A stretch of 64,000 bases of DNA from Bradyrhizobium sp. CB1015 (GTDB lineage Bacteria > Pseudomonadota > Alphaproteobacteria > Rhizobiales > Xanthobacteraceae), in contig NZ_CP104174.1 of the NCBI RefSeq assembly GCF_025200925.1, positions 6,572,001-6,636,000 on the forward strand. The letters run 5' to 3'. A program made the translations under genes and the position numbers. Below are positions 1-64,000 of the stretch, one piece after another. The notes below the pieces were generated by a model. That model was given only the letters and a program-made list of their open reading frames with translations. It ran no database searches and had not been told where the DNA came from. The first letter of the stretch is position 1; every line of letters begins with the position of its first letter.

Positions 1-445
1 CCGGGAGCCGAGTTCCCTCTGGCCTCCCTCACTCCCGCGAAAGTCGCCGGCACCGCGCCGGTTGACGCGAGGGCCGCATTCGCCAGAGCTTGACCGTAGC
101 AACGACGGCCAGGACCACACGGTTTTGCCGTACGCGCGGTTCGTTGGCGCCGCAGGGTTCGACGGCGTTGTGCACGTTGCCATCGACATGCCGGCGCGAC
201 GAACCTGACAGCGCCGCTCGTCCATACGAAGCCTCGGGCTCACGGAGAGCAATCCGCCCCGCCCTCGGCATCTCGTACACGACGCTGCCGCGTCCACCGC
301 AAGCCCGGCTCGCGACAATGACGACCGCATGATCGCCCCTCGAGATGAGCCGGGATGGGCGAGACATACGATATTTCCGAATTTCGGTAAAGCAAAATAT
401 GTTCGCGTGAATGCATTGACAGAGAAGCGACACAGGCACGATGCC
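1..445. other. Stretch without a supported gene
   Basis: Open frames exist on both strands here, but all are rich in Arg, Ala and Pro, overlap each other, lack a convincing ribosome binding site and show no recognisable domain. The GC-rich composition alone would produce such frames. I see no RNA gene or promoter I can defend. The region may be a decayed remnant of a neighbouring gene, but nothing in it proves that. Confidence 0.5.
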
Positions 446-534
446 GTAGCCCGGATGGAGCGCAGCGCAATCCGGGAAAGTGCAAGATGCCGGGCGAGCA
501 GCCCCGGATTACGCTGTCGCTCCATCCGGGCTAC
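446..534. repeat. Imperfect long palindrome (REP-like)
   Basis: The left arm begins GTAGCCCGGATGGAGCG and the right arm ends CGCTCCATCCGGGCTAC, so the ends are exact inverted repeats. The middle contains a second pair (CAATCCGGG against CCCGGATTACG). About 89 bases in total, intergenic, able to form a long hairpin. It looks like one of the interspersed palindromic elements that litter intergenic space in this genome. I see no second copy in this window. Confidence 0.75.
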
Positions 535-596
535 GGGAAGGATTTAGCTTGGACGCGTCGTGTCCGGTCGAAAGACCTGTGCCGCCCCCGGGTCGC

Positions 597-1013
597 TCAA
601 TATGGCGCGTAACGATAGCCCGGATCGTAGTAGCCGCCGCCGTAGTAGCCGGGACCGCCGTAATAACCAGAGCCGTAGTAGGGACGCGGGCCATAACCAT
701 AATAATAGCGGTTTTCATAATATTCCTGGCGGCGGCTCTCGGCGATCGCGCCTCCGATCAGACCTGCGGCCAAGCCCATGAAGGCGAGACCCGCGGCATT
801 CGGCCCGCGTCGATAGTAATGACGACGCCGGTGTGCGCTGAAATCGGTGACGCCGGAGGCAGCAGCCTGGCCTGCGACGGTCGCCTTGGCGCCCGGTGTC
901 CCGGCCGAAGCCGCTGCGGACTGGGATGCGGAAGCCGCAATCAGGGCGAGGCTTGCAAGCGCGACCACGATCGTGTTGCGGCCGGCAGCGGAAATCACGG
1001 GTCCAATACTCAT
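597..1013 (-). CDS. Exported Gly/Tyr-rich protein of unknown function
   Basis: A 138-residue protein. The N-terminus (MSIGPVISAAGRN then a hydrophobic Ala/Leu stretch ending near SQSAAA) reads as a signal peptide. The middle has a short Gly/Ala hydrophobic segment (LAFMGLAAGLIGGAIA). The last third is a low-complexity tail of YYGxGPRPYYGSGYYGGPGYYGG type ending in YAPY. I chose this start because GAGGG lies eight bases upstream; an in-frame ATG 26 codons earlier has no such site and would bury the signal peptide. Proteins of this build are common in Rhizobiales and are usually annotated as hypothetical. No enzymatic motif is visible. Confidence 0.7.
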   Translation of the reverse strand: MSIGPVISAAGRNTIVVALASLALIAASASQSAAASAGTPGAKATVAGQAAASGVTDFSAHRRRHYYRRGPNAAGLAFMGLAAGLIGGAIAESRRQEYYENRYYYGYGPRPYYGSGYYGGPGYYGGGYYDPGYRYAPY

Positions 1014-1304
1014 GTTCGAATTCCCTCTGTTCTCGCCCAAAGAAACATAAGCAAACGATCTATAATCCGCAAACCACTGAAATGGTTTCATGATCGCGGC
1101 GATCTGCCACGCTTTGAACGATTGTAAACCGACCGATCAGATCCAGCTTGAACCATCCAACCTGAGCGGATAATGAACAGCCGCGCCGTTTTTCGGTCGC
1201 CGTAAGCGTTTCACGTGAACCACCGCATCAACCGACGCCGTCGGGATCGATGCCATTTTCCAGGGTTCAACGTGATCGACGCGTCCTTTTCCAAGAGAAA
1301 CCAG

Positions 1305-1556
1305 ATGATTGTGGTTCGCAAACTGCCGGCGCGCTATGCGCCGATCGTGATGCCATTCGTGCTGTCCATCCTCATGACGGCGGTGGTGTCGGTCATTTCG
1401 ACGCTGCGGAGCTTAGGCGCAACGCCGGCGTTCCTGGCGACCTGGCCGGGCGCCTGGGGACTATCCTGGCTCGTCGCCTTCCCGACGCTGCTCGTGGTGC
1501 TGCCGCTGGTCCGCCGGATCGTGGCCTGGCTCGTGGCAACGCCACCCGGCCGCTAG
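1305..1556 (+). CDS. DUF2798-type small membrane protein
   Basis: An 83-residue protein with two hydrophobic helices (IVMPFVLSILMTAVVSVISTL and the segment around GLSWLVAFPTLLVVLPLV) joined by a short loop containing WPGAWG. This two-helix arrangement with a WxxxW-type linker matches the DUF2798 family of small inner-membrane proteins of unknown role. The ATG at 1305 is preceded by AAGAGA; an upstream in-frame start would add an Arg-rich extension before the family domain, which I regard as less likely. It converges with the ClC gene, six bases away. Confidence 0.7.
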   Translation: MIVVRKLPARYAPIVMPFVLSILMTAVVSVISTLRSLGATPAFLATWPGAWGLSWLVAFPTLLVVLPLVRRIVAWLVATPPGR

Positions 1557-1562
1557 CCGCGC

Positions 1563-3350
1563 TTACGACAGCGCCCCCAGCACACCTCTCGTCGCCTTGT
1601 CGATCTCCTCGACATAGCGGCGGCGGGCGAAGTTCTCGGTGAGGAAGCCGACGACCTTGCGGCTGTCGGTGGAATCGACCACCGCCAGCATCTCCGCCTC
1701 GGCTTCGTCGAATACCGCCATCGCCGACTTCACGTTCATTTCCGGGATCAGCACGATGTCGATCAGGCGGGCGAGCTCGATCACCTGGATGTCGTCGGCG
1801 ATGGTGTCGAGATCGCTGGAGAACAGATCGGGCAGCAGGACGAGGCCGACATATTCGTCAGCATTGTTGACGATGACAATTCCCGGCCGCGAGCCAAGCG
1901 CGAACTCGCGGCGCGCAGCGGCGATCGTCGTGGTCGACGGCACCTTGCCGACGTCCGAGCGCATCAGGCGCTCGACCGTGAGATTTCGCAGCCAGCCGAC
2001 GTCGTTGGCGCTGCGGATGGTCTCGCCGCGCAGGTGCAGGCGCCAGGTCGAGAAGGAATGGCCGAACATGAAGCGCACGCAGATCGAGGTGACGATGCAG
2101 CCGGCCAGCACCACGGCGGTGACGTCGACATTGCGTGTCATCTCGAGCACGAGGAACGACATCGTGAGGGGGCCGCCGACGATGGCGACGCCGAGCGTCG
2201 CCATGCCGGTCAGCATCGCCACCAGCGGGTCGACTACGAACTGCGGACTGATCAGCTCCAACAGCTCGGCGAAGAACTTTCCGATCAGGCTGCCGACGAA
2301 CAGAGAAGCGAAGAACAGGCCGCCGCGAAAGCCCGAGGCGAGCGAGATCAGGCAGGCCGTCACCTTCAGGCCGATGATCAGCGCGATCAGGCCGATCGTC
2401 ATGTCGTGGAAGAGATCGAGCACCATGGCGCCATGGCCGGCCGCGAGAACCTGCGGCGTGACGATGGCGAACCCGCCGACGATCAGGCCGCCGATCACGG
2501 GCCGCAACCAGACCGGCATCCAGGCGAACAGCCGCTCGAATGTCGGCGAGGAGCGCATCACGGCGATGCCGACGCCGCTGGTGATAAGGGCGAGCCCGAT
2601 CAGCGCCAGATATTGCTCGACGCCGACGGCGCTGACCTTGGGTATCTCCAATGAATAGGGCGCGCCGCCGAGCCATTGCGCGGTCAGGGCGCCCGCCAGC
2701 GAGGCCGCCAGGATCGGCGCAGCGCTGCCGACCGAATAGACTCCGACGATCAGCTCGCAGGCGTAGAAGGCGCCGGTGATCGGCGCGCCGAACGCCGCCG
2801 CGATCGCCGCCGCGGCCCCGCAACCGACCATCAGGCGCAGATCGTTGCGGCGAAGGTTGAAGAACTTGCCGAGCAGCGAGGCGATGCCGGAGCCGATCTG
2901 GGTGTAGCCGGCCTCGAGGCCGACCGAGGCGCCGCAGCCGTTCGAGATCAGGGTCTGGCTCGACACCACCACGCTGTCGCGCATCGACAGATTGCCGCCG
3001 CGCAGCGCGTTTGCCTCGATGGGGTCGACCGCGTTCGAGATCTTCATGCGCCGCCGCGACCATTCCATGATGCCGAGCGAGAGCCCTCCGAGCGCAGGTG
3101 CGATCAACGCTGCCCAGGGGCTGACACTCGCGTTGGCGGACAGGCGGACGTCGACGGGAATGCCGTAGATCACGACATGCGCGATCTGGGCGATCTCGGC
3201 CATCAGAGTCACGATCGCGCCTGCGAGCGTGCCGATCACGAGCGCCAGCGGGATCAGGTAGAACTCGTTGCTGCGCAACAGTGCGCGCAGCCGAACCATG
3301 GTGCGGTTCGTCTTCTTGCGATCGACGAGATGCCTGATCCGCACGAACAC
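1563..3350 (-). CDS. ClC-family chloride channel/antiporter with C-terminal CBS domains
   Basis: A 595-residue inner-membrane protein with about ten or more hydrophobic segments in the first 430 residues and a soluble tail that reads as a CBS pair (from LMRSDVGKVPSTTTIAAARRE to the C-terminus). The gating glutamate region is present as GASVGLEAGYTQ, equivalent to GREGP of classical ClC proteins. The GLFAPML segment appears as GFRGGLFFASLFVGSLIG. The first selectivity motif (GSGIP) is not recognisable; the equivalent region reads EANALRGGNLSMRD. Members move chloride or exchange it for protons, and the CBS tail may sense nucleotides. The start used is a GTG; an ATG at 3299 (MVRLRALLRSNEF) is an alternative. 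The upstream aldolase gene on the same strand ends 15 bases away. Confidence 0.85.
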   Translation of the reverse strand: MFVRIRHLVDRKKTNRTMVRLRALLRSNEFYLIPLALVIGTLAGAIVTLMAEIAQIAHVVIYGIPVDVRLSANASVSPWAALIAPALGGLSLGIMEWSRRRMKISNAVDPIEANALRGGNLSMRDSVVVSSQTLISNGCGASVGLEAGYTQIGSGIASLLGKFFNLRRNDLRLMVGCGAAAAIAAAFGAPITGAFYACELIVGVYSVGSAAPILAASLAGALTAQWLGGAPYSLEIPKVSAVGVEQYLALIGLALITSGVGIAVMRSSPTFERLFAWMPVWLRPVIGGLIVGGFAIVTPQVLAAGHGAMVLDLFHDMTIGLIALIIGLKVTACLISLASGFRGGLFFASLFVGSLIGKFFAELLELISPQFVVDPLVAMLTGMATLGVAIVGGPLTMSFLVLEMTRNVDVTAVVLAGCIVTSICVRFMFGHSFSTWRLHLRGETIRSANDVGWLRNLTVERLMRSDVGKVPSTTTIAAARREFALGSRPGIVIVNNADEYVGLVLLPDLFSSDLDTIADDIQVIELARLIDIVLIPEMNVKSAMAVFDEAEAEMLAVVDSTDSRKVVGFLTENFARRRYVEEIDKATRGVLGALS

Positions 3351-3365
3351 CGTCTGGCCCGCCCC

Positions 3366-4019
3366 CTACCCTTCCGACAGGCCGTAACCGGCCATGCGCT
3401 GGCGAACCCGTTCGATCTCCTCGCTCGGAAGCAGCGGCGGGCGTCCGATCTGCAGGCAGCCGTGATATTGCCGCGCCAGCGTCTCGACCTCGACCGCCAG
3501 CCACATCGCCTTGTCCAAGGTCTTGCCGATCGCGATCATGCCGTGATGGTCGAGCAGGCAGGCAAGCCGGCCCTCCAGCGCCCGTACCGCATGCTCGGAC
3601 AGCTCCGCCGTTCCGAACGTCGCGTAGGGCGCGCAGCGGATGCTGTCGCCGCCCGCCGCCGCGATCATGTAATGCACCGGCGGGATCTCCATGCCCATGA
3701 TCGCCAGGATGGTGCAATAGGTCGGATGGGCGTGCACGACGGCGTTGACGTCGTGCCGCGACTTCAGGATGTCGCGATGAAAGCGCCATTCGCTCGACGG
3801 CTTCTGGTCGGCCGCGTGCGAGCCGTCCATGGCCATGAAGACGATCTGGTCCGGACTCATGGCCTCATAGGGCACGCTGGTCGGCGTGACCAGGAGCCCG
3901 TCCGCATGCCGGACGCTGATATTGCCAGATGTGCCCTGGTTGATGCCGAGCGCGTTCATGCGCCGGCAGGCGTCGATAATGGCCTGTCTCTTGGCGAGCT
4001 CGTCCGCTGTCATCGACAT
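3366..4019 (-). CDS. Class II aldolase/adducin-family protein (fuculose-phosphate aldolase type)
   Basis: A 217-residue zinc-dependent class II aldolase. The family signature is complete: NQGTSGNISVR near the N-terminus (phosphate-binding loop), a Glu in PSSEWRFHRDI, the zinc histidines in VVHAHPTYCT, and a third His in LLDHHGMIAIG. Such enzymes cleave or epimerise phosphorylated sugars such as L-fuculose-1-phosphate; the exact substrate cannot be read from sequence. The start is supported by AGGAAA seven bases upstream of ATG; ATGTCGATG leaves a second ATG two codons later. It probably shares a transcript with the downstream ClC gene. Confidence 0.85.
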   Translation of the reverse strand: MSMTADELAKRQAIIDACRRMNALGINQGTSGNISVRHADGLLVTPTSVPYEAMSPDQIVFMAMDGSHAADQKPSSEWRFHRDILKSRHDVNAVVHAHPTYCTILAIMGMEIPPVHYMIAAAGGDSIRCAPYATFGTAELSEHAVRALEGRLACLLDHHGMIAIGKTLDKAMWLAVEVETLARQYHGCLQIGRPPLLPSEEIERVRQRMAGYGLSEG

Positions 4020-4341
4020 GTCGATTTCCTGTCGAAGGGCTTGTTGGACCGGAAGTACGTCAAAGCAACATGACAGTGCAAGCGAAAGCGTCCCGGATCC
4101 TGCCGCCAAGCCGGAACGGGAGTTCGACAAGTTAACAGATTGTCGCAGCTCTAGGGCAGGATCACGAGCCGCGCCCCATAGCCCGCACCCGCCCAAAAGT
4201 AGCAGCGCGGTGGCAATCGCGCCGGGGCCGGCCATCGGCTCTTCAGATGCGAGCAATAACAAAAGTTAAGGCTGGTGCGGAGGCAATCAGATCGAACAGT
4301 GCAATCGCAAAGCAACCATTCCCCACGATTGCCGTTTCACT
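4020..4341. other. Divergent intergenic region
   Basis: About 320 bases between the minus-strand aldolase and the plus-strand DUF3606-peptidase fusion. It must contain both promoters, but I cannot pick convincing -35/-10 pairs. Open frames through it are uninterrupted extensions of the neighbours without their own start signals. Composition is less GC-rich around 4240-4340. Confidence 0.4.
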
Positions 4342-5322
4342 GTGCATCAACACGAACAGAAGCAGCCGAAGCAATTGCACGAGCTCCGTTCCAGAATTGA
4401 TCCGCACGATCCCGTTGCCTGCAGCCGCTGGGCGCTTCGATTAGGGACAAACGTCAAAGAGCTCAAGGCGGCGATTCATCAATTCGGCAGCGCGGCAGAT
4501 GCCGTGGCATACGGCCTTCAGCAATGGCGGCGCAGTGCCTCGCGCGGGCAGTGGCAAGGCCGCAGCGGCGCACCGCAGGTCGGCATTCTCTCCGATTCCA
4601 TGGTCGCGCGCGGCGAGCAGCTCGCCTCGGTCTCGATGGTCTGCGTCAACGCGATCGGCCTTGTCGCCGGCGCCGTGCCGCGGATTCTGCCTGTGGCGCC
4701 CGAGGCTGATATCGATGCCTATCTGGATGGGCTTGATGGCCTCTTTGTCGGCGGCGGACAGACCAACGTCCATCCGTCCCGCTATGGACAAACGGTCGAC
4801 GAGGAGCGCGACGGCCCGTTCGACGAATTCCGCGATGAGGTCGCGCTGCGCCTGATCCCGCGGGCGCTGGCGCGGGGCATCCCCGCTCTGTTCGTCTGCC
4901 GCGGCTTCCAGGAGCTGAATGTCGCTTTCGGCGGCACGCTGGCGAAGGAGCCGGACGATTTGCCCGAGGACCAGCGCCATGGCACGCCCGAGGCGGACAA
5001 CGAGGACGCCCGCTACCGGCTGCGGCAGAAGGTGGGCTTGCGCAAGGGCGGTGTCCTGCATCAGATCTGCGGCGCGGACTCGATCATCGTGAACTCGCTG
5101 CACAGCTTCCTGATCGCCGATCTCGCTCCAGGTCTCGTCGCGGAGGCCGTTGCCGAGGACGGCTCGATCGAGGCCGTCAGCGTCGAGGGCGCGGGCGATT
5201 TTGCGCTCGGCACCCTTTTTCATCCCGATTATTGGGCGAGCTCCGATCACGCGTCGGCGCGCATTCTGGCGGCTTTTGGCGACGCGGTGCGCCGCCACGC
5301 CAAGGCCCAAGGGGCAGCATAG
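4342..5322 (+). CDS. DUF3606 - peptidase C26 (gamma-glutamyl hydrolase) fusion
   Basis: A 326-residue protein with two parts. Residues 15-60 (RSRIDPHDPVACSRWALRLG then KELKAAIHQFGSAADAVAYGL) match the small DUF3606 domain, normally a free-standing protein of about 60 residues. From residue 77 it is a class I glutamine amidotransferase-like peptidase C26: GLFVGGGQTNVHPSRYG, the nucleophile elbow ALFVCRGFQELNVAFGGTL (Cys186), VNSLHS, and LFHPDYW (His294). Most C26 proteins have HPE; here the acid is Asp296. The start is GTG; no Met occurs before the first beta strand of the C26 domain, so the DUF3606 part is likely to be translated. The stop lies two bases before the next gene, a gamma-glutamyl-type ligase, suggesting one operon. 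Confidence 0.8.
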   Translation: MHQHEQKQPKQLHELRSRIDPHDPVACSRWALRLGTNVKELKAAIHQFGSAADAVAYGLQQWRRSASRGQWQGRSGAPQVGILSDSMVARGEQLASVSMVCVNAIGLVAGAVPRILPVAPEADIDAYLDGLDGLFVGGGQTNVHPSRYGQTVDEERDGPFDEFRDEVALRLIPRALARGIPALFVCRGFQELNVAFGGTLAKEPDDLPEDQRHGTPEADNEDARYRLRQKVGLRKGGVLHQICGADSIIVNSLHSFLIADLAPGLVAEAVAEDGSIEAVSVEGAGDFALGTLFHPDYWASSDHASARILAAFGDAVRRHAKAQGAA

Positions 5323-5324
5323 GC

Positions 5325-6512
5325 ATGCACCGCTACCGTTTCGGCATCGAGGAGGAATATTTTCTGGTCAACCGCCAGTCGGCGGCGCCGCGATCCGAGC
5401 TGCCCAAGCCCTACATGGCGGCGGCGCAGAAGCGCCTCGGCGAGCGGCTGACCACCGAGATGCTGCAATCGCAGATCGAGGTGGCGACCCCGCCGCTGAC
5501 GTCTTCGGCCGATGCGCTGGCCGAGCTCGCGCATTATCGCGCGGAGCTCACCGAGGTCGGCAAGGACCACGGCGTCGGCATCATCGCGGCCGGCACACAC
5601 CCGCTGGCGCAGCCGCAGCAGCAGCGCATGACGCGCAAGCGCCGCTACAGCAAGGTCATCAGCGACCTCGGTATGGTCGGCCTCGGCAACCCGATCAGCG
5701 GACTGCACGTCCACGTCGAGGTGCCCGAGCCCGATTTGCGGGTCGAGATCATGCACCGCCTGGTGCCGTTCCTGCCGCTGCTGCTGGCGCTCTCGACCTC
5801 CTCGCCGTTCTGGTGCGGCTACCCGACGGGATTGCTGGGCTACCGCAATGCCGCCAACGACGCCCTGCCCCGGACCGGCTTTCCCGAGATGTTTCGGAAC
5901 CTTTCCGAATACGAGACCTACGTGAAGACCTTGGTCGATGCCGGCATCGTCCCTAACGCCACCCATGTCTGGTGGGCGCTGCGGCCGTCGCTGCAGCATC
6001 CGACGCTCGAGCTGCGCATCACCGATTGCTGCACGGCGATCGCGGATTCGGTGGCGATCGCGGCGCTGTTCCGCGCGCTGGTCCGCCACGCCGTTCACCA
6101 CCCCGAGCTGAACGCCACCTATTCCGCCGTGCACCGCGCGCTGGTCGAGGAGAACCGCTGGCGCGCCCAGCGCTACGGAACCGACGGCACCTATATCGAT
6201 CTGGTGTCGTTGGAGCCGGTCTCGTTCAGAACCTGGCTCGATTCGGTGATCGCCATGGTGGCGCCTCACGTCGACCATCTCGGCATCGAAGACGACATCC
6301 AGCACCTGAAATCGATCCCCAAGCGGGGCACGTCGGCCCACCTTCAGCTCGAATATTTCCGCGGCTTGCGCAAGTTCGGCCGCTCGCCGCGCGAAGCGAT
6401 CGGCGACGTGACGAAATGGCTGCGGGCCTCCACCGAGGCCGGAGACTTCACCGCCCGGGGCGGCGAGCCGAAGGCGCCAGCGGTGCGGCAAACCCTGGCC
6501 GACCTGGTCTGA
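5325..6512 (+). CDS. Carboxylate-amine ligase, YbdK/GCS2 family
   Basis: A 395-residue member of the glutamate-cysteine ligase type 2 family. It opens with the family hallmark YRFGIEEEYFLV and continues with LTTEMLQSQIEVATPP, GTHPLAQ, and GLHVHVEVPEPDLRVEIMHRLVPFLPLLLALSTSSPFWCG. The middle holds WALRPSLQHPTLELRITDCC. Proteins of this type join a carboxylate to an amine with ATP. E. coli YbdK has weak glutamate-cysteine ligase activity and its natural substrate is unknown. The neighbour upstream is a predicted gamma-glutamyl hydrolase only two bases away, so the pair may make and break the same amide-type product. The start ATG follows directly on the upstream stop codon. Confidence 0.88.
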   Translation: MHRYRFGIEEEYFLVNRQSAAPRSELPKPYMAAAQKRLGERLTTEMLQSQIEVATPPLTSSADALAELAHYRAELTEVGKDHGVGIIAAGTHPLAQPQQQRMTRKRRYSKVISDLGMVGLGNPISGLHVHVEVPEPDLRVEIMHRLVPFLPLLLALSTSSPFWCGYPTGLLGYRNAANDALPRTGFPEMFRNLSEYETYVKTLVDAGIVPNATHVWWALRPSLQHPTLELRITDCCTAIADSVAIAALFRALVRHAVHHPELNATYSAVHRALVEENRWRAQRYGTDGTYIDLVSLEPVSFRTWLDSVIAMVAPHVDHLGIEDDIQHLKSIPKRGTSAHLQLEYFRGLRKFGRSPREAIGDVTKWLRASTEAGDFTARGGEPKAPAVRQTLADLV

Positions 6513-6598
6513 CGCCGCAGGCCGCGGCCGCATGGAACGAGGTTTTGGCCGCCGACTTAGCTCAGCGTGACGGCAATGGACAATTGTGGAGACCAATC

Positions 6599-6805
6599 AT
6601 GAGCGACAGCGGAGTTAGCATGCTCTTGGGCCACGCCTCGGCCCAGATGCTTTGGCTCTGGTTCATCGGCGCGTTCGTGCTCGGCGGGGCCCTCGTCTAC
6701 GGGGTGATGAAGGCCGGCCATCTGCGCCGCAGCGAGCGCGCACGCCTCGACCGCGCGACGGAAGAGCGCCAGCGCCAGGAAGACCCCTACAAGCGCCCGA
6801 CCTGA
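6599..6805 (+). CDS. Small membrane protein of unknown function
   Basis: A 68-residue protein: a short N-terminus, one strong transmembrane helix (MLWLWFIGAFVLGGALVYGVMKAG), then a charged cytoplasmic tail (RRSERARLDRATEERQRQEDPYKRP). GGAG lies about nine bases before the ATG. Rhizobiales carry many such single-helix proteins with a short Arg/Glu-rich tail. No function can be assigned. It lies upstream of the DUF892 gene in the same direction. Confidence 0.65.
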   Translation: MSDSGVSMLLGHASAQMLWLWFIGAFVLGGALVYGVMKAGHLRRSERARLDRATEERQRQEDPYKRPT

Positions 6806-6903
6806 GCGAGGTTGCAGTTTGGAACTTTCGTTCTCCGACGGCTTTGATCGGCCGAGGATTGAGGAAGGCGAGGCCTTCCCGTGTCGCCTCATGAGGAGGA
6901 CGT

Positions 6904-7470
6904 ATGGCTAAACGAGCGAAGAAACGCACGACCAAGAAGACCGCGGCGCGCCGGCCGCGTCAGGCGCCGAAGATGCTCAGCGACCTGTTTCTGGAGACGC
7001 TGAAGGACATCTATTTCGCTGAGAACAAGATCATCAAGACCCTGCCCAAGATGGCCAAGGCCGCGAATTCCAAGGAGCTTGCGGCCGCTTTCAACAAGCA
7101 TTTGCGCGAGACCCAGGGCCAGGTCAAACGGCTCGACCAGATCTTCAAGATGCTGGGCAAGCCGGCACGCGGCAAGCCCTGCGAGGCCATCAACGGCATT
7201 GCCGACGAGGGCGCCGAGATCATGAAGGAGTTCAAGGGCGCGCCGGCGCTCGATGCCGGACTGCTCGCGGCAGCGCAGTCGGTCGAGCACTACGAGATCT
7301 CCCGCTACGGCACGCTGCGCACCTGGGCCGAGGAGCTCGGCATGCAGGACGCAGCAACGCTGCTCCAGGAGACGCTGGACGAGGAAGAGGCGACCGATCG
7401 CACCCTGACCGAGCTCGCTACCTCGGTAATCAACCTCGAAGCGGAAGAAGAATACCGCGCGGCGGCCTGA
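6904..7470 (+). CDS. Ferritin-like DUF892 (YciE/YciF-type) stress protein
   Basis: A 188-residue protein with a Lys/Arg-rich start (KRAKKRTTKKTAARR) followed by the DUF892 four-helix domain: LSDLFLETLKDIYFAENKIIKTLPKMAKAA, then the helix with HLRETQGQVKRLDQIFKMLG, AAAQSVEHYEISRYGTL and LLQETLDEEEATDRTLTELA. The regularly placed Glu and His residues are those expected for a di-metal centre. YciE/F-type proteins are induced by general stress in proteobacteria. A GAGGAG site lies seven bases upstream. Its position ahead of Hsp20 and Lon supports a stress role. The basic N-terminus could bind DNA or anions, which is inference. Confidence 0.85.
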   Translation: MAKRAKKRTTKKTAARRPRQAPKMLSDLFLETLKDIYFAENKIIKTLPKMAKAANSKELAAAFNKHLRETQGQVKRLDQIFKMLGKPARGKPCEAINGIADEGAEIMKEFKGAPALDAGLLAAAQSVEHYEISRYGTLRTWAEELGMQDAATLLQETLDEEEATDRTLTELATSVINLEAEEEYRAAA

Positions 7471-7638
7471 CCCCGCGCCCTGCCAGTGAACGGAACGTCG
7501 CGGCCACATGCCGCGGCGTTCGCTTGCCTTGATCGCACGGCGGCGCATGGCACATCGGCGCCACTGCACTGGATTGCCGCACTGGATTTCCCGGGAACTG
7601 GCCCCATATGCAGGCTTTCCCACCCCAGAGCCCGCATC

Positions 7639-8022
7639 ATGCAACCCAAAAATCCCCTCGACTGGATGCTGTCCGAAGCCCTGGACTCGCTCACCCGCGC
7701 CGATCGGCTGCGCCAGCAGTTCGGCCGCCAAGAAGCCTGCTGGGAGCCACCGATCGACGTGCTCGAAACCGAGCGTGAGCTCCTGATCCTTGTCGCGCTT
7801 CCCGGCGTCAATCCGGACAATGTCGAGACCGTCATCCATGACGGCGTTCTCGTCATCTCGGGTCAGCGCACCCTGCCGCCGGAGCTTCGCAACGCCCGCA
7901 TCCATCGGCTCGAGCTGCCGCAGGGGCGTTTTGAGCGCCGCATCACGCTTCCCCTCGGCCGCTACGCCATCAGCCGCTTCGTGATGGACGGCTGCGTCGC
8001 ACTGCGCCTCGCGAAATCCTGA
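7639..8022 (+). CDS. Hsp20/alpha-crystallin small heat-shock protein
   Basis: A 127-residue protein with one alpha-crystallin domain: WEPPIDVLETERELLILVALPGVNPDNVETVIHDGVLVISGQR, then a beta strand RIHRLELPQGRFERRITLP. The usual IxI tail is replaced by VALRLAKS. It acts as an ATP-independent holdase for unfolding proteins. The ATG at 7639 gives the normal family length. A GTG start 51 codons upstream is possible but adds sequence without domain support. The stop lies eight bases before the lon-like gene, so the two are probably cotranscribed, and the pairing of a holdase with a protease makes functional sense. Confidence 0.85.
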   Translation: MQPKNPLDWMLSEALDSLTRADRLRQQFGRQEACWEPPIDVLETERELLILVALPGVNPDNVETVIHDGVLVISGQRTLPPELRNARIHRLELPQGRFERRITLPLGRYAISRFVMDGCVALRLAKS

Positions 8023-8030
8023 GGTCGATC

Positions 8031-10409
<2,379 letters not shown>

Positions 10410-10414
10410 AGGCG

Positions 10415-10570
10415 ATGAAGAGACTGCTGGAAAGAGCGAAGCGATCGCGGAAGACGCAGCGGCTGCGCCAATTGCTCGATCGGGCGATCGACCGGATTCG
10501 CGATACGCTCGCAGGACCCGAGCCGCGGCTTCAGCCGGTCCCGGTCCGGGTGAAGCGCCGCAAGGGTTGA
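10415..10570 (+). CDS. Possible 51-residue basic peptide after lon
   Basis: An ATG five bases after the lon stop opens a 51-codon frame rich in Arg, Lys and Leu (MKRLLERAKRSRKTQRLRQLL then DRAIDRIRDTL). GAGTGAAGGCG before the ATG could serve as ribosome binding site. It ends ahead of the lon terminator, so it would lie on the same transcript. I recognise no family. It may be a chance frame in GC-rich DNA; the helical, amphipathic character is the only positive sign. Confidence 0.35.
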   Translation: MKRLLERAKRSRKTQRLRQLLDRAIDRIRDTLAGPEPRLQPVPVRVKRRKG

Positions 10571-10606
10571 GCCCTCCGTCTCAGGCCCTCGCGGCAACCC
10601 CATACA

Positions 10607-10634
10607 AAAGGCCCCCTCGTTCGAGGGGGCCTTT
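10607..10634. terminator. Bidirectional terminator between lon and HU genes
   Basis: A perfect 13-bp stem, AAAGGCCCCCTCG pairing with CGAGGGGGCCTTT, with a two-base loop. Flanking A and T residues give a short U-tract in both directions. It sits between the convergent lon-side transcript and the HU gene, and so probably ends both. Confidence 0.9.
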
Positions 10635-10640
10635 GCGTTG

Positions 10641-10943
10641 TTAGCCCACGGCGTCCTTGGCTGCCTTGACCGGGCGGGCGCGGACGATCTTCCGGGCCGG
10701 CTTGGCCTTGAACATCATCTCTTCACCCGTGAACGGGTTGGTGCCCTTGCGCGCCTTGGTCGCGGGCTTCTTGATGACCACGAACTTGGCGAAGCCCGGC
10801 ACCAGGAACAGGCCGTTCTTCTTGAGCTCCTTGTGGCCGACGTCGGTCAACGTCTCCATGACGTTCTTGACGTCACGCTTGGAAAGCTCGGTGGCGGTCG
10901 CAATCTTTTCGATCAACTGCGATTTGGACATCTGGGTTGGCAT
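10641..10943 (-). CDS. HU-family DNA-binding protein
   Basis: A 100-residue nucleoid protein. It has the HU/IHF fold: SKSQLIEKIATATELSKRDVKNVMETLTDVGHKEL, the GFAKFVVIKKPATKARKGTNPFTGEEM arm with the conserved RxGxNPxTGE core, and a basic tail RKIVRARPVKAAKDAVG that is longer than in E. coli HU. It bends and compacts DNA. The tail with Lys/Ala/Pro residues is common in alphaproteobacterial paralogues. The ATG is preceded by GGAGACACG. Confidence 0.92.
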   Translation of the reverse strand: MPTQMSKSQLIEKIATATELSKRDVKNVMETLTDVGHKELKKNGLFLVPGFAKFVVIKKPATKARKGTNPFTGEEMMFKAKPARKIVRARPVKAAKDAVG

Positions 10944-11287
10944 CGTGTCTCCTCTGATTCGTTGCCGGTTGCATATTAGACCAACCGTTGAAGGCCTATA
11001 GCCTTCTGCACAGTTTTGTCGAGAAATTACGGGCTTTTCTGGCCTGCTGTGACAAAAAACCCTGCTTTTTAGCTACTTCCGGCGCGGAGGAAGCCTCGGG
11101 CAGCGGTTTTTGCCTTGTTTCAAAGGCCCGCACGACATCTTGCTAGAACTGATTCGCCGCTTTCGACAAGCGACGACCGGCCTCTTTGTGAAAGGAGGCG
11201 CGTGTTTCACCCTGAAAAATAAGGGTCGGATCGCAGGTCGCCGGTCTTCCTCCCCGTAAAAATGGGGAGAAAGTGAGGGGCGATTGG
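10944..11287. other. Intergenic region upstream of the HU gene
   Basis: About 340 bases between the HU gene and the thiolase stop. It contains an AT-rich TAATAT on the minus strand (10973-10978), about 30 bases before the HU start, plausible as a -10 element but without a clear -35. A small palindrome GAAGGCCTATAGCCTTC lies at 10990-11006. A hairpin CTCCCC-GTAAAAAT-GGGGAG near 11250-11270 lies just downstream of the thiolase stop and may help end that transcript. No gene is supported. Confidence 0.4.
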
Positions 11288-12520
11288 CTAGACGCGCTCG
11301 ATGATGATGGCGGGCGCCATGCCGCCGGCGGCGCACATCGTGACGAGACCGCGCTTGAGGTCGCGCCGTTCGAGCTCGTCCAGCACGGTGCCGATCAGGA
11401 TCGAGCCGGTGGCGCCGATCGGATGGCCGAGCGCAATCGAGCCGCCGTTGACGTTGACCTTGGCCCGGTCGAGCTTGAGGTCGCGGATATATTTTTCCGC
11501 CACCACCGCAAAGGCCTCGTTGATCTCGAACAGGTCGATGTCGTCGATGGTGAGACCCGCCTTGGCCAGCACCTTGCGCGTTGCCGGCACCGGCGCGTTC
11601 AGCATCAGGGTCGGCGAGTCCCCCATATTGGCCATCGCGACGACGCGGGCGCGGGCTTTAAGGCCGTGGGCCTTGGCGTAAGCGGGCGAGGCCAGCAGGA
11701 TCGCGGCAGCGCCGTCGACGACGCCGGAGGAGTTACCGGCGTGATGCACGAACTCGATCTTCAGATCAGGGTACTTTTGCAGGATCAGGCCGCGATAGGT
11801 CGTGCCCTTGTCGTCGAGCGCGTGGTCCGCGATCGCAGGAAATGCCGGCTTCAGGCTGCTGAGGCCTTCCATCGTGGTCTGCGGCCGCGGGTATTCTTCG
11901 TGGTCCAGCGCCAAGCTGCCGTCCTCGCGGTGGACCGGCACGAGGCTCTTCTTGAAGTGGCCGTTCGCGATCGCAAAGCCTGCGCGCTTCTGGCTCTCCA
12001 GCCCGAGCGCGTCGACGTCCCTTCGGGTGATGCCTTCCAGCGTCGCGATCGCATCGGCGCAGACGCCCTGATGCGACTGCGGATGCCGTGCCCGCAGGCG
12101 CAGATTGCCGCCGTCCATCATCATCGGGCCACCGCCGCGCCGTCCCTCCATCGACATCATCTCGCAGCCGCCGGCGATGACGAGATCCTCCGCACCCGCC
12201 ATGATCGAGCTAGCCGCCATGTTGACGCTGGTGATGCCGCTCCCGCAGAAGCGGTCGAGCGTCACCGCACTGGCGCGCACGTCGTAGCCGGCATCGAGCG
12301 CCGACATGCGGCCGAGATCGCCGCTTTGCGTTGCCACCTGCGCGCTGCAGCCCCAGACGATGTCGTCGACATCAGCGGTATCGATGCCGGTGCGGTCGGC
12401 AAGCGCGCGCAGCACGGTTGCCCCGAGCTGCTGCGGATGAATGCCCGACAGGGCTCCCTTGCCGGCCTTGCCGATGCCCCGCGGGGTCCGGCAGGCATCG
12501 ATGATCAGCGCGTCAGCCAT
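11288..12520 (-). CDS. Thiolase-family acetyl-CoA C-acyltransferase
   Basis: A 410-residue thiolase. The nucleophilic Cys sits in TLDRFCGSGITSVNMAA. The C-terminal catalytic pair is in NVNGGSIALGHPIGATG (His) and GLVTMCAAGGMAPAIIIERV (Cys). The N-terminal DACRTPRGIGKAGKGAL is typical. Such enzymes cleave 3-ketoacyl-CoA in beta-oxidation or condense acetyl-CoA. The single gene without a hydratase/dehydrogenase partner leaves the substrate open. Length around 410 is a little longer than PhaA (about 393) and fits broad fatty-acid or steroid thiolases. Confidence 0.9.
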   Translation of the reverse strand: MADALIIDACRTPRGIGKAGKGALSGIHPQQLGATVLRALADRTGIDTADVDDIVWGCSAQVATQSGDLGRMSALDAGYDVRASAVTLDRFCGSGITSVNMAASSIMAGAEDLVIAGGCEMMSMEGRRGGGPMMMDGGNLRLRARHPQSHQGVCADAIATLEGITRRDVDALGLESQKRAGFAIANGHFKKSLVPVHREDGSLALDHEEYPRPQTTMEGLSSLKPAFPAIADHALDDKGTTYRGLILQKYPDLKIEFVHHAGNSSGVVDGAAAILLASPAYAKAHGLKARARVVAMANMGDSPTLMLNAPVPATRKVLAKAGLTIDDIDLFEINEAFAVVAEKYIRDLKLDRAKVNVNGGSIALGHPIGATGSILIGTVLDELERRDLKRGLVTMCAAGGMAPAIIIERV

Positions 12521-12620
12521 TGGCGTCGTCCTCTTGTTTATGGGTGTTGAGGACGGTTTTGAATAAGGGGAAGAGTGGAGTCAATGCGCGGCGCTGCCCC
12601 TTCGCCTCTCCCCGCTTGCG

Positions 12621-12834
12621 GCAGGGCTATCGCATATGTTGACGTCTCCCTTGCGGCGCATCCTTCGAGACGCCCGCCTCCGGCGGGCCCTCAGGATGAG
12701 GACCGAGTGTGTGGCAGATGTTTTGGCAGGCGCCGCTGCCCGCTTAGCCTCACCCTGAGGGACCGCGCAGCGGTCGTCTCGAAGGGCGAGGCGTGCGTTC
12801 AGCTCTTTCAAGGAGCCATATGCGATAGCCCTGC
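12621..12834. repeat. MITE-like element, copy 1 (214 bp, 18-bp terminal inverted repeat)
   Basis: Ends are exact inverted repeats: GCAGGGCTATCGCATATG at the left and CATATGCGATAGCCCTGC at the right. The interior is itself largely palindromic (CATCCTTCGAGACG against CGTCTCGAAGGG). Flanks GCTTGCGG and GCGTGCGG look like an imperfect 8-bp target duplication. A second copy of 212 bp lies at 40688-40899. It encodes no protein. It sits in the space between the thiolase and GH1 genes and may affect their mRNA ends. Confidence 0.85.
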
Positions 12835-12858
12835 GCGTGCGGGGAGAGGCGAAGCGAA

Positions 12859-14319
12859 CTACGCCCCCGCTGCATTCTTCGCGATCACGTTGCGGTAGAA
12901 GCTGGCGCTGAGTTTCGGCGTGCGGACCTGGGTGTCGAAATTGACGTGATAGAGGCCAAAGCGCTTGTTGAGGCCGTACACCCACTCGAAATTGTCCATG
13001 AGGCTCCAGAGGAAATAGCCGCGCACCGGCACCCCTTCGTCGGTGGCGCGCTGGAGCTGGGCGAGATAGTTGCGCAAATACATGATGCGGTCGGTGTCAT
13101 AGATCTTGCCGTCGGGCGACACCACGTCGTCGCCGGAGGTGCCATTCTCGCTGATATAGATCGCATCCGTCTTCCAGATCTTCGCCGCCAGCTTCGGCAC
13201 CCAGTAGATCGTCTCGGGTCCGACGCGCAGCCAATCCGAATTCATGTGCGGGAACGATTTCGGGATCGGCAGCGGCTTGAAACCCGCGCCCTGGTCGGAC
13301 GCCACCACGTAGTTCTGCGGGGCGTAGATGTTGAGGCCGAGGAAGTCCACCGGCGAAGAGATGATCTTGAGCTCCGCATCGGTGTATTTCGGCGCGTTGG
13401 GCCCGGCGTATTTCAGGAAGGCGTCGGTATAGCGGCCCGTCATGATGACGTTGAGATAGCCGGCATTCATCTCTCGCAGCGCGATCTCCGCGGCGCGCAC
13501 GTTTTCCGGCGTGTCGAACGCAGGCGCACAGGCATCGATGTTCTCCGCCGGCCCCACCCTGGTGCCGCGGCGGCCATGGGCGCGCACCGCCTGCACCGCC
13601 AGCCCGTGCGCCAGCGCGCTGTTGTGCCTGATCTGGTTGACATCGGCTTGCGGCAGCTTCAATCCCGGCGCGTCGATGCCGATGCCGTAACCGAAATAGA
13701 CGAAGCGCCCGCTCTCGTTCAGCGTGAACACGTTCCTGACGCGGTCGGTGAGGTGCTCGGCGACATAGGCCGCGTAGTCACCGAAGATCTTGCAGGTCTC
13801 GGTCGAACGCCAGCCGCCGAAGCGATCCTCGAGCGGTTGGGGCAGATCCCAATGATAAAGGGTCAGCCACGGCTCGATGCCGTTTCTCAGAAGCTCGTCG
13901 ACGAGACGATTGTAGAAGTCGAGCCCTTTCGGATTGGGCTTGCCGTCGCCGTCGGGAAACACCCGCGGCCAGGCCACCGAGAAGCGATAGGCCTTGCAGC
14001 CGAGCTCCTTGATGAGGGCGATGTCCTCCTTGTAGCGGTGATAGTGCTCGTTGGCGCGGTCGCCGGTGGTGCCGTCCTCGATCTTGCCGGGGATGCGCAC
14101 GAACTTGTCCCAGATCGAGGCCCCTCGCCCGTCCTCGTCCACCGCACCCTCGACCTGATAGGACGAGGTCGCCGTGCCCCAGACGAAGCCCGCGGGAAAG
14201 CCGCTTCCATTGCGCGGCGGCCGTTCCGGCTTGGCCTCGACCACAAGGGGACTCGCAATCCCGGCTGCGGACAATCCCGCCAGCTTGGCAAACCGGCGGC
14301 GCGAGGTCCCCTCCGTCAT
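12859..14319 (-). CDS. Exported family GH1 glycosidase (beta-glucosidase type)
   Basis: A 486-residue glycoside hydrolase family 1 protein with a twin-arginine signal (TSRRRFAKLAGLSAAGIASP), so it is probably folded in the cytoplasm and exported by Tat. GH1 landmarks: FPAGFVWGTATSSYQVEGAVDEDG, YRFSVAWPRVFPDG, WLTLYHWDLPQPLEDRFGGW, the acid/base Glu in FTLNESGRF, and the nucleophile in IYISENGTSGDD. The near-universal NEP is NES here. The C-terminal WSLMDNFEWVYGLNKRFGLYHV is intact. The chosen ATG has GTGGAG upstream and opens the Tat signal; a longer frame upstream lacks support. Substrate is likely a beta-glucoside, possibly plant-derived. Confidence 0.88.
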   Translation of the reverse strand: MTEGTSRRRFAKLAGLSAAGIASPLVVEAKPERPPRNGSGFPAGFVWGTATSSYQVEGAVDEDGRGASIWDKFVRIPGKIEDGTTGDRANEHYHRYKEDIALIKELGCKAYRFSVAWPRVFPDGDGKPNPKGLDFYNRLVDELLRNGIEPWLTLYHWDLPQPLEDRFGGWRSTETCKIFGDYAAYVAEHLTDRVRNVFTLNESGRFVYFGYGIGIDAPGLKLPQADVNQIRHNSALAHGLAVQAVRAHGRRGTRVGPAENIDACAPAFDTPENVRAAEIALREMNAGYLNVIMTGRYTDAFLKYAGPNAPKYTDAELKIISSPVDFLGLNIYAPQNYVVASDQGAGFKPLPIPKSFPHMNSDWLRVGPETIYWVPKLAAKIWKTDAIYISENGTSGDDVVSPDGKIYDTDRIMYLRNYLAQLQRATDEGVPVRGYFLWSLMDNFEWVYGLNKRFGLYHVNFDTQVRTPKLSASFYRNVIAKNAAGA

Positions 14320-14477
14320 TGATGCTGCTCCACTTCTTTTCGTTTCGGGCCGGCACAATGAATAGTTCCGGGCGATTTGAGAAGCGGGTGCAGGAGGCCC
14401 CAGATCCGCCCCGTAGGCTCGGCAGCACAATGCCGTTCCCTTGCCGAGATGAACGCCTATTGAGTTCAGACCGGATT

Positions 14478-15431
14478 CTAGCGTCGGCCTGCTCCGCTTG
14501 AACCGACCACAATCTGCATCAGCCACGCGATGCCCGCGTCTTTCATGGCCGCTTTGGTCGCGATGGCCCGGATCGTATCCGGTTTGCGCGCGAAAGGCAG
14601 CTCGACAAACACGAGGCCGAAACGGCCGGCGTGCTGCTCCACCAGTCGGCGCGGCAATGCGGCGATCAGATCAGACCCGGAAAGCTGGGCAAGCGCCATC
14701 ATGAAATTCGGGACAGTCAAAGCGATGCGGCGTTCGAGGCCGCGCTTTGCCAACATCTCATCGACGAAACCGCGCGGTTCCCCACTGAGAGAGACCAGCA
14801 GGTGCTGTGATCGCGCGAACGCAGCATAGGTTGGCGCTTTTGCGAAGGGATGTCCCTTGCGCATGGCCAGCACGAACTCCTCCTCGTAAAGCCTGCGCGC
14901 CTCGAAACGCGGTGATACCGCCGGCAGCGGCAGCATTGCGATATCGAGCTCGCGTCGTTCGAGCATGTCTAGACTTTGCTGCCAAGGCTCTCCGATCGCG
15001 CCACCGCGCGGCCCAGGCATCAGGTGGATCAGCCCGATATCAATGTGGGGCGCCGCAGTCGCGATCGATTGCAACAGCGGACCGATTGCGGAGACCAGTA
15101 CGGCATCGGGAGCGCCAATCGTGAACCGACGGCCGCTTTGCTCCGGGTCGAACGGTGCGGCCGAGCCGATCAGCTGTTCGACGCGCGCGATGATCTCGGC
15201 CACCGGCTCTCCAAGCTCCAAGGCCCGTTCCGTCGGAACGACCCCCTTCGGGGTCCGCAAAAACAGCGGATCGTTCAGCAAAAGACGGAGCCGGCCAAGC
15301 GCATGGCTGACAGCCGACGGCGTCAGGCTCAGCCGAGCGGCTGCACGCCCGACATGGCGCTCTTCCAGGACCACGCGGAAGAGTACGAGGAGATTCAGAT
15401 CAATCCTGGATAGATCAATTTGGTTCAGCAT
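14478..15431 (-). CDS. LysR-family transcriptional regulator
   Basis: A 317-residue LysR regulator. The helix-turn-helix is LNLLVLFRVVLEERHVGRAAARLSLTPSAVSHALGRLRLLLNDPLFLRT, followed by a periplasmic-binding-type effector domain. It is divergent from a SnoaL-like gene whose start lies 79 bases away, the usual arrangement of a LysR regulator and its target. The N-terminal pattern (DLNLLVLF, LFLRTPKG) resembles NodD/PcpR-like subgroups, but nothing identifies the effector. Confidence 0.9.
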   Translation of the reverse strand: MLNQIDLSRIDLNLLVLFRVVLEERHVGRAAARLSLTPSAVSHALGRLRLLLNDPLFLRTPKGVVPTERALELGEPVAEIIARVEQLIGSAAPFDPEQSGRRFTIGAPDAVLVSAIGPLLQSIATAAPHIDIGLIHLMPGPRGGAIGEPWQQSLDMLERRELDIAMLPLPAVSPRFEARRLYEEEFVLAMRKGHPFAKAPTYAAFARSQHLLVSLSGEPRGFVDEMLAKRGLERRIALTVPNFMMALAQLSGSDLIAALPRRLVEQHAGRFGLVFVELPFARKPDTIRAIATKAAMKDAGIAWLMQIVVGSSGAGRR

Positions 15432-15510
15432 GTTGCTGAAATCATATCGCTGGATTCATTGGGATCAAGGCTTCATGCATTGGATTCGTCGTTCGATCAG
15501 GAGCTTAGAA

Positions 15511-16086
15511 ATGACCAAGAAATCGTCCGGACTGAACAGGCCGCCAAGCGAGCAGGAGAAGATTTCGCGGCGCTTGATGATGGCCGCTACCGCAGCAATT
15601 CCTCTGTCCGGTCAGCTTTCGGCCGATGCGGCCGCGGGGAGCGACGCGATAGCGGGTCTTGTCGAACGCGCCCGCGAGAAGAACGCCGCCTTCATGCGTG
15701 GCGATGTGGATCGCTGGTCCCAGCTTGTCCGCATCGCGCCCGATTTCACGCTGATGCAGCCCTTCGGCGGGCCTACGAGTCGCGGATTCGACGCTAGCCC
15801 CCAGCGTCTGGCTGCCCTATCGCGATACTTCAGGGAAGGCGAAACCGAACTCGAGGTTTTGCAAACTTATGCATCGGACGCGCTCGTCGCTCTCGTCATG
15901 GTCGAGCGCCAGCGCGCCGAAGTGGGCGGGTTGCCGGCTCAAGACTGGTCGCTGCGCGTGACCGAAGTCTACCGCAAGGACGGCACGGATTGGCAACTCG
16001 TGCACCGTCATGCCGATCCGCTGGTCCGAAGCATCAGCTTGAAACAGGCGGCGATACTCGCCCGGGGCTGGCCGGACGAAGAATGA
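15511..16086 (+). CDS. SnoaL/NTF2-like exported protein
   Basis: A 191-residue protein. The N-terminus KISRRLMMAATAAIPLSGQLSADAAAG reads as a Tat/Sec-type signal. The rest follows the NTF2-like fold used by SnoaL proteins: ERAREKNAAFMRGDVDRWSQLVRIAPDFTLMQPFGGPTSRGF, a central ELEVLQTYASDALVALVMVERQRAE strand pair, and a final WSLRVTEVYRKDGTDWQLVHRHADPLV. It may bind a small molecule or be a small hydratase or isomerase; no catalytic residue can be assigned. AGGAG lies seven bases before the ATG. The divergent LysR gene is its likely regulator. Confidence 0.75.
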   Translation: MTKKSSGLNRPPSEQEKISRRLMMAATAAIPLSGQLSADAAAGSDAIAGLVERAREKNAAFMRGDVDRWSQLVRIAPDFTLMQPFGGPTSRGFDASPQRLAALSRYFREGETELEVLQTYASDALVALVMVERQRAEVGGLPAQDWSLRVTEVYRKDGTDWQLVHRHADPLVRSISLKQAAILARGWPDEE

Positions 16087-16162
16087 CGAAGCGCCGCCGA
16101 TGAGCTTGGATTCGGAGCTGGCCGGCGGCCAGTCGATACGACAAGCGGTTTCGTCGCGATGT

Positions 16163-16570
16163 TCAGCGCGAGCGCTTCGGCAATTTCGGCAGCTTGTCGG
16201 GATTGAATGCCGGCATCTGCCCTGGTGGTTCAGGTGCGGGTGGCTGTTGTTCCGTGAGGATGAGCGTTCCGTGGAGGATCATGCCCGGCGCCTGAGGTGC
16301 CGTCGCGGTGTAGGTCGCGATCTTGCCAGGGCAGCTTCCTTCGATCGTCAGCGTCAGCTCATCATCGTTGCCGAACACGGTGGCGCGACCGTCGGTATGA
16401 CGCCTCGTCGACACGATGGCGGTGAAGCGATCGCCATCGACCTTGCAGGTGCCGTGATAGGTCATCAGGCTGTCACGGCCCCAGATCTGGCCGTCGGCGA
16501 CATGGACGATCCCGGTGCCCTGGTCGATCGGCGTCTTGTACCACGCCGCGTAGGTGCCGTCCTTCAGCAT
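16163..16570 (-). CDS. GrlR-like small regulator-type protein
   Basis: A 135-residue protein. The first 110 residues, beginning MLKDGTYAAWYKTPIDQGTG then IVHVADGQIWGRDSLMTYHG, follow the GrlR pattern known from the negative regulator of the enterobacterial LEE type III secretion system, a lipocalin-like beta barrel. The tail is Pro-rich (EQQPPAPEPPGQMPAFNPD). AGGGGAGG eight bases before the ATG fixes the start. No type III secretion genes are in this window, so a role in secretion is not implied. Similar proteins occur widely in Bradyrhizobium with unknown function. Confidence 0.6.
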   Translation of the reverse strand: MLKDGTYAAWYKTPIDQGTGIVHVADGQIWGRDSLMTYHGTCKVDGDRFTAIVSTRRHTDGRATVFGNDDELTLTIEGSCPGKIATYTATAPQAPGMILHGTLILTEQQPPAPEPPGQMPAFNPDKLPKLPKRSR

Positions 16571-16631
16571 GGGAGCAGCCTCCCCTGGAATTCCCACGCC
16601 GACAATTGGCATCATTAGCGCCAACAAACGG

Positions 16632-16799
16632 TTAATGACCGGGCCCGTGCCAATCCGGTCTTTCCTTACGCAGCTCGGCCTCGAGCTCCTCGATGATGCT
16701 GTGAAGCAGATGCACGGCAAGCGGGTCGGTCACCTCGCGTTCCAGATGCCGGTATCGCGCGATCAGGAATTCCTGCTCTCTCAACTGGTGCTCTGTCAT
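16632..16799 (-). CDS. Small charged helical protein
   Basis: A 55-residue protein (MTEHQLREQEFLIARYRHLE onward, with LHSIIEELEAELRKERPDWHGP) rich in Glu, Arg and Leu with heptad-like spacing, suggesting a short coiled coil. GGAGGG upstream supports the ATG. It precedes the GrlR-like gene on the same strand. No family recognised. Confidence 0.5.
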   Translation of the reverse strand: MTEHQLREQEFLIARYRHLEREVTDPLAVHLLHSIIEELEAELRKERPDWHGPGH

Positions 16800-17105
16800 C
16801 AGGCGGGCCCTCCGATACATCGACGCACAGACGACCAAGCAGTTTCGTTAAAGTTTTCAGATCATTTGCTATGGTTTCTGACCGGTTAAGAGGACCGCGC
16901 CGCCGACCTTCCCGCGGGCTTGCAACGATCGGCCGCCGCATCCAGCGTGCCTTTGTAAAACCGCGCGCTCGGCTGGAGCAGGATCAGGCAAACCAGAACC
17001 GTTTCAGGCAAGACCCGGAGCCTCGGCCCCGCATAGAACCCGCGCCAACCCGTGCAAGTACGGGCCCCTGATCTCAGGCAGCAGGCGATCGAAAGGAGCC
17101 ACGCA

Positions 17106-18065
17106 ATGACCGGGAGCACCGCATCCACGCACAAGCCCTCGCCCGACGGCCGGTCACCCGTCCCTGGCGCACAACCCGCCGACGTCGCGATTTCCGAGCG
17201 GCGCGCCGCCGGCTCGGAGATGGCGCGGGTGCTCAGAACCGAACCGACCCGCATGGCCTTGGACGCCTCCGGCGCCGGAATCGCGCACTGGAATCACGAC
17301 CCATTGCACGACGTCGTCGAGCCCATGAGCCACCACGTGATCATGGCGTATAACGGCGTGATACAGCGCATGGAGCGCCGGACGGGAAAATCGGTTTCAA
17401 TCGGGACGTTTCGCTCCGGAGTCGTGATCATCATTCCGGAGGGGTCGAGCTCCCGATGGGACATTCCGAAACCTGTCGATGTCGTTCAACTCTACCTTCC
17501 GAATGCGACACTGAAGCGCGTTGCCGGCGAAGCCGGAATCGCAGGGCCGACCGACCTGCTGGAGCGGACGGCGCACCCCGACCCCATTACATCGAGACTG
17601 CTGCTCAGCGCAGCGGATGCACTCGAAGGCAACGGGGTCCTGGATGCGCTGTTCCGGCATCAGGTGACGGATCTTCTCGCGACCCGCGTCCTGGCTGCGC
17701 ACGCAGGCACGCCGGCCACGTTCCAACCGGCCATGGGCGGGCTGTCGCCGAAGGTCCTGCTCCGCGCGATCGAACGATTACGCTCGGACGGCGACGCGGA
17801 CGTCTCGCTCGAAGCGCTGGCATCCGATGCCGGCCTCTCGCGCTTTCACTTCTGCCGCGCCTTCAAGGAAAGCACCGGGCTCTCGCCCCACGCCTGGCTG
17901 CGCCAACACCGGCTCGAGCAGGCCATGCACAAGCTGCGGGAGAGCGACGAGCCGATCGTCTCGATCGCTGCCGCGCTCGGCTATTCCTCGCAGACGGCGT
18001 TCGCGGCGGCATTCAGGAAGCTGACCGGCGAGACGCCGAGCGATTGGCGCAGGCGCATGCGTTAG
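17106..18065 (+). CDS. AraC-family transcriptional regulator
   Basis: A 319-residue regulator with the two-helix-turn-helix AraC domain at the C-terminus: VSLEALASDAGLSRFHFCRAFKESTGLSPHAWLRQHRLEQAM and PIVSIAAALGYSSQTAFAAAFRKLTGETPSDWRRRMR. The N-terminal part resembles no well-known sensor domain. AAAGGAG lies before the ATG. It is followed in the same direction by a broken alpha/beta-hydrolase, an NADH-dehydrogenase-like flavoprotein and a metallo-beta-lactamase-fold enzyme, which may be its regulon. Confidence 0.9.
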   Translation: MTGSTASTHKPSPDGRSPVPGAQPADVAISERRAAGSEMARVLRTEPTRMALDASGAGIAHWNHDPLHDVVEPMSHHVIMAYNGVIQRMERRTGKSVSIGTFRSGVVIIIPEGSSSRWDIPKPVDVVQLYLPNATLKRVAGEAGIAGPTDLLERTAHPDPITSRLLLSAADALEGNGVLDALFRHQVTDLLATRVLAAHAGTPATFQPAMGGLSPKVLLRAIERLRSDGDADVSLEALASDAGLSRFHFCRAFKESTGLSPHAWLRQHRLEQAMHKLRESDEPIVSIAAALGYSSQTAFAAAFRKLTGETPSDWRRRMR

Positions 18066-18159
18066 CAGCAATCGCTCGATAGCGACAGCAATCGCGCTGG
18101 GGCAGCGGCACGCCCGATCGGTTAGATCATGATCATGTCCAATCTCACGACGGAGACAG

Positions 18160-18438
18160 ATGATGATCTGGAAAGATGTCGTCCAGCGGCTGGCAGCCAT
18201 TTCATCACGCAAGGGTGTCGCGGCCGCAATCGTGTACGGCCTTTCGCTGACGGTCCGCTTCACTTCAGCCGCAGGTGACGAGGCGGACATACGACGCACC
18301 GATCCGGCGATGTCTGTCGTGACCGGAGACGGCCCCCGCCTTGCCTATCAGGACTGGGGCCGCAAGCCCGCGCCCTCCATCGTTTCTCGTCAGGGCTGGT
18401 CGCAGAGCTCCCAGTCGCCCGGCTGCCCCCTCCATTAA
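18160..18438 (+). pseudogene. Truncated alpha/beta-hydrolase remnant
   Basis: The frame starts with a good ribosome binding site (GGAGACAG) and an N-terminal hydrophobic stretch. It then reads SVVTGDGPRLAYQDWG and APSIVSRQGWSQSS, which is the opening of a chloroperoxidase-like alpha/beta hydrolase (normally TKDGTRLAYKDWG followed by VVFSHGWPLSS). It stops after 92 codons, long before the nucleophile elbow, Asp and catalytic His. No continuation is visible in other frames before the next gene, so most of the gene has been deleted. Intact hydrolases of this type are about 275-330 residues. Confidence 0.6.
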
Positions 18439-18560
18439 GCGCCCAAAAGTCCGCTTCAACCCCTCGCGCCGTTGCTGACCGCAACAGAGCCTGCCGCGAA
18501 CCCGTCGCGGCGGCGGCAACGCGCCTCGTGTCCAGGAAGATCAACCAGAGGAGACCATCA

Positions 18561-19766
18561 ATGCGACTAGTCATCATCGGCGCCGGCTTCGCCGGCATGT
18601 ATGCCGCTCTTTCCGCTGCCCGCCTGCGCGACATCCAGGGAGTCTCGCCCGATCAACTCGAGATCGCGCTGGTCGCGCCCGCGCCGACGCTGGTCGTCCG
18701 CCCGCGGCTGTACGAACAACATCCCGAAACCTTGACGGCACCGTTGCTCGACGTGCTCAAGGCGATCGACGTCACCTATGTTCAGGGCAGCGTCGACACG
18801 GTGGAAACCCAATCCCGCATGGTGAGGATCGCCACGGCCAAGGGCACCAAGAAGATGCTCTCTTACGATCGCCTCGTGGTCGCCACCGGCAGCCGGCTGT
18901 TCCGCCCGAACATTCCGGGTCTTGCCGAGCACGGCTTCAGCGTCGATTCGCTCGACGATGCGATTGCGCTCGACAGGCACCTGCATGGCCTCGCCAAGCG
19001 GCCGGCCGTGAACGGACGCGACACGGTCGTCGTCGCCGGCGGCGGCTTCACCGGCATCGAGGCGGCCACCGAAATGCCGGCGCGGCTTCGCGCCATCCTC
19101 GGCCCGGATGCCAAGACCCGCGTCATCATCGTCGAGCGAAACAGCGCGATTGCACCCGACATGGGCGAAGGTCCGCGGCCGGTCATCGAGAGCGCCCTCC
19201 ACAAGCTCGGCGTGGAAACCCGCCTCGGCGCCGGGGTGGCCTCGCTCGACGCGTCCGGCGTGACCTTGTCCAACGGTGAGCACATCGAAACCGAGACAGT
19301 GATCTGGGCTGCGGGGATTCGCGCGGCTCCTTTGACGGCGCAGATTCCCGCCGAGCGCGACAATTTCGGCCGGTTGCTGGTCGACCCCTGTTTGCGGGTG
19401 CCAGGCGTCGAGGGCGTCTTCGCAACCGGCGATGCGGCCCGTGCCGCCTGCGACGACGAGGGCAATTACGCGCTGATGTCGTGCCAGCACGCCACGCGGA
19501 TGGGCGCCTTTGCGGGCAACAATGCCGCCGCCGAGCTGCTCGGCGCTCCGACCAGGCCGTACCACCAGAGGGCCTACGTCACCTGTCTCGATCTCGGCGA
19601 AGCCGGCGCAGTGTTCACGCGCGGGTGGGAGCGCAAGGTCGAGATGGTCGGCGACGTCGCCAAGAAGACGAAGCGGGAGATCAACACCGTCTGGATCTAT
19701 CCGCCGAAGGCCGAACGCGCTGCCGCGCTCGCCTCGGCCGATCCGGAACGCGTGACCAGCCTCTAA
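18561..19766 (+). CDS. FAD-dependent pyridine nucleotide oxidoreductase (NDH-2-like)
   Basis: A 401-residue flavoprotein. It begins with the FAD dinucleotide fold RLVIIGAGFAGMYAALSAAR, has ATG near SYDRLVVATGSRLFRP, a second NAD(P)H fold TVVVAGGGFTGIEAATEMPARL, and the FAD-binding EGVFATGDAARAACD. This order matches type II NADH dehydrogenases and related NADH:quinone oxidoreductases. The absence of an obvious C-terminal membrane helix suggests a soluble or peripheral enzyme. GAGGAG lies eight bases upstream of the ATG. It probably forms a unit with the downstream metallo-hydrolase gene. Confidence 0.85.
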   Translation: MRLVIIGAGFAGMYAALSAARLRDIQGVSPDQLEIALVAPAPTLVVRPRLYEQHPETLTAPLLDVLKAIDVTYVQGSVDTVETQSRMVRIATAKGTKKMLSYDRLVVATGSRLFRPNIPGLAEHGFSVDSLDDAIALDRHLHGLAKRPAVNGRDTVVVAGGGFTGIEAATEMPARLRAILGPDAKTRVIIVERNSAIAPDMGEGPRPVIESALHKLGVETRLGAGVASLDASGVTLSNGEHIETETVIWAAGIRAAPLTAQIPAERDNFGRLLVDPCLRVPGVEGVFATGDAARAACDDEGNYALMSCQHATRMGAFAGNNAAAELLGAPTRPYHQRAYVTCLDLGEAGAVFTRGWERKVEMVGDVAKKTKREINTVWIYPPKAERAAALASADPERVTSL

Positions 19767-19849
19767 CGCACGACGCCATGACGGCCGCGCTCCCTGGCTG
19801 CGCGGCCTGATCAACAAGATCAGCCAGCAGCATGAAACAGGAGAACAAT

Positions 19850-20761
19850 ATGAACCTCCACAACACCTCATACGCCGCGAAACCCGAAGAGCTCGTGCCC
19901 TCGCGCTACGCGCTCAAGGTCGGTGAGATCGACGTGCTCGTGGTCAGCGACGGCGTTCTGCCGCTGCCGACCACCATGTTGGCACACAACGCCGCCCCGG
20001 CCGATCGGGCAGCCTGGCTGCGCGACATGTTCCTGCCGCCTGATGCTTTCGACTGGGCACTGAATGCGGTCATGGTGCGGAGCGGCGGCAAGACCATTCT
20101 CATTGACGCCGGCCTCGGGTCCGACCCGAACTTGCACTTGCCGCGGGCCGGGCAGTTGATCAAGCGACTGGAGGCCGCCGGCATCGATCTTTCCTCCGTG
20201 ACCGATCTGGTGCTGACCCACATGCACATGGACCACATCGGCGGGCTGCTCGTCGACGGCGTGAAGCAGCGGCTGCGCCCGGGCCTGCGGATCCACGTCG
20301 CGGCGGCGGAGGTCAAGTTCTGGGAAGCACCTGATTTCTCTCACACCAACATGCCTCAGGGCTTCCCCGATGCGCTGCGGGCGACCGCCAAGCAGTTCGT
20401 GAAAGCGTATGGCAGCCAGCTCAGGCCGTTCGACGAGGCGCACGAGGTTGCACCGGGTGTCGTCGCACGCCGCACCGGCGGTCACACTCCCGGGCACAGC
20501 GTAGTTCGCATCGCGTCCGGCGGCGAGGCGCTGACGTTTGCCGGCGACGCCGTGTTCGCCGTCGGGTTCGACCAGCCCGACTGGCACAACGGTTTCGAAC
20601 ACGATCCCGAGCAGGCGGCGCGCGTGCGGACCCGTCTTCTGCGGGAGCTTGCCGAGACTGGCGAGATGCTGGTGGCCACGCACCTGCCGTTCCCGTCGGT
20701 CGGACGGGTCGCGATCGATGGCGACGCCTTCCGCTGGGTGCCCGTGTTCTGGGACTACTGA
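19850..20761 (+). CDS. Metallo-beta-lactamase-fold hydrolase
   Basis: A 303-residue enzyme with the complete zinc motif THMHMDHIGG, a further His in RRTGGHTPGHSVV and the metal-bridging Asp in TFAGDAVFAVG. The overall layout (VLVVSDGVLPLPTTML, WALNAVMVRSGGKTILIDAGLG) is that of lactonase-like and AttM/quorum-quenching type enzymes, but the substrate is open. AGGAG seven bases before the ATG decides between this start and one six codons upstream. The context of a flavoprotein and a broken hydrolase suggests a small xenobiotic or stress operon under the AraC regulator. Confidence 0.88.
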   Translation: MNLHNTSYAAKPEELVPSRYALKVGEIDVLVVSDGVLPLPTTMLAHNAAPADRAAWLRDMFLPPDAFDWALNAVMVRSGGKTILIDAGLGSDPNLHLPRAGQLIKRLEAAGIDLSSVTDLVLTHMHMDHIGGLLVDGVKQRLRPGLRIHVAAAEVKFWEAPDFSHTNMPQGFPDALRATAKQFVKAYGSQLRPFDEAHEVAPGVVARRTGGHTPGHSVVRIASGGEALTFAGDAVFAVGFDQPDWHNGFEHDPEQAARVRTRLLRELAETGEMLVATHLPFPSVGRVAIDGDAFRWVPVFWDY

Positions 20762-21109
20762 GCCGAGTGCATGCTGCGCTTCCTTTTCCTCCTGTGGGAG
20801 AAGGAGGCGTCAGCGCCTGCTGCCCGCATGCTCGGTCGAATGCCCATGGCCGTCTCGTGAGGCACGACACCACCTCAGCGCCGAGGTTGGCGTCCGGACC
20901 GCTGCTTCCAATTGCGCGCCCTGCGGGCTTCTGCTAGCTTGAGGTACGTGCCTCATTTCACCTCGCCGGCCGGGTCGGTGACCCGCCTCTGCCGCAACGT
21001 TGCGGGTGGCGGCCGACTTCCGCGCCGCTGAGGGTGAGGCATGCGCCCAATCTGGGCTCAAGCAGAGTTGGCCATCGAAAACGGCCGACCGCCTTACGGG
21101 AGGAATGAT
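20762..21109. other. Intergenic region upstream of the sugar ABC importer
   Basis: About 350 bases without a supported gene. It holds a small inverted repeat TGAGGTACGTGCCTCA (20940-20955), about 155 bases before the binding-protein gene, of the size and symmetry of an operator. Another hairpin-like stretch lies around 20968-20985. The promoter of the ABC operon must be here, but I cannot name its hexamers. Confidence 0.4.
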
Positions 21110-22063
21110 ATGCAGCGTCTCTTGGTTGCAGGTATGTCTGTTGCCTTCGCGATTGCAGCGGGGGTTGGCTCGGCCGGTGCGGCGGACAAGAAGGTTCTGG
21201 CCTTCGTCGTCAATGGCGCATCCGACTTCTGGAAGATCGCCGAGGCCGGGATGAAGAAGGCGCAGGGCGAGCTGCCCAACTACGAGCTCCAGTTCAAATA
21301 TCCCGAACAGGCTGCGGCCGCCGTGCAGCAGCGCGTGATGGACGACCTCGTCGCCGCCGGTGCCGCCGGCATCATGGTCAGCGCGGTCGATCCGAAGAAC
21401 CAGACCGAGCACCTCAACAAGGTGGCGTCCCAGACGGTGCTGTTCACCACCGACAGCGACGCGCCGCAGTCCAAGCGCGTGGCCTACATCGGCTCCTCCA
21501 ACACCGACCTCGGCAAGGAGGCAGGAAAGCTGATGGTCAAGGCGCTGCCGAACGGCGGCAAATGCGTCGGCTTCGTCGGCCTGCCCGGTGCCGACAACGC
21601 GCGCGAGCGCATCGAGGGCGTGAAGGAGACGATCAAGGGCTCGAAGGTCGAGCTCGTCGACGTTCGCGGCGACGAGATCGACCAGACCCGCGCCAAGCGC
21701 AACGTCGAGGACATCCTTGCCGCCATGCCCGATGTGAGCTGCCTCGTCGGCTTCTACTCCTACAACACGCCGCGGATCTACGAGGTGCTCAAGGAGGCCG
21801 GCAAGCTCGACAAGATCAAGATCATCGGCTTTGACGAGGATCCGATCACGCTCGGCGGCGTCAAGGAAGGCAGCATCGTCGGCACGGTGGTGCAGCAGCC
21901 GTTCGAATGGGGCTATCAGGGCATGAAGCTGATGGCGAGCTACATCGGCGGCGAGAAGTCCGGCATTCCGGCCAACGGCATCATCATCGTGCCCGGCAAG
22001 GTCATCGAAAAGGCGAATGTCGATGACTTCATGGCCTCGATGAAGCAGATGCTGAAGAAATAG
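21110..22063 (+). CDS. Sugar-type ABC transporter periplasmic binding protein
   Basis: A 317-residue solute-binding protein of the ribose-binding (Peripla_BP_4) type: a signal peptide (LLVAGMSVAFAIAAGVGSAGAA), then VLAFVVNGASDFWKIAEAGMKKAQGEL, a domain typical of RbsB/XylF proteins, and DKIKIIGFDEDPITLGGVKEGSIVGTVVQQPFEWGYQGMKLM near the end. It would capture a sugar or sugar-like compound in the periplasm. GGGAGGA before the ATG gives the start. It heads a three-gene operon with an ATPase and a permease. Confidence 0.9.
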   Translation: MQRLLVAGMSVAFAIAAGVGSAGAADKKVLAFVVNGASDFWKIAEAGMKKAQGELPNYELQFKYPEQAAAAVQQRVMDDLVAAGAAGIMVSAVDPKNQTEHLNKVASQTVLFTTDSDAPQSKRVAYIGSSNTDLGKEAGKLMVKALPNGGKCVGFVGLPGADNARERIEGVKETIKGSKVELVDVRGDEIDQTRAKRNVEDILAAMPDVSCLVGFYSYNTPRIYEVLKEAGKLDKIKIIGFDEDPITLGGVKEGSIVGTVVQQPFEWGYQGMKLMASYIGGEKSGIPANGIIIVPGKVIEKANVDDFMASMKQMLKK

Positions 22064-22096
22064 GAGAGATCCGCGCTGCCCGCCGCGCAGCCTGCC

Positions 22097-23610
<1,514 letters not shown>

Positions 23611-23614
<4 letters not shown>

Positions 23615-24636
23615 GCAAGAAAGACCTGAGCCTTCTCGTTCTGATTCTGGTGGTCGGGACCGTCGTCGCCCTGATCAATCCCAGATTCCTGTTCGTCGGC
23701 AATCTCTCCAACACCGCCAACCAGATCGGGCTGTTCGGCATCTTCTCCATCGCGGAAGCCTTCATCATCATCATCGGCGGGATCGAGCTGTCGGTCGGTT
23801 CGGTGATCGCACTGCTGGGCGTCCTGTTCATCGACCTCATCGTCAATCACGACGTCAACTGGGTGGTAGCCCTCGCGATGATCGTCGCGGCCGGGCTCGT
23901 GATCGGCCTCGTTCATGGCACGCTGGTGACCAGGATGCGGATCCAGGCTTTCGTGGTCACGCTGTGCGGCCTGCTGATCTATCGCGGCGCGGCGCGCTAT
24001 TACACCGAGGACGCGACGGCGGGCTTCGGCTTCGGCGCGAGCTTTCCGACGCTGGAATGGCTGGCCGCCGGCCGCACCAACGTGCTCGGCTTCCCGCTGC
24101 CGCACAGCGTGGTGGCGCTCGCCGTGGTGGCCGTGATCGCCTGGGTGGTGCTTCACCGCTCGGTGTTCGGCCGCTATCTCTTTGCCGTCGGCAAGAACGA
24201 GGAAGCGGCACGCTACTCCGGCATTCGCACCAACCGCGTGATCGTCTCGGCCTATGTCATCTGTGGCGGGCTGACTGCATTTTCGGCGATCCTGATCGCG
24301 ATGTACACCCGTTCGATTTCGCCGGCCGTGCACGGCTCGTTCTACGAGCTCTACGCCATCGCCGCCGCCGTGCTCGGCGGCTGCTCCTTGCGCGGCGGCG
24401 AAGGCTCGATCATCGGCGTCGTGCTCGGCACCGTGCTGCTCCAGGTGCTGCAGAATCTGGTCAACCTGCTGGGTATTCCGAGCTCGCTCAATTTCGCGGT
24501 GATGGGAACGGTAATCCTGGCCGGCGTGCTCGGCGATCAGTATCTGGTGCAGCGACGCCACCGCGTGAGTACGGCCAAAGGCCGGGTGCAGGCGAGCGTC
24601 GCGGCGGCTCCGCTCGAAAGAGTGAAGGTGGAGTGA
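23611..24636 (+). CDS. Sugar ABC transporter permease (RbsC type)
   Basis: A 341-residue inner-membrane permease with about eight to ten hydrophobic segments and the family signatures GGIELSVGSVIALLG and GKNEEAARYSGIRTNRVIVSAYVICGGLTAFSAI. It probably starts at TTG, which overlaps the stop of the ATPase gene (TTGA), a translational coupling. It forms the channel of the importer. The operon's last gene; the IS630 element begins 75 bases downstream and does not damage it. Confidence 0.9.
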
Positions 24637-24801
24637 AGGAGAGGGTTTGCGCGAACCTGTGGCCGACATAGATGGCCCCCCACGAGAGGACGCCGGCACT
24701 TCCAACAGATCTAGAGCATGTTGTTTTTGACTGGAATCGGGATTCCCACTGGGAGCGATTTCTGATTCAACATCCATGCTGGAGGGCGGAGGCCAGCATG
24801 G

Positions 24802-25188
24802 ATGACGCGACCCTATTCGGAAGACATCCGGGAACGGGCTTTGGCGCGAGCTGACGCAGGGGAAACGGTTCGTTCGATTGCCGAGGCGCTCCAGATCAGC
24901 CCCTCCTGCGTGACGAAGTGGAAGAATCTGAGGCGGGATACCGGAGGCCTGGCGCCCGGCCAGATCGGCGGCCACAAGAAGCGGGTTCTGTCGGATGCCA
25001 ACGCCGACTGGCTGCGCAAACGCATTCGCTCGGGGCCATTCACCTTGCGCAAGCTGACGCAGGAGCTGGCTGCACGGGGGATCAAGACAGACGTGCGGGC
25101 GGTGTGGACTTTTGTTCACGCCGAGGGGCTCAGCTTCAAAAAAAACGCTTCTACCGGCCGAGCAGGATCGCCCAGACGTCGTCCGTAA
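24802..25188 (+). CDS. IS630 transposase, N-terminal frame (OrfA)
   Basis: A 128-codon frame encoding the DNA-binding half of an IS630 transposase: TRPYSEDIRERALARADAGE, helix-turn-helix SIAEALQISPSCVTKW, and a second one around LRKLTQELAARGIKTDVRAVW. In intact relatives the protein continues as FKKTLLPAEQ. Here eight A residues (25138-25145) put the reading out of frame after FKK, giving a short false tail NASTGRAGSPRRRP. The A-run is a typical slippage site, so a full-length transposase may still be made. Confidence 0.85.
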   Translation: MTRPYSEDIRERALARADAGETVRSIAEALQISPSCVTKWKNLRRDTGGLAPGQIGGHKKRVLSDANADWLRKRIRSGPFTLRKLTQELAARGIKTDVRAVWTFVHAEGLSFKKNASTGRAGSPRRRP

Positions 25189-25744
25189 GCGGACCCGCTG
25201 GAAAGCACATCAAGGCAGGATCGACGTCGCACGGTTGGTTTTTATCGACGAGACGTGGATCAAGACCAATATGGCGCCGCTACGCGGCTGGGGGCCTTGT
25301 GGACAGCGCCTCCAAGCATCTGCACCTTTCGGCCATTGGAAGACCATGACCTTCATCGCGGCGCTGCGTCACGATCGGATCAGCGCGCCTTGGGTGATCG
25401 ATGGTCCCATCAATGGTGAGCTCTTCACGCTGTACGTCGAGAAGGTGTTGGCACCCACCCTCGCACCGGGCGAGATCGTCGTTCTCGACAATCTTGGCAG
25501 CCATAAGGGCAAAGCGGCTCGCCAAGCCATCCGCGCCAGAGGCGCCCACCGCATCTTCTTGCCGCCATATAGCCCTGACCTCAATCCGATCGAGCAGGTC
25601 TTCGCCAAACTCAAACACCTCATGCGAGCCGCCGAGCCCCGTGACGTGGAGGCAACCTGGAGAAAGGCTGGTGAACTCCTCGATCTCTTCTCCGAGACGG
25701 AGTGCACCAACTACTTCAAAAACTCAGGCTACGTTTCCGTATAA
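25112..25744 (+). CDS. IS630 transposase, catalytic frame (OrfB)
   Basis: The catalytic part of the transposase with the full DDE set: the first Asp in LVFIDETWIKTNMAPLRGWG, the second in IVVLDNLGSHKG, and the Glu in LPPYSPDLNPIEQVFAKLK. It overlaps OrfA and is in the frame shifted by one base, so the natural product is probably an OrfA-OrfB fusion reached at the A8 run. The start given is only the beginning of the open frame; independent initiation is doubtful. Confidence 0.85.
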   Translation: MFTPRGSASKKTLLPAEQDRPDVVRKRTRWKAHQGRIDVARLVFIDETWIKTNMAPLRGWGPCGQRLQASAPFGHWKTMTFIAALRHDRISAPWVIDGPINGELFTLYVEKVLAPTLAPGEIVVLDNLGSHKGKAARQAIRARGAHRIFLPPYSPDLNPIEQVFAKLKHLMRAAEPRDVEATWRKAGELLDLFSETECTNYFKNSGYVSV

Positions 25745-25756
25745 AAACATCATGCT

Positions 25757-28228
25757 CTAGAACGTCACCCGCATGCCCGCGTAGAACGCGCGCGGCCGTG
25801 CCGGGCTGAGCGAGCGCGGGTCAGTGAAGGCATTGCCGCCGTTGGTGAAGTTGGGCAAGGCCCCGGTATCGAAGAACTGTCCGTAGGTCGCGTAGCGCTT
25901 GTCGAAGATGTTGTCGACGCGGCCATAGAGCTGGATGTTCTTCGTCACCTGGTAGGAGCTGCGGAGATTGAACACCGTGTAGGACGGCAGCTTCGCGAAC
26001 TGGTTCGACTCGTCGCCGACGAGATATTGGCTGGAGACGAACAGCGCGTTGCCGCCGACCTTCCAGACGTCGGTCACGGCGTAGTCGACGCCGACCTTGA
26101 CGCGGTGGCGCGGGATCGCGGGGATCTGATTGCCGGGCCTGACCTGGATGGTGTCGGTGGCGGGATCTCTGAACGGGCTCTCCGAGCCAAGCTCGAGCGG
26201 GTCAAGGAAGCGCGCGTCGACGAACGCATAGCTCGCCTGCACCTGCAGTGAGGGCGACTTGATGCTGACTTCGGCTTCGAGCCCTTGCCGCCTTGTGCGG
26301 CCGACATTGGAGAAATAGCCAAAGCCGGTCCGCCCGACGACAGGCACCGCGACGATGCCGTCATAATTGGTGGCGCGGAAGCCGCCGACCTTCCATCCGA
26401 GCGTGCCGATGTTCAGCTCCTTGGTGCCGCGAAAACCGGCTTCCACGGTCTTGGAGACGACCTGCTTCAACGGCGGATCCGCGACCAGAAACGCCGCGAG
26501 CAGGCAGGGCCTGGCGGGATCGGCGCAGCCGAGCTCGAGCGGCGTCGGCACGCGGTTCGCCTCGGAATAGCCGGCATAGGCGGTGAGCTCGGGCGTGATC
26601 TTGTAGGTGCCGCCGATGATCGGGTTGAAGCGGGTGTAGGTGTGATCGCCGTTGAGCGCGGTGCCGAGCTGGTCCTCCAACGAGATCCGCGCCACGTTGA
26701 AGCGGCCGCCGCCCGTGAGGGCGAAAGCATCCGTGACGTTGAACGTGTCCATCGCATAGAGGCCGTTGTACTGGTTGACGGTCCGCAGCGAGACCGGGCC
26801 GGCGACGGGATCTGCGGCAGGAGTCGGTCCCAGGAAAACGCCGCTGCCGCTGACGACGTAGTTCTCTCCGATCGAGCCGATCTCGGCGGTGGCGTTGTAG
26901 CGCGTGACGCTGGCGTCGTAGGTTGCACCCATCACGAAGCGGTTGTCGTGGCCGAACAGTTGATCGGTGTTGGTCGCCTGCCCCGACACGCCGAAAGTGG
27001 TCGAACGGATCGAGCCCCGGTCGATCTCGCCGAGGATGGTTCCCGGCGCGAAGGGATTGGCAAGTTGCACGCCACCCGCGCCGTTCGCCGCGGTGGTGTC
27101 ATCGCCGAAGCACAGCAGCGCCGGATCCGCACCACATTCCTGCACGTCGGTCGGGTTGCCGTCGACCACCTTCTGCTCGTATCTGCGCACATGAGCGGTG
27201 CCTTCGAGCGTCCAGGTCGGCGTCGCCTCGACTTTGCCGGTCAGGTTGAGATAGCCGACGCGATTGGAAGTGGTCTGCGGCGTGGTGTAGGTGGCCCCCC
27301 AAAATCTGTCGAGCAGCTCGGCCGGTACGGTGGCGCTGGCGCCGAAATCGTTCTTGGCGACGCCCATATTGGCGTGGAATTCGCTGTCGCCGGCCTTGTA
27401 ACCGACATCGCCGTAGAAGCGCCGCACCGTCGATTGGGAGAAATTGCGGAAGCCGTTGTCGCGCAGTCCTTCGAGAGCGGCATAGACGGCGTAGGTCTGG
27501 TCGACCTGCTTGCCCCATTGCGCCGAGCCCTGGATGCGGCCGAACGATCCGCCCATGAGGTCGAGCTCGGCGCCCTGATAGGTGAAGCCGTCCTTCATTT
27601 GCAGGTTGATCGCGCCGCCGAGCGCATTGAGGCCGAAGGCCGGGTTGTTGGTCACCAGCGTCACCGACCTGATCGCGGCGGTGGGGATCAGGTCCCAATT
27701 GACGGCATCCGAGAATGCCTCGTTGATGCGGACGCCGTTCTGGTACACCGCAAGGCCTTGCGGCGTGCCGGTCACGGGCGACGCGACAAAGCCACGGAAT
27801 TCGACGTCCGGCTGGAACGGATTGCCGGTGACTTCGCTGATATTGACGCCGGCGATGTTGTCGCGCAGCGCGTCCGTGACGTTCAGCGACCCCGTACGCC
27901 TGATCTGGTTGGCATCGACGGCATTGATCGCCGACGGGACCTTGTCGACGTCGAGACCCCGGCCGATGCCCGGCGAGGTCGGATAGACGTAGATCCGTGT
28001 CCTGGGCGCGGCGGATGCCGGCGCTCCCACGCGCGCAACCGGTCGCGACGGCGCCGCGCGCCGCGTTGCCGGCGGTGGTGCGGAGACCTCGACCGGCGGG
28101 AGGTTCTGGACGTTGGTCTCCTCGTCCGGCGTGGCCCCGGCAGGGGTCGCATAGACCAAGCCCGATGCCAGCCCGGTCGACACCGAAGCCATCAACAAAG
28201 CACGCTTGAACGAAACAACCTTGCCCAT
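25757..28228 (-). CDS. TonB-dependent outer-membrane receptor (candidate lanthanide/metallophore receptor)
   Basis: An 823-residue receptor with a signal peptide (KRALLMASVSTGLASGLVYATPAGA), a Pro/Ala-rich linker, a plug domain (VPSAINAVDANQIRRTGSLNVTDALRDNIAGVNIS, then VEFRGFVASPVTG and NPAFGLNALGGAINLQMKDG) and a beta barrel ending in RVTF. The aromatic last residue is typical of outer-membrane barrels. It lies beside a two-component system and a lut-like ABC cluster, so by analogy with LutH of Methylorubrum it may import lanthanide complexes; this is inference. GGAAGG before ATG supports the start. The stop TAG lies at the junction with the IS630 element. Confidence 0.85.
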   Translation of the reverse strand: MGKVVSFKRALLMASVSTGLASGLVYATPAGATPDEETNVQNLPPVEVSAPPPATRRAAPSRPVARVGAPASAAPRTRIYVYPTSPGIGRGLDVDKVPSAINAVDANQIRRTGSLNVTDALRDNIAGVNISEVTGNPFQPDVEFRGFVASPVTGTPQGLAVYQNGVRINEAFSDAVNWDLIPTAAIRSVTLVTNNPAFGLNALGGAINLQMKDGFTYQGAELDLMGGSFGRIQGSAQWGKQVDQTYAVYAALEGLRDNGFRNFSQSTVRRFYGDVGYKAGDSEFHANMGVAKNDFGASATVPAELLDRFWGATYTTPQTTSNRVGYLNLTGKVEATPTWTLEGTAHVRRYEQKVVDGNPTDVQECGADPALLCFGDDTTAANGAGGVQLANPFAPGTILGEIDRGSIRSTTFGVSGQATNTDQLFGHDNRFVMGATYDASVTRYNATAEIGSIGENYVVSGSGVFLGPTPAADPVAGPVSLRTVNQYNGLYAMDTFNVTDAFALTGGGRFNVARISLEDQLGTALNGDHTYTRFNPIIGGTYKITPELTAYAGYSEANRVPTPLELGCADPARPCLLAAFLVADPPLKQVVSKTVEAGFRGTKELNIGTLGWKVGGFRATNYDGIVAVPVVGRTGFGYFSNVGRTRRQGLEAEVSIKSPSLQVQASYAFVDARFLDPLELGSESPFRDPATDTIQVRPGNQIPAIPRHRVKVGVDYAVTDVWKVGGNALFVSSQYLVGDESNQFAKLPSYTVFNLRSSYQVTKNIQLYGRVDNIFDKRYATYGQFFDTGALPNFTNGGNAFTDPRSLSPARPRAFYAGMRVTF

Positions 28229-28347
28229 CCCAGCCTTCCCATCCGTGACCACCGGCTGTTTTGATTTCCGCCGATTGGTCGAGACGAGTTTATTCGGCCG
28301 CAATGGGGACGCCAGCCACAAAAGGTCGGGTCCAATCCGCACCCATT

Positions 28348-28376
28348 TTCCCGACCAAATCGGGAATTTTTCCCGA
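28348..28376. promoter_or_regulatory. Three TTCCCGA/TCGGGAA half-sites upstream of the receptor gene
   Basis: TTCCCGA at 28348-28354, TCGGGAA at 28360-28366 and TTCCCGA at 28370-28376 form two overlapping inverted repeats about 120 bases before the start of the TonB receptor and just past the stop of the kinase gene. The symmetry and spacing fit an operator. A transcription terminator for the kinase gene is the alternative, but a U-tract on the minus strand is lacking. Confidence 0.4.
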
Positions 28377-28391
28377 TCGCTTCGGGGGCGA

Positions 28392-29744
28392 TCAGGTTGC
28401 CGCTGTCGGCACCAGCGCTTCCACGGTCACACCACCGTCACCGGAGACGACGTTGAGTGTGCCGCCGAGCGCCAGGATCCGCTCGCGCATGCCGACGAGG
28501 CCGAAGCCGAGCTTCTGGCCCGGCTCCATGCCGCGGCCGTTGTCGCTGACCCGCACCCGGGCGCAGAAGCGGCCGCCGGCCTGCTCCACCGGCTCAATGA
28601 CGACGCTGACCGAGGTCGCGCCGGCGTGGCGGAACACATTGGTGAGCGCCTCCTGCACGATGCGATAGATGGTGAGATCGGCGGTCTCGCCGGTTGCGCC
28701 CAGCGCCGGCGAGATCACGGTCTCGATCGCGACGTCGGGACGCGACTCCCGCCACAGCCGCGACAGCGATTCGAGCGCCTGGCGCAGGCCGAGCTCGGCA
28801 AGGCCCACGGGCCGAAGCCGCTCCAGCACGCGGCGATTGAACTGCTGCAGTGCATTGATCTGCTCCAGCATGGCGCTGCCATGTTTTCGCACGGCATCCG
28901 CACTCGGGTCGCGTCCGTCCGCCTGCTTCGCCAGCGCGCTCGCATGCGCGCGCAGCGAGAACAAATAAGGCCCGAACTCGTCATGGAGCTCGCGCGCGAT
29001 CTCCTTGCGCTCGATGTCCTGAAGCGACACCGCACGCTCGGCAAGACGCCGCTTGTCCTCGACCGCCTCATGAAGCGTGGCGGCAAGGTGGTTGAGCTTG
29101 GTGCAGATCGCGGCGAGTTCCGGCGCGCCGTCCGGCGCAACACGGGCATCGTAATGTCCGCCTTCGAGCTTCGCCATTGCCTCCGCCAGCGACTGGAGCG
29201 GTGCCAGCGCCCGGCCGACCACCTTCATCATCAAGAGAAACAGCGCGAGCGCGATCACCGAGCCGACCTCGAGCTGGGTTACGATGGCGTCCCAGATCTC
29301 GGCGATCTCGTCGTCGGGATGCGAGGTGATCACGAGCGAGCCGGGCTTGCCGCGGAGCGGGACCGGCACGCTGACCGCGGTCTGCTCGGGATGAACCAGG
29401 CTGACGAACCAGGCCGGCGGGCCGCGCGTATCGGTATCGGCGCCGAGCCGGGGCGGCGTCAGTGGGTTCCCACCGGAATCGTGCAGCGCGATGCTGACAT
29501 GGCGCAGGCGGCTGAGATCGCGGGCGATCTGGTTCAGCCTGGCATCCGGATCGGGCGCCTCGTTGAGATCCGCAACGATCATCTCGATGAATTCGCGCGC
29601 GAGGCGGATCACGCTCTGGTCCTCGGCCTGCACGCGCGGGCCGGCCTCGGCGACCTGGCGGCCGATATTGACCGCGAGCCCCAATGCCAGCAGCAACGCC
29701 AGCAAGAGGTTGATGCGCCCGCGCAAGGAAAGATTCTGCCACAT
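28392..29744 (-). CDS. Sensor histidine kinase (HisKA_3/NarX type)
   Basis: A 450-residue membrane kinase. Transmembrane helices lie at about residues 12-30 and 158-174 around a periplasmic sensor region of about 125 residues, followed by a HAMP-like linker. The dimerisation/phosphorylation helix reads DIERKEIARELHDEFGPYLF with His254. The ATPase domain has LTIYRIVQEALTNVFRHAGA, VSDNGRGM and GFGLVGMRERILALGG. It is divergent from a LuxR-type response regulator, its likely partner. By position near formaldehyde and methanol genes it resembles FlhS/MxaY-type kinases of methylotrophs; that role is inference. ATG chosen because the sensor helix starts there. Confidence 0.9.
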   Translation of the reverse strand: MWQNLSLRGRINLLLALLLALGLAVNIGRQVAEAGPRVQAEDQSVIRLAREFIEMIVADLNEAPDPDARLNQIARDLSRLRHVSIALHDSGGNPLTPPRLGADTDTRGPPAWFVSLVHPEQTAVSVPVPLRGKPGSLVITSHPDDEIAEIWDAIVTQLEVGSVIALALFLLMMKVVGRALAPLQSLAEAMAKLEGGHYDARVAPDGAPELAAICTKLNHLAATLHEAVEDKRRLAERAVSLQDIERKEIARELHDEFGPYLFSLRAHASALAKQADGRDPSADAVRKHGSAMLEQINALQQFNRRVLERLRPVGLAELGLRQALESLSRLWRESRPDVAIETVISPALGATGETADLTIYRIVQEALTNVFRHAGATSVSVVIEPVEQAGGRFCARVRVSDNGRGMEPGQKLGFGLVGMRERILALGGTLNVVSGDGGVTVEALVPTAAT

Positions 29745-29948
29745 TGGTCTTGCTCGTGCCTCGCGAAGGGTTGGCCGCGCCTGTCCGATGACGTTGACAG
29801 AGGCGAACCGCCCGATATCTAATCGGAAGCGTACAGCAATCCCGGCCGGGTTGCATGAGGCGACACGAGACGCGCGTCTTGTCTGGTCAGCCTCGTGCGG
29901 CGCAGAACAGGCAAGCTCTAGGGGACGTGGCTGTCGCGAGGAACGCCT

Positions 29949-30569
29949 ATGCGCATTCTGATCGTCGACGATCATCCCATCGTCGCCTCCGGCTGCCGTG
30001 CCGTGCTGGCCGACGAAGGCGAGATCGAGATTCTGGAGGCCGCCGACGCCGAAGACGGCGAGTGCGTCTTCATCGTCGAACGTCCCGACCTCTGCATCAT
30101 CGACATCAATTTGCCGACCGTCTCCGGATTCGAGCTCGCGCGCCGCATCCTCGGGCGCGCGCCCGAGGCCCGCATCATCATGTTCAGCATGAATGACGAC
30201 CCCGCCTTCGCCGCGCGCGCGATCGAGTGCGGCGCCAAGGGCTATGTCTCCAAGACCGGCGACCCCGACGACCTCGTCGAGGCGATCCGCGCCGTCGGAA
30301 GCGGCGGCACCTATCTTCCGACGGCGATCGCGCGCAGCATCGCCTTTGCGGGGCCGACGCTGGCGCAAAACCCGCTGTCGAAGCTGAACGCGCGCGAGAT
30401 GGAGATCCTGCGGCTGCTCAGCGCCGGCAAGAGCCTGTCCGAGATCGCGTGGCTGGTGCAATCGTCCTACAAGACGGTGGCCAATACCTCGTCCATCATG
30501 CGCCAGAAGCTCGGGGTGAAGACCTCGGTCGAGCTGGTGCGGCTGGCGATCGACAGCGGCGTGGCCTGA
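29949..30569 (+). CDS. LuxR/NarL-family response regulator
   Basis: A 206-residue regulator: receiver domain ILIVDDHPIVASGCRAVL with phospho-acceptor Asp52 in DLCIIDINLP and a Lys in GYVSKTG, then a LuxR helix-turn-helix (LNAREMEILRLLSAGKSLSEIAWLVQSSYKTVANTSSIMRQKLG). It is divergent from the sensor kinase and 70 bases upstream of fghA. FlhR of Paracoccus, which controls formaldehyde and xox genes, and AgmR/PedR-type regulators of PQQ dehydrogenases belong to the same class, so control of this island is a fair working idea. Confidence 0.9.
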   Translation: MRILIVDDHPIVASGCRAVLADEGEIEILEAADAEDGECVFIVERPDLCIIDINLPTVSGFELARRILGRAPEARIIMFSMNDDPAFAARAIECGAKGYVSKTGDPDDLVEAIRAVGSGGTYLPTAIARSIAFAGPTLAQNPLSKLNAREMEILRLLSAGKSLSEIAWLVQSSYKTVANTSSIMRQKLGVKTSVELVRLAIDSGVA

Positions 30570-30638
30570 GGACGCCACGAATTCGGTCACACAAGCGTTG
30601 CAATCTTGATGTGGTGAGATGCCACGGAGTCCTTGGGC

Positions 30639-31484
30639 ATGACGATTCAGACTGTCTCGACCAACAAATCCTATGGGGGCGTGCAGGGCGTCTATCGCCA
30701 TGCCAGCCAGGCGACCGGAACCGACATGGTGTTCTCGGTCTATATCCCGCCCCATGCGGACGGGGCCAAGCTGCCCGTGGTCTGGTACCTCTCCGGGCTC
30801 ACCTGCACGCATGCCAACGTCACCGAGAAAGGCGAATTCCGCAAGGCCTGCGCCGAGCTCGGCCTGATCTTCGTCGCGCCCGACACCTCACCGCGCGGTC
30901 CCGACGTGCCGGGCGATGCCAACAATTCCTATGATTTCGGCCTCGGGGCCGGCTTCTATGTCGACGCCACGCAAGAGCCGTTCGTGCGCAATTATCGCAT
31001 GTGGAGCTATGTCACGGACGAGCTGCCGAAGCTCGTTGCGGAGAACTTCCCGGTCGATGCCAGGCGGCAATCGGTGATGGGACATTCGATGGGCGGCCAC
31101 GGCGCGCTGACGGTGGCGCTGCGCAACCCGCACCGCTTTCGCGCAGCCAGCGCGTTTGCTCCGATCGTGGCGCCCTCGCTCGTGCCCTGGGGCATCAAGG
31201 CGCTGACCGGCTATCTCGGGCCGAACAAGGATTCCTGGCGCAACCACGACACGGTGGCGCTGATCGAGGACGGCGCGAAATTCTCCGGCTTCCTGGTCGA
31301 CATCGGCGAGGCCGACAATTTCCTCAAGGAGCAGCTCAAGCCCGAGCTGCTCGAGGCCGCCTGCGCCAAGGCGGACATCCCGCTGACGCTGCGGCGCCAA
31401 GCGGGCTACGACCACAGCTATTATTTCATCTCGACCTTCATGAGCGATCATCTGCATTGGCATGCAGCAAGATTGACGGCGTGA
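30639..31484 (+). CDS. fghA: S-formylglutathione hydrolase
   Basis: A 281-residue esterase-D type enzyme. The catalytic serine elbow is VMGHSMGGHGALTVALRNP; the His is in AGYDHSYYFISTFMSDHL; and the N-terminal LPVVWYLSGLTCTHANVTEKGEF and APDTSPRGPDVPGD are hallmarks. It hydrolyses S-formylglutathione to formate and glutathione, the last step of glutathione-dependent formaldehyde oxidation. The other steps, class III dehydrogenase and Gfa, lie at 58341-60045. The ATG follows GGAG by ten bases; a TTG two codons earlier is possible. Confidence 0.93.
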   Translation: MTIQTVSTNKSYGGVQGVYRHASQATGTDMVFSVYIPPHADGAKLPVVWYLSGLTCTHANVTEKGEFRKACAELGLIFVAPDTSPRGPDVPGDANNSYDFGLGAGFYVDATQEPFVRNYRMWSYVTDELPKLVAENFPVDARRQSVMGHSMGGHGALTVALRNPHRFRAASAFAPIVAPSLVPWGIKALTGYLGPNKDSWRNHDTVALIEDGAKFSGFLVDIGEADNFLKEQLKPELLEAACAKADIPLTLRRQAGYDHSYYFISTFMSDHLHWHAARLTA

Positions 31485-31508
31485 TCAGCACCGCCTCAAA
31501 GGAGAGAC

Positions 31509-31567
31509 TGTCACCCCACCCCGCTCGCGCTTTGCGCGATCGACCCTCCCCCTCCAGGAGAGGGTAA
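31509..31567. repeat. Intergenic repeat fragment (CACCCCACCCCGCTCGCGC type)
   Basis: This stretch matches 40997-41053 almost base for base: CACCCCACCCCGCTCGCGCT, then GCGCGATCGACCCTCCCC and the TCCAGG[A/G]GAGGGT end. It contains the short palindrome TCGCGCxxxGCGCGA. It is a single arm of a larger repeat that is complete at 40900-41053. Confidence 0.7.
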
Positions 31568-31578
31568 GAGTCCCCTAC

Positions 31579-32079
31579 TCACGGCTTGCCGTAGTTCGGC
31601 GCCAGCAGGCGGTTGCGGATGAGATAACTCATCGTGCGCGACCAGGATTCATCCGTGTTGCCGCGCATGTCGGCGCTGGCGGCGGTGATCATGTTGCCGG
31701 TCTTCACGTCGCGCAGATAGATATTGAGATTGATGATCAGGTTCGAGACCTTTTGCACGAGGCCGGTGATCTCCAAATCGGCGCCGAGCTGCGCGGCGAG
31801 CTTGAGGTCGCAGCCGCCGCAGGCCTGCAGGTTCGCGTGACGGGCGGCCTCCCTTACCGGTGCGATGTCGAGCACCAGGAACCGGCCCGACTCTGCCAAT
31901 TCCTTGCGCAGCTGCTCGCTGATGCGCACGAGCCGCGCCTCTTCCGGCTTGGAGCCGTAGAACTCGCCCGGCAGGCTGGTGTCGATCAGTTCGAAATCGA
32001 ACACCGCGAGCTTCGGCGGGTCGGCAAGCGCGGCCGAGCCCGTCAACAGCAAAGCTGCGATCGCCAATAATGCTCGCAT
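31579..32079 (-). CDS. Exported DUF3280 protein of PQQ/lanthanide clusters
   Basis: A 166-residue protein with signal peptide (MRALLAIAALLLTGSAALA) and DUF3280 body: PKLAVFDFELIDTSLPGEFYG, then a stretch with LQACGGCDLKLAAQLGADLEITG containing a close Cys pair, then LIINLNIYLRDVKTGNMI. This family is found beside PQQ-dependent dehydrogenase genes; its role is unknown. It is divergent from the lut-like binding protein gene. GGGAATC before the ATG supports this start over one 23 codons upstream. In Methylorubrum several exported proteins of unknown role accompany the lanthanide transporter; this may be one of their counterparts. Confidence 0.8.
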   Translation of the reverse strand: MRALLAIAALLLTGSAALADPPKLAVFDFELIDTSLPGEFYGSKPEEARLVRISEQLRKELAESGRFLVLDIAPVREAARHANLQACGGCDLKLAAQLGADLEITGLVQKVSNLIINLNIYLRDVKTGNMITAASADMRGNTDESWSRTMSYLIRNRLLAPNYGKP

Positions 32080-32208
32080 GATCGTGATTCCCGACCGCGC
32101 GCGCGGGGGGACGAAATGCGGGGTTGCATGGCCTGACAAATTGGTCATGCTTGAAGCAGAGACAATTCTTCACCGGCGGTCAAGCCGGGGAGATCGTCCG
32201 GAGGAAGC

Positions 32209-33390
32209 ATGATCCGATGGTTGGCCGGCCTCATCGGCTTTGGTCTTGCCGCGACGAGCGCGCTGGCGGCCGATCCTGTCACGGTCGGCGTCGGCTATCT
32301 CGGAATCGCCGGCACCCGATCGACGCTGTCGCTGGTCGAGCAGCCCGCCGAGAATGACGGCGTCGCCGGCGCGCGCCTTGCCATCGAGGACAACAACACC
32401 ACCGGGAAATTCACGGGCCAGCGCTTCACGCTGGAGGAGCGCCGCATCAGGGAAGGCGAGGACGTGGCGCAGGCCGCGACCGCGCTCGCCGAGAAGAACG
32501 GCTTCATCATCGCCGATCTGCCCGCCGATGCGCTCCTGAAGGTCGCGGACGCCCTGCGCGACCGCGGCACGCTGCTGTTCAACGCCGGCGCGATCGACGA
32601 TCGGCTGCGCGAGGCCGATTGCCGCGCCAACGTCATCCACACCGCGCCGACACGCGCGATGCTGGCGGACGCGCTCGGCCAATATCTGGTGTGGAAGAAG
32701 TGGTCGCGCTGGCTGCTGGTGGTCGGCTCGCACGACGAGGACAGGCTGTTCGCCGATGCGCTCCGGCGTACCGCGGCGCGGTTCGGCGCCAAGATCGTGC
32801 AGGAGCGGACCTTCGAGGATAAGGGCGGCGCGCGGCGCACTGACAGCGGCGTGACGCAGATCCAGCGCCAGATTCCTGTCTTCACGCAACAGGCGCCGGC
32901 CTATGACGTGCTGGTCGCCGCCGACGAGAGCGAGGTGTTCGGCGCCTATCTGCCCTATCGCACCTGGGATCCGCGCCCGATCGCGGGCTCGGCCGGCCTC
33001 GTGCCGCGCAGCTGGGACGCATCGCAGGACCAGTGGGGCGCGATCCAGATGCAGAACCGCTTCATCAAGCTGAATTCGCGGCGAATGACGGCGCTCGACA
33101 TGCAGGCCTGGACGGCGGTGCGCATGATCGGCGAAGCCACCTCGCGCACCAATTCCGGCGAGGTCAAGAAGGTCACCGATTTCATCAAGGGCCCGGATTT
33201 CTCCGTCGCCGCCTTCAAGGGCACGCGGCTGACCTTGCGCGACTGGAATTGGCAGCTGCGCCAGCCGATCCTCTTGGTCGACGGCCGCATGGTGGTGTCG
33301 GTGTCGCCGCAGGAAGGATTTCTGCACCAGGTCTCCGAGCTCGACACGCTCGGCTACGATCGCCCGGAGAGCAAATGCAAGCTGAAATGA
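32209..33390 (+). CDS. PQQ/lanthanide-cluster ABC transporter substrate-binding protein (LutA-like)
   Basis: A 393-residue periplasmic protein with signal peptide (MIRWLAGLIGFGLAATSALAA) and a branched-chain-amino-acid-type binding fold: VTVGVGYLGIAGTRSTLSLVE, NDGVAGARLAIEDNNTTGKF, ADALLKVADALRDRGTLLFNAGAIDDRLREADCRANVIH. It corresponds to the substrate-binding family attached to PQQ-dependent alcohol dehydrogenase ABC systems. Together with the ATPase and permease at 34541-36192 it makes an importer-like set. By analogy with LutA of Methylorubrum the ligand may be a lanthanide complex; alternatively the system could handle PQQ or an alcohol-derived compound. GGAGG precedes the ATG. Confidence 0.85.
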   Translation: MIRWLAGLIGFGLAATSALAADPVTVGVGYLGIAGTRSTLSLVEQPAENDGVAGARLAIEDNNTTGKFTGQRFTLEERRIREGEDVAQAATALAEKNGFIIADLPADALLKVADALRDRGTLLFNAGAIDDRLREADCRANVIHTAPTRAMLADALGQYLVWKKWSRWLLVVGSHDEDRLFADALRRTAARFGAKIVQERTFEDKGGARRTDSGVTQIQRQIPVFTQQAPAYDVLVAADESEVFGAYLPYRTWDPRPIAGSAGLVPRSWDASQDQWGAIQMQNRFIKLNSRRMTALDMQAWTAVRMIGEATSRTNSGEVKKVTDFIKGPDFSVAAFKGTRLTLRDWNWQLRQPILLVDGRMVVSVSPQEGFLHQVSELDTLGYDRPESKCKLK

Positions 33391-33428
33391 GCATTGTGAT
33401 GCGACAGAGTCACCGCAGAGATGGTGCG

Positions 33429-33557
33429 CTCCCTCTCCCGCTTGCGGGAGAGGGTTGGGGAGAGGGTCTCTCCGCTCGCGAGGACCCCCAAGAGAGAGCC
33501 CTCTCCCGTATCGCATCTGTCGATGCGATACGACCTCCCCCGCAAGCGGGGGAGGTG
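33429..33557. repeat. Compound palindromic repeat (CTCTCCCGCTTGCGGGAGAG type)
   Basis: Contains three nested hairpins: CCCTCTCCCGC-TT-GCGGGAGAGGG at the left, TATCGCATC-TG-TCGATGCGATA in the middle, and CCTCCCCCGC-AA-GCGGGGGAGG at the right. It is an intergenic insertion between the LutA-like gene and the beta-propeller gene, splitting what is otherwise a tight operon. Translated frames through it are artefacts. Its right end lies about 28 bases before the next start codon, so it may affect expression of the transporter genes downstream. Confidence 0.7.
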
Positions 33558-33584
33558 AGCACCACCCGCGGACAGAGATCGCAC

Positions 33585-34544
33585 ATGCTAAGAGCAGCGT
33601 TGCTAGTGGTTCTGGCGACCTCCGCACCACCCGCGCATGCTTTCATCGCCTATGTCTCGAACGAGAAGAGCAACACGGTCTCGGTGATCGACACCGACAG
33701 CTGGACCGTGACCAAGACCATCAAGGTCGGCCAGCGCCCGCGAGGCATCGATTTCACCCGCGACGGCAAGTTCGTGATGGTCGCGGTCGGTGACGACGAC
33801 ACCATCCAGGTGATCGACGCCAAGACGCAAAGCGTGGTAGACAGCCTGCCCTCCGGACCTGACCCCGAGCTGTTCGCGCAGGATGCCGCCGGCAAGACCC
33901 TCTATGTCGCCAACGAGAACGACAACACGGTGACCGTGATCGACCTCGAGAAGCGCGCCCGTCTCGGCGACATCCAGGTCGGCGTCGAGCCCGAAGGCAT
34001 GACCATCAGCCCTGACGGCAGGACGCTGATCAATACCTCCGAAACCACCAACATGGCGCATTTCATCGACACCGCCACGCGCCAGATCGTCGCCAACGTG
34101 CTGGTGGACGCGCGGCCGCGCTTTGCCGAGTACAAGCACGATTCGTCGGAAGTGTGGGTATCGTCGGAGATCGGCGGCACCGTCTCGATCATCGACCCCA
34201 AAAAGCACGAGGTGATCGGCAAGGTCACGTTCGAGATTCCGGGCCTGCGGAAGGAGGCGATCCAGCCGGTCGGGATCGGCATGACCAAGGACGACAAGAC
34301 CGCGTTCGTCGCGCTCGGCCCCGCCAACCGCATCGCTGTGGTCGATGTCGCCTCGCGCAAGGTGACGAAATATCTCCTGGTCGGACAGCGGGTCTGGCAC
34401 ATGGCGTTCACGCCGGACGAGAAATATTTGCTCACCACCAACGGTGTGTCGAACGACGTCTCCGTCATCGACGTCGCCGCGCAGAAGGTGATCAAGACCA
34501 TTCAGGTGGGCGAGCTGCCCTGGGGCATCACGATCGCGCCATGA
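33585..34544 (+). CDS. PQQ-dependent catabolism-associated YVTN beta-propeller protein (LutD-like)
   Basis: A 319-residue exported protein (signal LRAALLVVLATSAPPAHA) built of YVTN-type repeats: FIAYVSNEKSNTVSVIDTDSW, FVMVAVGDDDTIQVIDAKTQ, TLYVANENDNTVTVIDLEK, VWVSSEIGGTVSIIDPKKH, and LLTTNGVSNDVSVIDVAAQ. Six to seven repeats close a periplasmic propeller. Its family is tied to PQQ dehydrogenase gene clusters. The ATPase gene starts inside its stop codon (ATGA), showing that it is part of the transporter operon. The start ATG has only a weak GAGA site; a repeat element sits immediately upstream. Confidence 0.87.
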   Translation: MLRAALLVVLATSAPPAHAFIAYVSNEKSNTVSVIDTDSWTVTKTIKVGQRPRGIDFTRDGKFVMVAVGDDDTIQVIDAKTQSVVDSLPSGPDPELFAQDAAGKTLYVANENDNTVTVIDLEKRARLGDIQVGVEPEGMTISPDGRTLINTSETTNMAHFIDTATRQIVANVLVDARPRFAEYKHDSSEVWVSSEIGGTVSIIDPKKHEVIGKVTFEIPGLRKEAIQPVGIGMTKDDKTAFVALGPANRIAVVDVASRKVTKYLLVGQRVWHMAFTPDEKYLLTTNGVSNDVSVIDVAAQKVIKTIQVGELPWGITIAP

Positions 34545-35347
34545 CCAGCCCCGCCCCGATCGCCGAACCGCAGGAGACGCCGAGACCGGGAGCGGCCACG
34601 GTGCCGGCGTTGTCGATCGACGGCGTCAGCCATGCCTATGGTCCGCGACGCGCATTGATGGACGTGTCCTTCAATGTGCAGCCCGCGAGCTTCACGGCGC
34701 TGCTTGGCCTCAACGGCGCCGGCAAGAGCACGCTGTTCTCGCTGATCACGCGCCTGTTCGGCATCCAGTCCGGCCGCGTCGGCATTTTCGGGCACGACGT
34801 CAGCAAGAGCCCCGGCGAGGCGCTGCGGCTGCTCGGGGTCGTGTTCCAGCCCCGCACGCTCGACCTCGACCTGTCGCTGACGCAGAACCTGCTCTATCAC
34901 GCCGCGCTGCACGGCATCGGCCGCCGCGAGGCCTCGCTGCGCAGCGCCGAGCTGCTCGGCCGCATCGGCCTTGTCGATCGCGCTGCGAGCAAGGTACGCG
35001 ATCTCTCGGGCGGACAGATGCGGCGGCTGGAGATTGCCCGGGCGCTGCTGCACAGGCCGCGTCTCTTGCTGCTCGACGAGCCGACTGTCGGCCTCGACGT
35101 CAAGGCACGCGCGGACATCATCAGCCACGTCCGCCAGCTCGTGACCGAGCAAGGCATCGGCGTGCTCTGGGCCACGCACCTGTTCGACGAGATCATGCCC
35201 AGCGACGATCTCGTGGTGCTGCACCAGGGCAAGGTGCTGGCTCAGGGGCCGATGAGCCGCGTCGTCGCGGAAGCGGGTGCGCAGGACGTCAATACCGCCT
35301 TCATGCGCTTGACCGGCGCGCAAATCATGCCGGGAGGCGGCGCATGA
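34541..35347 (+). CDS. ABC transporter ATPase of the PQQ/lanthanide system (LutE-like)
   Basis: A 268-residue ATPase: Walker A GLNGAGKSTLFSLI, signature DLSGGQMRRLEIARALLHRP, Walker B LLLLDEPTVGLDVKARADI and an H-loop ATHLFDEI. The ABC-2 style (drug-exporter type, CcmA-like) fits the permease that follows. It overlaps both neighbours by four bases (ATGA), so the beta-propeller, ATPase, permease and the small exported protein are translationally coupled. The N-terminal 30 residues are Pro/Ala-rich and specific to this subfamily. Confidence 0.92.
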   Translation: MTSPAPIAEPQETPRPGAATVPALSIDGVSHAYGPRRALMDVSFNVQPASFTALLGLNGAGKSTLFSLITRLFGIQSGRVGIFGHDVSKSPGEALRLLGVVFQPRTLDLDLSLTQNLLYHAALHGIGRREASLRSAELLGRIGLVDRAASKVRDLSGGQMRRLEIARALLHRPRLLLLDEPTVGLDVKARADIISHVRQLVTEQGIGVLWATHLFDEIMPSDDLVVLHQGKVLAQGPMSRVVAEAGAQDVNTAFMRLTGAQIMPGGGA

Positions 35348-36192
35348 GCAGCATCACAACGCGCGAGGCGCCGCGCGGCTTCTCGTTCGCTGAGTACATG
35401 ACCTGCCTCACAGGCATCGTCTGGCGCGAGGGCCTGCGCTTCCTGCATCAGCGCGAGCGCTTCGTCTCGGCGCTGGTGCGTCCCTTGGTGTGGCTGTTTA
35501 TCTTTGCCGCCGGCTTCCGCCAGGTGCTCGGCATCTCCATCATCCCGCCTTACGAGACCTACATCCTCTACGAGGTCTATATCGCGCCCGGCCTGATGGC
35601 GATGATCCAGCTCTTCAACGGCATGCAGTCCTCGCTGTCGATGGTCTATGACCGCGAGATGGGCAACATGCGCACCCTGCTGGTGAGCCCGCTGCCGCGT
35701 GGATTCCTGTTGTTCTGCAAGCTGCTCGCGGGCACCGCGGTATCGCTGCTCCAGGTCTATGCGTTCCTGCTGATCGCCTGGCTCTGGGACATCACCCCGC
35801 CGCCCCAGGGCTATCTCACCGTGCTGCCGGCGCTGATCCTGTCGGGGCTGATGCTGGGCTCGCTCGGCATGCTGATCTCGTCGGGCATCAAGCAGCTGGA
35901 GAACTTCGCCGGTGTCATGAACTTCGTGATTTTCCCGATGTTCTTCGCCTCCTCCGCGCTCTACCCGCTCTGGCGGGTGCAGGAGGGCAGCCCCTATCTC
36001 TATTACCTCTGCGAGGCCAATCCGTTCACCCATGCGGTCGAGCTGATCCGCTTCGCGCTGTATGGTCAGGTCAACTGGATCTCGCTGGCGGTGGTCGCTA
36101 TTTGCACAATCGTCTTCATGATCGGCGCGATCCTGGCCTATGATCCCTCGCGCGGGCTGGCGCGACGCGGGCCTGCGGGAGGCGAAGGATGA
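35344..36192 (+). CDS. ABC-2 type permease of the PQQ/lanthanide system (LutF-like)
   Basis: A 282-residue permease with six hydrophobic segments in ABC-2 order: LVRPLVWLFIFAAGFRQVLG, an amphipathic loop SLSMVYDREMGNMRTLLVSPLPRGFLLFCKLLAGTAVSLLQVYAF, then LILSGLMLGSLGMLISSGIKQLENFAGVMNFVIFPMFFASSALYPLW. ABC-2 permeases usually export, so its pairing with a binding protein is unusual but characteristic of these PQQ-linked systems. Starts within the stop of the ATPase gene. Confidence 0.9.
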   Translation: MSSITTREAPRGFSFAEYMTCLTGIVWREGLRFLHQRERFVSALVRPLVWLFIFAAGFRQVLGISIIPPYETYILYEVYIAPGLMAMIQLFNGMQSSLSMVYDREMGNMRTLLVSPLPRGFLLFCKLLAGTAVSLLQVYAFLLIAWLWDITPPPQGYLTVLPALILSGLMLGSLGMLISSGIKQLENFAGVMNFVIFPMFFASSALYPLWRVQEGSPYLYYLCEANPFTHAVELIRFALYGQVNWISLAVVAICTIVFMIGAILAYDPSRGLARRGPAGGEG

Positions 36193-36803
36193 CGGTTCGG
36201 GTTCTGGCCAGTGCTGTCCTGGTGCTCGCTGTTGCGAGCACGGCGGCGCACGCTGCCGATCCGCGCTATCCGGACTGGCCGTGCACCCAGGCCAAGGTGC
36301 CGGAGATCTCGCTGGCCGCCGTGTGGGCTGGTCCGCCGCTCGACGACGTCCAGAACAAATGGAAGGACGACGCCAGGATCAGCGCGCTCGTCGCGAAACT
36401 GGCGGCGCGCAAGACGCCGCTGGATGAGGCGGAAAAGCTGGTGAAGGAGTTTCTCGCAGGTTCCGCTGCCGACAAGTCCGCGAACGCCAGGCTGCTGTTC
36501 GCCGGCCTGTTCGACACGCTCAGCGCCCAGCGCGCCCAGGTCATGAATGGGCTCGAACGCGTCAGCCGCAAGCAGCGCGATGCCGCCGACAAGATCCGCG
36601 AGGACACGCTTCAGCTCCAGTCCCTCCAGAGTGCGACGCCACGTGACGAGGCGAAGGTCGAGGCGCTCAGCAACGAGCTGATCTGGAAGACCCGGATCTT
36701 CGAGGACCGCCACAAGGTGGTGCGCTTCGTCTGCGAGGTTCCAACCTCGATCGACCAGCGCCTGTTCGCGCTCGGACGCGTGATCCAGCAGGAAATGGAA
36801 TAG
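36189..36803 (+). CDS. Exported protein of unknown function in the transporter operon
   Basis: A 204-residue protein. It has a clear signal peptide (VLASAVLVLAVASTAAHA), then ADPRYPDWPCTQAKVPEISLAAVWAGPPLDD. The rest is helical and charged (LDEAEKLVKEFLAG, SAQRAQVMNGLERVSRKQRDAADKIRE, RIFEDRHKVVRFVCEVP) and ends in QRLFALGRVIQQ. Two Cys (in WPCTQ and FVCEVP) could pair. It overlaps the permease stop by four bases, so it is translated with the transporter. Its place as the last exported gene matches lutG in Methylorubrum, but I cannot confirm homology by eye. Confidence 0.75.
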   Translation: MTVRVLASAVLVLAVASTAAHAADPRYPDWPCTQAKVPEISLAAVWAGPPLDDVQNKWKDDARISALVAKLAARKTPLDEAEKLVKEFLAGSAADKSANARLLFAGLFDTLSAQRAQVMNGLERVSRKQRDAADKIREDTLQLQSLQSATPRDEAKVEALSNELIWKTRIFEDRHKVVRFVCEVPTSIDQRLFALGRVIQQEME

Positions 36804-36939
36804 CGTCAGTTGCGCTGACGGCTCACGAAAAGTTCCCGCAATCGCCTCAGCAACGTTAACCTTTCGCCGCGCTATCTGCCGGAACCAAATCGATTTATCA
36901 TGGCTTGTCGAAGTGAACTCCAGACGTCGGGAGGCCGCG

Positions 36940-37245
36940 ATGGGAACCACAAGATTCATGTTCGCGGGCGCTGCGGTCCTCAGCATGCTCGCAACCAGCG
37001 CCTTCGCTGACGACATGACCGGGATGATCACGCGGATCGATCGGCTCAACGGCACGATCTCGATCCAGCAGACGCAGAAAGGTACGGTCGGCGCCAGCGC
37101 AAGCAGCGCCGGCGCGCTGCAGGAGTACAAGGCCAAGGATGCCGCGATGCTGGATGCCGTCCATGCCGGTGACAGGGTGAGCTATTCCGCGACCGAGACC
37201 AACGGCACGGGCACGTTGACGAAGTTGCAGAAGCAGAAGCCGTAG
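36940..37245 (+). CDS. Small exported CusF-like OB-fold protein
   Basis: A 101-residue protein: signal MGTTRFMFAGAAVLSMLATSAFA, then DDMTGMITRIDRLNGTISIQ, a Ser/Ala/Gly loop, and YKAKDAAMLDAVHAGDRVSYSATETNGTGTLTKLQ. The strand order and the 'KD-A-LD-GD-V' core resemble the copper chaperone CusF, but the CusF metal residues (His, two Met, Trp) are missing. If it binds metal it must do so differently. GGGAGG before the ATG. It stands alone between the transporter operon and the convergent CXXCW gene. Confidence 0.65.
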   Translation: MGTTRFMFAGAAVLSMLATSAFADDMTGMITRIDRLNGTISIQQTQKGTVGASASSAGALQEYKAKDAAMLDAVHAGDRVSYSATETNGTGTLTKLQKQKP

Positions 37246-37298
37246 CACTGTCTTTCGTCTCCCGCTGGCAGGACAGGCAGAGCACCTACGCCCAATCC

Positions 37299-37856
37299 TT
37301 ATTGATCTGGGCGCGGCTCCGGCTGCGCTTCCTCGGTCGGAAGTTTTGCTCCCTCCCAGCCGTCAGTGCCGTCCGGATACCAGGCGACATTGGAATAGCC
37401 GTACCCCAATGCGCGCTTGGCGGCGTTCCAGGACATCCAGCAATCGGCGAGGCAATAGATCACCAGCAGCGCGGCCTTGTCGCCGCGTGAGGCGCGCGCG
37501 AGGCCGCGCTGGAGATAATCGTCCATGGCCGGCGGCAAGTTGCCGTAGCCGGTGTCCGGCAGCCAGAGGCTGCCCGGAATGTTCCTGCGCGGCGCATCGC
37601 GCCACACCGTGCTCGCAGGAAGGTTCTTCGGTTTCGGCGGGCGCGGCATCACGTCGACGAAGGCGCCGCTGTTCGCACGCCAGATCGCCTCCGCCTCGCC
37701 GGTCGTGAGCACGCGCGCGCCGGCAAGCGTCGCCGGCACCGGCGCGCGGTAATTGTCGGTGCGATAGCCCTCGGGCTCGAACGGCTCCTGCTGCTGCGCC
37801 AACGCCGGCGCCACCAGCAGGGCAACGACGAACGCAGCGGCAGGCGGCCGGCTCAT
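37299..37856 (-). CDS. PQQ-dependent catabolism-associated CXXCW-type protein
   Basis: A 185-residue exported protein (signal AAAFVVALLVAPALA) of rhodanese-like shape. The characteristic motif is VIYCLADCWMSWNAAKRAL at the position of a rhodanese active loop. FVDVMPRPPKPKNLPASTVWRDAPRRNIPGSLWLPDTGYG precedes it. The family is restricted to PQQ dehydrogenase neighbourhoods and may transfer or protect thiols. Its ATG overlaps the stop of the XoxJ-like gene (ATGA), so they are cotranscribed. Confidence 0.87.
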   Translation of the reverse strand: MSRPPAAAFVVALLVAPALAQQQEPFEPEGYRTDNYRAPVPATLAGARVLTTGEAEAIWRANSGAFVDVMPRPPKPKNLPASTVWRDAPRRNIPGSLWLPDTGYGNLPPAMDDYLQRGLARASRGDKAALLVIYCLADCWMSWNAAKRALGYGYSNVAWYPDGTDGWEGAKLPTEEAQPEPRPDQ

Positions 37857-38737
37857 GGCGCCTTCTTGGCCGTCTCCGCGCCGAGCGGCCGGTTGCTCTC
37901 GTCCAGCAGCGGCACGCCGAAATCGAGCAGGATCTTGTTGATCTCGCCCTGGTTCTCCTGGATGACCCGATTGAGCTGCCGCTTCCAGTTCTGGTCGGCA
38001 GGACGCACGCCCATGCCGATGCGATAGACCAGCTTCGGCCCGGTCGTCTCCTTGACCAGCGGCGTGACGTGCAGCGCGGAGCCGGCCTTCTTCGCATAAT
38101 AGCCGGCCATCGGTCCCCACAGCACGCCGGCGTCGATCTTGCCGGCAGTGAGGTCCTCGATCATGGCCTGCGCCGAATTGTCGAAGCGTGTGTCGATCAT
38201 CAGCGGATAGGGTTTTGCGTCGCCCATCAGGCCTGCCAACGCCATATTCGTCGCCGGCGGCGTGCCGGCGACGATGCCGATATGCTTGCCCTTCAGGCGT
38301 GCGTCCTCCAGCGTGTCGACGTCCTCGAGCCCGCTGCCGGTCTTGGCGACCAATGCATAGGTCGTGCGGTAATAGGGATTGGTGCCCTGCACGAGGTCGT
38401 CGCCCTGCGGGAAGCCCATAATGACGTCGCAGCGATGCGCACCCAGCGTCATGCGCACGAAGCCGGAGGCCTGCGGGAAGAAGACGTAATCGAGCTTCTT
38501 CTGCAGCTTGTCCGCCAGAAACTCGGCGAGCTTGTTCTCGAAGCCCTCGCCCTTCTCATTCGAGAAAGGCAGGTTGCGCGGGTCGGCGCAGACGCGCAGC
38601 ACCTTCGGATCGACCAGCTCGAATGAGAGATCTCCGGTCTCGCTGGTCTGCGCGATGGCGATATCGCCGAACGCACAGGATGCGAGCACGATCCAGAGTG
38701 AAAACCACCAGCGACGATGTCGTCGGGCCTGCGTCAT
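37853..38737 (-). CDS. Quinoprotein dehydrogenase-associated solute-binding protein (XoxJ/MxaJ-like)
   Basis: A 294-residue periplasmic protein with signal peptide (WWFSLWIVLASCAFGDIAIAQ) and a family-3 binding fold: LRVCADPRNLPFSNEKGEGFENKLAEFLADKLQKKLDYVFFPQ, then SGFVRMTLGAHRCDVIMGFPQGDDLVQGTNPYYRTTYALV. This is the MxaJ/XoxJ family attached to PQQ dehydrogenases; XoxJ is thought to help XoxF mature. GAGGAGGAAG precedes the ATG. The xoxF operon at 55871 lacks such a gene, so this may be the partner of XoxF, while the second copy at 50325 belongs to the other dehydrogenase. Confidence 0.88.
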   Translation of the reverse strand: MTQARRHRRWWFSLWIVLASCAFGDIAIAQTSETGDLSFELVDPKVLRVCADPRNLPFSNEKGEGFENKLAEFLADKLQKKLDYVFFPQASGFVRMTLGAHRCDVIMGFPQGDDLVQGTNPYYRTTYALVAKTGSGLEDVDTLEDARLKGKHIGIVAGTPPATNMALAGLMGDAKPYPLMIDTRFDNSAQAMIEDLTAGKIDAGVLWGPMAGYYAKKAGSALHVTPLVKETTGPKLVYRIGMGVRPADQNWKRQLNRVIQENQGEINKILLDFGVPLLDESNRPLGAETAKKAP

Positions 38738-38863
38738 CGCGCTTCCTCCTCGTTTTGTTTGAATGTTATCCATGCAACGCATGACGCGCCACGTATGCCA
38801 ACTTTTGCCGGGTTTGCCTTGTTGCAGTGCAATGAGGCCAATCCTTTGAACTGAGGCGGAAAA

Positions 38864-39787
38864 GTGTCTCGCATCGCTCTCGTGATCGCAGCCTTGTCCC
38901 TGGTAGCAGCGACGCTAGCACGCGCCTGGACGGCCGAATTGCCTGTGAGCGAAGTCGCGCCGGGAATCTTCGTACACTCCGGGACCATCGCGCTGATGAG
39001 CCGCGAGAATGAGGGCGATATCGCCAATGTCGGCTTCATCGTGGGAGATGATGCGGTGGCCGTGATCGACACCGGCGGCAGCCTGCGCGAAGGCGAAGCG
39101 CTGCTGGCGGCGGTACGCGCGCGTACGCAGAAGCCGATCCGCTATGTCATCAACACCCATGGCCATCCCGACCACGTCTTCGGCAATGCCGCCTTCGTGG
39201 CGGAGGGAACCAGCTTCGTCGGCCACAGCAGGCTGCCGCAAGCGCTGGCGAGCCGCGGGCCGTTCTATCTCGACAATTTCAGACGCATCATGGGCGCCGA
39301 GTTGATCGATCCGGTGAAGATCGTGCCGCCGACCCTGCTCGTGACGGACACGCTGACGCTGGATCTCGGTTCACGCCGCTTGGCCCTGCGGGCATGGCCG
39401 GCCGGGCACAGCGACAACGATCTGACCGTGTTCGACGAGACCACCAAAACCCTCCTTGCCGGCGACCTCGTCTTTCTCCGCCACCTTCCGGTGATGGACG
39501 GCAGCATTCGCGGCTGGCTCGCCACGCTCAAAGAGTTGGAGACGGTCCCGGCGCTGCGCGTTGTTCCCGGTCACGGCCCCGTGGGCGACTGGCCTGCGGC
39601 GCTGAGCGAAGAACGGCGTTACCTGTCAACGCTGCTGTCCGACGTCCGCGCCCTGAACAAAAAGGGCGCGCCGATCCGCACTGCTGCGGACAAAGCGGCC
39701 GCTGAGGAGCGGCAGCACTGGCAGCTGTTCGAGGACTACAACGCTCGCAACGCAACTGCAGCATTCTCGGAAATTGAATGGGAATAG
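38864..39787 (+). CDS. Quinoprotein relay system zinc metallohydrolase
   Basis: A 307-residue exported metallo-beta-lactamase-fold protein. Signal: [17 protein letters not shown]. Zinc residues are complete: [12 protein letters not shown], a further His in [14 protein letters not shown], Asp in [11 protein letters not shown] and His in [11 protein letters not shown]. The [21 protein letters not shown] opening is typical. It belongs to the exported subfamily found with PQQ dehydrogenases and SoxYZ-like carriers, the so-called quinoprotein relay group; the chemistry is unknown. The start is GTG, and the SoxYZ-like gene follows 54 bases downstream. Confidence 0.88.
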
Positions 39788-39841
39788 CGGGCGCGCTACG
39801 CTGGCAGGAGATCAGCTTCGCTTGATCCGAGGAGCACGACC

Positions 39842-40660
39842 ATGACGGGATGCACACGCCGCCTGCCCCTGATCGCCCTGCTCATCGGCATCGGCTTGGC
39901 CGCGCCGGCGCAGGCGGAAGAGGCCTACGATCCCTGGCCGGGCCTGGTGCAGGACATCTTCAGCAACCGGCCGATGAACGACGGCGCCGAGGTCATCGGC
40001 ATCGAGATGCCCTATCGCGCCGAGGATGCCGCCATCGTGCCGGTGACGCTGCGCAGCAAGCTGTCGCCCGCCGACAGCAGACGCATCCGTTCGATCACGC
40101 TGGTGATCGACCGCAACCCCGCGCCGATGGCCGCGAAGTTCGAGCTCGGCATGGATGCCAATGTCACGGAAATCTCGACCCGCGTGCGCGTCAACAATTA
40201 CACCGACGTGCACGCCGTGGCCGAGCTCAGCGACGGCCAGCTCTACGTCTCGAAAGTCTATGTGAAGGCCTCCGGCGGCTGCTCGGCGCCGGCGGCAAAG
40301 AACGTGGAGGAAGCCAAGAACCGGCTCGGCCAGATGCGCTACCGGCAATTCGCCCGAGAGGACGGTCCGGCTAGCCGCATCCGTGAAGCGCAGATCATGA
40401 TCGGCCATCCCAACAATTCCGGCCTGCAGATGGACCAGGTCACGCAGCTCTATATCCCCGCCTTCTTCATCAACCAGCTCAAGTTGACGCAGGACGACAG
40501 CCCTGTGCTGTCGATGGACGGCGGCATCTCCATCTCGGAAGATCCCAACCTGCGTTTCACCTACGTCTCCAACGGCGCCAAGCGTTTCCGTGCTGAGGCG
40601 AAGGACACGGACGGCCACGTGTTCCGCAATGAATGGGACGTCGAGAAGCCGGGGACGTGA
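39842..40660 (+). CDS. Quinoprotein dehydrogenase-associated SoxYZ-like carrier
   Basis: A 272-residue exported protein joining a SoxY-like and a SoxZ-like domain. The swinging-arm Cys appears as KASGGCSAP (Cys147) and is internal, followed by the SoxZ-like part (REAQIMIGHPNNSGLQMDQV to KRFRAEAKDTDGHVF). True SoxY ends in GGCG(G), so this is a fused variant. In sulfur oxidation SoxYZ carries the substrate covalently; in this family the cargo is unknown. No other sox gene is near, so thiosulfate oxidation is not implied. Signal peptide LPLIALLIGIGLAAPAQA. Confidence 0.88.
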   Translation: MTGCTRRLPLIALLIGIGLAAPAQAEEAYDPWPGLVQDIFSNRPMNDGAEVIGIEMPYRAEDAAIVPVTLRSKLSPADSRRIRSITLVIDRNPAPMAAKFELGMDANVTEISTRVRVNNYTDVHAVAELSDGQLYVSKVYVKASGGCSAPAAKNVEEAKNRLGQMRYRQFAREDGPASRIREAQIMIGHPNNSGLQMDQVTQLYIPAFFINQLKLTQDDSPVLSMDGGISISEDPNLRFTYVSNGAKRFRAEAKDTDGHVFRNEWDVEKPGT

Positions 40661-40687
40661 GCGAGGAGCACCACCCTCCCCTGGAGG

Positions 40688-40899
40688 GCAGGGCTATCGC
40701 TTTGAGAGCTTTTCCCGGCGGCCATCCTTCGAGACGCCCGCTTTGGGCGGGCTCCTCAGGATGAGGGCGGAGTGCGCGGCAGCAGTTTCAACGAGCACTG
40801 ACGCTGATTAGCCTCATCCTGAGGAGGCGCGTCAGCGCCGTCTCGAAGGACGAGGCGTGCGCGCAGGCCGACGTCACAAGTCATATGCGATAGCCCTGC
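40688..40899. repeat. MITE-like element, copy 2 (212 bp), nested in another repeat
   Basis: Left end GCAGGGCTATCGC, right end CATATGCGATAGCCCTGC, matching the element at 12621-12834. Inner arms CATCCTTCGAGACGCCCGC and GTCTCGAAGG are shared too. The element is flanked on both sides by CCTGGAGG (40680-40687 and 40900-40907), an exact 8-bp direct repeat, as expected from a target-site duplication. Confidence 0.85.
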
Positions 40900-41053
40900 C
40901 CTGGAGGGGGAGGGTCGGCTCACATTGAGCGCAGCGAAATGTGAGACGGGGTGGGGTGACGGTCTCTCCGCATCCGACACTGCCCGAGTGGAGAGATCAC
41001 CCCACCCCGCTCGCGCTGCGCGCGATCGACCCTCCCCCTCCAGGGGAGGGTGA
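40900..41053. repeat. Large palindromic repeat (host of the MITE)
   Basis: The left arm GGAGGGGGAGGGTCG...ACGGGGTGGGGTGA and the right arm TCACCCCACCCCG...CGACCCTCCCCCTCC are inverted copies, with GGTCTCTCC against GGAGAGATC inside. The right arm also occurs alone at 31509-31567. Hairpin-forming, non-coding. Confidence 0.75.
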
Positions 41054-41069
41054 GACACCGCGGCACAAT

Positions 41070-41429
41070 TTAGAAACACCTCACCTCGGCTTCCGCTTGC
41101 GCGCGCCTCAGGTCATTCACCGCCGAGTTGGCCTGCTCCGAGGTGCGAAACTGCACGCCGAGATTGCCGCGCACTTGCGACATGCTGAGCGCGGTCTCGG
41201 CGGTAACATAGCGCTCGTAGGGCACGATCGAGGCGACCACGTCGATCGAGCAGGAACATTGCTCGATTGCGGACCGCGTCTCACCATTGGCCTTCATGCA
41301 GCCATAGACGTATTCGGCGCGCGCCGCGGTGGGATAATCGTTGGCCTCTTCCGCCCGTGCCACGCATACGCTCGCAGCGAGCGCCGTCAATGCGGCGACA
41401 ATCGGTCGTAGCCGTCCGGCCAAATTCAT
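41070..41429 (-). CDS. Small exported Cys-containing protein of the PQQ cluster
   Basis: A 119-residue protein with signal peptide (LRPIVAALTALAASVCVARA). The mature part has four Cys: YGCMKANGETRSAIEQCSCSIDVVASIVPYERYVTAETALSM and a final RCF. The GCM...QCSC spacing could form disulfides. GGGAGG lies before the ATG. It points away from the ABC transporter at 41517 and shares its upstream region. I recognise no named family; similar exported proteins occur beside PQQ dehydrogenase genes. Confidence 0.7.
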   Translation of the reverse strand: MNLAGRLRPIVAALTALAASVCVARAEEANDYPTAARAEYVYGCMKANGETRSAIEQCSCSIDVVASIVPYERYVTAETALSMSQVRGNLGVQFRTSEQANSAVNDLRRAQAEAEVRCF

Positions 41430-41516
41430 GCGCGTCCTCCCGCTGGTTGCGACCAAGGCTATGCTATGCCTATTGTGCTGAAAAGCACTCTGTCAGAGGA
41501 AACGGCTCACAAGGTG

Positions 41517-42491
41517 ATGAGAGTTTTGGCACGATTATTGGCGCTCGCAACGGCGCTGACGCTGGCCGCACCGGCCGGCGCCGCGGATACGATCCGCCTT
41601 GCGGTGCAGAAGACCGGAACATTTTCGTGGGAGCTGGCCGCGATCCGCAGCGCCGGCCTCGACAAGGAGGCCGGCCTGTCGCTGGAGGTAACCGAGCTCG
41701 CGAGCACGGAGGCCGGCAAGATCGCGATGCGCGCCGGCAGCGCCGACATCATCCTGTCGGACTGGCTGTGGGTGTCACGCGAGCGCGCGCTCGGTGCCAA
41801 GCTCACCTTCTATCCCTATTCCAGCGCGCTCGGCGCCGTGATGGTGCCGGCCAATTCGCCGATCAAGACGCTCGCCGACCTCAAGGGCCGCAAGCTTGCG
41901 GTCGCTGGCGGGGCGATCGACAAGAGCTGGCTGCTGCTGCAGGCGCGGATGAAGCAGGACGGCATCGACCTGAAGTCGGAAGCAACCATCGTCTACGGCG
42001 CCCCGCCCTTGATCGCCGCCAAGGCGCTGGACGGCGAGATGGATGCGAGCCTCAACTTCTGGAATTTCTGCGCCCAGCTCGAGGCCAAGGGTTTCAGGCG
42101 CCTGACCGGCATCGAGGACATCTTGCCGAAGCTGGGCGCCAAAGGCGCGGTTGCCGCGGTCGGCTATGTCTTCGACGAGAGCTGGGCCGCAAGCCATAAG
42201 GACGCAGTCGCGCGTTTCATCGCGATGACCCGCAAGGCGAAGGAGCTGCTGGCGACCTCGGATGTGGCCTGGAACAAGGTCGCGCCGCTCACCGGCACGA
42301 GCGATACTGCCCTGCTCAAGACCTACCGCGACCGCTACCGCGACGGCATCCCGCGCCGGAGCATCGACGACGAGGAAAAGGACGCGCGCGTGCTCTACCG
42401 CGTGCTGGCCGAGATCGGCGGACGCGAGCTCGTCGGCCCCGCAGCCGAGCTCGACCCCGGCACCTTCTATCACGCGGTCCCCGGAGATTGA
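41517..42491 (+). CDS. ABC transporter solute-binding protein (nitrate/sulfonate/taurine type)
   Basis: A 324-residue periplasmic protein. Signal LARLLALATALTLAAPAGA is followed by DTIRLAVQKTGTFSWELAAIRSAGLDKEAGL, ELASTEAGKIAMRAGSADIILSDWLWVSRERA and TLADLKGRKLAVAGGAIDKSWLLLQ, the pattern of the SsuA/NMT1 family. Substrates of relatives include alkanesulfonates, taurine, nitrate and thiamine precursors. It lies inside the quinoprotein gene set and heads a permease-ATPase pair. The ligand cannot be read from sequence. The start chosen is the ATG before the signal peptide; an in-frame ATG 17 codons upstream exists. Confidence 0.85.
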   Translation: MRVLARLLALATALTLAAPAGAADTIRLAVQKTGTFSWELAAIRSAGLDKEAGLSLEVTELASTEAGKIAMRAGSADIILSDWLWVSRERALGAKLTFYPYSSALGAVMVPANSPIKTLADLKGRKLAVAGGAIDKSWLLLQARMKQDGIDLKSEATIVYGAPPLIAAKALDGEMDASLNFWNFCAQLEAKGFRRLTGIEDILPKLGAKGAVAAVGYVFDESWAASHKDAVARFIAMTRKAKELLATSDVAWNKVAPLTGTSDTALLKTYRDRYRDGIPRRSIDDEEKDARVLYRVLAEIGGRELVGPAAELDPGTFYHAVPGD

Positions 42492-42492
42492 G

Positions 42493-43230
42493 GTGCTGCG
42501 CCTGCTCTCGTTCGCCCTGTTCCTTGCGATCTGGTGGATTGCCGCGCTCCTCGTCGGCGGCGCAAAACTGCCCTCCCCGCCGGCGGTGCTTCAGGTGATG
42601 ATCGCGGAAGCATCAAGCGGCGCGCTGTTCCTGCATCTGGGAGCGACGCTGGCGCGGGTCGCGCTCGCCTTCACCCTGGCGATGTCGCTCGGCAGCGCCA
42701 TCGGCTACCTGATGGGCCGGGTCAAGCTCGCCGACCGGCTCGGCGATCCCTGGCTGATCCTGCTGCTCAACCTGCCCGCATTGGTCGTGATCGTGCTGGC
42801 CTATATCTGGGCTGGCCTCACCGAGGCCGCCGCGATCGCGGCGATCGCGATCAACAAGCTGCCGACCGCCATCGTCACCTTGCGCGAGGGCACGCGCGCG
42901 CTCGATCGTTCGCTCGACGAGATGGCGAGCGTGTTCGCGATGCCGCGCTGGCGCGCCTTCCGCCACGTCGTGCTGCCGCAGCTTGCACCCTATATCGCGG
43001 CCTCTGCCCGCTCCGGCCTGTCGCTGGTGTGGAAGATCGTGCTGGTCGCCGAGCTGCTGGGACGGCCGAACGGTGTCGGCTTCGAGATCGGCGTCGCCTT
43101 CCAGCTGTTCGACACGCCGCGGCTGCTGGCCTATTCCCTGACATTCGCCGCCGTCGTGCTCGTCATCGAAACCTTGCTGGTGCAGCCGTTCGAAGCCCGC
43201 GCAAACAGGTGGCGGCCCCGTGCGGCTTGA
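42493..43230 (+). CDS. ABC transporter permease (SsuC/TauC type)
   Basis: A 245-residue permease with about six hydrophobic segments and the EAA-loop region DEMASVFAMPRWRAFRHVVLPQLAPYIAASARSGLSLVWKIVLVAELLG. The GTG start lies one base after the stop of the binding-protein gene, with GGAG upstream. Belongs to the binding-protein-dependent transport family of the nitrate/taurine group. Confidence 0.87.
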   Translation: MLRLLSFALFLAIWWIAALLVGGAKLPSPPAVLQVMIAEASSGALFLHLGATLARVALAFTLAMSLGSAIGYLMGRVKLADRLGDPWLILLLNLPALVVIVLAYIWAGLTEAAAIAAIAINKLPTAIVTLREGTRALDRSLDEMASVFAMPRWRAFRHVVLPQLAPYIAASARSGLSLVWKIVLVAELLGRPNGVGFEIGVAFQLFDTPRLLAYSLTFAAVVLVIETLLVQPFEARANRWRPRAA

Positions 43231-43948
43231 GGTCGATATCACCGGCAAGACCTTCAGGAGTGCCGCGGGCGGAACGCACGAGGTGCTGGCGCCGGTCAAA
43301 TTCGCGCTGCAATCCGGTGAGGTCGGCGTGCTGATCGGCCCGTCCGGTTGCGGCAAGAGCACGATGCTGCGCATCATCCTGGGACTGGACCACGATTTTG
43401 CAGGCCATGTCGCGCGGCCGCCGGAGGCGCGGATCGGCATGGTGTTCCAGGAGCCGCGCCTGCTGCCGTGGCGCTCGGTCGAGCAGAATGTGCGGCTGGC
43501 TGCACCCGATGTCCCTGATGCCAAGCTCACCGAGCTCTTCAGGATTTTGGAGCTGGAAGCGCATCGCGACCACTATCCCGGTGAGCTCTCGCTGGGTTTG
43601 GCCCGGCGCGTGGCGCTCGCCCGCGCCTTTGCGGTCGAGCCGGATATTCTGGTGCTCGACGAACCGCTGGCATCGCTCGATGACGCTCTCGCCGGACGCC
43701 TGCGCGATGAGATTGCAACGCTCGTCGCGAGCCGGCCGGTGATGACGCTTTTGGTGACACACAGCCTGGACGATGCAGTGCGGCTGGGCGACCGGCTGTT
43801 CTTCCTGTCGCCGCGGCCGGCGCGGATCGTGGCCGAGGTGCCTATCGGCATCCCGCGCGACACACGCGGCGAAGCCGAGATTGCGGCGATCAAGGCCGGC
43901 CTCGCCCAACGAACTCAAGGCGACCGCACTGAGCGAGATACCTCATAG
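43220..43948 (+). CDS. ABC transporter ATPase (SsuB/TauB type)
   Basis: A 242-residue ATPase: Walker A GPSGCGKSTMLRIILGL, Q-loop MVFQEPRLLPWRSVEQNV, Walker B ILVLDEPLASLDD and H-loop LVTHSLDDAVRLGDR. The signature motif is LSLGLARRVALARA instead of the usual LSGGQ, a real deviation that keeps the helix but loses the Gly-Gly. It overlaps the permease end by 11 bases, so the three genes are one unit. The signature change could lower activity, but related transporters tolerate it. Confidence 0.87.
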   Translation: MRLEVDITGKTFRSAAGGTHEVLAPVKFALQSGEVGVLIGPSGCGKSTMLRIILGLDHDFAGHVARPPEARIGMVFQEPRLLPWRSVEQNVRLAAPDVPDAKLTELFRILELEAHRDHYPGELSLGLARRVALARAFAVEPDILVLDEPLASLDDALAGRLRDEIATLVASRPVMTLLVTHSLDDAVRLGDRLFFLSPRPARIVAEVPIGIPRDTRGEAEIAAIKAGLAQRTQGDRTERDTS

Positions 43949-43974
43949 CCGGTCGCCTGGCGGACGTGCTAGAC

Positions 43975-44077
43975 TAAAGCGCGATGAGATTTGGATGAAT
44001 CGTCATCGCGCTTTAGGTTGTTGTTTGCGCATGATCTTTCCGGAAAACCGCTTCGCACTTTTCCGGATCATGCTTTA
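43975..44077. repeat. 103-bp double-palindrome repeat, copy 1
   Basis: Two hairpins in a row: TAAAGCGCGATGA against TCATCGCGCTTTA, then GCATGATC..CCGGAAAA against TTTTCCGGATCATGC. A second copy of exactly the same length lies at 53750-53852, with only scattered changes. Both lie after a stop codon of a transport gene. Similar sequences ending GGATCATGCTTTA are a common intergenic feature of this group. Confidence 0.85.
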
Positions 44078-44097
44078 GGCCGGCGGCGGAGCTGATG

Positions 44098-44907
44098 ATG
44101 ACGCGGACGGTCGCCTTCGCAACGCTTGGTCTTGCAGCGCTTGACCTCGCATTCGTTGCGATGACGGCGGGCGCGCAGGACATGATGCGTGGTGTCGACC
44201 TCACCTCCCCCGCGATGGTTTCGGCCGAAATGACCAGGCCAGAGGTCGAGGGCGTGCTGGCCAAAGCGAGCGCCGCGCAACCTGCCGATTTCACCGGCAA
44301 ACGTCTGTCGGGTCTCGATCTCTCGGGGCTGGACCTGTCCAATACGGTTCTCCGCGCGGCGCGGCTCAACAAGACAATACTTCGAGACGCCAGGCTGGAC
44401 GGTGCGATCCTCGATCAGGCGTGGCTGCTGGATGCGGATCTTACCGGCGCAAGCCTGAAGGGCGCCAATCTGTTCGCCTCGCAAATGGCCCGCGCGCGTC
44501 TCGACGGCGCGAACCTGTCAGGAGCACGCATCGCTGCCGACCTCACCGGCGCGAGCCTGGTCGGCGCCTCGATCGCGGACGCGCATCTTGGCGCCGATAT
44601 GCGCAACCAGTCGATGGGGCTGATGCGCGCGGTGCTGAGATCCGCCAAGCTGGAACGGCTGAACGCGCGCAACGCCGATTTGTCGCGCGTCGACCTCGAA
44701 TTCGCAGTCCTCAGGGGCGCAGATCTGAGCGGCGCATCACTGAAAAACGCCCAACTCGGCGGAGCCGATCTGACCGGCGCCATCGTCATCGACGCCGATT
44801 TCGACGGCGCCGATCTCGTCTCGACGAAGCTGATCGCACCGAACGGCCTTGACCGCGCCAAGAATTTTGACAAGGCAAAGAACCGCGAGCGCCTGATCAG
44901 GGAATGA
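44098..44907 (+). CDS. Exported pentapeptide-repeat protein
   Basis: A 269-residue protein with a signal-like N-terminus (VAFATLGLAALDLAFVAMTAGA) and about 20 A(D/N)LxG-type pentapeptides: LSGLDLSGLDLSNTVLRAARLNKT, ADLTGASLKGANLFASQMARARLDGANLSGARI, and ADLSGASLKNAQLGGADLTGA. These fold into a right-handed quadrilateral beta helix. The role is unknown; exported members are less common than cytosolic gyrase-protecting ones. GGAG precedes two adjacent ATGs; the second gives better spacing. It shares an operon direction with the small exported protein 24 bases downstream. Confidence 0.8.
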   Translation: MTRTVAFATLGLAALDLAFVAMTAGAQDMMRGVDLTSPAMVSAEMTRPEVEGVLAKASAAQPADFTGKRLSGLDLSGLDLSNTVLRAARLNKTILRDARLDGAILDQAWLLDADLTGASLKGANLFASQMARARLDGANLSGARIAADLTGASLVGASIADAHLGADMRNQSMGLMRAVLRSAKLERLNARNADLSRVDLEFAVLRGADLSGASLKNAQLGGADLTGAIVIDADFDGADLVSTKLIAPNGLDRAKNFDKAKNRERLIRE

Positions 44908-44931
44908 CGGCGCCCTTGGGAGGACTGGCTG

Positions 44932-45279
44932 ATGCGTGGGGTTCTTGCTTTGATCACGTTGTTGACGCTTGCCGGCGAAGCCGCCGCGCAGACCAAGGGC
45001 AAGGGCATAAGGCTCTGGAATCTGACGACGGAGACGATCTCCGGCTTCCAGCTCGCGCCGGCCGGCAAGACCGACTGGGGTCCGAACCAGTGCTTGAATG
45101 ACAAGGACAAGGAGGTCGACCACGACGAGCGGCTCCGCATCACCGGCGTCGAGCCCGGCCGCTACGATGCCAAGGTCAGTTACCCCAATGCGCGGCAGTG
45201 CATCGTCCGCGATATCGAGATCAAGGCGGATGCAGTGTTCTCGATTGCCGACAAGGATCTGAAGGAATGCACGAAGTAG
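44932..45279 (+). CDS. Small exported protein of unknown function
   Basis: A 115-residue protein: signal GVLALITLLTLAGEAAAQ, then KGIRLWNLTTETISGFQLAPAGKTDWGPNQCLNDKDKEVDHDERLRITGVEPGRYDAKVSYPNARQCIVRDIEIK. Three Cys and a beta-rich composition suggest an Ig- or transthyretin-like fold. It lies 24 bases after the pentapeptide protein. The DKDKEVDHDE stretch is acidic and could bind cations, but it is not an EF hand. Confidence 0.65.
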   Translation: MRGVLALITLLTLAGEAAAQTKGKGIRLWNLTTETISGFQLAPAGKTDWGPNQCLNDKDKEVDHDERLRITGVEPGRYDAKVSYPNARQCIVRDIEIKADAVFSIADKDLKECTK

Positions 45280-45285
45280 CCTTTA

Positions 45286-45322
45286 AATAGATTCTTGGAA
45301 TAGATGCTTGAATAGATGCTTG
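45286..45322. repeat. Short tandem repeat AATAGATGCTTG x3
   Basis: Three adjacent units, AATAGATTCTTGG, AATAGATGCTTG and AATAGATGCTTG, lie between the convergent genes at 45279 and 45327. Period 12-13 bases; the region is unusually AT-rich for this window. No function apparent; it may vary between strains. Confidence 0.7.
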
Positions 45323-45326
45323 CGCC

Positions 45327-45536
45327 CTACGCCTTGTCATTCGGGTGCGGATACTCGCAACGCCACCGCACTGCCTGCCATTTGGGATGCTCGCCGATCC
45401 ATTGCGCGATATAGGGCGGCGCGGCCATGACGCATTGGCGGGGCGACCCGGAATAGTTGAACACCAGATGCTGCTCTTCGCAGGTCGCAGGCGAGAGCAC
45501 CGCGCACACAGTCACCACCAGGTCAATCGGGTTCAT
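45327..45536 (-). CDS. Small Cys-containing conserved protein
   Basis: A 69-residue protein (MNPIDLVVTVCAVLSPATCE, then EQHLVFNYSGSPRQCVMAAPPYIAQWIGEHPKWQAVRWRCEYP) with four Cys and a single weakly hydrophobic N-terminus. GAGGATC precedes the ATG. The FNYSGSPRQCVM and WQAVRWRCEY pattern is familiar from short Bradyrhizobium proteins of unknown function. It could be exported. Confidence 0.65.
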   Translation of the reverse strand: MNPIDLVVTVCAVLSPATCEEQHLVFNYSGSPRQCVMAAPPYIAQWIGEHPKWQAVRWRCEYPHPNDKA

Positions 45537-45623
45537 GCCGGGATCCTCTCGCAAGGGGCGATGGAGAGATTAGCACATGGAGCTACGCCCCAAGGAGGGG
45601 GAAGTTTCAAAGCGCCGAAACCT

Positions 45624-45708
45624 CGTCATGGCCGGGCTTGTCCCGGCCATCCACGCATGCCTCGTGGAACAAAGAACGTGGATGCCGGGGACAAGCCCGG
45701 GCATGACG
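45624..45708. repeat. 85-bp palindromic repeat, copy 1
   Basis: Begins CGTCATGGCCGGGCTTGTCC and ends in an inverted match, GGACAAGCCCGGGCATGACG. A second copy of exactly 85 bases lies at 63789-63873. Only the loop (CATCCACGCATGC... against CTTCCACGGCCTT...) differs much. Confidence 0.85.
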
Positions 45709-45718
45709 ACTTTCCGCG

Positions 45719-46588
45719 CTAGAAATTCACGCCGAACACCAATCGCGCCTGATGCCGCTCGAAATTGACGAGGTCGAGATTGCCGCCTGTGCCGGCCGGG
45801 CGCCCCCAGGCCTGCATGCTCCAGCTCATGGTGAGCCGGGAACGCTCGGAGAGCTGGAAATAGGCGGTGGGGCCGACGAACAGGGCCTGGCCTGCGAACT
45901 CGCCGAGGCCGATGCCTTCATATTGCCGGAAGTAGCGCGCCTCGCCGCCGAGCAGCACATTGGGGCGCACCCGCACCAAGCCGGCGAACGCGGCGCCGAT
46001 CGTCGAGCTCTTCTCGGATGCCCCTCCGATCTCGAAGCGCGCCCATTCCGGCTGGTAGATCAGGTTGAGGGCGCCGATGGCGAAGTTCGGGATGAGTTCG
46101 CGGTCGAAGGCGAGCGTGAATTCGGTGCCGTACATCCGCCCTTTCGCGCCGCTGGTCTCGTCGATGCGGTCGCCGTGGAGCTCGGCCGCAACCGTGAGGC
46201 CGAATGGCGCGCGCTCGCGGTCGAGCAGGCGATAGCGCAGGTCGAGCGAGGCGCCCTGGAAGTTGAACTGGCGGCGATCGTCGATATCAGGGACGCCGGT
46301 GATGTCGTGCAAGCTGGCGGTGCCGCCGACCTCGATACGAAAATTCGGCAGCGGCACCACCTCGATCTCGAGCTCCTGCGCGAGGGCGCGATAGGCCACC
46401 CCGCCTTTGCCGAAGCGCCCCGTCGTCTGGCTCTGGAATTCGCGCTCGCCGACATTGCCGACATCGGTGCCGATCATGAAGCCGAAGATGTGCTCGGTAT
46501 CAAAGCCTGCCTCGGCGCTGGTGCGTGCCGGCGCCAGCACGATCGCGCACACGATCACCGTCCAGAACTTGCAGGCTCTGCCGTCCAT
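45719..46588 (-). CDS. Predicted outer-membrane beta-barrel protein
   Basis: A 289-residue protein. Signal peptide MDGRACKFWTVIVCAIVLAPARTSA, then GFDTEHIFGFMIGTDVGNVGEREF. The rest alternates polar and aromatic residues (FNFQGASLDLRYRLLDRERAPFGLTVAAELHG, FAIGALNLIYQPEWARFEIGG) and ends LVFGVNF, with the terminal Phe of outer-membrane barrels. Start chosen at the ATG with GGGGCACGGG upstream. It lies downstream of the orphan pqqA on the same strand, within the lanthanide island, so it could be an outer-membrane component of the same system; that is inference. Confidence 0.7.
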   Translation of the reverse strand: MDGRACKFWTVIVCAIVLAPARTSAEAGFDTEHIFGFMIGTDVGNVGEREFQSQTTGRFGKGGVAYRALAQELEIEVVPLPNFRIEVGGTASLHDITGVPDIDDRRQFNFQGASLDLRYRLLDRERAPFGLTVAAELHGDRIDETSGAKGRMYGTEFTLAFDRELIPNFAIGALNLIYQPEWARFEIGGASEKSSTIGAAFAGLVRVRPNVLLGGEARYFRQYEGIGLGEFAGQALFVGPTAYFQLSERSRLTMSWSMQAWGRPAGTGGNLDLVNFERHQARLVFGVNF

Positions 46589-46814
46589 CCCGTGCCCCAA
46601 AGGCGCGCCGCTGTGATGCGGCAGCAGCGCTGACCGAGCACCAGCGTAACACACTGCCGCAGAGCACGGTCGAGATTTTGCGGGAGAGAATTGAAGCCCC
46701 TCCACGTGCGGCTTTTGCGCCGATCCGCAAAGCATGGAGCACGGCGAGGCGGAGATCCGACACTGCCACGGCTCCGACGGCGTTCGCCATCGAAGCCGCG
46801 GCAGGTCATTAGTC

Positions 46815-46895
46815 TTACTTGCGCGAAGCGCAGGCGTACATGTTGATTTCCATGCCGACCGGCACTTCCACGATCTTCGGAGCTTTCCAAGCCAT
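46815..46895 (-). CDS. pqqA: PQQ precursor peptide PqqA (orphan copy)
   Basis: A 26-residue peptide, MAWKAPKIVEVPVGMEINMY then ACASRK. The conserved Glu16 and Tyr20 (E-x3-Y), which are cross-linked to make pyrroloquinoline quinone, are both present, as is the start MxWxxPxxxE. GGGAGA lies six bases before the ATG. There is no pqqB-E downstream; the next gene on this strand is the outer-membrane barrel. It is easy to miss because of its length. The full pathway must be encoded elsewhere, and this copy may boost precursor supply for the PQQ dehydrogenases nearby. Confidence 0.93.
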   Translation of the reverse strand: MAWKAPKIVEVPVGMEINMYACASRK

Positions 46896-47112
46896 TCGGG
46901 TCTCCCAAGGTATTGAGCGCGACATCGCGCAGCAAAAAACCTAGGGCTGCGTCAAGTGCAGTTCAAGCCTCGATTCGTCTGTCGAGCACGTCTGTGCCGA
47001 TTCTTCGCAGCTACATTTCTCTCTCGGACAAAGCAGGTTCCCCCTTGGTCAAGCACGACCAGCGAGACACTGCCTTGTGCGACGCACACGCGTCGAATCG
47101 ACGAGATTGTCG

Positions 47113-47442
47113 TCAGCAGCCCTTGTCGGCCATTTCCGCATTCTGCTTGGCGCCTTCGGCACGCTGAGCCGCCGTCGGCTCGCTCTGCATTTGCCGCTGT
47201 GCATCCTCCGACGATGCCGGCGATTCACCGCTGGCACGGTTCATCGTGCTGGTCGGCGGATGCTGGCTGGTATCGCTCGCTGAACCGGACCCGTGCGATT
47301 GTGCGGAGCCCACGGTAACCGGACCAGAACCCGCATCCTTGTCGGTGCTGGCGCTGCCGGTGTTGCACGGACCGGCAACCGCAATCCCGGCGCTCAGCGT
47401 CAGGATTGCGCAGGCAGCAAGAAGGGAACGCTTCGTGTTCAT
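47113..47442 (-). CDS. Exported low-complexity protein
   Basis: A 109-residue protein with signal peptide (MNTKRSLLAACAILTLSAGIAVAG), then PCNTGSASTDKDAGSGPVTVGS and a Ser/Gly/Gln/Ala-rich body ending in EGAKQNAEMADKGC. Cys at both ends of the mature part might pair. GGAG seven bases upstream of the second ATG supports that start. No domain recognised. It follows lanM on the same strand with a gap of about 140 bases and could belong to the same response. Confidence 0.6.
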   Translation of the reverse strand: MNTKRSLLAACAILTLSAGIAVAGPCNTGSASTDKDAGSGPVTVGSAQSHGSGSASDTSQHPPTSTMNRASGESPASSEDAQRQMQSEPTAAQRAEGAKQNAEMADKGC

Positions 47443-47583
47443 CTGCATCTCCTTTTCTCCCGCCGCGCAGCCCCGGCGCCAGCAGGACATGCGGAGAAAC
47501 AGGCCGAGCAGCCCGATGTTCCCGAGCGTCAGACGGGAATGGTCGCAAACCTTGCGCCCGTCATGTCCGTTCCATCGCGGCGC

Positions 47584-47976
47584 TCACCGGAGCAATCGCA
47601 CGAGCGCGCGACCGGCGCGCGAGTTCAGCTCCTTCGCATCCAGCGTTCCGTCCTTGTCAGGATTGGCTGCGTTGAAGCGCTGCTCGACCACCGACAGATA
47701 TTCGTCGAGTGTGAGGGTCCCGTCGCGGTCGGGATCGGCAGCGGCGAGCTCTTTCGCCGTCAACCGTCCGCGCAATTCGCGCGCATCGAGCGTGCCGTCG
47801 CGATCGGGATCCAGCTTTGCGAACGCGGCGGCGGCGGCCTTCTTCACCTCGGCGAGATCGAGCGTGCCGTCATTGTCGGTATCGAACAACTTGACCGAAT
47901 TGGCGGAGGCCGACCACGCCGGACCGGCCGACAGTGCAATCATGAGTGCAAGGGCAATTGAGCGAGCCGAAATCAT
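47584..47976 (-). CDS. lanM: Lanmodulin (lanthanide-binding EF-hand protein)
   Basis: A 130-residue periplasmic protein: signal to about residue 23 (AWSA), then four EF-hand loops, D32-E43 (DTDNDGTLDLAE), D56-E67 (DPDRDGTLDARE), D81-E92 (DPDRDGTLTLDE) and N105-E116 (NPDKDGTLDAKE). Loops 2-4 carry Pro at position 2 and the loops are only 12-13 residues apart; both are hallmarks of lanmodulin, unlike calmodulin (about 24). Loop 4 begins with Asn, as in Methylorubrum LanM. Deviations: loop 1 has Thr at position 2, loop 3 has Thr at position 9. It is divergent from a PQQ dehydrogenase. GGGAGG precedes the ATG. Family members bind lanthanides with picomolar affinity. Confidence 0.9.
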   Translation of the reverse strand: MISARSIALALMIALSAGPAWSASANSVKLFDTDNDGTLDLAEVKKAAAAAFAKLDPDRDGTLDARELRGRLTAKELAAADPDRDGTLTLDEYLSVVEQRFNAANPDKDGTLDAKELNSRAGRALVRLLR

Positions 47977-48296
47977 CGAGACCTCCCTGACGTAGCGCCC
48001 CAGGATCGATGGGGCAGAGCCGACATAAACCCGCAAGCGGACCTCGGTTCAAGTCCGGACCTGCAACTTGCGCGCGCCACAACCGGTGGAGATGCATTGA
48101 CCAGCTCCCGATAGTGCTTCGCGTCGCGGAATTTCTCAGCGTCTGCGCACAAGTTGCAGTTGCCTTTGTCAGGTTTCCGTCAGGTGACCGCCGACGATAT
48201 CGGCACGGCAGTTACGACTTTCGTATTGACGCGTTTTGGTTTCCGACGGAGTGTTGCAGTCGCAGCGTCAAAAGGCGCGCATATTGGGAGGAACGG
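47977..48296. promoter_or_regulatory. Divergent region between lanM and the PQQ dehydrogenase
   Basis: About 320 bases that must hold both promoters, a likely place for lanthanide-responsive control. I can point to TTGACGCG at 48225-48232 as a possible -35 for the dehydrogenase, but no matching -10 is certain. The first 60 bases are GC-rich and overlap no gene. Confidence 0.45.
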
Positions 48297-49961
48297 ATGA
48301 AACGCTTTGCGATGGCCGCGAGCCTCGTCATGCTTGCGTCAACCTGTGCAAATGCACAAACCACCGAGCAGCTGGTCAAGGGTGTGACCGACACGTCGAA
48401 CGTTCTCAATTATGGAATGGGCTACAATCTCCAGCGCTTCTCGACGCTGAAGCAGATCAATAAGGACACCGTCAAGAACCTCGTCCCGGTCTGGAACTAT
48501 TCATTCAACGACGATCGCAGCGAGGAATCGCAGCCGCTGGTGTACCAGGGCGTGATCTACGTGACCTCGCACAACGCGACCATGGCGGTCGACGCCAAGA
48601 CCGGCAAGCAGATCTGGAAGAGCAAGATCGAATATCCGGCGGAGACGCCGCGGATCGTCTGCTGCGGCATCATCAACCGCGGCGTCGCGATTCACGAGGG
48701 CAAGCTGTTCCGTACGACCCTCGATGCCCACGTGATTGCCATCGACGCCAAGAACGGCAAGGAGCTGTGGCGGCAGAAAGCGGCCGACATCAAGGAAGGC
48801 TATTCGATGACGGTGGCCCCGCTCGTTGCCGACGGCGTCGTCATCACCGGCATCTCCGGTGCCGAATTCGGCACAAGGGGCTTCATCGACGGCTGGGATC
48901 CGGCAACGGGCAAGCATCTCTGGCGCACCCATTCGATCCCCTCGCCGGACGAGCCCGGCGGCGACACCTGGAAGGGCGACACCTGGAAGCTCGGCGGCGG
49001 CTCGACCTGGATCACCGGGTCTTATGATCCCGAGCTAAACACGATCTATTGGGGCATCGGCAATCCCGGCCCGTTCAACTCGGCAGTGCGCCCCGGCGAC
49101 AATCTCTACACCTGCTCCGTCCTGGCGCTGGATCCCAAGACCGGTAAGATCAAGTGGCACTACCAGTTCTCGCCGAACAACCCGTTCGACTACGACGCCG
49201 TGGCCGAGATGGTGCTCGCCGACGTGAACATCGACGGCAAGCCGACCAAGACGCTGATGAATGCCAACCGCAACGGCTTCTTCTACGTGCTCGACCGCAC
49301 CAACGGGAAGCTGCTCGCGGCCAATCCTTACGTGAAGGTGAATTGGGCGACCGGCATCGACATGAAGACCGGACGTCCGATCGAGACCGACGTTTCCAAG
49401 GACGCGCGCGAGGGCAAGAAGGTCACGGTCTATCCGTCGATCCTCGGCGGCAAGAACTGGGAGCCGATGTCGTTCAATCCACAGACCGGCCTTGCCTATG
49501 CCAACACGCTCAATTTCGGCGGCAAGTACAAGGCGGAGCCCGTCACCTTCAAGCAGGGTGAATGGTATCTCGGCATGGACCTGACCGATCCCTGGCAGTT
49601 CGACGATGGTCCGCGCGGCTACCTCAAGGCCATCGACCCCATGACCGGCAAGGCCAAGTGGGAGGCGCCGAGCGACATTCCGCGCTTCTCGGGGGTGCTG
49701 TCGACGGCCGGGGGCGTCGTGTTCTCGGGTCAGCTGACCGGCGAGTTCGAAGCCTTCGACGCCGACACCGGCAAGAAGCTCTGGCAGTTCCAGACCGGGT
49801 CCGGCATCGAGGGTCAGCCGGTGACCTGGCAGCAGGACGGCGTGCAATACGTCGCGGTGACGAGCGGCTATGGCGGCGTCTACTCGTTGTTCTCCGGCGA
49901 CGAGCGGCTTGCCAGTGTGCCGCCCGGCGGCTCGCTGTGGGTCTTTGCGGTCAAGCAGTAA
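48297..49961 (+). CDS. PQQ-dependent alcohol dehydrogenase, lanthanide type (ExaF/PedH-like class)
   Basis: A 554-residue periplasmic quinoprotein. Signal AASLVMLASTCANAQ; eight-bladed propeller with W-docking repeats (KTGKQIWKSK, KNGKELWRQK, KTGKIKWHYQ). The vicinal disulfide is Cys122-Cys123 (RIVCCGIINRG). Metal residues by alignment: Glu190, Asn256 (GNPGP), Asp298 and the extra Asp300 in PFDYDAV, which marks lanthanide rather than calcium use. Length and GNPGPFN fit the ethanol/alcohol group rather than XoxF. It heads an operon with a cytochrome c and a XoxJ-like binding protein. GGGAGG precedes the ATG. Substrate could be ethanol, other alcohols or aldehydes. Confidence 0.9.
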   Translation: MKRFAMAASLVMLASTCANAQTTEQLVKGVTDTSNVLNYGMGYNLQRFSTLKQINKDTVKNLVPVWNYSFNDDRSEESQPLVYQGVIYVTSHNATMAVDAKTGKQIWKSKIEYPAETPRIVCCGIINRGVAIHEGKLFRTTLDAHVIAIDAKNGKELWRQKAADIKEGYSMTVAPLVADGVVITGISGAEFGTRGFIDGWDPATGKHLWRTHSIPSPDEPGGDTWKGDTWKLGGGSTWITGSYDPELNTIYWGIGNPGPFNSAVRPGDNLYTCSVLALDPKTGKIKWHYQFSPNNPFDYDAVAEMVLADVNIDGKPTKTLMNANRNGFFYVLDRTNGKLLAANPYVKVNWATGIDMKTGRPIETDVSKDAREGKKVTVYPSILGGKNWEPMSFNPQTGLAYANTLNFGGKYKAEPVTFKQGEWYLGMDLTDPWQFDDGPRGYLKAIDPMTGKAKWEAPSDIPRFSGVLSTAGGVVFSGQLTGEFEAFDADTGKKLWQFQTGSGIEGQPVTWQQDGVQYVAVTSGYGGVYSLFSGDERLASVPPGGSLWVFAVKQ

Positions 49962-49971
49962 CCACGGCACG

Positions 49972-50328
49972 ATGCTGATAGACGTATCACACAAGACGGT
50001 GGCGACGATCGCCACCGTCGCGGTGCTGACGGTTGCGCTTGCGGCGACCGTTCGCGCCGCGGATGACGCAACCGGCAATCCACTGCAGGCGCAGATCGAC
50101 CACGGCAAGTCGACCTATGCCGAGAAATGCTCACACTGCCACGGCCCCAACCTGATGAACTCCGGCACCATCACGCCGGACCTGCGCGTCTTCCCCGACG
50201 ACAAGACGCGCTTCGTCACCACGGTCAAGAACGGCAAGAACAACAAGATGCCGCCCTGGGGCGACATCCTCAGCGACGACGAGATCGGCAACCTCTGGGC
50301 CTTCGTCTCCAGCCGGAGAAAGCCATGA
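49972..50328 (+). CDS. c-type cytochrome of the PQQ dehydrogenase operon
   Basis: A 118-residue cytochrome with signal (TVATIATVAVLTVALAATVRAA) and one haem site, CSHCH at Cys53-His57. A likely Met ligand lies in NNKMPPWGDILSDDEIGNLWAF. It would take electrons from the dehydrogenase just upstream. Its stop overlaps the next start (ATGA). Similar cytochromes (c550, PedF/ExaB-type) accompany ethanol quinoproteins. The ribosome binding site is weak, so translation may depend on the upstream gene, ten bases away. Confidence 0.88.
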   Translation: MLIDVSHKTVATIATVAVLTVALAATVRAADDATGNPLQAQIDHGKSTYAEKCSHCHGPNLMNSGTITPDLRVFPDDKTRFVTTVKNGKNNKMPPWGDILSDDEIGNLWAFVSSRRKP

Positions 50329-51254
50329 GAGGCCGGCGCGTTGCCTGGAGCGTTGCGGCCTTTCTGTCCACGATGGCGTCGGTTGCTCTCGCGGCCGACG
50401 ATCCCTTGAAGGTCTGTCTCGACGAGGACCGGCCGCCGCTTTCGGTGCATCATCGCGGCAAGCCGGATGCTGGATTCGACGTGCTGCTGGCGCAGGCGAT
50501 CGCCGATCGGCTGGGACGCCCGCTTAAAATCCAGTGGTTCGAGAGCAAGCTGGACGAGGATTCGAGCCCGCAGCTCGAGGCCAATGCGCTGCTCTCGGAC
50601 GGGCGCTGCTCGCTGGTCGGCGGCTACGCGCTGACGCAGGATTCGCTCGTCGCACCCGGGATGAAGACGGCGCGCTTGCCGGACTTCGCCGACGCCACGC
50701 GCGACGATCGGCGGCGCCGCGTCCCGCTCGGCGTGCTCGCCCCGAGCCAGCCCTACATCTATTCGCCGATGACGGTGGTGCTGGGACCGAGGGCGCAGCG
50801 GCGCAACATCGGCGACATCGGCGATCTCGCCGGCCTTCGTCTCGCCATTGAAAGCGGCTCGCTCGGCGACGCCATCCTGATGACCTTCGACAAGGGCCGC
50901 CTGATCGACAATATCACGCACCTCGTCCCCGGCCGCGACGATCTCCTCGGCGCGCTCGAGCGCGGCGACCATGACGCGACGTTGATCGACCTTGCCCGCT
51001 TCGACGCCCATCGCGCCGCGCACCCGGACACGGCGATCACCGCGTCCGGCTACTATTACCCGATCGGAGCCAATCGCGGCTATGTCGGGCTCGCCAGCGA
51101 TGGCGCGCTGATCGAGGCCGTCAACAAGGCGCTGACGGAGCTGACGGCTTCTGGCAGGATCGCCGAATTCGGCAAGCAGGCCGGCCTCACCTATCTGCCG
51201 CCGCGCGAGCCCGCGATCCTCGGCGATGTCTGGACGAAGATCATCCAGCGGTAG
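50325..51254 (+). CDS. XoxJ-like family-3 solute-binding protein
   Basis: A 309-residue periplasmic protein (signal VAWSVAAFLSTMASVALAA). Family-3 binding fold: PLKVCLDEDRPPLSVHHRGKPDAGFDVLLAQAIADRLGRPLKIQWFE, then RCSLVGGYALTQDSLVAPG. The order dehydrogenase-cytochrome c-binding protein is that of xoxFGJ and mxaFJG, so its job is probably to help the dehydrogenase rather than import an amino acid. No permease follows. It overlaps the cytochrome gene by four bases. Confidence 0.85.
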   Translation: MRGRRVAWSVAAFLSTMASVALAADDPLKVCLDEDRPPLSVHHRGKPDAGFDVLLAQAIADRLGRPLKIQWFESKLDEDSSPQLEANALLSDGRCSLVGGYALTQDSLVAPGMKTARLPDFADATRDDRRRRVPLGVLAPSQPYIYSPMTVVLGPRAQRRNIGDIGDLAGLRLAIESGSLGDAILMTFDKGRLIDNITHLVPGRDDLLGALERGDHDATLIDLARFDAHRAAHPDTAITASGYYYPIGANRGYVGLASDGALIEAVNKALTELTASGRIAEFGKQAGLTYLPPREPAILGDVWTKIIQR

Positions 51255-51290
51255 AGCTGGTGGTGGCGAGCGGCAGCACCTCCGCGCACT

Positions 51291-51485
51291 TCGCTGTCAT
51301 GCCCCGCGACCCGGCTACGCCAAGGCTTCGCCGAGGCTGAGGTCCAGGGGCGCCGAAGCTTTAGCGTAGGCGGCAGGCGGGGCATCCAGTACGCCGCGGC
51401 CCAACGGGTCAATCACAACCGTCACGGAGTACTGGATCGCCCGCCCCTGTGCGCAATTGCGCACTAGGCGGGCGATGACAGCGAG
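51291..51485. repeat. 195-bp inverted-repeat element
   Basis: Ends TCGCTGTCATGCCCCGC and GCGGGCGATGACAGCGA are inverted repeats with two mismatches in 17. Inside, ATCCAGTAC and GTACTGGAT form another arm pair. It contains no gene and fills most of the gap between the XoxJ-like and FUSC-like genes. No second copy in this window. Confidence 0.75.
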
Positions 51486-51568
51486 GATATGGCGAGGCCG
51501 TCGGGCCATACGCAAAGTTCTGCATCATTCCGTGCTATCCTTGGCATTTCATTCGCCATCGGTGCCCC

Positions 51569-52588
51569 GTGACTTCCCCGGCCATCGCCAGCAATCTGCG
51601 CGACCTCCTCTCCCGCGAGATCAAGACCCGCGAGCTCTCGCGCGCGCTGATCGTCGTCGGCCCGATCGTCGCCGCCTATTTTATCGCGCGCGAGACGGCG
51701 CTGCTCAATCTCGGCTTGGTCGCGGTTTCGTTGCTCATTCCGGCGCTGCGGCTCCATCTGGCGCCAAAAATCGTCGCGTGGCACTACCTTGCCATTCTCG
51801 TCACCTTTGCCACGCTGTTTCTGGCCGCTCCGGTCAAGCCACTCTTCGTAGTGCTGACGGCGCTGGCCGGCTTCCTTGCGGTGGCGGGGACGCGCCATGG
51901 CGAGCATTTCCGCACACTCGGCAATTGGGTGTTCATCCCCGCCGTCTATCTCGCCTGCGAGGTGCGGGAAGGTCTCAGTCCGTCCGAGGCGCTGCGCCAC
52001 GCCGGCGTCATCATCGTCTCCTCTCCGATCGCGCTGGCGCTGGTTTGTGCCATCCAGATCCACGACCAGCGGCGGCGCGGCGGCACTGGGGCAGCTTCGT
52101 TTGGGCCAGCCGCGGCCGAGTGGTTTCCGCCCGCGCTCGCGACCGCCATGGCGGTGTTCGCATCAGCAGCGCTGGTCGAGATCCTCGACCTCGCGCAGGG
52201 GCAATGGGTGATGTGGTCGGCCGCAAGCGTCGTCGTCGGCGATCTCGCCGCCTCCACCGGCAAGCTGAAGCAGCGCGCGATCGGCGCTTTCGTCGGCGTG
52301 CCGCTGGGCTTTGTCGCAGGCCTTGCCCTGCCGCAAAGCCGGATCGGCTACGCGGTCGCGGTTCTCGCAGCCACCCTCACGCTGATCTCCTTCTCCCGCT
52401 ATGTCGTCGGCTTCGGCCTGCGCTGCTACTTTATCGCGCTGGCAGCGTCCTTTGCCGGTGGCGCCAGCGGCATCGCCGAGGAGCGCATTGTCAACGTGCT
52501 GATCGGCGGCACGTTCGGTCTTATCGCAGTAGCGCTGACGGGGATCGTCTGGCCGCGGCTGATACGGAAGGCACGAACGTCCGGGTGA
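51569..52588 (+). CDS. FUSC-like inner-membrane protein
   Basis: A 339-residue protein with nine to ten hydrophobic segments in two groups, separated by a short charged region (QIHDQRRRGGTGAASFG). The second half (AAEWFPPALATAMAVFASAALVEILDLAQGQWVMWSAASVVVGDLAASTGKLKQRAIGAFVGVPLGFVAGLAL) resembles the FUSC/aromatic-acid exporter (AaeB-like) half-unit. GTG start. Possible efflux role; the substrate is unknown. Confidence 0.75.
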   Translation: MTSPAIASNLRDLLSREIKTRELSRALIVVGPIVAAYFIARETALLNLGLVAVSLLIPALRLHLAPKIVAWHYLAILVTFATLFLAAPVKPLFVVLTALAGFLAVAGTRHGEHFRTLGNWVFIPAVYLACEVREGLSPSEALRHAGVIIVSSPIALALVCAIQIHDQRRRGGTGAASFGPAAAEWFPPALATAMAVFASAALVEILDLAQGQWVMWSAASVVVGDLAASTGKLKQRAIGAFVGVPLGFVAGLALPQSRIGYAVAVLAATLTLISFSRYVVGFGLRCYFIALAASFAGGASGIAEERIVNVLIGGTFGLIAVALTGIVWPRLIRKARTSG

Positions 52589-52699
52589 TCACCGAATAGG
52601 CACCTAGCAAGCCAATCGAATGCGCCAATCTGTCTCGCCTGCGGCCCATGGCAGCGACGGCCTGATGCAGTAGGTTCGGCAAAAATCCGGGAGAGAATC

Positions 52700-53689
52700 A
52701 TGTCCATCAAGCTCGATCGCCGCCACTTCATCGCCGCCGGTACCAGTGCACTGGCGATGCCGTTTGTCGCGCGCAGCGCATCGGCGCAAGGCAGCTGGCC
52801 GGCGCGGCAGATTCGCATGATTTGCAGCTATCCCGCCGGCGGGCAGACCGACCTGCTCGCGCGCGCCTATGGCGAGTTCATCTCCAAGCAAGTCGGCAAG
52901 ACCGTCGTCATCGAGAACAAGCCCGGCGCCGCCGGCGCGATCGGCACGGCGGAGGTCGCCCGCGCCGAGCCCGACGGCCACACCATCCTGTGCTCGATCT
53001 CCACCACCTACATCATGAACCGCGTGGTGATGAAGAATCCTGGCTACGACATGGACAAGGATCTGACACTCGTGAGCGTTATTCCGGGCGCAGGCCTGTT
53101 GCTGGTCGCGAACCCCAGGACCGGGGTCAAGACGCTGGAGGATTTCGTCGCCTTCGCGCGCAAGAGCGGCAAGGTGAACTTCGGCACCTACAGCGCGGGC
53201 TCGGCCCCGCACATGACGATCAACGAGCTCAACAAGCAGTACGGCCTCAATATCGAGCCGGTGCACTATCGCGGCGAGGCGCCGATGTGGACGGGAATGC
53301 TGGAAGGCACCCTCGATGCCGCGATGGGCAGCTACACGGCCGCGCAGTCGGTCCTGCAAAGCGACCGCGGCACGGTGTTCGCCGTGCATTCGAAGAAGGT
53401 CGACGCGATCCCGAAGGTCAAGACGCTGCCGGAACAGGGCGCGACGTCGAAATTCTTTACCGTGAGCGGGTTCACCGGCTGGGCCGTGCCGAAGTCGACG
53501 CCGCAGCCGGTGGTCGATCGCATCGCCGAGCTCTGCGTCGCCGCCAACAACGATCCGAAGGTGAAGGAGGTTCTCGCGACCTTCGTGCTCGAACCCGCGA
53601 TCGGCTTCAAGGACACCAATGCGCTGTACCAGCGCGAGCTGCCGATCTGGATCGAGAGCGCGCAGGCGCTCGGCCTCGAGCCGGCCTGA
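52700..53689 (+). CDS. Bug-type (TctC) tripartite tricarboxylate solute-binding protein
   Basis: A 329-residue periplasmic protein. Tat-like signal DRRHFIAAGTSALAMPFVARSASAQ, then the Bug family opening SWPARQIRMICSYPAGGQTDLLARAYGEFISKQVGKTVVIENKPGAAGAIG. It binds a carboxylate in most studied members. No TctA/TctB partner is near, so it is an orphan, as is common for Bug proteins. GGGAGAG precedes the ATG. Confidence 0.92.
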   Translation: MSIKLDRRHFIAAGTSALAMPFVARSASAQGSWPARQIRMICSYPAGGQTDLLARAYGEFISKQVGKTVVIENKPGAAGAIGTAEVARAEPDGHTILCSISTTYIMNRVVMKNPGYDMDKDLTLVSVIPGAGLLLVANPRTGVKTLEDFVAFARKSGKVNFGTYSAGSAPHMTINELNKQYGLNIEPVHYRGEAPMWTGMLEGTLDAAMGSYTAAQSVLQSDRGTVFAVHSKKVDAIPKVKTLPEQGATSKFFTVSGFTGWAVPKSTPQPVVDRIAELCVAANNDPKVKEVLATFVLEPAIGFKDTNALYQRELPIWIESAQALGLEPA

Positions 53690-53749
53690 ACTTGGAGCCA
53701 TGGCCGGCACGCCGGCCGCTCCCTCCCGGCCCGGAGTCCGACCAAAACC

Positions 53750-53852
53750 TAAAGCGCGATGCGATTAGGATGAATCGTCATCGCGCTTCAGGTTATTGTT
53801 TGCGCATGATCTTTTCGGAAAACCGCTATGCACTTTTCCGGATCATGCTTTA
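53750..53852. repeat. 103-bp double-palindrome repeat, copy 2
   Basis: Same length and two-hairpin layout as 43975-44077 (TAAAGCGCGATG...CATCGCGCTT, then GCATGATC...GGATCATGCTTTA). Differences are scattered single bases. Lies 61 bases after a stop codon. Confidence 0.85.
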
Positions 53853-53913
53853 GTGTCGGAGGCCATTTTCCCGCTATGATTGCGCGCTTCTGCGGACAAG
53901 GAAGGTCGATCGC

Positions 53914-54339
53914 ATGGCACCGGATGCAGTTGCCGTCGCCGTTATGATTATCCTGCTCTTTCCGATGGGCTATTTCACACTGGCATCGCCCGCTTTTCTT
54001 TTGGTGAGGCTCGATATCCAGCCCGTCGCCCAGTTGCTGCGCGGAATGTTCAACGCCCATTTTCTGGTGATGCGCGTCGCCGGCGCCATTGGAACGGTGG
54101 CGCTGCTGCTCGACGGTCGCCTGCTTGCCGCGTTCGGCGTCGGCATGATCACGGCGCTGGCGATCTGGGGCCGACGCTGGTTCATGCAACGGTTCGACGA
54201 TCAGCTCAGCGCGCGGGACGCCGGTGATGTCGAGGCCGCGCGTCGGTTACGCCGGCTGCATTGGAGCGGAATGCTGGGGAACGCGGTGCTGCTGATCGCC
54301 CTCGTGGCGGGCATTCCCTATGTCGCCATGCCGGCCTGA
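53914..54339 (+). CDS. Four-helix membrane protein of unknown function
   Basis: A 141-residue protein with four hydrophobic segments (VAVAVMIILLFPMGYFTLAS, LVMRVAGAIGTVALLLDG, LAAFGVGMITALAIWGRRW, LGNAVLLIALVAGIPYVAMPA) and a charged loop with DDQLSARDAGDVEAARRLRRLHW. The layout recalls DUF1772/anthrone-oxygenase-like proteins, but I am not sure. Convergent with the AraC gene. Confidence 0.65.
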   Translation: MAPDAVAVAVMIILLFPMGYFTLASPAFLLVRLDIQPVAQLLRGMFNAHFLVMRVAGAIGTVALLLDGRLLAAFGVGMITALAIWGRRWFMQRFDDQLSARDAGDVEAARRLRRLHWSGMLGNAVLLIALVAGIPYVAMPA

Positions 54340-54389
54340 CAGCCGCCGACACTGCGCCAGCGTTCGCGTGGAGCATTCGCTTGGAACGT

Positions 54390-55358
54390 CTAATGCTCGC
54401 CCGAGCTCGCCGCGCCCTGCTGGGCCTTGTGGATCGAGGACGGCACCACGCCGAAGTATTTTCGGAACACCCGGCTGAAATGCGATGAGCTGGAGAACCC
54501 CCAGGAGAAGGCGACGTCGGTGATGGTCTTGCCGGCGTGGGCCTCGAGCTCCTGGCGGCAGTTCTGCAGCCGCGCCTGCCAGATGTAGTCGCTGACCGTG
54601 GTGCCGCGCTCCGAGAACAGCATGTGCAGATAGCGCTTGGAGCAGCCGAGCTCGGCCGAGATCTGGTCGATGCACAGATCCGGGTCGCGCAAGTGCTCGC
54701 GGATGAAGAATTGCGCGCGCACATACATCGCTTCGGGCCCGACACGATCGAACATCGTGTCGGCCTCGCGCAGCGGCAGCAGCAACAGGTCGATCAGCGA
54801 ATCGGCGACGCCGACTGCGCTGTTGGCCGACAGCTTTGCCGCCTCGTCGAAGGCGGCATGGACGAAATCGTGGGCGATCCGCCCGGTCCCCGTCTTCGCG
54901 GTCAATTTGCAGGCCGGCATCCGCTGCGACGGGAATCCGCGGTCGCGCAGCAGCGCCTTCGGCACGATCACCACGTCATGACGGGTAAAGGCGGGACTGA
55001 TGATCGAATGCGGACAGGAGACGTCATAGGCGATGATGTCGCCGGGGTTGATCTCGATGTGCCGGCCTTCTTGTTCGAAATAGGACACGCCGTAGGTCTG
55101 GAAGTGAATCTTTATGTACGGGTGTTCATTGGCCTTGGCACGCGCCAGCGTGTGCGCGATGCGATGCTGGCTGACCTCGATCTGGCAGAGCTTCAGGCGC
55201 GAGACCGTGGTGTAATCGATGCGACCTTCGAGCGAGGACGCCTCCAGCGGATCGACGTCGAAATGCCCGCACAGGCTCGTCAGCCCGTCGATCCAGCTCT
55301 GGATCTGCCGCTTCGGCGTCATCCCGGTCGTCGAGAGCGTGTGAATGGTGTCGGACAT
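54390..55358 (-). CDS. AraC-family regulator divergent from xoxF
   Basis: A 322-residue regulator. The N-terminal half (KLCQIEVSQHRIAHTLARAKANEHPYIKIHFQTYGVSYFEQEGRHIEINPGDIIAYD) is the AraC-binding-2/cupin sensor. The C-terminal AraC domain is CIDQISAELGCSKRYLHMLFSERGTTVSDYIWQARLQNCRQEL and ITDVAFSWGFSSSSHFSRVFRKYFGVVPS. Such NIT1/FeaR-like regulators often control alcohol or aldehyde dehydrogenase genes. It faces away from xoxF, 512 bases off, and is the obvious candidate to control it. ATG at 55358 is preferred over one 15 codons upstream because MSDTIHTL is the usual beginning. Confidence 0.88.
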   Translation of the reverse strand: MSDTIHTLSTTGMTPKRQIQSWIDGLTSLCGHFDVDPLEASSLEGRIDYTTVSRLKLCQIEVSQHRIAHTLARAKANEHPYIKIHFQTYGVSYFEQEGRHIEINPGDIIAYDVSCPHSIISPAFTRHDVVIVPKALLRDRGFPSQRMPACKLTAKTGTGRIAHDFVHAAFDEAAKLSANSAVGVADSLIDLLLLPLREADTMFDRVGPEAMYVRAQFFIREHLRDPDLCIDQISAELGCSKRYLHMLFSERGTTVSDYIWQARLQNCRQELEAHAGKTITDVAFSWGFSSSSHFSRVFRKYFGVVPSSIHKAQQGAASSGEH

Positions 55359-55870
55359 TAATCCAGCCACTGATTTGATCCGGAGATTCGGCGCGAATCG
55401 CAACCAGCGCTGCCGGAGCCCTCAGCCGTGATTGCGTGACGTTTACCTCGCATTTGAGCGGTCCCTTGCAACGAGCGCCATCGTTCCATTGCCACTCTTG
55501 AAACTTAATCCTCCGCCTTAGTTGCAGCGCCGTCAAGGGGAACCTGAGCGCAGCGGCGGCCTCAAGGGCTCACCGAAGCCGCTGAATTCGCTACTGCAAA
55601 ATCAAAATCTTCACCTCCGTGCGCTGTCGAGCAAACCGCCTTCTCTCTTGGGCAAGTTTCCCGCTGACGAAGCCGTTAGGGATTGCGGCAGGAACAACAA
55701 GAACGGGCCGCTCCTGCACGTGGACCCGTGGCTCTCATCAGGAGGAGGAAACAGCACAGCATCGTTTCTGGTCCCAACGTGACCGCCCTGCACGAGCAGA
55801 CGCCGGACGAGAAGCCCGGTGATTCAGCAATGCTTCGGAAACAATAAACGAGACCAACGGAGGAATAACT
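55359..55870. promoter_or_regulatory. Long divergent control region upstream of xoxF
   Basis: About 510 bases between the AraC gene and xoxF. The only convincing signal is the ribosome binding site GGAGGAATAACT just before the xoxF ATG. A long 5' leader is likely. Open frames here lack domain or start support. Operators for the AraC protein and the two-component system could both fit in. Confidence 0.5.
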
Positions 55871-57676
55871 ATGCGCAAGGTGCTACTGGCGACCTATCTC
55901 GGCTCCGCGGCGGCTCTCGCCGTCGGCAGCGCCTCAGCCAATGACGAGCTGATCAAGATGTCGCAGAACCCGAAGGACTGGGTGATGCCGGCGGGCGACT
56001 ATGGCAACACCCGCTATTCCAAGCTGAACCAGATCAACGCCCAGAACGTCGGCAAGCTTCAGGTCGCTTGGACGTTCTCGACCGGCGTGCTGCGCGGCCA
56101 TGAAGGCGGCCCGCTGATCATCGGCAACGTCATGTACGTCCACACGCCGTTCCCGAACAAGGTCTACGCCATTGACCTTTCCAACGAGAACAAGATCATC
56201 TGGAAGTACGAGCCGAAGCAGGATCCGAACGTCATCCCCGTGATGTGCTGCGACACCGTCAACCGCGGCCTGTCCTACGGCGACGGCAAGATCATCCTGC
56301 ATCAGGCCGACACCAACCTCGTCGCACTCGACGCCAAGACCGGCCAGGTGGCCTGGTCGGCAACCAACGGCAATCCTGCGAAGGGCGAGACCGGCACGTC
56401 GGCCGCGCTTGTCGTCAAGGACAAGGTCCTGGTCGGCATCTCCGGCGGCGAGTTCGGCGTGCAGTGCCACGTCACCGCATACGACCTCAAGAGCGGCAAG
56501 CAGGTCTGGCGCGCCTATTCCGAAGGTCCCGATGATCAGATCAAGCTCGATCCCGTCAAGACCACGTCGCTCGGCAAGCCGGTCGGGCCCGACTCGTCGC
56601 TGAAGACCTGGCAAGGCGATCAGTGGAAGATCGGCGGCGGCTGTACCTGGGGCTGGATCTCCTACGATCCCGCTTTGAACCTCGTCTATTACGGCTCGGG
56701 CAACCCCTCGACCTGGAATCCGAAGCAGCGTCCGGGCGACAACAAATGGTCGATGACCATCTTCGCGCGCGATGCGGACTCCGGCATGGCCAAGTGGGTC
56801 TACCAGATGACGCCCCACGACGAGTGGGACTATGACGGCGTCAACGAAATGATCCTCACCGATCAGCAGATCAACGGTCAGAACCGCAAGCTGCTGACGC
56901 ACTTCGACCGCAACGGGCTCGCCTACACCATGGACCGCGAGAGCGGCGAATTGCTGGTCGCCGAGAAGTACGACCCGAAGGTGAACTGGACCAGCGGCGT
57001 CGACATGGACAAGAACTCGCCGACCTACGGCCGTCCCAAGGTCGTCGCTCAATATTCGACCGAGCACGGCGGAGAGGACAAGAACACGAAGGGCATCTGC
57101 CCGGCCGCGCTCGGCACCAAGGACGAGCAGCCGGCGGCCTACTCGCCGGACACGCAGCTGTTCTACGTTCCGACCAACCACGTCTGCATGGACTACGAAC
57201 CGTTCAAGGTGAGCTACACCGCGGGTCAGCCCTATGTGGGTGCGACGCTCTCGATGTATCCGCCGCAGGGTGAAAGCCACATGGGCAACTTCATCGCCTG
57301 GGACGGCAAGACCGGCAAGATCGTCTGGTCGAACAAGGAGCAGTTCTCGGTCTGGTCGGGTGCGCTCGCAACCGCCGGCGGCGTGGTGTTCTACGGCACG
57401 CTCGAAGGCTACCTGAAGGCGGTCGACGCCAAGTCCGGCAAGGAGCTCTACAAGTTCAAGACTCCCTCCGGCATCATCGGCAACGTCACCACCTATGAGA
57501 ACAACGGCAAGCAGTACGTTGCCGTGCTCTCCGGCGTGGGTGGCTGGGCCGGCATCGGTCTGGCGGCAGGTCTGACCGATCCGACCGCAGGCCTCGGTGC
57601 AGTCGGCGGCTACGCGGCCCTCAGCAATTACACGGCGCTCGGCGGTACGCTGACCGTGTTCTCGCTGCCGAACTGA
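55871..57676 (+). CDS. xoxF: Lanthanide-dependent methanol dehydrogenase XoxF
   Basis: A 601-residue periplasmic PQQ dehydrogenase (signal ending ASAND at about residue 23). Vicinal disulfide Cys126-Cys127 in [11 protein letters not shown]. Metal residues by family alignment: Glu194 (GGEFGVQ), Asn278 (GSGNPSTWN), Asp320 and the extra Asp322 in [12 protein letters not shown]; the extra Asp defines the lanthanide form and replaces Ala of MxaF. It oxidises methanol to formaldehyde or further to formate and passes electrons to the cytochrome encoded next. Excellent ribosome binding site (GGAGGAATAAC). The C-terminus [27 protein letters not shown] is typical of XoxF5. Confidence 0.96.
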
Positions 57677-57692
57677 ACCCGTCAGCATCGCT

Positions 57693-57720
57693 CCGGCGCG
57701 TGGACCTCTCCACGCGCCGG
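57693..57720 (+). promoter_or_regulatory. Intercistronic hairpin between xoxF and xoxG
   Basis: A perfect 11-bp stem (CCGGCGCGTGG with CCACGCGCCGG) and a six-base loop, without a following U-tract. It lies 16 bases after the xoxF stop and 14 before the next start. It could stabilise the xoxF message or lower transcription into the cytochrome gene, giving more XoxF than XoxG. Confidence 0.6.
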
Positions 57721-57734
57721 CTCGTCTCCACCGA

Positions 57735-58280
57735 ATGCCGGCCGAGGGGAAGAAGCTCTTGCGTAAAATCTGCTTTGTCATTGCTGCGACGATCTTGGTT
57801 GCGTCCGGAGGAATTGCGGTCGCGGAGGGTCCGGGCGACCCGGCCGCCGTGAAGAAGGAAGAGGACGGAAAGTGGCTCGATAAGGAGGGAAATCCCACCT
57901 ACAAGATTTCGGCCGACGGCACCGTGGACTGGTTCACCTATTCCGGATACCGCCGCTATCACTCGGACTGCCACGTGTGCCACGGCCCCGACGGCATGGG
58001 ATCGACCTACGCACCGGCGCTGAAGGATTCCGTCAGGTCGATGAGCTACGGCGACTTCCTCGGCGTGGTCGCCTCTGGCCGCAAGAACATCTCGACCGCG
58101 CAGGAGAACGTCATGCCGGCCTTCGGCGACAACCCGAACGTCGCCTGCTACATGGACGACCTCTATGTCTATCTCCGCGCGCGCTCAACCGAAGCCTGGG
58201 GCCGGCAGCGTCCTGCGAAAAAAGAGGAGAAGACTGAGGCCTACACCAAGGCTGAAGACGCCTGCATGGGCAAGAAATGA
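57735..58280 (+). CDS. xoxG: Methanol-metabolism c-type cytochrome (XoxG type)
   Basis: A 181-residue cytochrome. Signal region KICFVIAATILVASGGIAVA; single haem motif CHVCH at Cys79-His83 in YRRYHSDCHVCHGPDGMGSTYAPALKDS; likely Met ligand in ENVMPAFGDNPNV. The long N-terminal segment before the haem (KWLDKEGNPTYKISADGTVDWFTYSGYRRYH) is characteristic of the methanol-metabolism cytochrome family. It accepts electrons from XoxF. Position directly after xoxF supports this. ATG at 57735; a TTG at 57759 with a better placed AGGGGAAG is a credible alternative. Confidence 0.92.
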   Translation: MPAEGKKLLRKICFVIAATILVASGGIAVAEGPGDPAAVKKEEDGKWLDKEGNPTYKISADGTVDWFTYSGYRRYHSDCHVCHGPDGMGSTYAPALKDSVRSMSYGDFLGVVASGRKNISTAQENVMPAFGDNPNVACYMDDLYVYLRARSTEAWGRQRPAKKEEKTEAYTKAEDACMGKK

Positions 58281-58340
58281 ACGTTACGAAGGCTGCCAAG
58301 ACTACTTCTTGGCGTCTGATGCGAATTTGAGGAGCTAGCG

Positions 58341-59450
<1,110 letters not shown>

Positions 59451-59481
59451 CTCGAAAACGTCACACCAAGGAGGATCGACC

Positions 59482-60045
59482 ATGACTGTTGCACTCCATC
59501 CCTCGATCGACAGCGGCATCAAGCAAGGCAGCGGCAACTTCGCCGGCGGCACGCTGGTCTGCAAATGCAGCGACCACCCGGTGAAGGTCGGCATCAAGGG
59601 CGACGTCGCCCACAATCATGCCTGCGGCTGCACCAAGTGCTGGAAGCCGCAAGGCGCGCTCTTCTCCGTCGTCGCCGTGGTGCCGCGCCAGAACGTCACC
59701 GTGCTCGAGAACGGCGACAAGCTCCAGATCGTCGATCCCTCGGCGGTGATCCAGCGCTACGCCTGCAGGGCCTGCGGCACGCACATGTACGGCCGGATCG
59801 AGAACAAGAACCATCCGTTCTATGGCCTCGATTTCATCCATCCCGAATTGTTCCAGGAGCAGGGCTCGCAGGCGCCGCAATTCGCCGCCTTCGTCTCCTC
59901 CGTGATCGAATCGGGTGTGAAGCCAGAGCAGATGGCCGGCATCCGTGCGCGGCTGAAGGAGATCGGCCTCGAGCCCTATGACTGCCTGTCGCCGGCGCTG
60001 ATGGACGCGATCGCGACCCATGTGGCGAAGGCCAAAGCTGCCTGA
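59482..60045 (+). CDS. gfa: S-(hydroxymethyl)glutathione synthase (Gfa)
   Basis: A 187-residue GFA-fold zinc protein: [42 protein letters not shown] and [30 protein letters not shown] provide the CxC, CxxC and CxxCGTH zinc residues. It speeds the reaction of glutathione with formaldehyde, as in Paracoccus. GGAGGATCGACC precedes the ATG. It is the last gene of the xoxF-xoxG-flhA-gfa unit, before a strong terminator. Confidence 0.95.
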
Positions 60046-60674
60046 AAGGACCGCTTGAACGCGGCCGCCGGAGAGCCCTAGCCGGCCCCGATCCGCTCGC
60101 TGGCGTCGACCATCGCCAGCGAACGGCCTAGGTCCCCGCTCCGGGACCACTGCGGCGCGTTGCCGCTTCTGCACCACGCGTGAGTAAGGACCATCGGCTC
60201 CTCAGTCCTGGTCTCTGAATGACTGCGCAGGACCGTCCGCTTCCTGCTTGAAGTTCGCGGTGCTCTGCGTTCTCCCTCCCTCGACTGAGGCCTACTGCTT
60301 CGTCCGTTCGGTCTTGCTGACGGACGAAGCTTTTTTCGTTGCGCCCATTTGATCAGCACGCCGCGGGATGACGCGCCCTGTTTTTGACAAACAGTCGATG
60401 CAATCTTTTCCCGGTGAGAACACCCGGCTGTGAACGCCGGGTCGGAGCGATCTCTGCTAGGGTCGCTCCGTCACGATGCCGCGCGAAGACAATCAATCAA
60501 AAAGAAGACGGGAGGCATCGAGCACATCCAGACATCGCCATCAGCGTTCCTGCCTCCCTCCGGGATTTGCCCGCGCGGGACCACGGCAGGACGTGGCGAG
60601 ACGACGCACGAACCGTCGCCCCGACCGGCGGCGAAGTTTGAATTTGGCATGCTTATGAAGAGCGAGGTACGATC
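60046..60674. other. Intergenic region between gfa and the molybdenum hydroxylase
   Basis: About 630 bases without a supported gene. It contains the gfa terminator (60297-60336). At 60422-60442 (ACCCGGC with GCCGGGT) and 60444-60469 (GGAGCGA with TCGCTCC) two hairpins lie back to back, about 200 bases before the first hydroxylase gene; they may be leader structures. Frames in this region are low-complexity and unsupported. Confidence 0.45.
60297..60336 (+). terminator. Rho-independent terminator of the xoxF operon
   Basis: A 10-bp perfect stem GCTTCGTCCG with CGGACGAAGC, a 14-base loop and six T residues. It lies 250 bases after the gfa stop on the plus strand. Confidence 0.88.
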
Positions 60675-61127
60675 ATGATCAAGGTGAAGATCAACGGCCA
60701 GGAACAGAGCTGGGACGGTGACCCGGATCTCCCGCTACTCTGGTTCCTGCGTGACGAGGCCGGACTGACCGGCACCAAATACGGCTGCGGTCAGGCCCTG
60801 TGCGGCGCCTGCACGGTCATCGTCGACAAGCAAGCGGTGCGCGCCTGCATCACGTCGGTCAACGACGTCGCCGGACGCGAGGTCACCACGATCGAGGGGC
60901 TGCATCCGAATGGCGATCACCCGGTGCAGAAGGCGTGGCGCCAGGTCAACGTGCCCCAATGCGGCTTCTGCCAGGCCGGCCAGATCATGCAGGCCGCGGC
61001 GCTTCTGATGGACAACCCGAAGCCCTCGCATGACCAGATCCGCGAGGCGATGTCCGGCAACATCTGCCGTTGCGGCTGCTACCAGCGCATCGAGAACGCC
61101 GTCCATCTCGCATCGACGGGGGTGTGA
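60675..61127 (+). CDS. (2Fe-2S) subunit of a molybdenum hydroxylase (IorA type)
   Basis: A 150-residue iron-sulfur protein. The plant-type cluster uses Cys38, 43, 46 and 58 ([23 protein letters not shown]), the second cluster Cys96, 99, 131 and 133 ([10 protein letters not shown] and [12 protein letters not shown]). This two-cluster small subunit is shared by isoquinoline 1-oxidoreductase and aldehyde dehydrogenases of the xanthine oxidase family. It is followed one base later by the molybdenum subunit. It would pass electrons from the molybdenum site to a cytochrome or quinone. Confidence 0.94.
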
Positions 61128-61128
61128 C

Positions 61129-63441
61129 ATGAATTTCATCGACAATCCCCGCAAGCTGCGCGGCTTCGAAAAGCACATCAAGGTCGAGAAGGTGTCGCGC
61201 CGCAGCATCCTGAAGGGGCTCGGCGTCACCGGCGGCTTCGTGCTCGCTGCCCCCGTGATGTCGCGCCAGGCGCTCGCCTATGAGACCGGCGCCGGAAAAA
61301 TGCCACACGGCGTCGTGGTCGATCCGCGCGTGTTCGTTTCGGTAGGCGCGGATGGCATCGTCACCATCGTCGGGCACCGTTCGGAAATGGGCACCGGCGT
61401 GCGCACCAGCCTGCCGCTGATAGTGGCCGAGGAGATGGAGGCCGATTGGTCCAGGGTCAAGGTGCAGCAGGCTCATGGCGATGAGGTGAAGTTCGGCAAC
61501 CAGGACACCGACGGCTCGCGCAGCACGCGGCACTATCTGATCCCGATGCGCCAGATCGGCGCCTCCGCCCGCACCATGCTGGAGCAGGCCGCAGCCAAGC
61601 GCTGGGGCGTGCCGGCGACCGAGGTCAAGGCGGTCAACCACGAGGTCGTCCACAGCGCCAGCGGCCGCAAGCTCGGCTTCGGCGAGCTGGCCGCGGACGC
61701 CGCCAAGGAATCGGTGCCGAGCATCGAAAGCCTCAAGCTGAAGGACCCCCGGGATTTCCGCTATCTCGGCAAGGGTCAGGTCGGCATCGTCGATCTCCAC
61801 GACATCACCACCGGCAAGGCGCGCTATGGAGCCGACGTGCGGCTGCCGGGCATGAAATATGCCGTGATCGCCCGCCCACCGGTGACCGGTGGCAAGCTGG
61901 TCAAGTTCGAGCCGGAAGCGGCACTGAAGATCCCCGGCGTCGAGAAGGTGATGCAGGTGCGCGGTTGGCCATGGCCATCGAAGTTCCAGCCGCTCGGCGG
62001 CGTCGCGGTGATCGCGCGCAACACCGGCGCGGCGATCAAGGGCCGCGACGCCTTGAAGCTGGTCTGGGATGACGGGCCCAACGGCAAATACGACTCGGTC
62101 GCCTACCGCAAGGAGCTCGAGGAAGCCTCGCGCAAGCCGGGCCTCGTGCTGCGCAAGGAGGGTGATGCGGACGCTGCCTTGAAGAGCGCCGACAAGGTGA
62201 TCGTCGGCGAGTACTACATTCCGCACCTCGCCCATGTCGCCATGGAGCCGCCGGTGGCGGTTGCCGACGTCAAGGGCGACAAGGCGGAGATCTGGGCGCC
62301 GGTGCAGAGTCCCGGCGGCACCCGCGAGGACGTCGCCAAGACGCTCGGCATTCCCGAGGCCAACGTCACGGTCGACGTGACGCTGCTCGGCGGCGGGTTC
62401 GGACGCAAGTCGAAATGCGACTTTGCGCTCGAAGCCGCGCTGCTCTCGAAAGAGCTCGGCGCGCCGGTGAAGGTGCAGTGGACGCGGGAGGACGACATCC
62501 ACAACGGCTTCCTGCACACCGTCTCGGTCGAGCGGATCGAGGCCGGCCTCGACAAGAGCGGCAAGGTGATCGCCTGGCGCCACCGCAGCGTGGCTCCCAG
62601 CATCGCCTCGACCTTTGCCGCCGGAACGGTGCATCAGGCGCCGTTCGAGATCGGCATGGGCCTTGTCGACATGCCGTTCGAGATCGCGAACATCTCTTGT
62701 GAGAATCCGGAAGCGGCCGCGCACACCCGCATCGGCTGGTTCCGTTCGGTCTCGAACATCCCGCGCGCCTTTGCCGTCCAGTCGATGGTCGGCGAGATCG
62801 CGCAGGCGACCGGCCGCGACCAGAAGGACATGCTGCTCGAGCTGATCGGCTCGCCTCGCATCGTCAAGCCCAACGTGAAGGACCTCTGGAATTACGGCGA
62901 GCCCCAGGACAGCTACCCGATCGATACCGCGCGGCTGCGCAAGGTGGTCGAGCTGGTCGCCGAGAAGGGTGAATGGGGACGGAAGGTGCCTAAGGGCCAC
63001 GGTCTCGGCATCGCCGTGCACCGCAGCTTCGTCAGCTACATCGCGACCATCGTCGAGGTCGCCGTCGACGACAAGGGCAAGCTGACGGTGCCGCGGGTCG
63101 ACACCGCGATCGATTGCGGTACCTATGTCAACCCCGAGCGCATCGCTTCGCAGATCGAGGGCGCGGCGATCATGGGGCTGAGCCTTGCCAAATACGGCGA
63201 GATCACCTTCAAGGACGGCAAGGTGCAGCAGAAGAATTTTGACGACTTCCAGGTCGTCAGGATCGACGAATCGCCTGCGGTGACCAACGTCTATATTGTG
63301 CCGCCCGGACCCGACACGCCGCCGAGCGGCGTCGGCGAGCCCGGTGTTCCCCCGTTCGCGCCGGCCCTGATCAACGCGATCTTCGCGGCGACGGGAAAAC
63401 GCATCCGCTCGCTTCCGATCGGCAAGCAATTGGAGGCGTGA
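61129..63441 (+). CDS. Molybdopterin-binding subunit of a molybdenum hydroxylase (IorB/aldehyde dehydrogenase type)
   Basis: A 770-residue protein with a twin-arginine signal ([21 protein letters not shown]), so the enzyme is probably periplasmic or bound to the outer face of the membrane. Molybdopterin-binding landmarks: [77 protein letters not shown] and the catalytic Glu in [20 protein letters not shown]. The family hydroxylates N-heterocycles or oxidises aldehydes. The usual third subunit, a cytochrome c, is absent here. A position just after a formaldehyde operon makes an aldehyde substrate attractive but not proven. Confidence 0.92.
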
Positions 63442-63513
63442 AACGGAACCGAAGCGCGAGGCGGAACACAAGGCGCCTCGCGCCGTTTGCATCGATCTGA
63501 CAGGAGCAGATCG

Positions 63514-63771
63514 ATGACCAACATCTCAAAGGCGCTCGCAGTCTCGCTGTCGGGCGCCTTTCTTTTGGCTGCCGCGGGCGCACTCGCCCAGAGCAACACA
63601 ACGCCCCCGACCACAGCCACGCGCCCAACCGGGCCCGACCAGAATTCGCTGCCCAACGCCAACGCCCCGCCCGCCTCCACCACCCAGACCACCGGGCAGC
63701 ACAATCCCGATCCCAAGATTCGCGAGATGAACCAGAAGGAGAAGGACAAGGTCGAGCGCGAGGGGAAGTAG
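63514..63771 (+). CDS. Small exported Pro/Thr-rich protein
   Basis: An 85-residue protein: signal [19 protein letters not shown], then a Pro/Thr/Asn-rich middle ([27 protein letters not shown]) and a charged end [23 protein letters not shown] lies eight bases before the ATG. No domain recognised. It follows the hydroxylase genes by about 70 bases, and cotranscription is possible. Confidence 0.65.
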
Positions 63772-63788
63772 CCCTTTCGCACCACTGT

Positions 63789-63873
63789 CGTCATGGCCGG
63801 GCTTGTCCCGGCCTTCCACGGCCTTGCCGCGGCGCGAAGAACGTGGATGCCCGGGACAAGCCCGGGCATGACG
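63789..63873. repeat. 85-bp palindromic repeat, copy 2
   Basis: CGTCATGGCCGGGCTTGTCC at the left and GGACAAGCCCGGGCATGACG at the right, same length as the copy at 45624-45708. Non-coding hairpin element. Confidence 0.85.
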
Positions 63874-63904
63874 AGGAGTACGTGGCGCGCTGACCAGGCC
63901 CACC

Positions 63905-63938
63905 GCAAAAATGCGGCGGACGTTGCCGTCCGCCGCAT
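63905..63938 (-). terminator. Terminator of the minus-strand gene at the window edge
   Basis: A perfect 12-bp stem ATGCGGCGGACG with CGTCCGCCGCAT and the loop TTGC. On the minus strand it is followed by a short T-tract (ATTTTTG). It lies about 45 bases downstream of the stop codon at 63984. Confidence 0.85.
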
Positions 63939-63983
63939 TCACCACCCCCCTGCTGCTCCGCTTCTATCGATCCGCCCGCGGAG

Positions 63984-64000
63984 CTATTTCTTCAGCGCGA
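63984..64000 (-). CDS. C-terminal end of a minus-strand gene (partial)
   Basis: Reading leftward from the window edge, the bases give ...Ala-Leu-Lys-Lys-stop, and a clear terminator follows at 63905-63938. Only four or five codons are visible, so the product cannot be named. The stop and terminator pair is the only evidence. Confidence 0.5.

Follow-up and report, generated by a model that had tools for sequence, protein, structure and literature searches.

A lanmodulin usually encoded back to back with a PedH-like PQQ dehydrogenase in Bradyrhizobium

The stretch of 64,000 nucleotides analysed here (the window) belongs to a genome assembled as a single contig of 8.41 Mb. On its minus strand, an open reading frame (ORF) of 130 codons encodes a putative lanmodulin (LanM). 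The start of this gene lies 320 bases from that of a PQQ-dependent dehydrogenase gene on the plus strand (48297-49961), and the two genes diverge. A sequence-only reading of this DNA had described the divergence without naming a strand. The features of lanM, the intergenic region and the dehydrogenase cassette are as follows:

47584..47976, minus strand: lanM, encoding a 130-residue lanmodulin precursor (ATG at 47976, stop codon at 47584-47586; from the ORF, NCBIfam and the PDB)
47908..47976, minus strand: probable Sec signal peptide covering roughly the first 23 residues (end judged by eye)
47848..47883, minus strand: EF loop 1, DTDNDGTLDLAE, residues 32-43, with Thr33 at position 2
47776..47811, minus strand: EF loop 2, DPDRDGTLDARE, residues 56-67
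47701..47736, minus strand: EF loop 3, DPDRDGTLTLDE, residues 81-92, with Thr89 at position 9
47629..47664, minus strand: EF loop 4, NPDKDGTLDAKE, residues 105-116
47977..48296, no strand: intergenic region of 320 bases between the divergent starts, with conserved blocks
48297..49961, plus strand: PQQ-dependent alcohol dehydrogenase, 554 residues (ATG at 48297 chosen within a longer ORF)
49975..50328, plus strand: c-type cytochrome, candidate electron acceptor of the dehydrogenase (Pfam Cytochrome_CBB3; start uncertain)
50352..51254, plus strand: periplasmic binding protein, family 3 (Pfam SBP_bac_3; start uncertain)

The N-terminus of LanM is hydrophobic and ends in small residues, as judged by eye, and the protein is probably secreted. 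The EF loops start at residues 32, 56, 81, and 105, so the linkers between them are 12, 13, and 12 residues long. Pro occupies position 2 of loops 2, 3, and 4, and the residues at positions 1 and 9 of EF1, EF2, and EF3 are D1/D9, D1/D9, and D1/T9, respectively. The translated ORF thus agrees with the four loops, the spacing of 12-13 residues and the three prolines reported earlier, and it contains both of the residues then singled out, Thr33 in loop 1 and Thr89 in loop 3. Beyond lanM on the same strand, two ORFs (45719-46735 and 47113-47442) match no Pfam model over its cut-off; homologues at 60% or more were found in 65 and 27, respectively, of 80 named Bradyrhizobium loci, one of which is titled Frankia and one just Bradyrhizobiaceae.

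The protein was compared with family profiles and solved structures. It scored 178.4 bits (E = 6e-53) against the LanM equivalog of NCBIfam (NF053806.1, cut-off 135), and 4088 homologues were found at E ≤ 0.001; the ORF is therefore not a product of chance. Solved structures of 13 distinct sequences matched it, and the four best are lanmodulins (E from 7e-34 to 8e-23): 6mi5 (E = 7.1e-34) and 8fns, both Mex-LanM, 8dq2, which is Hans-LanM of Hansschlegelia quercus, and 9pi2, a lanthanum-bound protein of Ancylobacter. The PDB listing gives 8fns and 8dq2 as EF-hand protein, and a legend in PMC11845868 names them as lanmodulin. Behind the lanmodulins ranked a designed protein (E = 6e-9), then centrin (E = 7e-5) and calmodulin (best E = 2e-4). 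The hallmarks given with a set of 696 sequences in PMC10232371 are found as well, namely four EF loops in fewer than 200 residues (here 130) and 12-13 residues between neighbouring loops (here 12/13/12); so is the hallmark of Pro at position 2 in at least one loop, seen in loops 2-4. On the grounds of profile score, loop spacing and comparison with solved structures, we agree with the earlier assignment to the lanmodulins. By its sequence, the protein is a canonical lanmodulin, a typical representative of an established family of rare-earth-binding proteins, here from a root-nodule bacterium. The expectation that routine annotation would call it an EF-hand protein was borne out: named records in the homologue search mostly read 'calcium-binding' or 'EF-hand', although the NCBIfam equivalog now recognises the protein.

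Compared with Mex-LanM (6mi5/8fns), the window LanM aligns without gaps from residue 28 to the last and shares the four loops and the distances between them, with Pro as the second residue of loops 2-4 and Asn as the first residue of loop 4. It differs in having Thr for Pro at position 2 of EF1 and Thr for Asp at position 9 of EF3. The gene setting differs too, since lanM of Methylorubrum extorquens lies in the lut cluster (PMC7391723), whereas the window gene stands beside a PQQ dehydrogenase gene. Hans-LanM (8dq2) also aligns without gaps, with its four loops in the same register. However, the hallmark of its cluster, Asn at position 1 together with Glu at position 9 in EF1-3 (PMC10232371), is absent from the window LanM, which has Asp at position 1 and Asp, Asp, and Thr at position 9, and the two proteins fall into different groups in the tree. 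In LanM of Methylobacterium aquaticum 22A, the second residue of loop 1 is Thr, as in the window protein, but that of loop 2 is Lys, and the gene neighbours are different (PMC9260416).

The tree included the window LanM, all 29 loci of the order sample, 15 loci out of the 110 in the genus and named sets, three PDB segments, and 19 of 20 fetched regions; L161 gave no match, and the row of L002 (wrong frame, E = 0.13) was excluded. The window LanM lies within starred sets of Bradyrhizobium LanMs with support of 98/95 (20 rows) and 100/98 (21 rows), and support is only 85/68 for the branch uniting the 26 LanM rows of the genus. Judged by lanM, the window is nearest, among named organisms, to Bradyrhizobium glycinis (97%) and to B. 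yuanmingense (95-96%). The host genome carries one LanM above the family cut-off, its second match being far below at 28 bits. Four other genomes of the genus (G166, G175, G060, and G177) each carry two LanM genes above it.

The residues at the two altered loop positions were then surveyed across relatives. Among the 120 closest of the 4088 homologues, 115 could be parsed into four loops (5 could not); of these, 104 have Thr and 11 have Ser at position 9 of EF3, and position 2 of EF1 is occupied by Thr (93), Ser (12), Pro (5), or another residue (5). The named loci gave Thr in 79/80 and Ser in 1/80 at the former position, and Thr in 73/80, Pro in 6/80, and Ser in 1/80 at the latter. All 30 best-scoring loci of the genus sample have Thr at position 9 of EF3, while position 2 of EF1 varies inside the genus, 23 of them having Pro and 7 Thr. 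The order sample consists of 9 Bradyrhizobium and 20 other loci, read by eye. Here the EF3 residue is Thr in 9/9 Bradyrhizobium rows and Asp in 16, Thr in 2, Asn in 1, and Glu in 1 of the others, and Thr at position 2 of EF1 occurs in 9/9 and 4/20, respectively. These counts are not independent, because the samples share taxa and the 30 and 80 loci were picked by score. Thr33 and Thr89 had been pointed out as changes in this protein; that they are peculiar to it is ruled out, as both are common among lanmodulins of the genus. Since L136, a locus from another genus of the same family, and most non-Bradyrhizobium rows of the order sample have Asp at position 9 of EF3, the Thr most simply arose in the Bradyrhizobium line.

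Published structures bear on what these residues may do, including the possible shift in affinity or selectivity that had been suggested. The Asp at position 9 of Mex-LanM hydrogen-bonds solvent (a bound water) and not the metal, whereas Glu9 of Hans-LanM binds the metal (PMC10232371). Compared with Asp, Thr89 places one carboxylate fewer near EF3. Because the residue of Mex-LanM contacts water and not metal, the EF3 site of the window protein would be somewhat weakened or retuned by Thr89, not lost. Thr33 at position 2 of loop 1 should have little effect, and a recombinant LanM of M. aquaticum with Thr at this position still changes shape on La (PMC9260416).

The neighbouring dehydrogenase scored 708 bits against TIGR03075 (cut-off 480). 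Its best solved relative is 6zcv, a quinoprotein ethanol dehydrogenase that we take to be PedH of Pseudomonas putida, with residues 6-552 aligned. The motif F-D-Y-D (Asp298-Tyr-Asp300) aligns with W-D-F-D in 6zcv and W-D-F-S in 1flg, presumably a lanthanide-dependent and a calcium-dependent enzyme, respectively. The hallmark second Asp, two residues past the catalytic Asp, is thus present in the neighbour and shared with 6zcv. The neighbour differs from 6zcv in a shorter loop near its own residue 216 and in the cytochrome and binding-protein genes downstream. The same Asp-x-Asp pattern is tabulated for the metal ligands Asp299 and Asp301 of XoxF (PMC11845868). The neighbour therefore looks like a rare-earth-dependent, PedH-like enzyme. 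The cytochrome encoded next is its probable electron acceptor, and a cytochrome homologue on the strand of the dehydrogenase was found in 74/80 named loci (presence and strand were scored, not adjacency). The binding protein has a homologue in 73/80. Its gene sits where, as we assume, MxaJ/XoxJ-like proteins stand; its six solved matches are amino-acid-type binding proteins, and no solved XoxJ is among its PDB matches at E ≤ 0.1.

Further along the window lie genes for methanol and formaldehyde metabolism:

54390..55403, minus strand: AraC-family regulator, divergent from xoxF (homologue in 70/80 named loci)
55871..57676, plus strand: xoxF-type methanol dehydrogenase, 601 residues, with W-D-Y-D (TIGR03075, 776 bits)
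57735..58280, plus strand: methanol-metabolism c-type cytochrome (TIGR03874, 272.8 bits, cut-off 161.75)
58341..59450, plus strand: S-(hydroxymethyl)glutathione dehydrogenase (TIGR02818, 616.6 bits, cut-off 543.95)
59368..60045, plus strand: S-(hydroxymethyl)glutathione synthase, Gfa (TIGR02820, 345.5 bits, cut-off 234.55)

The label XoxF for 55871..57676 rests on length, motif and neighbours, and the true start of Gfa is probably downstream of 59368. XoxF as the immediate partner of lanM was ruled out, because the adjoining enzyme most resembles, among solved structures, an ethanol dehydrogenase, and xoxF begins about 6 kb past the end of its gene. The host genome contains seven TIGR03075 matches, five of them over the cut-off, and Asp-x-Asp stands at the expected place in six of the seven (pattern scan, read by eye). 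One of these six, a further PQQ dehydrogenase over this cut-off with Asp-Trp-Asp, is encoded just past the window end (G000:C1:6636089-6637618, minus strand). Downstream of the formaldehyde genes, 60675-63441 encodes a [2Fe-2S] protein and a molybdopterin-binding large subunit of the xanthine/aldehyde dehydrogenase type.

The pairing of lanM and the dehydrogenase gene is widely conserved. A divergent dehydrogenase gene with at least 89.9% identity lies 317 to 760 bases from lanM in 74/80 named loci. Among the remaining six, the contig of L056 extends 604 bases on the dehydrogenase side with no match therein, and L110 matched none of the nine neighbours sought. In the other four (L097, L107, L112, and L117), lanM stands near xoxF and the AraC gene, and no homologue of the cassette of dehydrogenase, cytochrome and binding protein was found at these loci, which suggests gain or loss of the cassette there.

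In a genus sample of 195 genomes, host genome included, 148 carry lanM over the cut-off and 147 carry the dehydrogenase (E ≤ 1e-200). A four-way table was made from the matches listed. Its lanM entries come from 150 matches in 146 genomes, and its dehydrogenase entries cover 146 of the 147 genomes, the rows of G032 and G190 (57% and 56%) being left out. Among the matches listed, 133 genomes have both genes, 13 lanM only, 13 the dehydrogenase only, and 36 neither; a few genomes are misplaced in this count, because the lanM entries number 146 against a tally of 148. The lanM genomes outside the table are likely G069 and G146; the lanM match of G152 is weaker. On the same matches, 13/146 lanM genomes have no dehydrogenase of at least 80% identity, and 13/146 dehydrogenase genomes are without lanM. 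The co-occurrence gives a Fisher p of 1e-17, a value that ignores shared ancestry and is not a true probability. For 116 of the 133 genomes with both genes, again among the matches listed, the divergent arrangement is seen with the two no more than 1.2 kb apart. In 11 of the other 17 they lie on one contig, in one case divergent at 2.6 kb; in these 11 the absence or loosening of the pairing is real, since no assembly gap separates genes on a single contig. In Bradyrhizobium, lanM thus usually stands back to back with the PedH-like dehydrogenase gene.

The intergenic region was aligned for the window and 67 named loci. Seven of the 80 loci were excluded (two without a dehydrogenase match, four with matches of 36-37% only, and one with an unaligned lanM start), as were 6 of the resulting 74 sequences (73 loci and the window) that are at least 400 bases long. 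Several blocks are near-invariant in this alignment, the longest lying within the final 80 bases ahead of the dehydrogenase gene. Part of this conservation probably reflects a promoter and a ribosome-binding site. Inverted copies of a heptamer, TTGACGC at 48226-48232 and GCGTCAA at 48265-48271, were seen by eye about 39 bases apart. They fall within the best-conserved stretch upstream of the dehydrogenase gene and are a possible regulator site. A conserved block of 21 bases has no second copy in the 64-kb window with up to 3 mismatches allowed; as it occurs only at its own place, a site shared with the xoxF promoter is not supported.

Lanmodulins of Bradyrhizobium are already published. One has been described from a single genome, not co-localised with XoxF (PMC10875860), and 15 plasmid-borne LanMs from the genus have been reported (PMC12482762). 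A xoxF region with formaldehyde genes is known from two Bradyrhizobium strains, with three 'xoxF homologs' in one and two in the other (PMC12628762). We infer that this region is the same island as that of the window; the words lanmodulin, LanM, and EF-hand are absent from the available part of that text. For the pairing of lanM with a PedH-like dehydrogenase gene, we found no published statement in the searched portions of the open literature.

We consider it very probable that the gene encodes the Bradyrhizobium form of lanmodulin, which would be exported to the periplasm, would fold upon binding lanthanide ions, and would buffer lanthanides or pass them to the PQQ dehydrogenases encoded alongside. 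Its most likely function would be to buffer lanthanides in the periplasm or to carry them to the PQQ dehydrogenases of this methanol/formaldehyde oxidation island. The shuttle role is not established, since deletion of lanM in M. aquaticum 22A caused no methanol growth defect (PMC9260416). In a transposon screen of M. extorquens AM1, lanM was not among the hits (PMC7391723).

A more specific proposal is that lanM and the PedH-like gene form a dedicated two-gene module under one regulatory region, in which Thr at position 9 of EF3 would help to release lanthanide to the partner and LanM would serve as a client-specific metallochaperone; we regard this as unlikely. We also doubt that, throughout the genus, EF3 has lost strong lanthanide binding so that two strong sites remain, an adaptation by which LanM would donate metal to the neighbouring dehydrogenase. 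The divergent pairing would suit such a loss, as would the residue at position 9, which is Thr or Ser in all 115 parsed sequences (among the 120 closest of 4088), 80/80 named loci and 30/30 genus loci, against Asp in 16/20 non-Bradyrhizobium rows of the order sample, L136 included. However, Hans-LanM and Mex-LanM differ at this position and are both picomolar binders (PMC10232371), so that position 9 alone need not abolish binding, and Thr or Ser is also kept in the dehydrogenase-less loci L097, L107, L112, and L117.

It is distinctly improbable that LanM acts as a lanthanide sensor or regulator of the adjoining operon instead of a chaperone, even though both genes share the 320-base region with its conserved blocks and lanM expression is lanthanide-responsive in another genus (PMC10848612). 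The protein is small, its Pfam matches over the cut-off are all to generic EF-hand models, with no DNA-binding domain, and the conserved blocks may be just promoters. Clade tests on 109 columns with seven ordinary EF-hand proteins, whose attachment the tree does not fix, did not separate lanmodulins from such proteins: holding all lanmodulins together gave a p-AU of 0.486, and holding the window LanM with the seven gave 0.288, which is not rejected. A calcium EF-hand protein (calerythrin-like) that only resembles lanmodulin would accord with this last value, with the generic Pfam matches and with Thr at position 9, which also occurs in calcium EF-hands, but it is hardly credible given the equivalog score over the cut-off, the rank of lanmodulins far above calmodulin in the PDB search, the short linkers of 12/13/12 residues, and the place of the window LanM within the starred Bradyrhizobium sets.

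For the Bradyrhizobium form of lanmodulin, the protein itself is no surprise, and the divergent pairing is the part of the finding most worth following. The genus-wide Thr at position 9 of EF3 is a natural experiment on a position tied to bound water in published structures. If the two-gene module were real, lanmodulin would be a client-specific metallochaperone and not a general buffer. Against the background of the deletion without a methanol growth defect (PMC9260416) and the screen without a lanM hit (PMC7391723), the pairing offers a concrete client to test.
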